A stretch of DNA of 38,244 bases, from positions 1-38,244 of the forward strand of contig WFSF01000167.1 in the NCBI GenBank assembly GCA_015486155.1, read 5' to 3'. This DNA comes from Armatimonadota bacterium. GTDB taxonomy: Bacteria; Armatimonadota; Hebobacteria; Hebobacterales; Hebobacteraceae. Both the position numbers and the translations under genes were made by a program. The notes under the pieces were generated by a model. The model saw only the letters and a list, made by a program, of their open reading frames with translations, ran no database searches and was not told the origin of the DNA. Shown one piece after another: positions 1-38,244 of this stretch; the stretch's first letter is position 1; each line of letters opens with the position of its first letter.

Positions 1-470
1 ACCTCGGGGGGCGGGGATGGGAGGCGCACTTCGACCTGGTCTTCGCCTCCATGACTCCCGCGGTGGGCACGCCTCAGGCCTTCCTCAAGCTTCACCGGGC
101 CAGCCGCCGGGGCTGTTACTTCCGCGGCTGGGCGGGTAGAAGGAAGGACTACCCCCTGGACCTGCTGTGGGAGAGGTTGAAGGGTGAGCCCATGCCGCCG
201 ATGTGCGCCGATGTCGTTACCGCGTTCAACCTGCTCGACGCGATGGGGCTCTCTCCCAGCGTCACGTTCCAGGAAGTGGCCTGGGAAAGTCGGGAGCCGG
301 TGGAAGAGGCCCGTCGGTTTTTCGAGGAGCTCTTCGCCGGCCAGGCCGAGTTGCCGGAGGAGAACCTGGAGGCCCGCATCTCCGAGCTGCTGGCCCCGCT
401 GGCCGTCGACGGGATGATAGCCCGGCACACCGAGGGCCGGGTCGGCACTCTGGTGTGGGAGGTGGACTGA
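1..470 (+). CDS. Probable class I SAM-dependent methyltransferase, C-terminal part (5' end outside window)
   Basis: The reading frame is open from the first full codon at position 3 to the stop at 468-470, so the gene begins before the window. The visible 155 residues start with FDLVFASMTPAV, which resembles the post-motif strand of Rossmann-fold methyltransferases, followed by a helical C-terminus ending GRVGTLVWEVD. The SAM-binding glycine motif would lie upstream and cannot be seen. The stop is one base before the GTG of the substrate-binding protein, whose ribosome site (GGAGGTGG) lies inside this gene, so the two are surely co-transcribed. A methyltransferase beside a Ni/peptide-type importer could make or modify a metallophore or act in cofactor metabolism; that is inference. 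The family call rests on a partial protein. Confidence 0.6.
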   Translation, partial: LGGRGWEAHFDLVFASMTPAVGTPQAFLKLHRASRRGCYFRGWAGRRKDYPLDLLWERLKGEPMPPMCADVVTAFNLLDAMGLSPSVTFQEVAWESREPVEEARRFFEELFAGQAELPEENLEARISELLAPLAVDGMIARHTEGRVGTLVWEVD

Positions 471-471
471 G

Positions 472-2070
472 GTGGGAAGGAAGATTCACCTCCTGCTGGC
501 GGTGGTCGTGCTGGGCCTGGTGGCGGTTCCGCTCCTGGTGCTCGCCCGGCGCGAGTATGCGGGCAGCCGCGGCCGCGCCCAGGGGGGCAAGGTTGTCCGC
601 CTTGCAGGGCGGGACTGGGGCTTCCCATCCCCGTTTCTCGCCTATCCGCGGGGCCCGGGCTACCTCCACACCTCGCTCGTCTTCGACACGCTGCTCTGGA
701 AGGACGAGCGCGGTCCCATCGGCCTGCTGGCGGAGTCGTGGACGGTCTCCAAGGACAACAGGCGGTATACCTTCAGGCTGCGGAGGAACGTCCACTGGCA
801 GGACGGCGCGCGGCTGACCGCGCACGATGTCGCCTTCTCCTACGAGTACCTGAAGCGGCACGGCTATTCCTGGGTGGATCTCGGGGTGGTGAAGAGCGCG
901 AAGGCGCGGGACGACTACACGGTGGTGATCGAGACCACGCAGCCCTACGCGCCTTTTCTCGTCGACATCGCGGGGTCCGTGCCGGTGATCCCGAAGCACA
1001 TCTGGGAAAAGGTGAGTGACCCGTGGAAGTTCACCGGCCCGGAGGCGGCGATAGGAAGCGGCCCGTTTCGGCTCGAGTCCTACAGCAAGGAACACGGAAC
1101 CTATTCCTATGTCGCAAACCGGGATTATTTCCTGGGCCGGCCCAAGATAGAGAGACTGCAATACGTGGCCGTGGGGGACGAATGCCTGGCCCTGAAGACC
1201 GGGGCAATAGACGCGCTCATGCTCTGGTCGCGCACCCTGGACGCCCTCCCCGAGTTCCAGGGAAAGCCGGAATACAAGGTCCTGCAGGGACCGGGCGCGT
1301 GGGTGCTCCGGATCGTGTTCAACCACAGGGATCCGGTCTTCGGAAAGAGGGAGGTCAGGAGGGCCTTGTCCCTGGCGCTCGACCTGGACGAGGTCGCCGA
1401 AAGGCTGCGCCACGGCCGCGTGGTTCCCGGCAGGCCGGGGTTTCTTCCCCCCTCCTCCCCCTGGGCCGCGCAGGACATCGAGCCCTATCGCTATGACCCG
1501 AAGGCGGCGCGCGCCATGTTGTCGGCGGCCCGCCTGCCGAGGAGGAAGTACACCCTGCTCACCTCTCCCGACTACGTTCGGGAGGCGGAGTACGTGCAGG
1601 CCCAGGCGCGCGCGGTCGGGCTCGATTTCAGCGTGAAATCGCTTCCCGCCAGCACGCTCGACGCGTTGCTGCGGGAGGGAAAATTCCAGGTCGCCATCAC
1701 CGGGCACGGCGGCATCGGCGGAGACCCGGATGTCCTGCGCAGGTGCTTCTGCCCCTCCGGGACGGAGGGGAGCACGGAAAGCGCGGGAGGGAACATCTGG
1801 AGCACCTATGGCTATGACGATCCTGCGCTCGACGAGCTGGCCGCCGCGCAGCTGCGGGAGTCGGACCCGGAGAAGAGGCGGGCCCTCGTGCGCCAAATGC
1901 AGCGGATCATCGCGCGGGATGTGCCCACCATCGCCCTCTGGTATCCCAAGATCTATTTCGTCTATAGGCCCTCGGCCTTCGACGGGTGGTTTTTCACTCC
2001 AGGCGGCATCTCCGTGGGCATTCCCACCGCCGAGAACAAACTGGCCTTCGTGGAGAGGAAAGCAAAATGA
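472..2070 (+). CDS. ABC transporter substrate-binding protein, family 5 (oligopeptide/nickel type)
   Basis: A 532-residue periplasmic or lipid-anchored solute receptor of the SBP_bac_5 (DppA/OppA/NikA) family. It starts at GTG 472 after GGAGGTGG. Residues 1-30 form a signal peptide or anchor (basic MGRKIH, then a Leu/Val-rich core). Family hallmarks follow: LAESWTVSKDNRRYTFRLR near residue 90, VHWQDGARLTAHDVAFSYEY, IGSGPFRLESY near 200, and a C-terminal PTIALWYPKIYFVYRP. The length is typical. It delivers ligand to the two permeases at 2808-4624. The FmdE-family gene overlaps its end by ATGA. This family binds dipeptides, oligopeptides, Ni(II)-ligand complexes or metallophores, and sequence alone does not say which; the FmdE and methyltransferase neighbours make a metal or metal-chelate more attractive than a peptide. 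Confidence 0.92.
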   Translation: MGRKIHLLLAVVVLGLVAVPLLVLARREYAGSRGRAQGGKVVRLAGRDWGFPSPFLAYPRGPGYLHTSLVFDTLLWKDERGPIGLLAESWTVSKDNRRYTFRLRRNVHWQDGARLTAHDVAFSYEYLKRHGYSWVDLGVVKSAKARDDYTVVIETTQPYAPFLVDIAGSVPVIPKHIWEKVSDPWKFTGPEAAIGSGPFRLESYSKEHGTYSYVANRDYFLGRPKIERLQYVAVGDECLALKTGAIDALMLWSRTLDALPEFQGKPEYKVLQGPGAWVLRIVFNHRDPVFGKREVRRALSLALDLDEVAERLRHGRVVPGRPGFLPPSSPWAAQDIEPYRYDPKAARAMLSAARLPRRKYTLLTSPDYVREAEYVQAQARAVGLDFSVKSLPASTLDALLREGKFQVAITGHGGIGGDPDVLRRCFCPSGTEGSTESAGGNIWSTYGYDDPALDELAAAQLRESDPEKRRALVRQMQRIIARDVPTIALWYPKIYFVYRPSAFDGWFFTPGGISVGIPTAENKLAFVERKAK

Positions 2071-2795
2071 GCCAGGCGAGCAATGACATTCGGGACCCGA
2101 GAGCACAAGTCAAACAGTGGCTGGCGTCCGGCGACCTGAGATCTCTCTTGGTGCACGCGGCCTCACTCCACGGCCACTACTGCCCCGGCCTGGCCTTCGG
2201 CGTGAAGGCGGCCCATGCGGCGCTTCGCAGGCTGGGTTTCGAGAACACGGGCATGGAGGAGCTGGTCACCGTGGTGGAATGCAACAACTGCTTCGCCGAC
2301 GGCGTCCAGATGGCCACCGGCTGCTCTTTCGGCAACAACGCGCTCATCTACAAGGACCTGGGGAAAACCGCCGCCACCGTGCTCTCGCGCAGGTCGCAGT
2401 CGGCCGTCCGCGTCTGCCTCAGGCCCCATCGCTGGGAGGGCGACCGGGCGACGGAACTGGAAAGAGAGGCGAACAGACTGTTCACGAAGGTCGTGAAACA
2501 GCGTGATCCCGACCCGGAGGCCCAGCGCCGACTGGGGGAGGTCTTCCGTCGGCTTTCCTTTGCGACCCTGGAGAAGGAGGAGGACGAACTCTTCGACATC
2601 AGGGAGGCGCCCGCGCATTTTCCCGAATACGCGCCCATCTACGACTCCGCCATCTGCGCCGTCTGCGGGGAGGAATTCATGGAGACCCGGGGGCTGGTCC
2701 GCAACGGCCGGGTGGTCTGCCATACCTGCGCCCAGGCCGACTGCTTCGGCGTGCTGGGGGGAGGCGTGCGCGTGCTTCCGGGGGGAAACTGGTAG
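2067..2795 (+). CDS. fmdE: FmdE-family protein with C-terminal zinc ribbon
   Basis: A 242-residue protein with the FmdE signature: HGHYCPG at residues 35-41, then VECNNCFADGVQMATGCSFGN with the Cys pairs of the domain. A C-terminal ribbon follows (CAVCGEEF...CHTC, near residues 195-220). FmdE was named as subunit E of molybdenum formylmethanofuran dehydrogenase, but the family is widespread in bacteria that do not make methane, where its role is unclear; metal or Fe-S chemistry is likely. The ATG at 2067 overlaps the TGA of the substrate-binding gene (ATGA), which fixes the start and shows translational coupling. Its place between the receptor and permease genes suggests it handles the imported metal or ligand, but this is inference. 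Confidence 0.88.
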   Translation: MSQASNDIRDPRAQVKQWLASGDLRSLLVHAASLHGHYCPGLAFGVKAAHAALRRLGFENTGMEELVTVVECNNCFADGVQMATGCSFGNNALIYKDLGKTAATVLSRRSQSAVRVCLRPHRWEGDRATELEREANRLFTKVVKQRDPDPEAQRRLGEVFRRLSFATLEKEEDELFDIREAPAHFPEYAPIYDSAICAVCGEEFMETRGLVRNGRVVCHTCAQADCFGVLGGGVRVLPGGNW

Positions 2796-2807
2796 CCGGA
2801 GCGCGTG

Positions 2808-3812
2808 ATGAAACTCCGTGTCGGGAAGATAGTCCTGAAGGCCGGCCAGTACCTGGCCGTCATTCTCATCATCCTCGCCTTCAATTTCCTGTTGCCCCGG
2901 TTGATGCCCGGGGACCCCACCGATTTCCTCACGGGAACCGATGTGGACGCCCCCTATGTGATGGACAGCCAGACCCGGGCGCGCCTGCTGGAGTACTACG
3001 GCCTGGACAAGCCTCTCCCGGTCCAGTTTCTCCACTACCTGGGCCATCTCGCCCGGGGGGATTTGAGCTACTCCATCTACTACAAAACCCCCGTCTCCCG
3101 GCTGCTGGCCCAGCGCCTTCCGTGGACTCTGCTCCTGGCCGGGACGGCGTTCGCGCTTTCCACACTGCTGGGTGTGCTGCTGGGGGCGTTCTCGGCGTTC
3201 CGCGCGGGGTCCCGGCTGGACAGAACGCTCACGGGGGTGTTGCTGGGGATAAGGGCGACCCCGGAATATTTGATGGGGATGCTGGCGATCCTCGCCTTCG
3301 GGGTCGCGCTGCGCGTTCTCCCGCTGGGGGGCGCGACCAGCCCCTTCCCTCGCTATTCCTCGTCTTTCGCCGCGGCCGCCGACATTCTGCGTCACCTGAT
3401 CCTGCCGGCGGCCGTGCTCACCATCGCCCAGGTGGCCGACGTCTTTCTCACCATGCGCAACACCATGGTCTCCATCCTCGGCGAACCCTACCTGTTGCTG
3501 GCGGAGGCCAAGGCGCTGCCGTTGCGAAGGCGCATCTTCTCTTACGGAATGCGGAATGCGATTCTGCCTCTTTACTCCCGGATGGGCATCAGAGTGGGGT
3601 TGCTCGCCACCGGCGCGATCTTCGTCGAAAATGTCTTCAACTATCCCGGCCTGGGGCGGCTGGCCTATGAAGCGACGATGGTGCACGACTACCCCACCCT
3701 CCAGGGGATGTTCCTCGTGACGGCGCTGGCGATAGTGGGGGCGAACCTGCTGGTGGACGCGACCTACCGCCTGATAGACCCGAGGGCGGGAGCGGCGGGG
3801 GAAGAGGCATGA
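2808..3812 (+). CDS. ABC transporter permease, DppB/NikB type
   Basis: A 334-residue inner-membrane permease with about six transmembrane segments. The N-terminus (KAGQYLAVILIILAFNFLLPRLMPGDP) is the classic first helix plus PGDP loop of DppB/NikB/OppB proteins. The binding-protein-dependent transport motif that docks the ATPase lies around LLLAEAKALPLRRRIFSYGMRNAILPL (EA...G-type loop), and the C-terminus has IFVENVFNYPGLGRL, also a family hallmark. ATG 2808 is preceded directly by an in-frame GTG at 2805, so the start is uncertain by one codon. It pairs with the permease at 3809, which it overlaps by ATGA. Confidence 0.93.
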   Translation: MKLRVGKIVLKAGQYLAVILIILAFNFLLPRLMPGDPTDFLTGTDVDAPYVMDSQTRARLLEYYGLDKPLPVQFLHYLGHLARGDLSYSIYYKTPVSRLLAQRLPWTLLLAGTAFALSTLLGVLLGAFSAFRAGSRLDRTLTGVLLGIRATPEYLMGMLAILAFGVALRVLPLGGATSPFPRYSSSFAAAADILRHLILPAAVLTIAQVADVFLTMRNTMVSILGEPYLLLAEAKALPLRRRIFSYGMRNAILPLYSRMGIRVGLLATGAIFVENVFNYPGLGRLAYEATMVHDYPTLQGMFLVTALAIVGANLLVDATYRLIDPRAGAAGEEA

Positions 3813-4624
3813 GCAAGGTAGGGCTCGCGATCCTTCTGGTCTTCTGCGTGGCGGCGGTACTCGCTCCGCCGGCGGCGCGCCATCAGCTGGGCCGGACCTT
3901 CGCCCCCCTCCAGCCTCCCTCCGTTGTCCACCCCCTGGGCACCGACGACATCGGCAGGGACTTGCTCGCCCAGGTGCTGGCGGGGGCCAGGGTATCCCTC
4001 CTCGTGGGGCTCAGCGCGGGCCTGGCGGCCACGCTCTTGGGGGGCCTGGTAGGGCTGGCCGCGGGCTACTTCGGCGGGAGCGCGGATCGGCTCCTGATGC
4101 GCCTGGTGGATTTCTTCCTGGCGATTCCCAGGCTGCCGTTGTTGATAGTGTTGGCGGCCTATCTCGGCTCCGGCATCTGGGTGATCGTGATTGCTTTCGT
4201 GTTCATATCGTGGGCCTATCCCGCGCGGATGGTAAGGGCCCAGGTGCTGCTGGAGAAGCGGAGGGCCTATGTCACCGCGGCCCAGCTTTCCGGGCTGCCC
4301 TGGCACTACATCTTGAGAAGGCACATCGCGCCTCCCCTCCTGCCCCTGCTGGCGGCGGTGGTGATCATGGAGATGGGCCACGCGGTGGCCGCGGAGGCCG
4401 GCCTGAGCTTCCTCGGGCTGGGGGATCCGACGGCCGTCAGCTGGGGCACGATTCTCTATCATGCCTTCGCCTATCCGGCTCTCTTCCTGGACGGCTCGTG
4501 GCTGTGGTGGGCCCTGCCCGCCGGATTATGTCTCTCGCTGGTGTTGCTGGGGCTCGCGCTCGTCAGCGTTTCCCTCGAGGGCAACTTGGATCCCCGCCTG
4601 AAAGGAAGACGCCTTGGCCCGTGA
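3809..4624 (+). CDS. ABC transporter permease, DppC/NikC type
   Basis: A 271-residue second inner-membrane permease. It carries HPLGTDDIGRDLLAQVLAGARVSL near residue 45, the diagnostic segment of DppC/NikC/OppC, and the ATPase-docking loop YVTAAQLSGLPWHYILRRHIAPP near residue 155. AVAAEAGLSFLGLGDP and SWGTILYHA follow, as in canonical members. The start ATG overlaps the previous TGA. The N-terminus is shorter than in many DppC proteins, lacking the usual long cytoplasmic lead, which is normal for NikC-like versions. It forms the channel with the 2808 gene product. Confidence 0.93.
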   Translation: MSKVGLAILLVFCVAAVLAPPAARHQLGRTFAPLQPPSVVHPLGTDDIGRDLLAQVLAGARVSLLVGLSAGLAATLLGGLVGLAAGYFGGSADRLLMRLVDFFLAIPRLPLLIVLAAYLGSGIWVIVIAFVFISWAYPARMVRAQVLLEKRRAYVTAAQLSGLPWHYILRRHIAPPLLPLLAAVVIMEMGHAVAAEAGLSFLGLGDPTAVSWGTILYHAFAYPALFLDGSWLWWALPAGLCLSLVLLGLALVSVSLEGNLDPRLKGRRLGP

Positions 4625-5456
4625 GTTCCCCCTCGATGCCGCCGATACCGGCCCGGCCGGGCGGGACCCCTCCGCTCCGCTGCTGGAAGCGCGCGCATTG
4701 CGCGTGACCTATTCTGAGCGGGAGGTTGCGGTCTCCGATTTTTCCATGATCCTGCGCCGGGGAGAGGCCTTCGGGCTGGTGGGGGAATCGGGATCGGGGA
4801 AGAGCACGATCGCCCTGGCCGTGATGGGGCTGCTGCCGCGGCAGGCCCGGGTCTCCGGCTCCATCCTCTTCGACGGCGTCGAGCTTATCGGTCACCGGGA
4901 GAGCCTGGAGCGCATCAGGTGGCGGCGGGTGTCCCTGCTGCTCCAGGACGCCATGAATGCCCTGAACCCGGTGATGAGCATAGGGGAGCAAATCGCCGAG
5001 CTCTACGTCTTTCACGAGGGGGAATCCTGGGGCGAGGCGTCGAGGCGCGCGGAGGCGACATTGGACCTGGTGGACCTGCCGCGCGGCGCGGCCCGCGCCT
5101 TTCCCCACGAGCTCTCCGGCGGCCAGAGGCAAAGGGCGGCCATGGCGATGGCCATGGCCCTCTCCCCTGATCTGATCATCGTGGACGAGCCCACTTCGGC
5201 CCTGGACGTGGTCAGCGCGGATATGGTGGCGCGGGAACTTCAATCGCTGAGACAACGCCTGCATTCCTCCTTCCTCGTCATCTCCCACGACATCTCCCTG
5301 GTCGCGAGGATCTGCGATCGGGCGGCCGTGATGCAGCGCGGCCGCGTCGTGGAGGAGGGAGCGGTCCGGGATCTCATCACACGCCCCGCGGCCCCCTATA
5401 CCCGCGCCCTCGTTGAGGCGGTGCCCAGGCTTCCCGGAGGGGAGGAACATGGCTGA
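4614..5456 (+). CDS. ABC transporter ATP-binding protein, DppD/NikD type
   Basis: A 280-residue cytoplasmic ATPase. Visible motifs are Walker A GESGSGKST (near residue 58), Q-loop region LLLQDAMNALNPVM, signature LSGGQRQR, Walker B LIIVDEPTSALD and H-loop VISHD. The start is TTG 4614, eight bases after an AAAGGAAG ribosome site and overlapping the permease end by 11 bases. Its length lies between NikD (about 254 residues) and DppD (about 330); it lacks the long C-terminal Cys-rich Fe-S-type extension of many Opp/Dpp ATPases. It heterodimerises with the 5449 product to drive import. Confidence 0.93.
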   Translation: MAREFPLDAADTGPAGRDPSAPLLEARALRVTYSEREVAVSDFSMILRRGEAFGLVGESGSGKSTIALAVMGLLPRQARVSGSILFDGVELIGHRESLERIRWRRVSLLLQDAMNALNPVMSIGEQIAELYVFHEGESWGEASRRAEATLDLVDLPRGAARAFPHELSGGQRQRAAMAMAMALSPDLIIVDEPTSALDVVSADMVARELQSLRQRLHSSFLVISHDISLVARICDRAAVMQRGRVVEEGAVRDLITRPAAPYTRALVEAVPRLPGGEEHG

Positions 5457-6312
5457 TCTGCTGGTCCTGTCCCATGTGACGAAGGTCTTCCAGAGGGCCG
5501 GAGGCGCGGCCGCCGGCGGAGCGGTGCGCGCGGTGGACGACGTGAGCCTGACCCTCGGGAAGAACGAGATTCTCGGGATCGTCGGGCGCTCCGGATCCGG
5601 CAAGACGACCCTCGGGCTGATCATGTGCGGAGTGCTGCGTGCCAGCGGGGGGAGCATCGCGTGGGCGCCGAACCGGGGGAGGGCGCGTCCCCAGATGATC
5701 TTCCAGGATCCGAGAGAGAGCCTGAATCCGAGGATGAAGGTGTGGGAATCGGTGGCGGAGCCGCTGCTCGTTCGCGGCCTGGGGCGCGCCGAGAGGAGGC
5801 GGCGCGTCGGCGAGGTCATGACCCAGGTCCAGCTTTCGCCGAAACTCGGGGACCGCTTCCCTCATGAGCTCTCCGGCGGCGAGAGACAGCGAATCGCCCT
5901 CGCCCGGGCGCTGGTGGCGGAGCCCGATCTGGTGGTGGCCGACGAGCCCACCTCCATGCTCGACTCCACCACCGCGGCGGAGATCGTGTCGCTGCTCAGA
6001 AGGTTGAAAGAGGTCGCGGGGACCGCGCTGGTCTTCATCACGCACGATCTCGCCCAGGCGGCCGCGATAAGCGACCGGATCGCGGTGATGGCCGGAGGAA
6101 AACTGGTGGAACTCGGCCCGCCGGACCGCATCTGCACCGCGCCGCGCGCCGAAGAGACAAAACGATTACTGTGGGCGACGCGCGCGCGGGAGGCCGCGCT
6201 CAAGCATGTCGCCGGATCGCTCCCGCGGCATCTCGGCGGCGACAGAGCCGAAGGATCCAGGCCTGAGAGCGCGCCGAGTGCAGGACGGAAGGCCGAGGGA
6301 GGTCTCGACTAG
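5449..6312 (+). CDS. ABC transporter ATP-binding protein, DppF/NikE type
   Basis: The second ATPase, 287 residues. Walker A is GRSGSGKTT, the Q-loop region QMIFQDPRESLNPRMKV, signature LSGGERQRIALARAL, Walker B LVVADEPTSMLD and H-loop FITHD. The start ATG 5449 overlaps the previous gene by 8 bases and has GGAGGGGAGG just upstream; an in-frame start further up at 5413 lies inside the previous gene and has no such site. The last 40 or so residues (ending AGRKAEGGLD) are low-complexity and basic. It is the last gene of the operon. Confidence 0.92.
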   Translation: MADLLVLSHVTKVFQRAGGAAAGGAVRAVDDVSLTLGKNEILGIVGRSGSGKTTLGLIMCGVLRASGGSIAWAPNRGRARPQMIFQDPRESLNPRMKVWESVAEPLLVRGLGRAERRRRVGEVMTQVQLSPKLGDRFPHELSGGERQRIALARALVAEPDLVVADEPTSMLDSTTAAEIVSLLRRLKEVAGTALVFITHDLAQAAAISDRIAVMAGGKLVELGPPDRICTAPRAEETKRLLWATRAREAALKHVAGSLPRHLGGDRAEGSRPESAPSAGRKAEGGLD

Positions 6313-6335
6313 GGACTGTTGGTGATCGCCCCCGC

Positions 6336-6404
6336 GGTAGGCGCCCCGGCTGGCAGCCTACCGGTTTATCGCACTCGGGGCCGCTGTCTCTTCTGATGAC
6401 AGCG
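6336..6404 (+). terminator. Two tandem stem-loops after the importer operon (candidate terminator)
   Basis: GGTAGGC (6336-6342) pairs with GCCTACC (6356-6362), followed by GGTTTATC. A second perfect stem, CGCTGTC (6382-6388) with GACAGCG (6398-6404), follows 20 bases later. They lie 24 bases past the operon stop. There is no strong T tract, so intrinsic termination is only a suggestion. Confidence 0.35.
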
Positions 6405-6887
6405 ATCCCGCTTTAGGACGCACCGAGTGAAGTGTCGGCCGTACCCGAATGTGGGGATTACCGGCCGATGGGCACAGGAGCAGCGTTATGCGCCCACGCG
6501 ATTTGCCGCCTGGAATGGCCCACGTGGGCCAGAATCGAAGGAGTGGGCCGATAAGCTTAGGTAGTGTAAGCGGATTGGTAGCGCTCATGAGGGGCCAAGA
6601 GTAGCGGTTTGGTATCGTTCGGGTGGCGGGGGATAGGTCAGGTTGCTACCCTTCGTCGGAGATAATCGGAGATTTTGAAAAGATGCCGTCTACTTACCAT
6701 TGAGGGCAATGGGATACATCATGGGGAGGGAGACGGAAAGATACCCTCGCCAACGACGAGCAGAAGGCTCTTGACATCCTGCCGGGGGCGAATGTGCTGC
6801 TGGCGCGCTTGAGAAGACGTTACGACATTCAGCCGCGGCGCCACTTAACTGAGGATCTCTCTACTGGAGCTGTTCGTCGAGGTGTCC
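6405..6887. other. Intergenic region between convergent operons; no gene recognised
   Basis: This is the space between the stop of the importer operon (plus) and the stop of the membrane winged-helix gene (minus). Short open frames exist on both strands but none has a ribosome site, a recognisable motif or convincing length. Base composition is more mixed than in the flanking genes, so decayed sequence is possible. Confidence 0.5.
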
Positions 6888-7268
6888 TCACGAGGGTTCT
6901 TCGGGCGCCGAACCGCGGGAGACCGTAAAAGTATATCCGACGAGGTCCCACTTACGCGTCACTGACCCATCGCGCTCGAGGTCAGAGACAACGCGTGCTA
7001 TCTCCTCCTTCGGCTGGCCCAGGTTCTTGGCAATCTCGGCCTGCTTCAACGGTCTTCCCGCTTGTGCGAGCATCGCCATGATTTGGCACTCGAGTTCCTC
7101 GCGCGTCAGATGGATTGATTGAGTGGAGACAGAACTATCCATATGCGCTCTTGTCAGCAGCCAGATGACTATGACTACCAACGCGAGACCGACTACCAGC
7201 AACAGTGGCAGCATCCAGTCAGGACTGCTGGTTTCGACAGCATGATTGAAACGCCCGAAGTGTCTCAT
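6888..7268 (-). CDS. Membrane-anchored winged-helix (MarR-like) protein
   Basis: About 126 residues. One transmembrane helix (WMLPLLLVVGLALVVIVIWLL, near residues 18-38) is followed by a linker and a C-terminal winged-helix domain. LTREELECQIMAMLAQAGRPLKQAEIAKNLG then KEEIARVVSDLERDGSVTR is the helix-turn-helix and recognition helix, and YTFTV is the wing. I chose ATG 7268 because GGAGA lies eight bases upstream; a longer TTG start at 7304 would add 12 residues. It is the last gene of the efflux operon, 42 bases after the permease stop. A one-pass membrane protein with a cytoplasmic DNA-binding domain suggests a membrane-tethered regulator or stress sensor for the pump, but no ligand domain is visible. 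The role is inference. Confidence 0.7.
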   Translation of the reverse strand: MRHFGRFNHAVETSSPDWMLPLLLVVGLALVVIVIWLLTRAHMDSSVSTQSIHLTREELECQIMAMLAQAGRPLKQAEIAKNLGQPKEEIARVVSDLERDGSVTRKWDLVGYTFTVSRGSAPEEPS

Positions 7269-7310
7269 CAATGTATCTCCTGCCAGTTCTCGCCTTGTCG
7301 GCAATTCCCG

Positions 7311-8534
7311 TCAAGTAATTCGCAGCGCAACGATCGGATCAAGCATAGAGGCCTTGCGCGCGGGATAAACCCCAAAGGCCAGACCGAGCAGAGCCGAGAA
7401 CACGACCGCTACCAGAGCCACCGCCCACGGGATGAGCATGGGCCATCCCGTCAACATGGAAACGACCTTCGCTGCTGCGACGCCGATCAATACCCCGATG
7501 GCACCCCCGATTACGCTCAGCAGGCCGGTCTCGATCAGGAACTGGAGCAAGATGTCTTTTCTGCGCGCTCCGAGCGCGCGCCGCAATCCGATCTCGCGGG
7601 TCCGCTCTCGCACCGCGATGAGTGTCATGGCAAGGATACCGATCCCGCCTACCAGCAACGAGATTCCGCCGATGCTTCCCAGAAGCAAGGTGAACGTCCC
7701 GGAGAGCGCGTCCTGCGCCTCGAGCATAGCCGACTGGCTCTGGACGGTGAAGTCATCTTCGGACCCAGGGCGAAGGTGGTGTCTCTCCCGCAGCAGCTCG
7801 GCGACGTCCGTAGCGGTTGTTTCCATCGCGGCGCCATCCGCTACGCTTAAGTAGATGGTGTTAAGGTGGGATACATTGAACAGCCGGCGCAGTGCGGTGC
7901 GCAGCGGAACGAGGATCTGATCATCTTGGTCTTGGCCCGCGATGTCCAGGCCTTTCGCCTCTAGCACTCCAATCACCAAGAAGGGTACGTTCGCGATGCG
8001 AATGGTTTCCCCGACGGGATTTCGGCCCGCGAACAGATTGGCCACCACCGTCTGCCCGAGCACGGCGACCCGGGCAGAACTGCGCACCTGTTCATCATCG
8101 AAAAATTCCCCGGTGATGGGATAGAAATTGCGCACCATCTGGTATTCAGGCGTGGTGCCAACCACCATCGTGGTGGTGGTAAGGTCCTCGAACTTGACTT
8201 GCAGTTTCTGACTCTGAGCGGGAGCGACCGCGGTCACAGATGGCAGTTCGTCCGCAATGGCGCGCGCATCCCTCTCCGTGAGGGTAGTCGCCACCGCGCC
8301 AGTCTGTTGCCGTCGGCCCGCAACGAGCTTGAGCTGACCCGCGCGTACTATTATCAGATTCGTGCCCATATTCTCGACCTTGCGCAACACCTCGGCGCGG
8401 GTGCCCTGACCGATCGCCACCATGGCCACCACCGCCGCTACCCCTACGATAATGCCGAGGAGCGTCAGCCCGGTGCGGAGCTTGTGGGCTCCGAGGGCGC
8501 GCAACGCGGTGCGCAGGCCAAGGCGGTATCGCAT
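7311..8534 (-). CDS. MacB-like ABC transporter permease (second of two)
   Basis: A 407-residue permease of the MacB/FtsX class. An N-terminal transmembrane helix (LRTGLTLLGIIVGVAAVVAMVAIGQG) precedes a large periplasmic MacB_PCD domain. Three C-terminal helices follow, including LLLGSIGGISLLVGGIGILAMTLIAVRERTREIGLRRALGARRKDIL, the cytoplasmic coupling motif of the family, and the end ARKASMLDPIVALR. ATG 8534 is two bases after the stop of the upstream permease, with GGAG (inside the upstream stop region) as ribosome site; in-frame sequence above it overlaps the neighbour and is not used. Without its own ATPase domain it must work with the 9769 ATPase, probably as a heterodimer with the 8537 permease. 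Confidence 0.92.
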   Translation of the reverse strand: MRYRLGLRTALRALGAHKLRTGLTLLGIIVGVAAVVAMVAIGQGTRAEVLRKVENMGTNLIIVRAGQLKLVAGRRQQTGAVATTLTERDARAIADELPSVTAVAPAQSQKLQVKFEDLTTTTMVVGTTPEYQMVRNFYPITGEFFDDEQVRSSARVAVLGQTVVANLFAGRNPVGETIRIANVPFLVIGVLEAKGLDIAGQDQDDQILVPLRTALRRLFNVSHLNTIYLSVADGAAMETTATDVAELLRERHHLRPGSEDDFTVQSQSAMLEAQDALSGTFTLLLGSIGGISLLVGGIGILAMTLIAVRERTREIGLRRALGARRKDILLQFLIETGLLSVIGGAIGVLIGVAAAKVVSMLTGWPMLIPWAVALVAVVFSALLGLAFGVYPARKASMLDPIVALRIT

Positions 8535-8536
8535 GT

Positions 8537-9772
8537 TCACTCCGCCCGCAGCGCGTCCACCGGGTGCAGGTGAGCGGCCCGCCGCGCGGGATGGACGCCA
8601 GAGGCTATGCCGACGATAATCGAGAAGATCAGCGCTACGGCCACCGCTTGCCAGGAAATCTGTATTGGAGTGTGCTTCAGCGCGCGCAACGCCACTGCGC
8701 CGAACACCCCGCACAGGACACCCGCCAGGCCGCCGGCCGACGTTACCGCCACCGCCTCCGCCAGGAACTGCGTGAGGATGTCCTTGCGGCGCGCGCCCAC
8801 CGCCCGGCGTATGCCGATCTCCCGCGTCCGTTCACCCACCGAGACCAGCATGATGTTCATGATCACCAGCCCGCCCACCAGGAGGGCAATCGTGGAGACG
8901 ATCCCAAGAAAAAGAGTCAAAGTGCGGGTGCTGCCCGAGACTAGCCGGACTATGGCAGTGCCTGTACGCACTGCAAAGTCGTCCTGTTTTGGCGGTACGA
9001 TGTGATGACGTTTTCGCAGTAGCTCGGTGATGGCCGCGGCGGTCTCCTGCATGCGACTGACATCCTGCAACTCGACCACAATGTTGCTCAGGTAGGTAAC
9101 GTTGTAGAGGCGGTGAGCGAAGGTGGTGATAGGGATGATAACGCGGTCATCGAAATCTCCACCATGGGGGCTGGCCCCTTTGCCGGCCAACACACCCTTC
9201 ACCTTGAAGGCAACATTCTCGATCCGTACGGTCTGCCCAACCGGGTCCGCATCGCCGAAGAGCTCACGCGCCACCGTCTGCCCCAGCAGCACCACGCGGG
9301 TCATGCCGCGGACGTCTTCGTCTGAGATGAACTCGCCGCTGTCTACGTCCCAACTGCGGTACTCCCGAAATTCTGGGGTGACGCCGAACACCTCGGTGAT
9401 CGCGGTCTGCTGGCGGTACTTGACCACGACGTCGCTCTTGATCAGACCGGGAGAGGCCTTACGCACATTGGGCACTTCCTGCTCGATGGCCTTCATGTCC
9501 TCGTACGTGAGAGTCTGGCTGCCCACCCCGACTCCCATCCCCATGTGCCGACCTGCGTTCGGTCCCTGTGCGCTGGCGGTGACCATGATCGGGTTGGTGC
9601 CAAACATCTTGCCAACGCGCCCCATGACCTGCGCCTTGGCGCCTTGCCCGACGGCCACGATGATGGTCAGGGCGGCGAGGCCAATGGTCACTCCTGCCAT
9701 CATCAGCAAAGTGCGCACCTTGTTGGCAATAAGCGCTCTCTTTGCTTCTCTCATCGTCGTGGTGAAAGTCAT
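8537..9772 (-). CDS. MacB-like ABC transporter permease (first of two)
   Basis: A 411-residue paralogue of the 7311 gene with the same plan: N-terminal helix (NKVRTLLMMAGVTIGLAALTIIVAVGQG), periplasmic MacB_PCD domain, then VNIMLVSVGERTREIGIRRAVGARRKDIL-like coupling segment and C-terminal end GVHPARRAAHLHPVDALRAE. It overlaps the ATPase stop by ATGA. The two permeases are clearly diverged, which points to an asymmetric heterodimer rather than a recent duplication. This arrangement (one ATPase, two separate permeases) is typical of YknXYZ/MacAB-like exporters. Confidence 0.92.
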   Translation of the reverse strand: MTFTTTMREAKRALIANKVRTLLMMAGVTIGLAALTIIVAVGQGAKAQVMGRVGKMFGTNPIMVTASAQGPNAGRHMGMGVGVGSQTLTYEDMKAIEQEVPNVRKASPGLIKSDVVVKYRQQTAITEVFGVTPEFREYRSWDVDSGEFISDEDVRGMTRVVLLGQTVARELFGDADPVGQTVRIENVAFKVKGVLAGKGASPHGGDFDDRVIIPITTFAHRLYNVTYLSNIVVELQDVSRMQETAAAITELLRKRHHIVPPKQDDFAVRTGTAIVRLVSGSTRTLTLFLGIVSTIALLVGGLVIMNIMLVSVGERTREIGIRRAVGARRKDILTQFLAEAVAVTSAGGLAGVLCGVFGAVALRALKHTPIQISWQAVAVALIFSIIVGIASGVHPARRAAHLHPVDALRAE

Positions 9773-10500
9773 CGCCTTGCCTCTTCCATCGGTAGTCTCG
9801 CCAGCTCGTCGCGTGCGTCGCGAGGGCTGGCCACGGCTTCGTCGGCTACGATCCGTCCGTCCCGAATGCTGACGACACGCCGGGCATGTTCAGCGATGGT
9901 CTGTTCGTGGGTTACTAGTACGACAGTGCGGCCCTCTCGGTTCAAGCGCTGGAAAATGTCCATCACCTCCAGACCTGACCGGGTATCCAGGGCTCCCGTC
10001 GGCTCGTCTGCGAGCACGATGGCGGGATCGTTGATGAGCGCGCGGGCGATGGCCACTCGCTGCTGCTGGCCGCCGGAAAGCTGGCTGGGCCAGTAGTGGA
10101 GGCGATCGCCGAGTCCAACCGACTCCAGCGCCTGCTTGGCTGCTGCGGCATCCCCTTGATGGGCACCATAGAGCAGCGGGAGCTCCACGTTCTCCAGCGC
10201 GGTCATCCGCGCCAGCAGGTTATAAGACTGAAAGACCAGGCCGACCTTGCTGTTGCGCACCAGGGAGAGCTGGTCATCGTCGAGCTTCCCGACTTCGACC
10301 CCGTCGAGGCGATAGGTTCCGCTGGTCGGGGTATCCAGGCAGGCGAGCAGATTCATGAGGGTTGACTTGCCCGATCCTGAGGGACCGATGATCGCCACGA
10401 ACTCACCCTCCTCCACCTGGAGCGAGATGCCGTCCACGGCTCGCACCTCCTCGCCGCCCATATCGTAGACTCTAGTGACATCCTGCATCTCAATCATCAT
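9769..10500 (-). CDS. ABC exporter ATP-binding protein, MacB/LolD class
   Basis: A 243-residue ATPase. Walker A is GPSGSGKST (near residue 41), Q-loop LVFQSYNLLARMTALENVELPL, signature LSGGQQQRVAIARALINDPAIVLADEPTGALD and H-loop LVTHE. The ADEPTGALD form and the L-loop are characteristic of the LolD/MacB (3.A.1.122/125) group of exporters and lipoprotein releasers. The start is ATG 10500 (a second ATG follows at once) with GGAG directly before it. It lies six bases after the adaptor stop and powers the two permeases downstream. Confidence 0.93.
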   Translation of the reverse strand: MMIEMQDVTRVYDMGGEEVRAVDGISLQVEEGEFVAIIGPSGSGKSTLMNLLACLDTPTSGTYRLDGVEVGKLDDDQLSLVRNSKVGLVFQSYNLLARMTALENVELPLLYGAHQGDAAAAKQALESVGLGDRLHYWPSQLSGGQQQRVAIARALINDPAIVLADEPTGALDTRSGLEVMDIFQRLNREGRTVVLVTHEQTIAEHARRVVSIRDGRIVADEAVASPRDARDELARLPMEEARR

Positions 10501-10506
10501 CTCCGC

Positions 10507-11826
10507 TCACCTTCCTTGCCTGCCAGTCGCTCCTGGCAGCAGATTGGGCTGTGCTCCCGACGACTGCGGTCGGGCCTGGCCGGGCGCCTCCCCGACCAGT
10601 ACCTGCTCGCCCTCCTTCAGCCCTGACAGGATCTCCGTGTACTCGCCATCCTTCCAGCCGGTCTTCACGGCACGCCGGATCGGCGATCCGCCCTGCACCA
10701 CGTAAACGATCTTCATCCCGTCCTCTCGCTTGATCGCCTTGTTAGGTACGGAGAGGACATTCTCTTTGGTGGCCACGTTGATGGTCACGTTCGCGGTCAT
10801 ATCCGGGCGCAGCATGCCGCGGGGATTGGCGATGGTCACCACTACGTCATAGTCCACCACATTCTGGTCGATGATGGCCTTCGGATAGATCGCTGTCACC
10901 GTGCCTTCAAACTCCTCATCAGGAAACGAATCAACGGTGAAGGTGGCCGACTGCCCTACCTTGACGCGGCCGATGTCGGTCTCATCCACCAGCGCGTCCA
11001 CCTGGAGTTTCGAGAGATCGATGATGGTGACAAAAGTCGGCGCGGTGAGGCCGGCGGCGATGGTTTCTCCCTCCTGGGTGGAGACCGAAGCTATCACACC
11101 ATCAATGGGGGAAACGATCCGCGTGTAGGAAAGTTGCGTCTGCGCATAGCGTAAGGCCGCCGTTGCTTGGCGCACGGCCGCTTCTGCCCGCGCGACATCC
11201 TGCTGTCTGAGTTGGATTTGCGACGCGTTGGCTTTCGCAGCATCGAGCACGGCCTGCGCATGGCGAACCTGAGCGACGGCGACCTCGTACTCGGTGCGGG
11301 CATTATCCACGTCCTGCTTCGCCACGAAATCCTGCGCGAGCAGATGCTGCATTCTCTCGTAAGTGGTTTTCGCGTTGGTGCGGTTTGCTTCTGCCTGCTC
11401 GAGCGCGGATTCGGCCTGCTGAATTTGTGCGGTCACTTCGAGCGGAATGGCAGCGGCCGCGGTGCGCGCCTGTTCCAGCTGACAACGGGCCGCTGCCAGG
11501 TTGGCCGCTGCTTGATCCACTTTGCTTCTGGTGTCACGGCTGTCTAGCTCCGCGATGAGCTGCCCCTTGTGCACTACGCTGCCGATGTTCACCGGGAGGC
11601 GCGTCACCACGCCGGAGATGCGAGAACCGACTTTCACCTCCGCGCCGACGACGGCATTGATGCTCCCGGTGGCGAGGACGGTAGCATTGAGTGTTCTCCG
11701 TGCCACGGTCGCCGTGTCCAGGCCGGACTGCCGCCGAGCCAAAGCGGCCCGCCGTTTCACCATCAGTCCGGTCACGCCCAGCGCGGCGAGCGCGAGGATG
11801 GTTATCACGAAAAGTTTACTTTTCAC
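10507..11826 (-). CDS. MacA-like periplasmic adaptor (HlyD/RND membrane-fusion protein)
   Basis: A 439-residue adaptor starting at GTG 11826 with AAGGAT upstream; the start lies 11 bases inside the end of the tolC-like gene. One N-terminal anchor helix (LFVITILALAALGVTGLMV) is followed by a barrel-sandwich half (VGAEVKVGSRISGVVTRLPVNIGSVVHKGQLIAELDS), a long alpha-helical hairpin of heptads (about residues 110-240), the second lipoyl half (IVSPIDGVIASV) and a beta-barrel (VDALVDETDIGRVKVGQ). The order is that of MacA. It bridges the inner-membrane pump to the outer-membrane channel. The C-terminus is Pro/Gly-rich. Confidence 0.93.
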   Translation of the reverse strand: MKSKLFVITILALAALGVTGLMVKRRAALARRQSGLDTATVARRTLNATVLATGSINAVVGAEVKVGSRISGVVTRLPVNIGSVVHKGQLIAELDSRDTRSKVDQAAANLAAARCQLEQARTAAAAIPLEVTAQIQQAESALEQAEANRTNAKTTYERMQHLLAQDFVAKQDVDNARTEYEVAVAQVRHAQAVLDAAKANASQIQLRQQDVARAEAAVRQATAALRYAQTQLSYTRIVSPIDGVIASVSTQEGETIAAGLTAPTFVTIIDLSKLQVDALVDETDIGRVKVGQSATFTVDSFPDEEFEGTVTAIYPKAIIDQNVVDYDVVVTIANPRGMLRPDMTANVTINVATKENVLSVPNKAIKREDGMKIVYVVQGGSPIRRAVKTGWKDGEYTEILSGLKEGEQVLVGEAPGQARPQSSGAQPNLLPGATGRQGR

Positions 11827-13144
11827 GGGTTGATCCTTCTCGGGGGAACGGTTTCCCCATTGCCAGGTCAAGCCGGGCGCGAGCCACTTGAGCGTCGTAA
11901 CGCGCCTGGGCATAGCTGGTCCGGGCCGCGGTGAGCGCGGTCTCAGCGTCAACCACATCTAGCATGGGACCGACGCCAGCAGCATAGCGACCTTGGGCGA
12001 TGCGGTAGTTCTCCTCCGCCTGTGCCACCAGCGCCTCTGCAGTCGCGACCCGTTGGTCCGCCTCCATAACGTTCAGGAAGGCCTGCTGGACCTCCAGCCC
12101 AATCTGCTGCTTTGCGTTGTCATAGGCGGCCTGCGCGCTTTCGGCTGCGGCGCGTGCCTGACGGACCCGGGCCTCCGTCCCGCCGCCGTCCCACAGCGGG
12201 AAGCTCAGCGCGACTCCAGCCGTCCAATCCGAGCCCGAGAGGGAGGAGTTGTCCAGCCAATTGATGCTCGCCGTAGCAAAGAGAGATGGACTGGTACCAG
12301 AGGCCGCCACCTTTATGGCCGAGCGCGCGGCCTGCAAACTGGCCTCCGCGCGTTTCAGCTCCGGCCGATGCTGATAGGAGAAGGCCAACGAGGCCTCCAG
12401 GATGGGCTGTTCGCCGGGTGCCTGAAGCTCTCCAGCCAGCTTCAGTGATGTCGTGGGCGGCAAACCGAGCGCGTTACTCAATGTCGCATATGCGAGGCTA
12501 ACTTCGTTCTGCGCGCGGATGAGCTCAAGATTTGCGTTCGCCAACTCCACCTCTGCCTTTGTGATATCGGCTTTGGGAGCAAGACCCTCCTGATAGCGCG
12601 CCTGCGCCACCTTCAAGTGCAGGGCTGAGAGATCCCGTGCCTGGGTCCGCGCTCTCAGAACTTCTTCGCTCACCAGCACCCCGAAATAAGCTTGACGGAC
12701 ACCGAACACCACCGTCTGCTTCACCTGATCTCGGGTCGCCGATGTGGCCGTCAATGACGACTTGGATTCTCGGATCAGTGCGGAGGTGCGACCGCTGTCG
12801 AAGAGCAATTGCCTGAGACCAAGCGCGGCAGAGAATTCCTGATGACCCAAGATGCCTCCGCCTGTGCTCAAGTCTCCCCCAGTTTGGGAATAGCCGCCGC
12901 TCACACTGAAATGAGGCAGAAGGGCGGCTTCGGTAGCGCCGACATTCGCGCGCGCACCTGCGACATCGGAGTTCGCGCCGCGGAGCGCAGGATGATTCCT
13001 GAGCGCGAGCGTTATGCATTGCTCCAGGGTAAGCGGCGCTCCTGGGTCCGGCTCCGTTGAAGAGGCTATGGCTGCGTCCGGCCGCGTTGCCAGAACCAGG
13101 GTAAGCACGCAGAGCAAGGCCAATACCGCGGATCCTAATTTCAT
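11816..13144 (-). CDS. TolC-like outer-membrane efflux protein
   Basis: A 442-residue outer-membrane efflux protein (OEP family) with a signal peptide (MKLGSAVLALLCVLTLVLATRPDAAIAS). Two repeats follow, each of helix pairs: LTLEQCITLALRNHPALRGANSDVAGARANVGATEAALLPHFSVSGGYS opens the first, and LEASLAFSYQHRPELKRAEASLQAARSAIKVAASGTSPSLFATASINW the second. The repeat symmetry is that of TolC/OprM. It is the first efflux gene of the cluster, 133 bases after the kinase gene stop, so it may have its own promoter as well as read-through. It forms the exit duct for the MacA/MacB-like pump. Confidence 0.93.
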   Translation of the reverse strand: MKLGSAVLALLCVLTLVLATRPDAAIASSTEPDPGAPLTLEQCITLALRNHPALRGANSDVAGARANVGATEAALLPHFSVSGGYSQTGGDLSTGGGILGHQEFSAALGLRQLLFDSGRTSALIRESKSSLTATSATRDQVKQTVVFGVRQAYFGVLVSEEVLRARTQARDLSALHLKVAQARYQEGLAPKADITKAEVELANANLELIRAQNEVSLAYATLSNALGLPPTTSLKLAGELQAPGEQPILEASLAFSYQHRPELKRAEASLQAARSAIKVAASGTSPSLFATASINWLDNSSLSGSDWTAGVALSFPLWDGGGTEARVRQARAAAESAQAAYDNAKQQIGLEVQQAFLNVMEADQRVATAEALVAQAEENYRIAQGRYAAGVGPMLDVVDAETALTAARTSYAQARYDAQVARARLDLAMGKPFPREGSTREK

Positions 13145-13277
13145 GAACTCTCTCGGGGCTGTCCTTTGGGCGGCTGTGACGCCGCTCTCAGGAACTATCC
13201 TAGCAGCAAGAGTTCACAGAAATATCAACGGGGAATCAAGAAAGCTTCAGCGTGTTGCCGCGTGCGACACACAGGAA

Positions 13278-15039
13278 TCAGCTGCCGGCAAGAGGCAAAG
13301 TGAACGTGAAGGTGCTTCCTGCGCCCAGCCTGCTCTCAGCGCTGATCCGGCCTCCCTGACGCTCCACCAAGCTCTTGACGATGGCCAGTCCCAGCCCGGA
13401 GCCCTCCTTGTTGCTCTCGCCGGCGCGGTAGAACCGATCCCAGATTCTCGGCAGATGTTCGGGCGCGATCCCGGCTCCGGTATCCGTCACGCCGATCACG
13501 AGGTGATCGGACTCAGCCCGAGCCCACACTTTCACCTGCCCGTGGTCCGGGGTATGCCTAACCGCGTTTTCGAGCAGATTGAGCAGCGCCTGTTCCGTGT
13601 AGGCCTCGTCGGCGAGCGCATGCGGCAGATCCTCAGCGGCATTGATTACGATTTCCGGCCGCGATTTGTCCCTGGGAATCGAATCGACCACGCGCTGTAG
13701 CAGAGCGGGTATCGCCAGTGGCCTGGGCTCAATCTTGGCCTGCCCCGACTCGATGTGCGACAGGTCAAGAAGCTGCTCGATCAGGTGATTGAGACGCTTG
13801 CAGTCGCGCACGATGGTAGCGAGGTAGTGGCGGCGGGTTTCGGCGTCGGCCGCCACCTCATCGAGCAGCGCCTCTGCGTATCCCTGCATCGCGGTCAGGG
13901 GTGAACGCAGCTGGTGAGAGGCGTCCGCCACGAACTGGCGACGCATGCGTTCCATCCTCTGAAATTCAGTGATGTCCTGGATCACCGCCACCGCCCCAAC
14001 GGTGCTTCCTTCGACCGCGGTCGGCGAGATGTGCGCCTGTAGAGCAGCAGTGCCATCCCGGCTCCTGAACTCCACCGTCTGCTCTCGCACTTCGCTCATA
14101 GCCTTGGCGAAGGCCGCTGCCAGCGTGCTTTCCTCAAGTGGGAGCCCTACCAGTTCAGACTGGTCCGGAGCCAGCATCTCTTGCGCCTGCGGGTTTGCCA
14201 TGATCACCTGCCCGCCGCGATCCACGGCGAGCACGCCCTCTCCCATCGTAGTCACGATGTGGTCAAGCTTACTCTGCTCCACGGAGAGCGACTGGATGGT
14301 ATGGCGAAGACGCGATGACAGCTGATTGAGAGCCACCGCCAGCCTTTTGACCTCGTCGCTGCCTCGTTCGGGCACCCGCGACTCGAAATCCCCTGCTGCC
14401 ATCTGGCCCGCTACCCGGCTCATCCGATCCAGCGGGTCGGCAACACTTCTTGCCAGGAGATAGCCCAATACTGCAGACAGTGCAATCGCCGCCAACGCCA
14501 GAGCGAAAACCAACAGGCGCGTGTGGACGATAGTGTTCCTCAGTCCCAGCACCGGTGAATGCATGATAGTGGCGCCGACCACCCTGCCATTCACCGTGAT
14601 CGGCACCGCGGCAAAGAAGGCCGACTCACGGAAGACCCGGCTATAGCCGGTCCGTGTGACGACTTTTCCCTCCATTGCTGCCATCAGCTCGGGGAGTTGC
14701 TGTGTAACGGGACAGGGCATATCCCCGCTGATCTCTTGCGCTGGACGCCTGCCGATCGAGGCGACCACCTTCGCGTTACGGTCGATGATCAGCGCGCCTC
14801 CCGTGAGAAATTCACCGGCCACCTCCAGTGTCCGGCGTGCCTCCGCCTGATCGCCGCCGCGAACGAACAGCGGGGCGGCGAGCTCGCTGATGCGCTCTCC
14901 TCGGCTTACCAGCTCTTGCTGCTTCGCGGCAAAGAAGTAGTCTTGCAACAGCCGGCTAAGCAACAGGCCGAGCATCCCGAGGGTGCCTATGACGATCAGG
15001 ATATAGAGGCTCATGAGACGGCCGAACAGGCTACGGAAC

Positions 15040-15047
<8 letters not shown>
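13278..15047 (-). CDS. Sensor histidine kinase (periplasmic sensor-HAMP-PAS-HisKA-HATPase)
   Basis: A 589-residue membrane kinase. Transmembrane helix 1 is near residues 12-32, with a periplasmic sensor of about 135 residues to helix 2 (177-198). HAMP (PLDRMSRVAGQMAAGDFESRVPERGSDEV) follows, then PAS (LDHIVTTMGEGVLAVDRGGQVIMANPQAQEML, near 261-292). HisKA has phospho-acceptor H378 in DASHQLRSPLTAMQGY; the N box is LLNLLENAVRHT; G boxes are DTGAGIAPEHL and GSGLGLAIVKSL. The layout is like PhoR/ResE/WalK. ATG 15047 overlaps the regulator stop by 8 bases and is preferred over in-frame codons further up. It probably senses envelope or small-molecule stress and controls the efflux genes behind it. 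Confidence 0.92.
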
Positions 15048-15747
<700 letters not shown>

Positions 15748-15807
15748 GCAAGCCCTGTTATGCTCCAGCGTTCAAGTCAGATTGTCTATGTCAAGTAGCA
15801 ATGGGAC

Positions 15808-15845
15808 ACCCCTGAGCGCCACCTGAGCTTGTGCCGCTCAGGGGT
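15808..15845. repeat. Perfect 10-bp inverted repeat upstream of the response regulator
   Basis: ACCCCTGAGC (15808-15817) and GCTCAGGGGT (15836-15845) are exact inverted copies with an 18-base loop, 60 bases upstream of the regulator start. There is no T tract on either side. It could be an operator, an RNA hairpin ending the CRISPR operon transcript, or both. Confidence 0.5.
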
Positions 15846-16443
15846 TCATTCTACCATAGGACATCATTCGGCGGGGCCATCGGGCGCCGTCTTCTTCTGT
15901 GGAGTGTGCCGACGTGGAGGTCTTCCGAGTTGCCCTTGCCCTGATTGTGCGATCCATGGCGTTGAGTGCTGGCGAGCAGCGGCTGTTTTTCCCGCAACAG
16001 GCCCTCGCCCTCGCTGCCGGGGATGATGCCACTGCCACTATCGAGCGCCGCGTCTTCCCCGATACTCGGATCACCGCCTACCGACTCGCCGCCTGATTCA
16101 CTCGTCGATCCAGACTAAAGGGGGATTCCTGGCGAGTGCGTGCCATCGACCTTCACAACCATCCTCTCCCCACAGCGTCCGCACACAATTGATTCGTGTC
16201 CCCTACTAGGTGGCTTCGCGCTGTCCCCCCTCGGCGACCAAAGGCTATGCGGACCTATCAGCTGGTGTCCCAGTCTCACTTGACATGTACGTGAAGCGCG
16301 AAAGTACCATAATAAGGATACGATAGTAAGGTGGCCAGCTGTCCAAAGGTGTCCCATCGCCATGTAACAACCGCATGCTGTTCAGGAACTCGTCTGATAT
16401 CCCCCACGACCCCATCGTCTCAGCAACGAATCGGTGCTCACTC
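15846..16443. other. Intergenic region between the CRISPR effector operon and the two-component genes
   Basis: The cas operon ends at 16444 and the next minus-strand gene starts at 15747, so this stretch holds the operon's 3' end and the regulator promoter. A 65-codon plus-strand frame at 15899-16096 (ending DTRITAYRLAA) is protein-like in its second half but has no ribosome site or known motif; I leave it uncalled. Nothing else is recognised. Confidence 0.45.
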
Positions 16444-17373
16444 TTACACGCTGGTTGGCTCCTCGCGGCGAGTGAACCTGCCGAATCCCACATCTGCCCA
16501 CTCGCCGATGCCGCGTAACATGCGCGTCGTCTTCTCGGCGGGAATATTGGAATTGACTGCGATCATCAAGGTGCTGCCCGGCAAGGCGACGGCCCGGGTC
16601 TTTCTTCTGGGCTTTTCGCCTTCATAACACCACCTGCCCACATATCCCAGGTTTGCTTCTTGTACCTGCACGTCGCCGAGGTGATGGTCCAACCACTCCG
16701 CGCCAAGGAGTTTGGCGAGGTCGCCGCGGAATGCTTCATCAAACGATTGGCCCTCAGGCAACACGTAAGGAGTTTCGACTGCAAGACGGTGCTTGCCACC
16801 GGGCATTGCTTCTTCTGCCGGTGGAACGGAACTTGTTGAGGTGTCCTCAACAACAAACTGACCGAACCCCTGGTTGCGAAAAGCGCCAATTCCCGTCTCA
16901 CCTGCCCAGACTACGGCCTCGCGGATCAGATCGTTCAGGCTCTCGTCCGTTGTTTCTACCTCGAAGCTGAAGCAGACTGGGTTTCCCTCGGGATCGGTCG
17001 GCGTAATGACTTCGAACTGGAGGAGGGCACTCTCAGCCACAGACCAGCGAGCGCGGTCTATCGCCACTTTACTGCGAAAGGCGCGGGGCGGGTCGTCAGA
17101 GGGGAAGCGGCCGAAGGAGAAACGCGTTAGCGCGGAATCGAAGAGCGATTTTGCGCCGCAAGGCCCCGGGCATTCAGCATGATAGCCTGGATTGTTCGCC
17201 ATGAGTAGGTCAAAGTGCTCCGGCGGACATCTCCGGCGGATGATCTGTCCCAGAATAGCTCCGCGCAGGGTGCTGCCAAGGACATAGGGCGCGCACATCT
17301 GCACATTGCTGTAGCGCTCGGCAGCAGTGTGCAGGGGCGAGGCCAGCCGACATTTGAACGTGATCAGCGGCAT
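16444..17373 (-). CDS. cas5: CRISPR type III RAMP protein, Cas5 group (Csx10/Csm4-like)
   Basis: A 309-residue protein with two RAMP (ferredoxin-like) halves. The first half has YVLGSTLRGAILGQII near residue 30, a CxxxC element (CPGPCGAKSLF), the RAMP strand VAIDRARWSVAESALLQFEVI near 110, and a glycine-rich loop GETGIGAFRNQGFGQF near 160. The second half ends with LRGIGEWADVGFGRF, another G-rich loop. Two RAMP domains plus these loops fit the Cas5-group subunit (Csm4/Cmr3/Csx10) that caps the 5' handle end of the crRNA complex; Csx10 is the closest match I recognise. It is the last gene of the four-gene effector operon, 15 bases after the Cas7 stop. The exact family needs a profile search. 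Confidence 0.72.
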   Translation of the reverse strand: MPLITFKCRLASPLHTAAERYSNVQMCAPYVLGSTLRGAILGQIIRRRCPPEHFDLLMANNPGYHAECPGPCGAKSLFDSALTRFSFGRFPSDDPPRAFRSKVAIDRARWSVAESALLQFEVITPTDPEGNPVCFSFEVETTDESLNDLIREAVVWAGETGIGAFRNQGFGQFVVEDTSTSSVPPAEEAMPGGKHRLAVETPYVLPEGQSFDEAFRGDLAKLLGAEWLDHHLGDVQVQEANLGYVGRWCYEGEKPRRKTRAVALPGSTLMIAVNSNIPAEKTTRMLRGIGEWADVGFGRFTRREEPTSV

Positions 17374-17388
17374 CCCTGACGCTCTATC

Positions 17389-18114
17389 TCAAGTGAGCTT
17401 GGCGAGCTTCCGCCATTCCGCAACGAAGTGGTCCTTGGTCTTCTTCTCCACTCCAGGGCCCTTGAATTTGTACTCGACGTCCTTGACGTCAACGTCCACC
17501 TCACCATAGCCGCTGGTCTTCTTGGCTCCGATGCCGATGCTGGGCAGCAGCTCCAGCGCCTCGATCACCGCACCCACCATCCAATCCTCCGGGTTGGTAA
17601 GGACGACCTTGCCGGAGAACGTGACTCCTGGAGGCAAGGTCTCGATGGTCATCAGCGCGCCCCCGGCGGCGGTCTTGGTGTCGCGGCGCAGGGCCACGTG
17701 AGTGCGTTCGGTGGTTTCAGGAAAATCTCCCTCCAAGTGGGCGTCGCGGAAACTCGCCCGCCCGGCCATCTCCGTGTTGCCGAACATCCGGCACACCGGG
17801 CATGGGTTATCCCGGCTGGAGCGGCCACAGTCCTCTTTGCGTCCCTCGGGCACAGTGCGATCCCGTCCCAGGCAGACGAACGGCACACAGATCTCTCCCG
17901 GCATCGCCTGGGCCAGCACCGCCTCGACGGTGCTCCGTACCATCCCCTTCAAACTCGAGCCGGAGATCACCGGCTTCGATTCCGGCCCCGCCTCCCTGAT
18001 GATCAAATTGTCCCTCAGTCCATCACCTTTTCCAGTGCCGATGGAGACACTACCTTCAGTAGTGACTTGAAAGGGCACGGAGATGATAGCCTCCAATCGT
18101 TGAAACCCTGTCAT
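17389..18114 (-). CDS. cas7: CRISPR type III Cas7 backbone protein (Csm3/Csx7-like RAMP)
   Basis: A 241-residue RAMP protein. VSIGTGKGDGLRDNLIIRE then VISGSSLKGMVRS (residues 24-61) is the canonical Cas7 N-terminal motif. CPVCRMFGNTEMAGRASFRDA (near 108-128) is the zinc-knuckle and FG segment of Csm3/Cmr4/Csx7. LLPSIGIGAKKTSGYGEV is the C-terminal G-rich loop. D35 aligns by eye with the catalytic Asp of Csm3 (D33 in the Streptococcus protein), so target-RNA cleavage may be retained. I chose ATG 18114 (GGGAGG five bases upstream) over a TTG at 18135. It is the only Cas7 in the operon, whereas classical III-A/B/D loci carry several. Confidence 0.85.
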   Translation of the reverse strand: MTGFQRLEAIISVPFQVTTEGSVSIGTGKGDGLRDNLIIREAGPESKPVISGSSLKGMVRSTVEAVLAQAMPGEICVPFVCLGRDRTVPEGRKEDCGRSSRDNPCPVCRMFGNTEMAGRASFRDAHLEGDFPETTERTHVALRRDTKTAAGGALMTIETLPPGVTFSGKVVLTNPEDWMVGAVIEALELLPSIGIGAKKTSGYGEVDVDVKDVEYKFKGPGVEKKTKDHFVAEWRKLAKLT

Positions 18115-18131
18115 CCTAGCCTCCCGTTCGG

Positions 18132-18515
18132 TCAAGATCCACGCGGCCTACGACGGCCATATTTCCCAGAGCGCGGTCTTCGAAGTCGATTCACGTAGCG
18201 CAACGCGTTCGCGCGCTTGCGCATCAGGTAACGTTCTTCTGACTCCTCGGTATCACTTGCGCGTCCCGCCGAAGTGATGTGGTCAACGAGTTTCCGCAAT
18301 GCATCCGCGATGGCAAAGTTCTCGTTCCTATTACGGTGGAACTTGACCGCGTTCTCCCTCGCCTCGATGTCCATCAGCAGATGGTCAAGGGGCACTCGGG
18401 CGGCAAGATCCGCCAGACTGCTCAACTGAGCCTTTCCCGCATCTCTTTCCCCGCCGGCCGGCATCAACGCAGCCGCTGCCCGAATCAGCTTTACCTCTTC
18501 ACCAGTGAAATACAT
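18132..18515 (-). CDS. cas11: CRISPR type III small subunit (Cas11/Csm2-like), tentative
   Basis: A 127-residue, entirely helical, basic protein: an N-terminal half (FTGEEVKLIRAAAALMPAG), a middle HRNRNENFAIADALRKLVDHI, and a very Arg-rich tail (RLRRPRSGKYGRRRPRGS). The size, charge and place between Cas10 and Cas7 are those of the Csm2/Cmr5 small subunits that line the complex and hold target nucleic acid. The sequence itself is not diagnostic. The ribosome site GGGAGG is ideal before ATG 18515. The stop is 18 bases before the Cas7 ATG. Confidence 0.6.
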   Translation of the reverse strand: MYFTGEEVKLIRAAAALMPAGGERDAGKAQLSSLADLAARVPLDHLLMDIEARENAVKFHRNRNENFAIADALRKLVDHITSAGRASDTEESEERYLMRKRANALRYVNRLRRPRSGKYGRRRPRGS

Positions 18516-18528
18516 CTCAACCTCCCGC

Positions 18529-20970
18529 TCACGGTCTCGTTGCCCGCGCCAGCTCCCTCAGATGCTGCGCTGCTTCCAGTGGGGTGCGGTTCCGAATGAT
18601 GTCGGCGACCAGCTCGCGCATATCGTCCTCGATGTAGCGCGCCCGGCCGTCCAGATCCATCAACAGCGTCTCTCGTGTGCCCTCATTGCCCTCCGGCGCC
18701 AGGGCCCCCAACTGTTCCGCCAGCAGGGCCAGCGCGTGAAGCTGAGCCGCAGACTGCCGCGATGGCTCGGCCTCCAGAAGCTGGCGGGCCTGTTCCCCCT
18801 TGAACTCCCGTACCTGTCCCCCGCGGAGCACGCGGTAGGTGAGATCGAGCTCTGCCATCTCTTGCGCTTGCGCCGCGGCATATAGTTCCTTGTGGCTGAC
18901 GTGTACGGGCGAATTCGGGGGAGGCACGGCCTGCCTGTTTGACTGTCGCCAGGCCTGATATGCCTTTCCGGCCTCACCGCGGAACTTTCTCGCGGCGGCC
19001 GCTGCTTCATCTGGCCTCTTCGTCGTCTCCAGGGTTCTTCCCGGTCCCGTGAACAGCGTGGACAGTGCGTCATAGAGCGGATAGTGGGTGTCACAGGTGA
19101 TGATGTCCAGCCGGTGGGCCAGGTGGAGGGTCTCCAGATCTTTGGTGATCTTGCGGTATGCCGGGCGGAGCAAGGTTTCGCTGAGCAGTATCACAGTGAG
19201 CGCAGGAGATCGGTAGACAAAATGCGCGGCCGCCTCTCCGATCTGTCCGCTATAGATCTTGTCGGCCAGCCATTCCTGCCATTCCTCCTGCTTGCGGCCG
19301 ATCTCCAGCACCGCCTGCAAGTACTCCAGCTCTCCTCCAGTGCCGTGCACCAGGGGCATGCGGTCCTTGGCGGTATCGAGGCTGTTCTGAAGGTTCTGTC
19401 CGGTCAGACCGCAGCTCTTCAACACCTCCTCTTCCGCCGCCAGTCTCTCCTCACGGAACTGGGCCAGACGCAGCTCGGACTCCACCTCCATCCCCTCCGG
19501 GGTGGCCCCGATGCGCACCGCGATGATCGCCACTCGTTCGCCCGTGAGGTCGAGCAGGCGGATGAGCTTTCCTGTAGCGGACGGTGGGCGTGGAGCAAGG
19601 TCACCCCCCAGTTCCCCACACAGGGGACACGCGGGAGCCCTCGGAAACAGCGCGAGACACTTCGGGCATTCCCAATACTCGCGTCGTATCCGGTAACAGG
19701 TCTCACACAGCTCGTCTTCCAGATCGGTCTTCTGCTGTCCGGGGGCGATCGGCTTGTGGCATACAGCGCACTCGTGCGCCGCTACCTCCGGAACAGTGAG
19801 GCCAGGCATAGCCCATTTGGTCTCAGGGCGACCATCTGGTGTTTCAGTGCGGCATCCAATATAGCCAACGCCCACGGCGCGATGCGCAAGGGTCGCGGCA
19901 GGTTCTACTCTCGTCTCTTGTCGCCCATCACGCGGTGCCAGCGTCAGCAACTGCCTCTCCACCCGGAACGGTGTCTCTGTCTCTCCTGCTACTTCCTGAG
20001 TAATCCTCAGAATCTCCTCATCGTCTGCACGCCGGTTCAGCAACACTATGGCTTCCTTGCCATAGAACACAAATGGCGACAGGTGAGGATGGCTGAACTC
20101 GCGGCACGCCAAGCCATCCTCCAGCAGGTATCGGCCCTTCAGATACTGATGGAGGCGGATCAGGAGCCATTGGCTGATCTTGCGCAGGTGCATGGCATCT
20201 CGCAGGCGATAGCGTAGGCGTTCAACAGGGAGAGTGATCACCGTGCGGGTCATTTCAAGCGTGATGGCGGGACGCATATCTTTCCCGGTCCCACACACAG
20301 GGATCCCGCCCTTATCCTCAAACTCTTTCATCACCATCAGATAGATGGCGGCCGACAGTTGGTGATGGAAGTGCAGAGAGGTGACCGGCAGGAAGGTGGA
20401 GTCGCCGAAGTCGGCCAGAAAATCCTCGCCCAGATTGACTATGAACCTGGCATCCAGGCGGCCGTTCTTTAGATGTTGTTGAATGTGCTTGGCGGCTTCA
20501 AGGAACCGTTTCTGGGCATTGGAAACGGTCCACTTCTTCGCATCACCCCAGAAGGGGTAGTACCAGGGGAGCCGCCAGTTGACACCCTGGATCTCACCAC
20601 CCTCCTCGAGCCAAAAATACAGGGCTTTGTGCGCCCGATCCGCGAACGTGAGGGCCAGATAGGAGGCCACCAGCTCTGGGGAAAGATGCCGCTTTAGTTC
20701 GGCCCGATCGTTCGTCTCTCGCAGGCTCACTTCGTGCAGCCAGATCAACTTGAGCTGCGCCTCGTTCTCAAGGTCGAGCCTTGGCGGCTTTGTGCCCAGG
20801 GCGGTTGCGAAGGCCTGTTGCTGGGTTGCGTCGAGCTGGGTGGAGAGGTGGGCAAGGTTCGCATGATCGGGACCCCACGTGCCATAGCGCTTACCGGCAT
20901 TGTTGTTGAGCAAGACCTTCTTGAGGTCGTGGAGCGCCGCCGCTACATAGCCGTCATCCCACTCTGACAT
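18529..20970 (-). CDS. cas10: Cas10-like large subunit lacking the GGDD cyclase motif
   Basis: An 813-residue large subunit. The N-terminus has ALHDLKK (H14, D15) and DHANLAHLS (near 35-43), which look like an HD-nuclease domain although the usual HDxGK lysine-glycine step is altered. Two adjacent four-Cys zinc ribbons lie at C401/C404/C422/C425 and C435/C438/C448/C451, in the usual Cas10 position between the palms. After them RVAIIAVRIGATPEG (479-493) matches the palm strand where active Cas10 has an Asp, and no GGDD occurs anywhere; the only GGD (455-457) is inside a ribbon. The C-terminus is helical, as in Cas10 domain D. An inactivated palm occurs in types III-C (Csx11) and III-F; one Cas7 and one Cas5 favour a III-F-like plan. 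It starts the effector operon, 154 bases below array 1. Confidence 0.78.
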   Translation of the reverse strand: MSEWDDGYVAAALHDLKKVLLNNNAGKRYGTWGPDHANLAHLSTQLDATQQQAFATALGTKPPRLDLENEAQLKLIWLHEVSLRETNDRAELKRHLSPELVASYLALTFADRAHKALYFWLEEGGEIQGVNWRLPWYYPFWGDAKKWTVSNAQKRFLEAAKHIQQHLKNGRLDARFIVNLGEDFLADFGDSTFLPVTSLHFHHQLSAAIYLMVMKEFEDKGGIPVCGTGKDMRPAITLEMTRTVITLPVERLRYRLRDAMHLRKISQWLLIRLHQYLKGRYLLEDGLACREFSHPHLSPFVFYGKEAIVLLNRRADDEEILRITQEVAGETETPFRVERQLLTLAPRDGRQETRVEPAATLAHRAVGVGYIGCRTETPDGRPETKWAMPGLTVPEVAAHECAVCHKPIAPGQQKTDLEDELCETCYRIRREYWECPKCLALFPRAPACPLCGELGGDLAPRPPSATGKLIRLLDLTGERVAIIAVRIGATPEGMEVESELRLAQFREERLAAEEEVLKSCGLTGQNLQNSLDTAKDRMPLVHGTGGELEYLQAVLEIGRKQEEWQEWLADKIYSGQIGEAAAHFVYRSPALTVILLSETLLRPAYRKITKDLETLHLAHRLDIITCDTHYPLYDALSTLFTGPGRTLETTKRPDEAAAAARKFRGEAGKAYQAWRQSNRQAVPPPNSPVHVSHKELYAAAQAQEMAELDLTYRVLRGGQVREFKGEQARQLLEAEPSRQSAAQLHALALLAEQLGALAPEGNEGTRETLLMDLDGRARYIEDDMRELVADIIRNRTPLEAAQHLRELARATRP

Positions 20971-21124
20971 GAGTGCCCCTCGTGGGTAGAGTTGGCGTGC
21001 AACTGCCCTGTTGCCGTTGCCTTACTTCTCTCCCCGGCCCAACACCTCCTTCCCGCTCACTATCGGGTTTCCACCTTCCCCTGCCCGGCCAGCGCCACAC
21101 AGGTTCCCCGACAATTGGCCGAGC
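20971..21124 (-). promoter_or_regulatory. Region between array 1 and cas10 (5' region of the effector operon)
   Basis: The 154 bases between the decayed last repeat of array 1 and the cas10 ATG are C-rich on the plus strand and contain no gene. They must hold the cas10 ribosome site and possibly a promoter; no clear -35/-10 is visible, so read-through from array 1 is equally possible. Confidence 0.35.
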
Positions 21125-22033
21125 GCCGCCAGAGGCTCTTTCGCCTTCAGTGGTCCTCACGGGGTCGCCCCAGGATCTCGTTGTCGCTTACGGCGCCCAT
21201 GGGTTTCAATAGGCTCTTTCGCCTTCAGTGGTCCTCACTGGCTACTCTAGTCTTGAAAGGAGGTCCATATCCAGTGTTTCAATAGGCTCTTTCGCCTTCA
21301 GTGGTCCTCACATTCGTTCCGGGAGGTTATTATCTCCGCCCTTCGGGCGTTTCAATAGGCTCCTTCGCCTTCAGTGGTCCTCACCTAGAGTGGAGGGAGT
21401 TCATGGAGTTCACTACTGGGTTTCAATAGGCTCTTTCGCCTTCAGTGGTCCTCACATTCGTTCCGGGAGGTTATTATCTCCGTCCTTCGGGCGTTTCAAT
21501 AGGCTCTTTCGCCTTCAGTGGTCCTCACAGTGCTTGGACTAGCTGGTGAAATCACCTTCGGGTGGGTTTCAATAGGCTCCTTCGCCTTCAGTGGTCCTCA
21601 CGCGGAGGCGATCGCCCGGTCGCCGTTTTTCGACGGGTTTCAATAGGCTCCTTCGCCTTCAGTGGTCCTCACCTCGTATGTGAAATTTGACGGGGACGAA
21701 ATCTACAACGTTTCAATAGGCTCTTTCGCCTTCAGTGGTCCTCACCCGACCATCGAGGACTGGCGCGAGAAGTGGATGCTTAGTTTCAATAGGCTCTTTC
21801 GCCTTCAGTGGTCCTCACGGCGGAGGTGATCGCTCGGTCGCCGTTTTTCGACGGGTTTCAATAGGCTCTTTCGCCTTCAGTGGTCCTCACGAGAAGGCCA
21901 TCGAGAAGGTCAACTCCGACTCTTCTGTTTCAATAGGCTCTTTCGCCTTCAGTGGTCCTCACCTTCAGAGGGAGATTGAGAGAAGGATAACACTTCTGTT
22001 TCAATAGGCTCTTTCGCCTTCAGTGGTCCTCAC
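21125..22033 (-). CRISPR. CRISPR array 1: 13 repeats of 36 bp, 12 spacers
   Basis: Repeats start at 21125 (decayed), 21203, 21276, 21349, 21420, 21493, 21566, 21637, 21710, 21783, 21855, 21927 and 21998. In crRNA orientation (minus) the repeat begins GTGAGGACCACTGAAG and ends GCCTATTGAAAC, giving the 8-nt handle ATTGAAAC. A stem AGGC/GCCT with loop GAAAGA (or GAAGGA) lies directly before the handle. Spacers are 35-37 bp, with one of 42 at the old end. Leader on the right, decayed repeat on the left. Spacers 3/5 and 7/10 are near-duplicates. Confidence 0.98.
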
Positions 22034-22256
22034 TTCGCCCTTGTCAGGGCCTCTTCCTTCTTCCGGGAGCCAAAATTTTTGGGGTTTTCCGCAAACCAAA
22101 TGCCTGTTCGATAGTACGCGCTTGCTTGCCCATATCGCGAAAACGCTCCAGATTGCCCTTCAATGCCCCTATTTCCCCTTCCGCCAACCTACCGGGGTTC
22201 TTCAAAGCAAACCGGTTGGCGGAAAATCACCCCTTTCCGCTTATGCATAGGTGGGA
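22034..22256 (-). promoter_or_regulatory. Leader of array 1
   Basis: 223 bases that match the sequence beside array 3 with only three differences, all transitions. It holds an inverted repeat TTCCGCCAACC (22179-22189) and GGTTGGCGGAA (22214-22224) with a 24-base loop, and a palindrome-like A/T patch CCAAAATTTTTGG about 40 bases from the first repeat. Such conservation at the leader side of both arrays identifies it as the leader, with the array promoter and adaptation signals. Confidence 0.88.
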
Positions 22257-22312
22257 TGTCACCCCGCGCCCCGGCGGGAAGAAGCCTACCCCTTACCACT
22301 CATCCGGACACG
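22257..22312. other. Short junction between leader 1 and the old end of array 2
   Basis: A 56-base GC-rich stretch (begins TGTCACCCCGCG) between the outer edge of leader 1 and the decayed repeat that ends array 2. No gene or motif is seen. Confidence 0.5.
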
Positions 22313-23420
22313 CAATGTCCCCGCCCTTTCCCCATCCCGCCGTTGCAACGCACGATGAGACGGAGGAGAAGCACCCCCTGCGGTTTCAATCGGGTCTTTC
22401 CCCGTCTAGCCGTTGCAACGAATGGCTTTGTGAGAGGTGCTACAAGCGCAAGGGGTTTCAATCGGGTCTTTCCCCGTCTAGCCGTTGCAACCCCACCCCG
22501 CGAGCACGCCTCGCTCCCGGTCGTGGTTTCAATCGGGTCTTTCCCCGTCTAGCCGTTGCAACACGCGCATGAAAGGAGAAAGGAGGTGAACGCGCATGTT
22601 TCAATCGGGTCTTTCCCCGTCTAGCCGTTGCAACGCAACGGGCAATGCTGGAGGCACTCCTGTACGGTTCGTTTCAATCGGGTCTTTCCCCGTCTAGCCG
22701 TTGCAACGAAGTTCCGCCCCCCCCAAGAAGGGGATACGGTCTGTTTCAATCGGGTCTTTCCCCGTCTAGCCGTTGCAACATCAGTCTTTCGCGCGGGTCC
22801 CCCGACAAAGGAGTTTCAATCGGGTCTTTCCCCGTCTAGCCGTTGCAACGCAGTTATCGAGGAGGCCCCTCTCCTCACCTTGGTTTCAATCGGGTCTTTC
22901 CCCGTCTAGCCGTTGCAACGGAGTACGGATTGATCGCCGCGGACGGCGAGACGGGTTTCAATCGGGTCTTTCCCCGTCTAGCCGTTGCAACACACCCGCT
23001 TGCTCGACGCCGTCACCTGCGCAAAGTTTCAATCGGGTCTTTCCCCGTCTAGCCGTTGCAACAAATACTGTGATGGAGGTGATGACGATGAGGATTGTTT
23101 CAATCGGGTCTTTCCCCGTCTAGCCGTTGCAACGGCAGGTAAGGTTTGTTCCTGCCCCCGAAGAAGACGTTTCAATCGGGTCTTTCCCCGTCTAGCCGTT
23201 GCAACGGCGCCCGGTGTGGGCCTTTCCCCTTCTACCCCCGTTTCAATCGGGTCTTTCCCCGTCTAGCCGTTGCAACGGCTACCCACCCCACGGTAAAGGG
23301 CCGCCCCGGTGGTTTCAATCGGGTCTTTCCCCGTCTAGCCGTTGCAACAGCTGAGCGGGCTGGCCCGCACCATCGCCCAGATTGTTTCAATCGGGTCTTT
23401 CCCCGTCTAGCCGTTGCAAC
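22313..23420 (-). CRISPR. CRISPR array 2: 16 repeats of 37 bp, 15 spacers, second repeat family
   Basis: Repeats start at 22313 (decayed), 22383, 22455, 22526, 22598, 22671, 22743, 22813, 22883, 22955, 23026, 23097, 23169, 23240, 23312 and 23384. In crRNA orientation (minus) the repeat begins GTTGCAACGGCTAGAC and ends CCCGATTGAAAC. A stem CGGG/CCCG with loop GAAAGA precedes the same ATTGAAAC handle as the other arrays. The intact repeats are identical to each other. Spacers are 33-36 bp. The decayed copy at the left keeps the first 24 bases of the crRNA-sense repeat (three mismatches) but has lost the handle end, marking the trailer. Confidence 0.98.
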
Positions 23421-23619
23421 GGTACCTCTCCTATGGCTTCGACATTGCCCTGCAAGGCTCCTTCCTGCAGGGATGTGGCGAACCCGCGTTTTTTGCGCAA
23501 GACGGCGCTGCCTCCAAGTGCAACCGCAACCAGCCGCAGAACGCCATCTGAGCCCCCTGGCAGCCTTTCGGCGAACCTCCCCTGTGAAATGCACCTGCTC
23601 CAGGTTCGCCGCCGCCTGT
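23421..23619 (-). other. Region between array 2 and cas6; no conserved leader
   Basis: 199 bases at the side where the leader of array 2 should be. It shows no resemblance to the 223-bp leader of arrays 1 and 3. A hairpin CCCTGCA/TGCAGGG lies at about 23449-23473. The first 35 bases could be one more spacer whose outer repeat was lost, so the leader end may be truncated and the array read from cas6/array 3. Confidence 0.4.
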
Positions 23620-24438
23620 CTATCCCGCAATCACCTCCACCCGGCCGGCCCCCTCCAGGCTCCGGCCGCCTATCCCCGCATACGGGGCCAGCCGCACCAG
23701 TGCCGAGACCGCGAGCCATGGCTCCGCCCGGGGCCTCCCCGGCACCGCGAACTCCACCTCGCCCATGAACCCCTGCAATCCACCATCCCGGACGCCCTGG
23801 TCCTCCGTCCACAGGTCGTGTATCGCGGTGATCCGCACGTGCTCCTCCACCCAGGCGCGCACCCCGCCCGGCGGAAGCGTGGGCAGGTCTGCACTCTCCT
23901 CGGGCGCGAACGCATTCCATTTCTGCGTCAGCCCGCTGAATAGGAACCTCGGCTCCGGCAACACCAGCGGAGACCTCATCCCATCCGGCTGGATCACCAC
24001 CGGAGAGAGAAATCGGAATCCCCATTTGCGGAGCCGCCTCCCCCTGAACATCTCTCCATAGTCCCCCCGTCTCACTTCCCGGGGAGACTCCGCCACCCGC
24101 ATCTCCGTCTGCCCCAGCCGCAGCGCCTCACCCGCCTCAGGCAGCCCCTCCCTCAGCGCCTCCGCGGCCCGCTCGGTCAGCGCGGATATCTCCAGGGAAT
24201 AGGTGTGTTCGGAAGAGAGAAGGTGGGCCCCATCCTGCGGCTCGCCCGCGCCCAGCAAAGGCGAACACGCAAACGGCTTCGGCCGTCCTCCGCCCTCCTC
24301 GTGCAGGAAACGGGCGAACTCCGCATCCCCCCGCGCCAGCCACCCATACAACAACGCCCTCACCGCCCGGCCGTGAGCCGCAGGCAACGCCGCCCACCGC
24401 GCCACCAACCGCAACGGAATCTCAAAAACCCTCACCAT
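23620..24438 (-). CDS. cas6: Cas6 pre-crRNA endoribonuclease
   Basis: A 272-residue RAMP endonuclease that cuts repeats to leave the 8-nt 5' handle. Landmarks: likely catalytic His22 in LPAAHGRAVRALLYGWL, FRFLSPVVIQPDG near 142-153, LPEPRFLFSGLTQKWNAF near 160-177, GFMGEVEFAV near 223-232 and the C-terminal glycine-rich loop YAGIGGRSLEGAGRVEV (253-269). All are typical of Cas6. The gene sits between array 3 (upstream) and array 2 (downstream). Its ATG at 24438-24436 shares its first base with the last base of the decayed terminal repeat of array 3, and the AAGGAG ribosome site (24454-24449) lies inside that repeat. Confidence 0.9.
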   Translation of the reverse strand: MVRVFEIPLRLVARWAALPAAHGRAVRALLYGWLARGDAEFARFLHEEGGGRPKPFACSPLLGAGEPQDGAHLLSSEHTYSLEISALTERAAEALREGLPEAGEALRLGQTEMRVAESPREVRRGDYGEMFRGRRLRKWGFRFLSPVVIQPDGMRSPLVLPEPRFLFSGLTQKWNAFAPEESADLPTLPPGGVRAWVEEHVRITAIHDLWTEDQGVRDGGLQGFMGEVEFAVPGRPRAEPWLAVSALVRLAPYAGIGGRSLEGAGRVEVIAG

Positions 24439-25277
24439 CGCCCATAGGCTCCTTCGCCTTCAGTGGTCCTCACAGGTCAAGGCCGCGAAGAAGAAGGCGA
24501 AGGCCAAGAAGGGTTTCAATAGGCTCCTTCGCCTTCAGTGGTCCTCACTATAGTGATGACGAGAGGGGAAAAAAGGATGGGGGCGTTTCAATAGGCTCCT
24601 TCGCCTTCAGTGGTCCTCACGCTATAAAGCTGGAGGCCGCGGCCAACGCGGCCACCGTTTCAATAGGCTCTTTCGCCTTCAGTGGTCCTCACACAACGGG
24701 AGATTGGACGTGGAGGATGCAGCACTGTTTCAATAGGCTCCTTCGCCTTCAGTGGTCCTCACTGGTATCCGCTTTACTTCTGGTGCCTCGATAACAGTGT
24801 TTCAATAGGCTCCTTCGCCTTCAGTGGTTTTCACCCAAGAGAATAACTTCTCAGCGAAATCGAGGACGTCTTGGTTTCAATAGGCTCTTTCGCCTTCAGT
24901 GGTTTTCACGTTGTATTTGCTGTGAACTCCCACGTTGTGGGAGAAAAAGTTTCAATAGGCTCTTTCGCCTTCAGTGGTTTTCACCCAAGAAGGCCAAGGC
25001 CGGCTAAACGCTAGCTGGTCCGTTTCAATAGGCTCTTTCGCCTTCAGTGGTTTTCACTTCTATGACGAGCTCTCGAAGGGCGTGGAGTGTATACGTTTCA
25101 ATAGGCTCTTTCGCCTTCAGTGGTTTTCACCAATTGATGGCTGAGATAGCCATTGATTGCCGTTCCAGTTTCAATAGGCTCTTTCGCCTTCAGTGGTTTT
25201 CACCCTAATCGCTTCTGGCCGGCCTAGGATTTCAATAGCGGGTTTCAATAGGCTCTTTCGCCTTCAGTGGTTTTCAC
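24438..25277 (-). CRISPR. CRISPR array 3: 12 repeats of 36 bp, 11 spacers
   Basis: Repeats start at 24438 (decayed), 24513, 24585, 24657, 24727, 24799, 24874, 24949, 25022, 25095, 25168 and 25242. Same family as array 1. The seven leader-side repeats begin GTGAAAACC in crRNA sense, while the five older ones begin GTGAGGACC as in array 1; the loop also varies (GAAAGA or GAAGGA). Both changes fall outside the stem. Spacers are 34-39 bp. The youngest spacer (25204-25241) contains TTTCAATAG, a copy of part of the repeat end. Confidence 0.98.
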
Positions 25278-25500
25278 TTCGCCCCTGTCAGGGCCTCTTC
25301 CTTCTTCCGGGAGCCAAAATTTTTGGGGTTTTCCGCAAACCAAATGCCTGTTCGATAGTACACGCTTGCTTGCCCATATCGCGAAAACGCTCCAGATTGC
25401 CCTCCAATGCCCCTATTTCCCCTTCCGCCAACCTACCGGGGTTCTTCAAAGCAAACCGGTTGGCGGAAAATCACCCCTTTCCGCTTATGCATAGGTGGGA
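25278..25500 (-). promoter_or_regulatory. Leader of array 3
   Basis: 223 bases, 220 identical to the leader of array 1, with the same inverted repeat (25423-25433 and 25458-25468). Identity stops sharply at 25500, 35 bases before the end of the CARF-HEPN gene, which sets the outer limit of the copied unit. Confidence 0.88.
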
Positions 25501-25534
25501 CTGAGGCCCTCCAAAAACCCTCGTTTCACCGGGA

Positions 25535-27073
25535 TTATCCAGCAGATATCGGCGGCCCGGCGTGGCGGGCCTGCCCCACCAGGGTTTTGAATTCGTTGTG
25601 CGTGTCCTCTCCCAGCACCGCCCGCAAGATGTATGCGACTTCCCTCTTCGCGTGTTCGTACTCCTGTTTCTCCAGTGGTTGCGTGCCGTGCGCCTGAATC
25701 GAACGGTTGCGGGCGTTGAATGCGCCGTCGGGCCCGAGTTTCGCGCGCACAACCTTGTAGCCCTTCTCTTTGAAGTCATCGTCCAGCACGGCCAGCAAGG
25801 AGGCCAGAGCGGCCAGGCCAAGGTAAGTCCTTGGCAGGTGCGGCTTTTCCCCGGACTTGTCCGGAGGCAGCGCATCCACCTCCGAGTGCAGCTGGTCGAA
25901 ACTCTTGTTTGTTTCCCTCTTCACCGCGCTCCAGTCCGGCCGCTCGGTCCGCTTCAGACCATAGTCCTGCAACCGCACCGTCAGCGCCATCTCGGTGGCG
26001 CGGTAGAGCCGGGCCACCGCGTCGTCATATTTTGCTTGCGCTGCGCGCCGCTCGGCCTGTGCCCACAGATCGGCCAGGCGGTGCAGGTCGCAGACGTTGG
26101 TCGCGCCCTTTTTCGGAGCAGGCATTCCCTTGAGGAATTGCAGGTTCTCCGCGCGTTGCTTGGCGTCCGGATCAGAGAGGCCGAATCGGCCCAGGTCGGC
26201 GATCAACCCCTCGAGCCGCCCGGCCAGGTCAGGCATCTTGTCCTGGTCGGGGTGGCTGTGCATGAAGGCGTCCCACTGTTGGCAGATGTCCAGCCACTCC
26301 CGCATCAGCTCCAGCCGCTTGGCCGTGGCCATGTCTCGCACCTGTTCCAGCACCGAGTGGCACAGCTGCAGGCCGGCGTCGTAGAACCCGAGCTCGGAAA
26401 ACTTACAGATCTGCTCGACCTCTATGTCGGCAAACGCCTCATAGGGGTTGTTCACATCCACCAGCTCCCCGGCGAAGGGAATCGGCACGCCCTGTTTCGC
26501 GGGGCAATAGAGGTAGGTGATGGGGACTCGATGGTAGAAAGCCCAGGTCGCCAGGGAGGCCACCATCATTTTGGTGCCGGCTGTGGGGTCGGCCGCCAGC
26601 CGGGGGTGTGTGTAACGCTTCCTCGCGTCGGTCCACGCTCTGTCCATCGCCTGGTAGTTTCCAGGAGCATCGTACTCGGTGATGCGCCGCTTCAGGCAGG
26701 TGATGCCGGCGCGCGTGATGTCTGGGTCCTGCGCCACTTGCCTTGCGGTCTTTTCTGAGGCATCGGTGTGAAACAGGTAGGCCGCTTTCGGCCGGACCGC
26801 GAGAATGCTGAGCACCACCGGCTCGTGGGTCATGCCCACAGTGAGGAACATGACGTCGGCCTGCCGCTCCCCCGCCGCTGTCTCGGGAAGAGCCTCCTTC
26901 TCCAGAGCGAACGCATCACGGCGCGCGGTCCAGAGGAGGGACTTGCTGTCGGGGCTATCCGGGATCTGTGCGAACTCCCGCGCGATCTCCATCGCGCGGG
27001 CGCGCTTCTTCTCGGGAAGCGCGGCGAATTGAGCCTGTTGGGCGGCGCTGAATTCGTCGCTATCTGTCGCCAT
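25535..27073 (-). CDS. CRISPR-associated CARF-HEPN protein, TIGR02710-like (Csm6/Csx1-type ribonuclease)
   Basis: A 512-residue cytoplasmic effector. Residues 72-180 form a CARF (Rossmann-like) domain: ADVMFLTVGMTHEPVVLSIL opens it, and DPTAGTKMMVASLATWAFY (162-180) is the conserved ligand-side motif of the TIGR02710 family. The middle is helical. A HEPN RNase motif, RNRSIQAH (R455/R457 to H462), lies in the C-terminal helical domain. In the family, cyclic oligoadenylate from Cas10 binds CARF and switches on RNA cleavage. AGGAGAGAT before ATG 27073 is a good ribosome site. The gene reads toward leader 3 and array 3. The Cas10-like protein of this window has no GGDD, so the source of its activator is unclear. 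Confidence 0.88.
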   Translation of the reverse strand: MATDSDEFSAAQQAQFAALPEKKRARAMEIAREFAQIPDSPDSKSLLWTARRDAFALEKEALPETAAGERQADVMFLTVGMTHEPVVLSILAVRPKAAYLFHTDASEKTARQVAQDPDITRAGITCLKRRITEYDAPGNYQAMDRAWTDARKRYTHPRLAADPTAGTKMMVASLATWAFYHRVPITYLYCPAKQGVPIPFAGELVDVNNPYEAFADIEVEQICKFSELGFYDAGLQLCHSVLEQVRDMATAKRLELMREWLDICQQWDAFMHSHPDQDKMPDLAGRLEGLIADLGRFGLSDPDAKQRAENLQFLKGMPAPKKGATNVCDLHRLADLWAQAERRAAQAKYDDAVARLYRATEMALTVRLQDYGLKRTERPDWSAVKRETNKSFDQLHSEVDALPPDKSGEKPHLPRTYLGLAALASLLAVLDDDFKEKGYKVVRAKLGPDGAFNARNRSIQAHGTQPLEKQEYEHAKREVAYILRAVLGEDTHNEFKTLVGQARHAGPPISAG

Positions 27074-27585
27074 ATATCTCTCCTGTCAAGATGCTTGCCC
27101 CCATTTGTGGCACAATCTCACTGGGACGTCAACCCAAAGATCTGTTGTCCGCGCCGTCACTGTCCGCCTCCTCCCAAGCGCCTCTCCTCCCGCCCGAGAC
27201 AGCACCGATGGTGTCTCATCCATCTGTCCAGCAAACACTTATGCACACACTTTGCTCACGGCGTATCGCCGAAATGCCTGCAAGCCCAGCGCAGTACCTT
27301 TCCCTTCCGACCACAACACTTATACTCGCTGCACGCGGCACTGGAGACGGGCACCCCCGGGGGCATCGGCGCAGGGGTCTCAAATCCTCCGGAGTGCAGT
27401 CCAGCGGACCGCGTTCGGTGTTGTGTAAATGTATAGCGCGATTGCTGACACGTCTGGCTTCGGAGGTGGTGACGGTCATGATACTCCGTAAGTAACTCAT
27501 CCCAAATTATTTCCTTTGAGCTGCAAGAAATCGCGCCTGCAACCCGTCCAATGAATAAAGAAGGTCACGAACGAGGCTTGAGACA
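27074..27585. other. Divergent intergenic region upstream of the CARF gene
   Basis: 512 bases between the starts of the CARF gene (minus) and the 27586 gene (plus), so it should hold both promoters. Open frames here are short and lack motifs. It contains one copy of a 44-base element (27151-27194) shared with the region before the last gene of the window. Confidence 0.5.
27151..27194. repeat. 44-bp dispersed repeat, copy 1
   Basis: Begins GCGCCGTCACTGTCCGCCTC and ends CGCC. It aligns without gaps to 37496-37539 with 36 of 44 bases identical by hand count. Both copies are intergenic. Confidence 0.5.
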
Positions 27586-27939
27586 ATGGCTGAGCAGGTC
27601 ACAATAGAGGCCCTTCGGCGGGTGCTTGAGATGGCGGAGGGGCTGGAGGCCCGAGGCCGGACTGCTGAGGCGCGGAACCAATACAGCCTCATCATCTTCC
27701 AGGTCGAAGCCATTAGAAAGGAACTCCGCCGCAAGTTCGGCCTCAGGGCGGCTCTCGTCTTTGGCCTGGCTTCTCTGGTAGTGCCGGGAGGAGGCCTGGC
27801 CACGGCCGCCGTGTGGAGTGGCCTCGGCTATCTAGCGGGATGGAGGGGGACCGACCTGGTAACGGCCGCCGGCTATCAGCAACTGTACGATCAGGCGCTG
27901 GAGGGGAGGCTGCGCCTGGCGAGAGCGGAAGTCGGCTGA
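27586..27939 (+). CDS. Small hypothetical membrane-associated protein
   Basis: 117 residues. The first half is an amphipathic helical hairpin (residues 1-50: ALRRVLEMAEGLEARGRTAEARNQYSLIIFQVEAIRKELRR-like pattern), resembling a TPR or MIT-type pair. Then come one or two hydrophobic Gly/Ala-rich segments (ALVFGLASLVVPGGGLATAAVW and SGLGYLAGW), and a short helical tail. GAGG lies about 12 bases before the ATG, a loose ribosome site. I do not recognise a family. It starts a plus-strand run with the two genes below and may act with them at the membrane. Confidence 0.6.
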   Translation: MAEQVTIEALRRVLEMAEGLEARGRTAEARNQYSLIIFQVEAIRKELRRKFGLRAALVFGLASLVVPGGGLATAAVWSGLGYLAGWRGTDLVTAAGYQQLYDQALEGRLRLARAEVG

Positions 27940-28005
27940 CGCCCTCGAATTGCGCGGCGCGGCTTGTCCGATTCTGAAATGTGAATACGTCAAGAAAGGA
28001 AAACG

Positions 28006-28593
28006 ATGACAGATGATGCCCGATTCAAGCAGGCGATCGGACCTTTCCGGATGGCGCGTGGCGCGGCGCGCTCAGCGCAGGCAAGCGCCCGGGTCTCGGC
28101 GGTAATCGTACCCGCCGGGGCGGGTTTCCTGGCCGGCATGGCCACGCCCGATCTCGACATTACGACGTTGGGCATAGGCTGGCACAGATTCTTTCTGTTC
28201 CACAGCGCTATCGGTCTGGAGGTGCTCAAGCGATTCTATCAATACTATCAGCGCTTCCTGCGCGGGGGACACCCGATGCTGGCCAAGGCCGCGGGCGCGG
28301 CCCTCTCCGGGATGGCGGCGGGGGTAGGAGTCCATCTGGCCGTGGACGGAACCCTGCAGGGGCACCGGGCGGTCATCTTTCCGTTCTTCGGTTCGCTGGT
28401 TGACGGCACCCTGGTGGACGACAACCTGTGGCTGCTCGGCAACTCGCTGTGGGCGTTCAAGATCTCCCACGATGTCTTCGTGCAGACGTTTTCCGACGAC
28501 CTGCCCAAGGCCAAGCGCTGGGTGGAGGAACATTTCGGATGCTTCAAGAACGAGGAGGGAGCGAAGTGTTTGTTGACGGCCTTGAAACGCTGA
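28006..28593 (+). CDS. Putative membrane-bound metal-dependent hydrolase-like protein (YdjM-like), tentative
   Basis: 195 residues. ATPDLDITTLGIGWHRFFLFHS near residues 46-67 then AAGVGVHLAVDGTLQGHRAVIFPFFGS near 105-131 follow the PDxD...HR...HS...H...D...P order of the YdjM/LexA-binding membrane hydrolase family (DUF457/PF04307). The hydrophobic stretches are short. AAGGAAAACG precedes the ATG. Its last 28 bases overlap the next gene, implying coupled translation. The family call is by motif order only; the substrate is unknown. Confidence 0.5.
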   Translation: MTDDARFKQAIGPFRMARGAARSAQASARVSAVIVPAGAGFLAGMATPDLDITTLGIGWHRFFLFHSAIGLEVLKRFYQYYQRFLRGGHPMLAKAAGAALSGMAAGVGVHLAVDGTLQGHRAVIFPFFGSLVDGTLVDDNLWLLGNSLWAFKISHDVFVQTFSDDLPKAKRWVEEHFGCFKNEEGAKCLLTALKR

Positions 28594-29432
28594 ATCGCAC
28601 TCAACTGACGGACCTGGTCTCCACCCTGGAGGTGTTCTCTGTTCACAACCAGCTCCGGGAGCAGGCAAGCAAGCTATACGAGCAATTGCGCAATCGCTTC
28701 GAGTGGCTGCCGCAGGCGCAGGCGTATCGCCTGATTGAGCATCTCCGAAAGCGGCGCGAGGAACTGGCCGATCTCTCGGAGAGCGCGCTGCGGACCATGC
28801 TTTTCCAGCGCGCGGGAAGGCTCTGCCGGTGTGACGGGCTCGACCGGATGTCCCTGTATCGCCGCGCCATCGCCGAGGCGTGCAAGTGTTACCGGCTGGA
28901 GATGCAGGGCAAGGACCTCGATGAGCTGGAGGAGACCATCACACGGCGCTATCTGGAGGATCTCGAGCGCGTCGTGAAGCAGGCGGTCCGGCAGGCCAAC
29001 CAGCAACAAGCGGGCCAGATCGTGGACCACCTGGAAGAGACTATCAAGAGGGCAAACGAGCAGGACCAAGAACTGATGCGGAGGGCGGCCGGACTGGACC
29101 ATCTCTCCGGCCGCGCGTTGTGGGAGGCTGTTCGCAAAGGCGCGCTGGGCGTGGGAGCCGTCTCGGCCTTGAACGCCACAGGATTCGGGGCGTTTCTCGC
29201 TCTCACGACTGTTCTGCACGCGATCTTTACCACCACGCTGGGAATCGTTTTGCCGTTCGCCCTTTACACCAGCGCCACCGCCGCGCTGGGGGCATTGCTG
29301 GGTCCTTTCGGGATCTTGCTGGCCGGCGGAGGGGTGCCCGCAGTGGTATTGAGGAAGGGAGATCGACAATCCAAGCAGAGGTTGCTGGCGATGCTGATAG
29401 CCCGCGGCAGGCTGACGCAGAGTGTCGGATAG
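28566..29432 (+). CDS. YaaW/UPF0174-like protein with C-terminal membrane region, tentative
   Basis: 288 residues from GTG 28566, preceded by GGAGGGAG at proper spacing; in-frame sequence above this start lies inside the neighbouring gene. Residues 1-175 are helical and charged with coiled-coil character (QLRNRFEWLPQAQAYRLIEHLRKRREELADLSE, then LEETITRRYLEDLERVVKQAVRQANQQQ). Residues 185-260 hold two or three hydrophobic Gly-rich helices (GFGAFLALTTVLHAIFTTTLGI, ALGALLGPFGILLAGG), followed by a basic tail. The helical-then-glycine-rich-membrane plan recalls the YaaW (UPF0174) group, whose role is unknown. Overlap with the 28006 gene suggests the products work together. Confidence 0.55.
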   Translation: MFVDGLETLNRTQLTDLVSTLEVFSVHNQLREQASKLYEQLRNRFEWLPQAQAYRLIEHLRKRREELADLSESALRTMLFQRAGRLCRCDGLDRMSLYRRAIAEACKCYRLEMQGKDLDELEETITRRYLEDLERVVKQAVRQANQQQAGQIVDHLEETIKRANEQDQELMRRAAGLDHLSGRALWEAVRKGALGVGAVSALNATGFGAFLALTTVLHAIFTTTLGIVLPFALYTSATAALGALLGPFGILLAGGGVPAVVLRKGDRQSKQRLLAMLIARGRLTQSVG

Positions 29433-29674
29433 CAGGCCATGACATCGGTTGACAGGTATCCAGGGGGAGGAACCGCGTGAGCGAGAGTCGAACATTGCCG
29501 ATGTTGGTTGCGCTTGACTGGCGGTGCGGCTCACTTACTGGCGGGCTGCCCGCAGCAGATAACCGGTCACCTTTAGTCCTCTCTTGGGGCAAATTGGGGC
29601 TTGCCCTCGCTCCTTGGGCCAAGGGGAAAAGTACTGGGCCGGGAAGACCGCTGGCGAGGGGATGTAGCGTCACT
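29433..29674 (+). promoter_or_regulatory. Region before the ECF sigma factor gene
   Basis: 242 bases without a convincing gene, although a frame in phase with the sigma gene is open from 29477. The N-terminal 66 residues it would add do not resemble a sigma factor, so I treat it as the sigma promoter region. No clear promoter box can be named. Confidence 0.4.
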
Positions 29675-30238
29675 ATGGGCTGCGACGAGCGGGCGCGAGA
29701 GGACGACTACCGACTGGTGCAAAAGGTGATCGCGGGGGACCCGGCGGCGCGGGACCAGTTCGTGGACCTCTACTCCAATCTCGTTCGGAAAGTCGTCTCC
29801 CAGTACGTTGCATGGTCTGCCGAAGAGCAGCAGGACGCCTGGCAGGTTATCTTCCTGAGCCTGTTCGAGGATGATTGTCGTAGACTGCGCACTTACCGGG
29901 GCCGCGCGCGCTTCTCCACCTGGCTTTTCACATGCGCTAGACGCATGTGCCTGGACTATTTCCCCGCCGAGCAGAGACTGATCCCCATGCCGGCTCCTCC
30001 CGCTACCAACGAGAGGAAGGCCGACGATGTAATTGATCGGCTGTTGAAACATCTCGCTCTCCAGGAGGCGCTGGAAAATCTCTCTCCCACCGATGCCATC
30101 ATCGTTCGTCTGAGATATGAGCGCAATCTCTCCTATCAGAGGATCGCAGAGATTGTCCACATGTCCGTCAACACGGTGGCTTCCCGGCTTCGAAGGGCGA
30201 AAGAACGCCTGGCAAAAGCTGTCGAGGATGCGCTATGA
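29675..30238 (+). CDS. ECF-type RNA polymerase sigma factor
   Basis: 187 residues from ATG 29675. Region 2 is DQFVDLYSNLVRKVVSQYV...DAWQVIFLSLFEDDCRRLRTYRGRARFSTWLFTCARRMCLDYF, with the core-binding DxxQ/W-type helix and the RGRARFSTWL -10 recognition segment. Region 4 is LENLSPTDAIIVRLRYERNLSYQRIAEIVHMSVNTVASRLRRAKERLAK, a clear sigma-70 r4 helix-turn-helix. A GAGGGG lies about 14 bases upstream, which is long, so the start could be different. The ATGA overlap with the 30235 gene fits a sigma/anti-sigma pair. Its regulon is unknown; the genes around it are obvious candidates. Confidence 0.88.
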   Translation: MGCDERAREDDYRLVQKVIAGDPAARDQFVDLYSNLVRKVVSQYVAWSAEEQQDAWQVIFLSLFEDDCRRLRTYRGRARFSTWLFTCARRMCLDYFPAEQRLIPMPAPPATNERKADDVIDRLLKHLALQEALENLSPTDAIIVRLRYERNLSYQRIAEIVHMSVNTVASRLRRAKERLAKAVEDAL

Positions 30239-31203
30239 CCGGCGAACGAGAACACAAGGCGGCCAGTCGGGTGCCGGAGGGCTTTGGGCAGAAGCACGTG
30301 GACCCGGATTTGATTTCCTCGTATGCCGACGGCGAGACAATTCCTGTTGACCTCGCTCATCACCTCGAACAATGCGACGAGTGCCGGTGCCTGTTGCAAC
30401 GTTACCGCAAGGTGGGGATGATGTTGGCTGGGCACTTCCATCATGCGAAGGCGAGACGTTCCGAAGCCTGCCCGTCGGATGAAGACCTGGCGGCCTATCT
30501 CGACGGCAGCCTGGAACCCGCAGCCCGCTCGGAGATGGAGACCCATATCCGTGAGTGCGACTGGTGCCTGGGAGAACTGGCCGAGCTGAAGCGATTGATA
30601 GACCGGACAGGGGAGGCCGCGCCAGAGCGCTGTGCGGGGCCGCATGTCGGTTTTCCTTTTTTCGCCGCAATAGGAGCGCTCACCGGAGTGATCTTTTCCC
30701 CTGGCGCGACCTATCCCTGGGCATCCAAGGAGAAGGCAGAGATGGGAAACATCACCTGTGCCGCCTGTGGCACTGTCAATCCGCCTGGGAGCCGCTTCTG
30801 CCGCGAATGCGGGGTCGCGCTCTCGAGTGGCGGCTATGACTGTCTGCATTGCGGCGCGAAGATCGAGGAGGGCAGCAAGTTCTGTACCCAGTGCGGCCGC
30901 GCAGTGGTGGCGCAGGCGCCTCCCAAGGGAGATTTGCGCGAGGCCGTTGAGGCGTGGCTGCCGCAATCGGCGCGCGAGAACAAATGGCTGGTGGGAGCGA
31001 TCGCCGCGATTCTCGCCTCATTCGCTTTTCCCGCGATCTTCCTGCAGTTCTTGCTGGCCGCCGGCATCATGGGGGGCGCCTGGCTTCTGGACAAGGCCAA
31101 GCGCGAGATGCTGGCCGACCTCTACCGCGCCTGGAAATCCGGAGACGAAGCCGAGCGCGATCGGCTGCTGGCGAGACTGAAGGAGATGGTTCGGAAGAGG
31201 TAG
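30235..31203 (+). CDS. Membrane anti-sigma protein with two zf-HC2-like modules and a double zinc ribbon
   Basis: 322 residues. Module 1 (residues 20-60) has HHLEQCDECRCLL and module 2 (about 78-122) has HIRECDWCLGELAEL: both are HxxxCxxC anti-sigma zinc folds. A weakly hydrophobic stretch follows, then two zinc ribbons (CAACGTVNPPGSRFCRECG and CLHCGAKIEEGSKFCTQCG, near 180-222). C-terminally a hydrophobic helix pair (WLVGAIAAILASFAFPAIFLQFLLAAGIMGGAWLL) leads into a charged tail. In the family the HC2 fold holds the sigma factor inactive. The start overlaps the sigma stop by ATGA. Two HC2 units plus double ribbon in one protein is unusual and could sense redox or metal; that is inference. 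Confidence 0.8.
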   Translation: MTGEREHKAASRVPEGFGQKHVDPDLISSYADGETIPVDLAHHLEQCDECRCLLQRYRKVGMMLAGHFHHAKARRSEACPSDEDLAAYLDGSLEPAARSEMETHIRECDWCLGELAELKRLIDRTGEAAPERCAGPHVGFPFFAAIGALTGVIFSPGATYPWASKEKAEMGNITCAACGTVNPPGSRFCRECGVALSSGGYDCLHCGAKIEEGSKFCTQCGRAVVAQAPPKGDLREAVEAWLPQSARENKWLVGAIAAILASFAFPAIFLQFLLAAGIMGGAWLLDKAKREMLADLYRAWKSGDEAERDRLLARLKEMVRKR

Positions 31204-31248
31204 GGAGGATAACTCGCTAAAAAGCCGGAGAGGAAGAGGTGGCGCCAT

Positions 31249-34200
31249 ATGATTTACGTCTACGTTACCGAGAAATGCTGGGAAGAGGCGACAGAGTGTG
31301 GACTAAAATCGCATCTGGAGAAGATCCGGGATGACGTTGAGACCAGACAGATGATCCATTTCCAGCCCTTTCCCCCAACGCCCTTCTGGAAGAAGGGGAT
31401 CACTCGAAGCCATCGCCTCTTGATACGTGAATGGAATCTCGGCGAGGACTCCCTCTATTCATTCGAACATGTGCTTTCCAGAGGAAGCCAAGATTATATC
31501 TACTTTTTCAATAACTGTAAGCGAAACACCAGAGAGGTAGAACGACGCTTTGTGACAGTAAGCGAGCAAATGGCCCGACAAATCATACGAGATCGCAAAG
31601 GAAGCGAGCCCGTGCGTGAGTTGCCGACTCCTAGCGAGACTGAGTCTAACTGGTTGTATGGAGTGGCTTCACTTCGGGGAGAGAGCCAAGATGACGTGCT
31701 GATTCTCGAGACCGAGGAATGGGTCCAAGAGATGCTGTCCAAGGAAATGGTGAAGTATCATGTACCATATTATCAACTATTGTCCCATGCTATCGTAGAG
31801 GAGCAGCGTTTGCAGGAGTCAAGATCAAAGAACGAGGTGCATATTTGCTGGGATGACAATCGCAGACGTGGTTTTGCATATGTGTACCGTCCCGATCAGC
31901 GGCGGATCGTTCTCCTCACCCCCTTACATCACGCCGATCGTGTAGAGTCCAAGATTACTGCACATCGCGACAGATTGTCTCAATTGGATGAAAGCGAGAC
32001 TGCGCGCGAGCTCTCGCGCGTCGCGTATCGGGCCTACCCGGAGATTGTCCTGTATGATGAAGATTGCTGGATGGCCATTCAGAAGGATCAAGAAGCCAAC
32101 CTAGCTCTCTCTCCAGAGGAAATTGAACTTCTGGAATCAGTACGGCGTGGAGGGGACAGCGGAAAAGGTTATCCCCTCTTTATCAACGGCCGAGCAGGTA
32201 GCGGCAAGTCAACTATGCTCCTCCACCTAGCGGTGGAGTACCTCTTATTTGCTTTACGCCAACAGGACGATCTAGTCCCCTTGTACGTTACCTTTAGTCG
32301 AGACCTTCTTGAAGTTGCGCGTAGAACCGTTCGATCACTATTGACAATCCACCACGAACAACTCACTGGAAATCATGCCAATTATGATATGGCTCAGATC
32401 GACGACTTGCTGGCGCGGTCCTTCGTCGTTTTTCATGAGCACGTTAGAGATCTGCTACCGGCGCGTGAACGCGATAAGTTTCATTCCGACAAATTCGTTC
32501 ACTATCCCAAATTTCTTGAGCTGTGGCAAAGAGACTTCGTGCGCAGACCTGAAGCCAGGAAAATCTCCGCTGACGTGGCGTGGCATACGATCCGCTCCTA
32601 CATCAAGGGAATGCGGTCCTCGCTTGACGATGACCTATCGCCCGAGGAATTCGAGGGATTGCCTTCAAACCGACGCTCCATAGATATGGACGCGTACCAA
32701 TTTGTCTACGAGCGCGTCTGGGAGGGCTGGTACAAGAGACTCTGCGACAGAGAGGGCTATTGGGATGATCAGGATCTTGCCGTTGCAGTTCTAGATTCCA
32801 GGCACAACGTAGCAACCTATCCGGCTATATTCTGCGATGAGGCGCAAGACTTCACATCTGCAGAGCTGGATCTCATCCTTCGGATGTGCCTGTTCTCCGC
32901 CAAACAGCTGACACCTGAGCAGCTCAGGACAGTCCCTATCGTATTTGCAGGTGACCCGCTACAAACCATCAATCCTACGGGGTTCAGATGGGACGCATTC
33001 CAGGCGAACTTTCATGAACGCTTCTTCGTGTTGCTGCATCCACATCGCCGTACGAACATTACCCTCCGTCACGAGGAGCTATCCCTTAACTATCGGTCGA
33101 ATCCGGGAATCGTGCACTTTTGCAACCTCATTCTGCTGTTACGCGCAACGCTCTTCGGCGACCGAGAAGCAAATCCCCAGCAAACCTGGTGGGTAGAAAC
33201 ACCCGTACAACCGATCTGGATTGATGCAGACAATCCTCAGACGAGAGACGAGCTGCGGAGACATCCAGAGTTGGTGAAAATTGTCAACTGCGAGTACAAC
33301 CGAGAGGTCTACTACGCGGAGAAAGACGAAGTGCTGAGGGATCTGCCATTAGAAGAGGGAGTCCCCAAGGGCGTCCTCAGTCCAGTGCGGGCGAAGGGGC
33401 AAGAATTTCATACAACGGTGCTTTACCGGTTTGGAGACTCCGATACCGCCAAAGGCATAGTTGAAATGTATCAATCCCTTGCAGATGGCACCTACCAACC
33501 AGTCGAGGACCGGGCACAGCTCCTTAAGTACGAATACTTCCTGAACCGCCTGTACGTGGCAGCCAGCCGCGCCAAGAAACAGCTGTTCATTGTTGACTCA
33601 CGACAAGCGCTCGACAGTTTCTGGAAATTTGCCTTCGACGAAGGATTTCGTGAGGCGCTGGAACGACAAGCAGCTGCATCAGAGGCGTGGCGTGATAAGA
33701 CCAGAGGTCTAGTGGCGGGTCAGCCCCAAGCGCTCTCGGGCAAACCAATCGATCAGCTGGAGCAGGCCAGTGAATTGGCAAGAGCAGGGCGCCAATCCCA
33801 TGACCCGTACCTTCTGCGACAAGCAGCAGGTTGCTATCGAGGAGTGAACAAGCAAATAGATGCCGAGCGATGTCTCGCGGAAGCCCTGCGCTTTGAAGAG
33901 AAGTTTGCGGATGCCGGCAAGAGATACGAGGGTATCGGCGATGCCGAAAATGCATTCCGATGCTACTGGAACGGTCGCTTATTCCGGCACCTGTGCGAAC
34001 TTGCAAGCTCCAATCCGGGGTTCAGTTCTAGACCAGAAAGCCGCGCGTCCGATTTTGTAGTTCACGACGAAGGTGTCCCCGAGGAATTTCTCTCCGCGGT
34101 GCTCTCAGATACCCAAGATGATGAATGGGTGCGGGTAGCCGCAAGCGATGAGAGTTGGTGTTACATCTTCGGAACCCTTGCGAAAAGGCTGGCAAACGCT

Positions 34201-35535
34201 GAGCGCGACATTATAAATATAAAGCGCTGGAGCCGATTGCATGCGATGTTCGAGCGGCTGTGTGCAGCTGGAATGCCACTGAATGCAGACCATCGCGCTG
34301 CCATAGCGTATAAGGCGGGACAAGACCGCATCGCCGTAGAGATATGGGATAGCACTGGTAACACCGAGCACTCCGAGTACTGCCAAGCGAAGGCTAAGGT
34401 TGAACCGTTTCCAAGGAATTTGCCATGGCTTTCCAGGCTGAACTTTCATAAGCAAATTCTTCAGGAGTATCGGAAGCACCGGATGGATACGTACGGTTCT
34501 GGCAGCCTAGCCGAAGACGCTGCGATGGCGGTAATTACTGCCGCCATCGCCGAGCAGAACGGGCATCTGGCACTCGAACTCCTTGCAGAACACCCTGAGA
34601 ACGATGAGCATATTAAGGCTGTATTGAAGATAGCCGTGCGTGAACAAGACGCAGATCTGGCAACGGCCGGTGCTTGTCTACTAATCCGACGCATGGTGGC
34701 TCGCCAGTCATGGAGAGCAACGGTGAGGGCGGCAGAAAACGCGGATTTTCGGGAACTAGGACACCCCCTCGCTAAAGAGCTTCAGAGTCTTCTCAAACAG
34801 AGCGATGGCATGCAGCGAGTCTTCAACAGCGCGATATGGGCCTTTGCTACGTCTTCAGATCTCCCCGGTTCGAAACAGCAACAGATAGTCTCGGAATTCC
34901 TCAGGCGTCATTTCGTAGCATCCCACACGGCAAAATCGGGCCGACAGTCGCTGCCGGTGGAGGTGGTTGGGGCAGCGATCGAACGCGCGGGGTTAATAAC
35001 TCTTTCGTTTCAGTATTATGAGAATATTGAAAAGGATCGCTCTGCGTCAGACAGGGAACGACGCTTCGCGGTCCAGCGGCAAATTCGAAATCAGGAAAGG
35101 TATGCGGGTTATCTGCGTAGCATAGGTGACGAGTCCCAAGCGATAGAACGAGAGCATTTGGCGCGGGAGCTCAGGAAGAAACACGGTTTCTCGCAAGATG
35201 CGGTCTTCCCTGACTACCCTGAAGTTTCATCTGACCAGATGAACACATCAGAGCTAAGGTCGGGGATTGACAAACCTTTTGTTTGGGAATTCCGACCGCG
35301 CGAGAATCGTGTGCGCATTAAACATGATGAGAGGGATGAGGCGATTTCCATCTATTACCTCAAGCCGGAGGTGCGAGGCGAGGTCGATTGTTCTGAGATG
35401 CCACCGACAGAAGGAGAGTGGGCGTGGAGTATCGCGGAGTGGGATCTTATATTGCGTCTTCGCACCGAAGGCGATGCCCTTAAACTGCGCCTAGAACATG
35501 GAGGCAGGTTTGTAAGGCAGATTGAGGTAGCATGA
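31249..35535 (+). CDS. Large SF1 (UvrD/Rep-like) helicase with long helical C-terminus, possible defence gene
   Basis: 1428 residues with all the SF1 landmarks: Walker A NGRAGSGKST near 313, Walker B FCDEAQDF near 530, motif III AGDPLQTINPTGFRWDAF near 568, motif IV LSLNYRSNPGIVHF near 613, motif V VRAKGQEFHTTV near 715 and motif VI LYVAASRAKKQLFIVD near 768. The first 110 residues (MIYVYVTEKCWEEA...) look like a small alpha/beta domain, RelE/ParE-like by impression only. Residues 830-1300 are TPR-like helices (FEEKFADAGKRYEGIGDAENAFRCYW), as in TRANK1-type helicases. AGGAAGAGG before the ATG is a good ribosome site. Codon usage is more AT-rich than in the neighbours and an IS remnant abuts the 3' end, both suggesting transfer. 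Anti-phage function is plausible, not shown. Confidence 0.85.
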   Translation: MIYVYVTEKCWEEATECGLKSHLEKIRDDVETRQMIHFQPFPPTPFWKKGITRSHRLLIREWNLGEDSLYSFEHVLSRGSQDYIYFFNNCKRNTREVERRFVTVSEQMARQIIRDRKGSEPVRELPTPSETESNWLYGVASLRGESQDDVLILETEEWVQEMLSKEMVKYHVPYYQLLSHAIVEEQRLQESRSKNEVHICWDDNRRRGFAYVYRPDQRRIVLLTPLHHADRVESKITAHRDRLSQLDESETARELSRVAYRAYPEIVLYDEDCWMAIQKDQEANLALSPEEIELLESVRRGGDSGKGYPLFINGRAGSGKSTMLLHLAVEYLLFALRQQDDLVPLYVTFSRDLLEVARRTVRSLLTIHHEQLTGNHANYDMAQIDDLLARSFVVFHEHVRDLLPARERDKFHSDKFVHYPKFLELWQRDFVRRPEARKISADVAWHTIRSYIKGMRSSLDDDLSPEEFEGLPSNRRSIDMDAYQFVYERVWEGWYKRLCDREGYWDDQDLAVAVLDSRHNVATYPAIFCDEAQDFTSAELDLILRMCLFSAKQLTPEQLRTVPIVFAGDPLQTINPTGFRWDAFQANFHERFFVLLHPHRRTNITLRHEELSLNYRSNPGIVHFCNLILLLRATLFGDREANPQQTWWVETPVQPIWIDADNPQTRDELRRHPELVKIVNCEYNREVYYAEKDEVLRDLPLEEGVPKGVLSPVRAKGQEFHTTVLYRFGDSDTAKGIVEMYQSLADGTYQPVEDRAQLLKYEYFLNRLYVAASRAKKQLFIVDSRQALDSFWKFAFDEGFREALERQAAASEAWRDKTRGLVAGQPQALSGKPIDQLEQASELARAGRQSHDPYLLRQAAGCYRGVNKQIDAERCLAEALRFEEKFADAGKRYEGIGDAENAFRCYWNGRLFRHLCELASSNPGFSSRPESRASDFVVHDEGVPEEFLSAVLSDTQDDEWVRVAASDESWCYIFGTLAKRLANAERDIINIKRWSRLHAMFERLCAAGMPLNADHRAAIAYKAGQDRIAVEIWDSTGNTEHSEYCQAKAKVEPFPRNLPWLSRLNFHKQILQEYRKHRMDTYGSGSLAEDAAMAVITAAIAEQNGHLALELLAEHPENDEHIKAVLKIAVREQDADLATAGACLLIRRMVARQSWRATVRAAENADFRELGHPLAKELQSLLKQSDGMQRVFNSAIWAFATSSDLPGSKQQQIVSEFLRRHFVASHTAKSGRQSLPVEVVGAAIERAGLITLSFQYYENIEKDRSASDRERRFAVQRQIRNQERYAGYLRSIGDESQAIEREHLARELRKKHGFSQDAVFPDYPEVSSDQMNTSELRSGIDKPFVWEFRPRENRVRIKHDERDEAISIYYLKPEVRGEVDCSEMPPTEGEWAWSIAEWDLILRLRTEGDALKLRLEHGGRFVRQIEVA

Positions 35536-35559
35536 GCCAAAGTTGGAGTGACCCCCTCT

Positions 35560-35872
35560 GACTGGACAGATCAGTGGGTCGAGATAAGTACCCCTGAGGG
35601 GCTGATTTCCCACCCGCCACCGGCAGGTTGATGTCTGCTCGAACTCGCCTGGACTGACATAGCCCAGGGCTGAGTGGAGTCGTTCTCGATTATAGATTTC
35701 CTCAATCCGATCCCGCAGTTCGGTGTCCGCCTGCAGCTTGTCCGGGGATACACCCTGAGGCTGGTAGTAGTAACTGCTGCGGGAAAGCTCCATCAGCTCA
35801 CATCCCTTCGCAACCGATCCGAACTCGGACCGGTGAGCGGCGATGAAGCTTCTCTTCTCCGCTGAAGTGTGT
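35560..35872 (-). pseudogene. IS3-family OrfB (transposase) remnant with deleted catalytic core
   Basis: Read on the minus strand, SAEKRSFIAAHRSEFGSV and CELMELSRSSYYYQPQG give the OrfA/OrfB junction and OrfB start. DTELRDRIEEI then joins directly to YNRERLHSALGYVSPGEFEQ, the C-terminal signature. Some 200 residues containing the DDE triad are missing at the join (about 35695). It reads on without a stop past the element end. Confidence 0.75.
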
Positions 35873-35912
35873 AAGCCACAGTCCTTTTTAGCAGGGCATT
35901 CTCCATGGTAAG

Positions 35913-35962
35913 TGGCTAGGGGCTGTGCCCCGCCATGGCGGCCTGCACGGCAGGCTCAGCCA
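35913..35962. repeat. 50-bp palindromic insertion inside the IS remnant
   Basis: The inserted unit starts TGGCTAGGGGCTGTGCC and ends GGCAGGCTCAGCCA around a perfect centre CCGCCATGGCGG (35930-35941). It splits the OrfA reading GK / LTMENALL between AAG and CTT, so it arrived after the IS. It resembles REP/BIME-type or small MITE hairpins; no second copy is in the window. Confidence 0.55.
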
Positions 35963-35970
35963 CTTCCCCA

Positions 35971-36190
35971 CTATCCGCTCCAGCTCGGCGATGCGCTGCT
36001 CCTGGCTTCCGCCAGAGACGCATCCCGGCCCAGGCAGCTGCTCCTTGGGCGTACTGCTGCTTCCAGTTCCGAATCATACTCGGGCACAGCTCGTAGCGCC
36101 GGCTCAACTGCGCTACCGTCGCCGCACCTCGCAGCCCCCAGCATCTCTTCTACCACCTGCCGCTTGAACGCGGCCCATCAGATGTTGCTA
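35971..36190 (-). pseudogene. IS3-family OrfA remnant, frameshifted
   Basis: FKRQVVEEML and, in another frame, AATVAQLSRRYELCPSMIRNWKQQYAQG are the helix-turn-helix of IS3 OrfA, followed by RIAELERIVGK. The frame changes show decay. It is split from the rest of OrfA by a 50-base palindromic insertion at 35913-35962. Confidence 0.7.
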
Positions 36191-36229
36191 TATCTCTCCC
36201 CTTTATGTCCATGCCCAGGGGTGCAGTCA

Positions 36230-36438
36230 ACGGGAAGCGGCGGCTGAAGGGGAAAGATGAACGTCGGTATAGCGCTATGATGATGTGATGGGAAACGTCA
36301 TGCCAGACGATGCCTGGTTCAACCGCAGGGAAAAAAACCTGCTCACCGAAGAAGTTCTCTGGGGACCACGGTCTAATCGCCGGCGGACGAAGAGCAGTTT
36401 GATCTAATCATACTCGGGGGCCCAGTGGGCATGCGCAC
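36230..36438 (+). other. Short intergenic region after the IS remnant
   Basis: 209 bases. A 39-codon frame from ATG 36288 (MGNVMPDDAWFNRREKNLL...) has no ribosome site or family match and may be a gene fragment. Nothing else is seen. Confidence 0.35.
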
Positions 36439-37344
36439 ATGTCTAATTCTCGCAAGTTGCTGATTTCAATCCGACTCGTAATCGTACTTATGCTGATGAC
36501 GGCTCTGACGTGGGCTGTCTGGCGTATCGGCACGAGGCCGCGCGGCCGCCGGTTGGCCATGGGAATGATCTCGGGCAAGGACAAAGCCGCCCGGCACACC
36601 GGCTCGAGCCAGCGCTGCCGCGAATCCGAACGTGTCATGCTGGAGCAGGAGCAATGGGAACCATACACCATTACCAAGTGGGAGCAAACGGACGAGGATG
36701 GATTCCTAGAAGAGGTCATTGAAGTGACACGGGATTCTCAGGTGATCCTGCGCGCGGGAGGCCCAAAGGCTGACTTCTGGGTGGACGATGTTACCGGAGA
36801 TGGGGATTCGGAGTTGTTTGTGCAAGAGTACTCGGGCGGCAACTACGGAACATGGGATCTGTTCATCTACACAGGGAGGCCCGATATCAGAAAGCTGGGA
36901 GGCTGGGCGATCGGGAATTACCCTATCGAGATACAAGATCTGAATGGAGACGGAAAGTCCGAGTTGATAGGGTGGGAAGTAGACAGCTTGTCTGGATACG
37001 GCAATAACCTCTGTCGCTCCCCACCTCTTCCTGTTGTTTTCGCATACAAGGAGGGGAACCTCGTGGAGGTGACCAGACGTTACCCGCAGATCGTGGAGCA
37101 AGAGTTGAAGGGACTTCAGTCAAGTCTGGAGCACCCGTGGAAAGACGACCCGCAGGCCAGCTGGTTGCTCCCACAGTTGCTAGGGTGTGCGGCAATCCTC
37201 GGGCGTGGGAAGCAAGAGTGTGATTGGGTGCGAGCCCACCTGGACGCCGCGGCAATACAGTGGGTCTCCGATCACCAAGCGGAGATCGAGCGGAGAGTAC
37301 ACAACCGAAAGTCGCCGATACAGAAGTATCCTGAGGACGAATAG
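36439..37344 (+). CDS. Hypothetical membrane-anchored or secreted protein with FG-GAP/EF-type Ca loops
   Basis: 301 residues. An N-terminal anchor or signal helix (LLISIRLVIVLMLMTALTWAVW, residues 7-28) precedes an extracytoplasmic domain. Two acidic loops, DVTGDGDSELFV (near 117-128) and DLNGDGKSELIGWE (near 168-181), have the DxDGDG pattern of FG-GAP/VCBS-type calcium sites, and the repeats around them (IQDLNGDGKSEL) suggest a small beta-propeller fragment. The C-terminus is helical and charged. No close family is recognised. The start is ATG 36439; the ribosome site is weak. Confidence 0.65.
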   Translation: MSNSRKLLISIRLVIVLMLMTALTWAVWRIGTRPRGRRLAMGMISGKDKAARHTGSSQRCRESERVMLEQEQWEPYTITKWEQTDEDGFLEEVIEVTRDSQVILRAGGPKADFWVDDVTGDGDSELFVQEYSGGNYGTWDLFIYTGRPDIRKLGGWAIGNYPIEIQDLNGDGKSELIGWEVDSLSGYGNNLCRSPPLPVVFAYKEGNLVEVTRRYPQIVEQELKGLQSSLEHPWKDDPQASWLLPQLLGCAAILGRGKQECDWVRAHLDAAAIQWVSDHQAEIERRVHNRKSPIQKYPEDE

Positions 37345-37466
37345 GAGAGAGCCGATACTTCATCCCTTCGTCCACCACCAGACCGGTCTTCTCCCCTTAC
37401 TCCCTTCGCTCAGCCTGTTGTGCGCGCGTCGCCCTCCGGGACGAAGCCAACGGGCACTTGCTCCAC

Positions 37467-37499
37467 GCGCAGGGCCTTAGGTAGGCATTGGCCCTGCGC
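37467..37499. repeat. Perfect 10-bp inverted repeat
   Basis: GCGCAGGGCC (37467-37476) and GGCCCTGCGC (37490-37499) are exact inverted copies around a 13-base loop. With no T tract it is either a factor-dependent terminator for the 36439 gene or a regulatory site. Confidence 0.5.
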
Positions 37500-37539
37500 C
37501 ATCACCGTCCGCCTCCCATCAGTCGCCTCTGCTCCCGCC
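37496..37539. repeat. 44-bp dispersed repeat, copy 2
   Basis: Begins GCGCCATCACCGTCCGCCTC. It aligns with 27151-27194 as described there, and shares its first four bases with the inverted repeat. Confidence 0.5.
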
Positions 37540-37550
37540 GGGCCAACTCA

Positions 37551-38244
37551 ATGAGCCGGTGCGGCTTGCTCGTTCCTCGCTGGGTAGGCGTCTACTCTCC
37601 TCTTGACACCTCAGCACTTCCCGCTGATTTCATGCGGCTGTTCGGGCGAGGGAAACTTCCCCGGGATCCCAGGGTGTTGGAGTTCTACCGGCGCTATGGT
37701 CCGGTGAGCCAGTCGAAGACGCTGAAAGACTCTCCCGTCTGGCTGTCCCGGCTTTCTGCCCGCGCCCGCAGCCGGCTCTCAGCAGAGGCGCGCCAGGGAC
37801 TCTGTGAGCCCCTGTGGTGGGTGGCCGAGGAGGCGCGCCGGATGTGGCTCTGCTATGAGCTCTACCGCTCTCTCCTCCAGGAGGACCTTCCCTCCGTGCG
37901 CGCCCTGCTGGGAGAGGTGCCCCAGGGGGAGGAGGTGCGGGGAATCCGCCTCTCCCCCATCGGCATCTCCCTGCTCACCGCGGAGGCGGAGCCGAGACCT
38001 GGAGGCAGGAGACGCGCCGGCTCGACGGCGCTGGAGCGGCCGGCCGAGAGGGTGAGTGCGCAGGTGCCGCGCCGCCCCCTCATCGATGAGGAGTGCTGCC
38101 GGTGGGGATGGCGGCTGCTGGCCGATCAGCTCACTGCCGCTCAGGAACAGTCTTCGGTCAACTGGCTGGTGGATGAGGAGGAGGGTCGCTATCGTCTGGT
38201 GAAGGGACGGCGTTTCCGCGACCTGGTGGTCGCGATGTACCTGC
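37551..38244 (+). CDS. Hypothetical protein, 3' end outside window
   Basis: The frame is open from ATG 37551 to the window edge (231 residues seen). Another in-frame ATG at 37632 is possible, but VYSPLDTSALPADFMRLF between the two looks coding and leads into DPRVLEFYRRYGPVS, a pattern I associate with a family of uncharacterised proteins that have 'FARRYGPL'-like segments near the N-terminus. Neither start has a clear ribosome site. The rest is helical, rich in Arg, Leu and Glu, with a CC pair (DEECCRWGW). Function unknown. Confidence 0.6.
   Translation, partial: MSRCGLLVPRWVGVYSPLDTSALPADFMRLFGRGKLPRDPRVLEFYRRYGPVSQSKTLKDSPVWLSRLSARARSRLSAEARQGLCEPLWWVAEEARRMWLCYELYRSLLQEDLPSVRALLGEVPQGEEVRGIRLSPIGISLLTAEAEPRPGGRRRAGSTALERPAERVSAQVPRRPLIDEECCRWGWRLLADQLTAAQEQSSVNWLVDEEEGRYRLVKGRRFRDLVVAMYL

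Follow-up and report, generated by a model that had tools for sequence, protein, structure and literature searches.

The window is the entire contig (C167, 38,244 nt) of a draft Armatimonadota genome of 2.58 Mb in 267 contigs that is 87.5% complete. A CRISPR cluster on its minus strand reads, as transcribed, CARF-HEPN, leader and array 3, cas6, array 2, leader and array 1, cas10-like, cas11-like, cas7 and cas5 (please see Table 1). The last four genes form an operon, cas10-cas11-cas7-cas5 (20970-16444, minus strand). The first-pass annotation of this DNA had singled out the Cas10-like and CARF-HEPN proteins, and its coordinates, strands and spacing for them were correct; the 4.56 kb between the two ORFs contain arrays 1 to 3 and cas6. 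Arrays 1 and 3 share one repeat type and array 2 has another, and neither was found in the rest of the assembly. The leaders of arrays 1 and 3 are 98% identical, and the one of array 3 ends 35 bp from the stop codon of the CARF-HEPN gene. Compared with phage records, the arrays gave short, weak matches at most.

Table 1 Features of the CRISPR cluster, with positions in the window. L006 denotes the related locus in the CG06 genome described in the text.
Feature	Coordinates	Strand	Basis or remarks
Cas5 (Csx10/Csm4-like RAMP), 309 aa	16444..17373	-	Profile matches; 39% to L006 Cas5 over 173 aa
Cas7 (Csm3/Csx7-like RAMP)	17389..18135	-	Profile matches; sole Cas7
Cas11-like small subunit, 127 aa	18132..18515	-	Homologue in L006, 36% over 110 aa
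Cas10-type large subunit, 813 aa	18529..20970	-	Layout HD, palm1, zinc ribbons, apparently dead palm2, C-terminal helical domain
CRISPR array 1, 13 copies, 36-nt repeat GTGAGGACCACTGAAGGCGAAAGAGCCTATTGAAAC as transcribed, plus leader	21120..22256	-	
CRISPR array 2, 16 copies, different 37-nt repeat	22320..23423	-	
Cas6 pre-crRNA endoribonuclease	23620..24438	-	TIGR01877 E 8.9e-18, exceeds cut-off
CRISPR array 3, 12 copies, array-1-type repeat, plus leader	24444..25500	-	
TIGR02710 CARF-HEPN RNase, 512 aa	25535..27073	-	Family score, CARF Lys, HEPN motif

The operon holds what defines a type III effector, a Cas10 large subunit together with Cas7, Cas5 and Cas11, and this four-gene arrangement is common to two genomes. 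The RAMPs were recognised by profile matches and the large subunit by its domain layout plus a weak structural match, while the small subunit had no family match in the profile libraries. The Cas10-like protein gave no meaningful match in Pfam, NCBIfam, PADLOC or PHROGs, and no PADLOC Cas10 model matched it at E<1. Its HD domain spans about residues 1-120 and is followed by palm1 with a degenerate hairpin, FYGKEAIVLL (302-311), zinc ribbons (C401-C451) and palm2 (about 465-735). We searched 291 genomes of the phylum and a public genome set for relatives, and the only one found lies on PEVN01000501.1 of Armatimonadetes bacterium CG06_land_8_20_14_3_00_66_21 (genome G080, locus L006), with about 30-34% identity; genome, viral and plasmid scans yielded this MAG alone. 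The relative is encoded in the same four-gene order, followed by an array of its own. An ORF-calling artefact was rejected, since both genomes share the operon, with its frames open in each.

Aligned by hhalign with the Csm1 zinc ribbon, the zinc ribbons scored 37.7, while shuffled controls reached 19.6 at most. In profile-profile alignment with canonical Armatimonadota Cas10s only this region clearly exceeded shuffled controls, so the identity as Cas10 rests on structure and context and not on sequence. In a Foldseek search of the PDB, the 26 top-ranking matches of the full-length AF2 model were all Cas10, Csm1 or Cmr2 structures (best E 1.9e-3, prob 1.00); the palm2 piece (residues 462-740) matched Cmr2, adenylate cyclases and GGDEF domains with E no better than 0.07. 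The full-length model, built from two sequences, is poor (pLDDT 38), and that of the palm2 piece is an improvement yet remains weak (pLDDT 53, core strands 65-85), so that the structural match is support for the identity and not proof of it. Taken with the operon and the layout of HD, zinc ribbons and palm, it supports the reading of the protein as a very divergent Cas10; the label "Cas10-like", an impression in the first-pass annotation, has thus gained a basis.

The same annotation had noted that the protein has no GGDD and no Asp in the palm strand (VRIGATPEG), and had proposed modelling the palm. The elements of the palm2 model succeed one another as beta-alpha-beta-beta-alpha-beta. In it VAIIAVRIGATPE forms beta-1 and HFVYR-SP-ALTVILL makes up the hairpin of GGDD type; in full, the elements run beta-1 (VAIIAVRIG), helices, beta-2 (HFVYR), turn, beta-3 (ALTVILL), helix, beta-4, helices and beta-hairpin. 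Although weak, the model thereby places AVRIGATPE where canonical Cas10s have ADGD/ADVDNLG, the DxD site, and YRSPALTV where they have GGDD. In canonical Cas10s of the same phylum, beta-1 is AILVADGDRMG or GVLRLDVDHLG, and the hairpin reads LVYAGGDDVLALLP. The CG06 relative has VAYVMIATSC at beta-1 and FLYRSPSLTV at the hairpin, and the metal-binding acids are equally gone at both sites. The 30 highest-ranking loci with a canonical Cas10 palm2 in the phylum served as a control and gave GGDD-containing ORFs, 29 of them clean; the ORF extracted at the remaining locus (L056) is probably in the wrong frame. Active GGDD variants include AGDD, GGED, GGDE and others (PMC11229360), and the hairpin of the Cas10-like protein matches none of those listed there. 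Neither the protein nor its relative therefore has the palm2 GGDD (or a listed variant) and the beta-1 Asp that mark cOA signalling. Both the model alignment and the parallel loss in the relative bear out the original observation, and the cyclase site is apparently dead. Since the acids are lost equally in both family members, the loss most likely occurred before the two lineages separated. A simple misreading of the motif was rejected, the equivalent residues being lost in both.

Other parts of the complex appear to be retained. The HD ligands H14, D15, H36, H79 and D111 are invariant between the two family members. The Asp of GLRDNLIIRE in Cas7 aligns with the Asp of the canonical Csm3 motif GGxDxP, the putative target-RNA cleavage residue, and is kept in both genomes. 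From these two features we infer that the complex would cut DNA, and probably RNA as well, while making no messenger.

In its small gene set (four listed genes in III-F of Thermotoga lettingae, Tlet_0097-0100) and in a Cas10 that has an HD domain and lacks the cyclase motif, the system resembles III-F and, for the latter feature, the other palm-dead subtypes III-C, III-G and III-H (PMC11229360, PMC12669027, PMC8036902). Unlike those subtypes, its Cas10 matches no PADLOC Cas10 model and its Cas7 keeps the putative catalytic Asp; this Cas7 matches a Csm3 model at 4.9e-35 and Cas7_IIIf only weakly, at 3.9e-9. III-F is characterised by HD present, cyclase absent and no effectors, of which the first two are found here and the third is not, because of the CARF-HEPN gene; the sister locus has no such effector. 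III-H combines a palm-dead Cas10 with a Cas7 whose catalytic Asp is not conserved, and here the Asp column is conserved with canonical Csm3. Among III-D (the Synechocystis Csx10 systems), III-E and III-I, the likeness lies in Cas5, nearest Csx10, and in Cas7, nearest Csx7/III-D Cas7 and gRAMP domains; the locus differs from these in its one unfused Cas7, separate Cas11 and dead palm2 with intact HD. In III-D, a recognisable HD occurs in only 3% of systems, and the subtype is thought to act mainly via cOA signalling (PMC11229360).

The effector encoded next to array 3 scores 98.4 bits against TIGR02710 (cut-off 83.9, E 4.1e-28), and the HEPN motif RNRSIQAH at 455-462 (R455...H462) is intact and fits R-x(4-6)-H, as the first-pass annotation had read it. 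Its closest characterised counterpart in our comparison, TTHB144 of Thermus thermophilus, is a TIGR02710 CARF-HEPN protein and a cA4-activated, self-limiting RNase (PMC6599890). K168 in the CARF motif DPTAGTK aligns with the essential CARF Lys of TTHB144, K94; T82 aligns with T11, one of two Thr being kept; and H462 aligns with the HEPN residue H368. Family score, CARF Lys and HEPN motif are thus all present, and the CARF effector expected of a cOA-signalling locus is in place. Differences from TTHB144 are the 25% identity, an N-terminal extension of about 72 aa and a neighbouring Cas10 that is cyclase-dead. An AGGAG-type ribosome-binding site precedes the ATG. No relatives were found among viral contigs, and those in plasmids were Thermus TIGR02710 proteins with 25% identity. 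The match of residues to the cA4 sensor predicts a cA4-type RNase.

We then have a predicted cA4 sensor beside a Cas10 that apparently makes no cA4. One option offered by the first-pass annotation, which also proposed a search for it, was a second, GGDD-containing Cas10 in the genome. Profile searches with three models (TIGR02578, TIGR02577, PF22335) detected no canonical Cas10 in the 87.5%-complete assembly, but the missing 12.5% of the genome leaves room for one. Nor did the same assembly contain a second RAMP set or any other type III gene. We put the chance that the genome truly has a canonical Cas10 at about one half, which is our own estimate from a true Cas10 rate of roughly 0.88 among carriers and a 0.15 chance of the draft missing one. 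A search for the Panoptes synthase mCpol (PF18182) had no match in the genome, and the option of a guard that the annotation had also raised gained no positive evidence. A SMODS search found a CBASS pair on contig C157, consisting of a Cap15 receptor and a CD-NTase that matches a PADLOC cyclase model at E 3e-108. Because Cap15 belongs to a family of cyclic-dinucleotide receptors, the CBASS cyclase is unlikely to supply cA4.

Across the 291 genomes of the phylum, a strong palm2 match occurs in 16 of the 21 CARF-HEPN carriers and in 50 of the 270 non-carriers (Fisher p 8e-8). With this genome excluded, 16 of 20 carriers have a canonical Cas10, and it is undetected in about a fifth. All seven fetched loci have a GGDD Cas10 and CARF-HEPN in one locus, and in six a Csm3-type gene is present too. 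The carriers without palm2 match are this genome, G231, G254, G266 and G269. At a contig end in G266, cmr3-cmr4 adjoin CARF-HEPN with no Cas10 match, and the absence of Cas10 there is an assembly loss; G254, which is 98% complete, encodes CARF-HEPN and a second CARF protein (TIGR02619) with no Cas10. The sister genome G080 (93% complete), which has the same operon and an array, has no CARF-HEPN and no PF09670 or Csx1-type CARF, and the congener G001 (80% complete) shows neither the Cas10-like gene nor CARF-HEPN. The pair of palm-dead Cas10 and CARF-HEPN is not conserved in the one comparison that a family of two known members allows. This tells against treating the two proteins as a paired puzzle, as the first-pass annotation had done: one of them occurs without the other in the sister genome, and CARF-HEPN occurs without detectable Cas10 elsewhere, for example in G254. 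What stands of that interpretation is a palm2 dead by sequence, an intact CARF-HEPN and no second Cas10 detectable; the pairing of the two proteins lacks support.

The explanation that we favour, and hold to be somewhat probable, is that two separate modules share one CRISPR neighbourhood. One would be a reduced type III effector of four genes (cas10-cas11-cas7-cas5), accompanied by cas6 and three arrays. Its Cas10 has apparently lost the cyclase site and retained the HD nuclease. This complex would bind crRNA-matched RNA, Cas7 would cut the bound target, as its conserved Asp suggests, the HD domain would cut DNA, as its conserved ligands suggest, and no messenger would be emitted. The other module would be an ordinary, intact cA4-type CARF-HEPN RNase that is not switched on by the palm-dead Cas10; its activator would come from a canonical type III Cas10 encoded in sequence missing from the assembly, or else the gene may be an orphan or recent passenger. 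Counting against this explanation are the place of the CARF gene in the same cluster, on the same strand and 35 bp from an array leader, with its activation residues kept; the lack of any other type III gene in 87% of the genome; and the two known family members and weak structure models on which the comparison draws.

Published surveys of cyclase-dead III-C, III-F, III-G and III-H systems report no CARF or cOA effectors in them (PMC11229360, PMC12669027). The locus is unusual as a single exception to this published rule of a dead cyclase without messenger-dependent effectors, with both parts intact save the cyclase site, against the rule drawn from these two surveys. If the link between Cas10 and CARF-HEPN is functional, it would be a new way of triggering CARF RNases. 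If it is not, the locus nevertheless represents a further type III lineage, four genes long, HD-only and very divergent, seen in two Armatimonadota genomes, whose Cas10 goes unrecognised by the profile libraries searched.

Such a functional link, in which the palm-dead complex itself activates CARF-HEPN by a non-canonical nucleotide (e.g. via palm1), a relocated active site or direct contact, is possible but receives the least probability from us. Its positive support consists of proximity, both genes lying in one same-strand cluster, and of the intact CARF Lys and HEPN motif, with no other cyclic-oligoadenylate source found in the genome. The palm1 hairpin does conserve one acidic residue (GKE/TKD), but canonical palm1 hairpins have a similar form, GGKFYLLLP, and no catalytic role is known for them, so that a single acidic residue makes no active site. 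The sister system without CARF-HEPN and the published palm-dead subtypes without such effectors (PMC11229360, PMC12669027) speak against activation by the complex as well.

Somewhat higher among the alternatives, although still unlikely, is that the RNase stands alone or acts as a guard and responds to nucleotides from a source other than any Cas10, be it CBASS, a phage or a decoy scheme of the Panoptes kind. Three further genomes (G231, G254, G269) with CARF-HEPN and no detectable Cas10 are consistent with this, and a CBASS cyclase is encoded here, but that cyclase has its own receptor, Cap15, and the CARF residues match those of a cA4 sensor (PMC6599890). The guard logic of Panoptes (mCpol plus OptE; PMC12657218, PMC12657230) would account for an effector without an induced signal; here the effector is a different one and mCpol is lacking. 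Improbable too, and placed between the last two, is that CARF-HEPN is now idle, a remnant of a canonical type III system that once occupied this locus. Arrays 1/3 differ from array 2 in their repeat, a hint of a second system; the duplicated leader shows rearrangement, and neither gene was found in the congener. Against this, the protein keeps its activation and catalytic residues and the ribosome-binding site is good, unlike in a decaying gene.

Array 3 closes with a truncated repeat whose end lies some 10 nt upstream of the cas6 ATG, and the AAGGAG within this repeat would serve as a putative cas6 ribosome-binding site. Because this motif could be used in that way, self-regulation is conceivable, in which the cas6 mRNA could be autoregulated through Cas6 binding or cutting of the truncated repeat. 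A block consisting of the last repeat and the leader is present twice, in arrays 1 and 3 (98% identity). Array 2, which is located between them, has a different repeat.

In a 98%-complete Armatimonadota genome, a TIGR02710 CARF-HEPN protein is directly followed by a TIGR02619 CARF protein (locus L064), and a search with the Cas10 palm2 model gave no match in that genome. These two proteins are a possible Cas10-free CARF pair. The genome under study itself carries, on another contig (C157), a CBASS-type operon of a CD-NTase (PADLOC cyclase model, E 3e-108) and then Cap15 (PF18153, E 1e-37), adjoined by a NOV_C-domain protein.

A 1428-aa protein in the window has weak matches to UvrD/SF1-helicase and NTPase models, some of them to GajB models. 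Its gene, possibly an acquired defence gene, has a GC3 of 0.56, far below that of the adjoining genes.

Coordinates of the features described
Feature	Sequence	Position
Region of the truncated terminal repeat (array 3) and cas6 start	window	24438-24475
259-nt block, array 1	window	21998-22256
259-nt block, array 3	window	25242-25500
1428-aa protein gene	window	31249-35535
TIGR02710-TIGR02619 pair	L064	9162-11540
CD-NTase/Cap15 operon	C157 (L089/L090)	about 24-26 kb

Follow-up and report, generated by a model that had tools for sequence, protein, structure and literature searches.

The cas6 gene of the window (the whole 38,244-nt stretch of DNA that was analysed) begins where a CRISPR array ends. 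The sequence shows a gapless, same-strand junction between the terminal repeat of array 3 and cas6, with a forced start codon and with the Shine-Dalgarno sequence lying inside an intact repeat stem-loop. We propose, giving it slightly less than an even chance, that cas6 is the last cistron of the array 3 transcript, that the terminal repeat acts as its ribosome-binding region and that cleavage of this repeat by Cas6 limits translation; read-through, cleavage, repression and titration at this junction are steps that we infer from the sequence. The regulatory idea of an earlier, sequence-only reading, in which Cas6 could repress or cut its own leader, appears partly supported on the same grounds.

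Organisation of the locus

The features discussed below are, in window coordinates:

25282..25500, minus strand, leader of array 3, shared at 98% with that of array 1 (22038-22256) across a pair of 259 nt
24438..25281, minus strand, array 3, with 12 repeats (the terminal one counted) and transcription towards cas6; in each repeat the handle ATTGAAAC faces cas6
24474..24512, minus strand, last spacer of array 3, with an 11-nt exact complement of the repeat segment GAAGGCGAAGG that overlaps the Shine-Dalgarno
24438..24473, minus strand, terminal repeat of array 3 in the 36-nt register, 28/28 before the expected cut, handle 3/8
24446..24459, minus strand, repeat stem-loop AGGC-GAAGGA-GCCT, expected Cas6 cut between 24446 and 24445
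24449..24454, minus strand, Shine-Dalgarno AAGGAG of cas6, within the loop and the first stem base
23620..24438, minus strand, cas6, 272 aa, ATG at 24438-24436
21125..21160, minus strand, terminal repeat of array 1 (internal control), 28/28 before the cut, handle 3/8

The minus-strand order is a CARF-HEPN gene (25535-27073), leader 3, array 3 and cas6. The array 2 leader (23421-23619) lies directly 3' of the cas6 stop codon, so that a single minus-strand series, 27073 to 16444, takes in all three arrays together with cas6 and the effector genes. The cas6 product matches two Cas6 profiles above their cut-offs (TIGR01877, 65.4 bits against 58.65; PF10040, 47.5 against 25), its closest solved chain is 4c98, a Cas6B (E 1.8e-8), and it is the only cas6 found in the 87%-complete genome. 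No close relatives of this cas6 were found in 121 related genomes, GTDB contigs or IMG/VR, and the genus mate gave no cas6 match.

In the type III-like operon the place of the large subunit is taken by an 813-aa protein (18529-20970, minus strand). Neither Cas10 nor any other model of Pfam, NCBIfam or PADLOC matches it, nor does any solved chain; no GGDD was seen by eye, and Cys-rich CxxC motifs are present. Grouped with a small gene and two others that are Cas7-like and Cas5-like, its gene gives the impression of a divergent, minimal type III effector next to the CARF-HEPN gene. Two further observations concern the arrays themselves: array 1 (21270-21960) holds two near-duplicate spacer pairs, one to a few bases apart (GCCCGAAGGRCGGAGATAATAACC... 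and CCGTCGAAAAACGGCGACCG...), and array 3 contains a variant switch (24800-25281), with GTGAAAACC in the leader-proximal repeats and GTGAGGACC in the cas6-proximal repeats.

A start codon forced into the repeat

Read on the minus strand, the junction is GTGAGGACCACTGAAGGCGAAGGAGCCTATGGGCG-ATG-GTG. The final A of the terminal repeat (24438) is the A of the cas6 ATG, array 3, handle and cas6 share the strand, and the intergenic distance is zero; the earlier claim that the terminal repeat ends at the first base of the ATG is thereby borne out in the 36-nt register, as is the claim that AAGGAG ends 10 nt before the ATG. This AAGGAG is the sole good Shine-Dalgarno for cas6, with an anti-SD duplex of -8.5 kcal/mol for the AAGGAG repeat versus -3.5 kcal/mol for the GAAAGAG repeat variant. 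In the cas6 frame a TGA stands 24 nt ahead of the ATG, within the repeat, and no ATG, GTG or TTG intervenes; the only close alternative start is the GTG at 24435, and Cas6 homologues share the start position of this ATG. The in-frame TGA and the homologue starts leave no other start codon likely, so that both the start of cas6 and its ribosome site must lie within the repeat.

The Shine-Dalgarno match itself was not built for cas6, because GAAGGAG belongs to the repeat and is present in seven other repeat copies of arrays 1 and 3; the special feature of the array 3-cas6 boundary is the junction register. The possibility that the terminal repeat was selected to carry the GGAG variant was considered and rejected, as GGAG is shared by its neighbours in the cas6-proximal half of array 3 and by three repeats in array 1.

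An intact hairpin behind a lost handle

The repeat reads GTGAGGACCACTGAAGGCGAA(A/G)GAGCCT^ATTGAAAC, where the caret marks the expected Cas6 cut, placed by the general Cas6 rule of an 8-nt handle (PMC4041471, PMC5965380). The last unit of array 3, from 24473 to 24438, reads GTGAGGACCACTGAAGGCGAAGGAGCCT^ATGGGCGA; it is in register and diverged at its 3' end, as a CRISPR terminal repeat is. Against the GGAG variant (e.g. 24513-24548) it is identical at 28 of 28 positions to the stem base and at 3 of 8 in the handle, where ATTGAAAC has become ATGGGCGA with 5 of 8 bases changed; five mismatches scattered at random over 36 positions would all fall in the last 8 with p = 56/376,992 (~1.5e-4). The earlier description of a decayed repeat that has lost its handle is correct for the handle and wrong for the 28 bases before the cut, and the stem that it called nearly intact was undersold: AGGC-GAAGGA-GCCT is kept in full, and the repeat alone is predicted to fold as the expected 4-bp hairpin (-7.5 kcal/mol). 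The cas6 leader thus carries an intact Cas6 substrate, with 28 of 28 bases upstream of the predicted cut.

Judged by sequence only, the predicted cut (after 24446) parts the Shine-Dalgarno (24454-24449) from the ATG (24438). Cutting at GCCU^AUGGGCGAUG leaves the 7-nt leader AUGGGCG before the AUG, without a Shine-Dalgarno, and the predicted product begins with an out-of-frame AUG whose frame stops after seven codons. If the cut is where the repeat predicts, processing must remove the Shine-Dalgarno; that cutting takes place at the terminal repeat we infer. The handle changes would not prevent it, because in vitro Sulfolobus solfataricus Cas6-3 cuts ncRNA60, a solitary repeat-like sequence that lies next to the Cas6-3 gene and whose handle is altered (PMC4041471).

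Handle-only decay is usual in terminal repeats and so does not point to a special role. The last repeat of array 1, ~155 nt ahead of the gene for the large subunit (18529-20970), has decayed in the same way, and so have unrelated arrays with no cas6 behind them: 25/25 bases before the cut and 5/8 of the handle are kept in L213, 24/25 and 4/8 in L214, and 22/22 and 5/8 in both L105 and L146. Decay as a mark of new function was ruled out, handle-only decay being common. The pattern fits a simple rule, in which whatever is required to cut the last crRNA on its 3' side persists and the unused handle does not; on sequence grounds it argues that Cas6 still cuts the terminal repeat, and it is silent on cas6 regulation.

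The junction recurs in Clostridial type III loci

We surveyed 195 cas6 loci (300 nt or more of upstream sequence was present at 188 of them), drawn from 291 genomes of the window's phylum and from order, class and phylum samples around the Clostridial locus L017. At 4 of the 195, namely the window and three Clostridial type III loci, no more than 25 nt separate the end of a repeat from the cas6 start; this count indicates rough rarity and not a rate, the sample being non-random and the starts script-assigned. The three are:

G291/L017 (= L085), a two-repeat mini-array between csm5 and cas6, the second repeat fusing into the Shine-Dalgarno (GGGGACGGAAAGGAGTATTTATG)
G504/L095, a six-repeat array, the terminal repeat 24 nt upstream of cas6
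G753/L182, three repeats between csm5 and cas6, ending GGGGACGGATAGAAAGGAAGAATATAAATG

At all three junctions the cut falls 5' of the Shine-Dalgarno (e.g. GGGG^ACGGAAAGGAGTATTTATG), and cleavage would therefore release a translatable cas6 mRNA with a crRNA-like 5' end. Relatives of these loci carry the array elsewhere, for example downstream of cas6. The array-cas6 junction is thus a recurring one, and a Shine-Dalgarno inside the cut hairpin is, judging from these sequences, unique to the window among the surveyed loci. The mini-array of L017 (5820-5929, Clostridiales DTU064) is leaderless and holds the sole copies of its repeat in the assembly, and is a candidate regulatory or crRNA-like element in the operon.

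Proposed feedback and alternative explanations

In the proposed feedback, RNA polymerase would read from array 3 through into cas6. With Cas6 scarce relative to repeats, the terminal repeat would stay whole and cas6 would be translated; Cas6 in excess would bind the terminal hairpin, covering the Shine-Dalgarno, and would cut at GCCU^AUGGGCGAUG, so that only the 7-nt leader remained and translation fell. Such feedback would be product-limited and substrate-titrated: the other array repeats would titrate Cas6 because many Cas6 enzymes remain bound to their cut product (PMC4041471), and the amount of Cas6 would follow pre-crRNA because those repeats compete for the enzyme. The proposal draws on the register and orientation of the junction, the forced start, a repeat intact exactly up to the cut, a strong Shine-Dalgarno found only in the terminal repeat, and a minus strand that, in the stretch scanned, has no consensus promoter or terminator. 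It also agrees with the three Clostridial loci of type III, which likewise have a terminal repeat at the cas6 ribosome-binding site, with the proven engineered off-switches in which Cas6 cleaves or binds repeats in a 5' UTR (PMC9095627, PMC8621321), and with S. solfataricus Cas6-3 cutting and Cas6 product retention (PMC4041471). Against it, the helix-1 His of several Cas6 relatives is replaced by Arg in this Cas6, with another His close by.

An ordinary array-cas6 operon without feedback, in which array 3 stops at cas6 by chance, the stem-loop serves only to cut the 3' end of the last crRNA and AAGGAG is a convenient ribosome site, is a serious if doubtful alternative; cleavage would then have little effect, Cas6 being low or translation fast. 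Terminal repeats often keep their cut-site half where no cas6 follows (array 1, L213, L105, L146, L214), so intactness may serve the last crRNA only. At the Clostridial junctions the Shine-Dalgarno would stay with cas6 after the cut and cleavage would bring no repression, which means that the shared architecture does not demand it. In the window, however, the Shine-Dalgarno is 5' of the cut and any cleavage necessarily separates it from the open-reading frame, pre-crRNA processing is the main job of Cas6, and the substrate is intact. An unusual promoter within array 3 is a further possibility: promoters within spacers or repeats have been reported (reviewed in PMC8616872), and the sequence-only reading's argument that there is no room for a separate cas6 promoter does not follow. 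That cas6 is in fact driven by such a promoter, in the last spacer or a repeat, with the pre-crRNA junction incidental, we consider improbable. A consensus scan of the minus strand from 20900 to 27200 found no sigma-70-like promoter and no terminator, although it covers sigma-70-type sites only and the host is poorly known, and the mRNA would still bear the terminal repeat unless it started within the last 30 nt.

The last spacer of array 3 offers another brake, in which CCUUCGCCUUC pairs with GAAGGCGAAGG, hides the Shine-Dalgarno and keeps cas6 low independently of Cas6. An 11-nt complementarity was reached by 13 of 5000 shuffles of this spacer, and the other 36 spacers reach at most 7. In the predicted fold of a longer RNA the spacer forms an 11-bp helix with GAAGGCGAAGG, and predicted Shine-Dalgarno accessibility is 0.19 with the spacer versus 0.72 without it. 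Shuffled last spacers, however, have a mean accessibility of 0.29, 73 of 200 being at or below the real value, and in this model the pyrimidine-rich composition of the spacer alone gives similar occlusion. With 37 spacers tested, the chance of such a match somewhere is ~10%, and a similar lysine-codon-rich motif in another array 3 spacer makes a chance origin plausible. As the full account of cas6 control we find this pairing very unlikely; on the strength of the fold prediction we keep it as a rival or additional brake, and it counts against the feedback in so far as, in the uncut RNA for which it is predicted, it would reduce translation and form in competition with the Cas6 hairpin whether or not Cas6 is present. 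A self-target of the last spacer was rejected, its 21-nt core matching elsewhere in the genome only with 2-3 mismatches, and Rfam held no family matching the junction region.

A further reading, a natural Cas6 homeostat, strikes us as unlikely: here repeats would titrate Cas6 off the terminal repeat and its ribosome-binding hairpin, the level of Cas6 would track array length and transcription, and the Clostridial loci would use the opposite sense, releasing the mRNA. How Cas6 is set relative to pre-crRNA in type III systems has been little studied. If the layout works as suggested, the array would be the sensor and the last repeat the valve, with no promoter or guide RNA needed; even without feedback, the recurring junction means that pre-crRNA processing can yield a cas6 mRNA as its 3' product.

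Comparison with known systems

No report of natural Cas6 autoregulation through its 5' UTR was found in the open-licence literature searched, and on that scope the novelty of a natural Cas6 leader switch is provisional. The closest precedents are CreR and S. solfataricus ncRNA60. CreR is the autorepression of type I and V-A cas genes by a repeat-derived guide RNA (reviewed in PMC12737573). It holds cas expression down through an element derived from a repeat and gauges free effector against crRNA, as is proposed here for the window; CreR, however, is transcriptional and guides Cascade or Cas12a to a cas promoter, whereas in the window, a type III locus, Cas6 would act on its own mRNA leader and would need neither a guide nor a promoter match. 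The ncRNA60/Cas6-3 pair of S. solfataricus (PMC4041471) resembles the window in that a repeat sequence next to a cas6 gene has an altered handle. ncRNA60, which stands alone, is cut by Cas6-3 in vitro, but it was described as a non-coding RNA loaded into CSM and was not reported as a cas6 ribosome-binding region. The Clostridial type III junctions are alike in having an array or mini-array directly upstream of cas6 on the same strand, with a repeat at most 25 nt from the ATG, and differ in the Shine-Dalgarno lying 3' of the cut. Engineered Csy4/Cas6 5'-UTR switches (PERSIST, PMC9095627; PMC8621321) resemble the proposal in that a leader site turns expression off when the enzyme is present; PERSIST is synthetic, works in mammalian cells and silences by loss of the cap end and not of a Shine-Dalgarno, and the array 3-cas6 junction, if the proposal is true, would be a natural counterpart of these switches.
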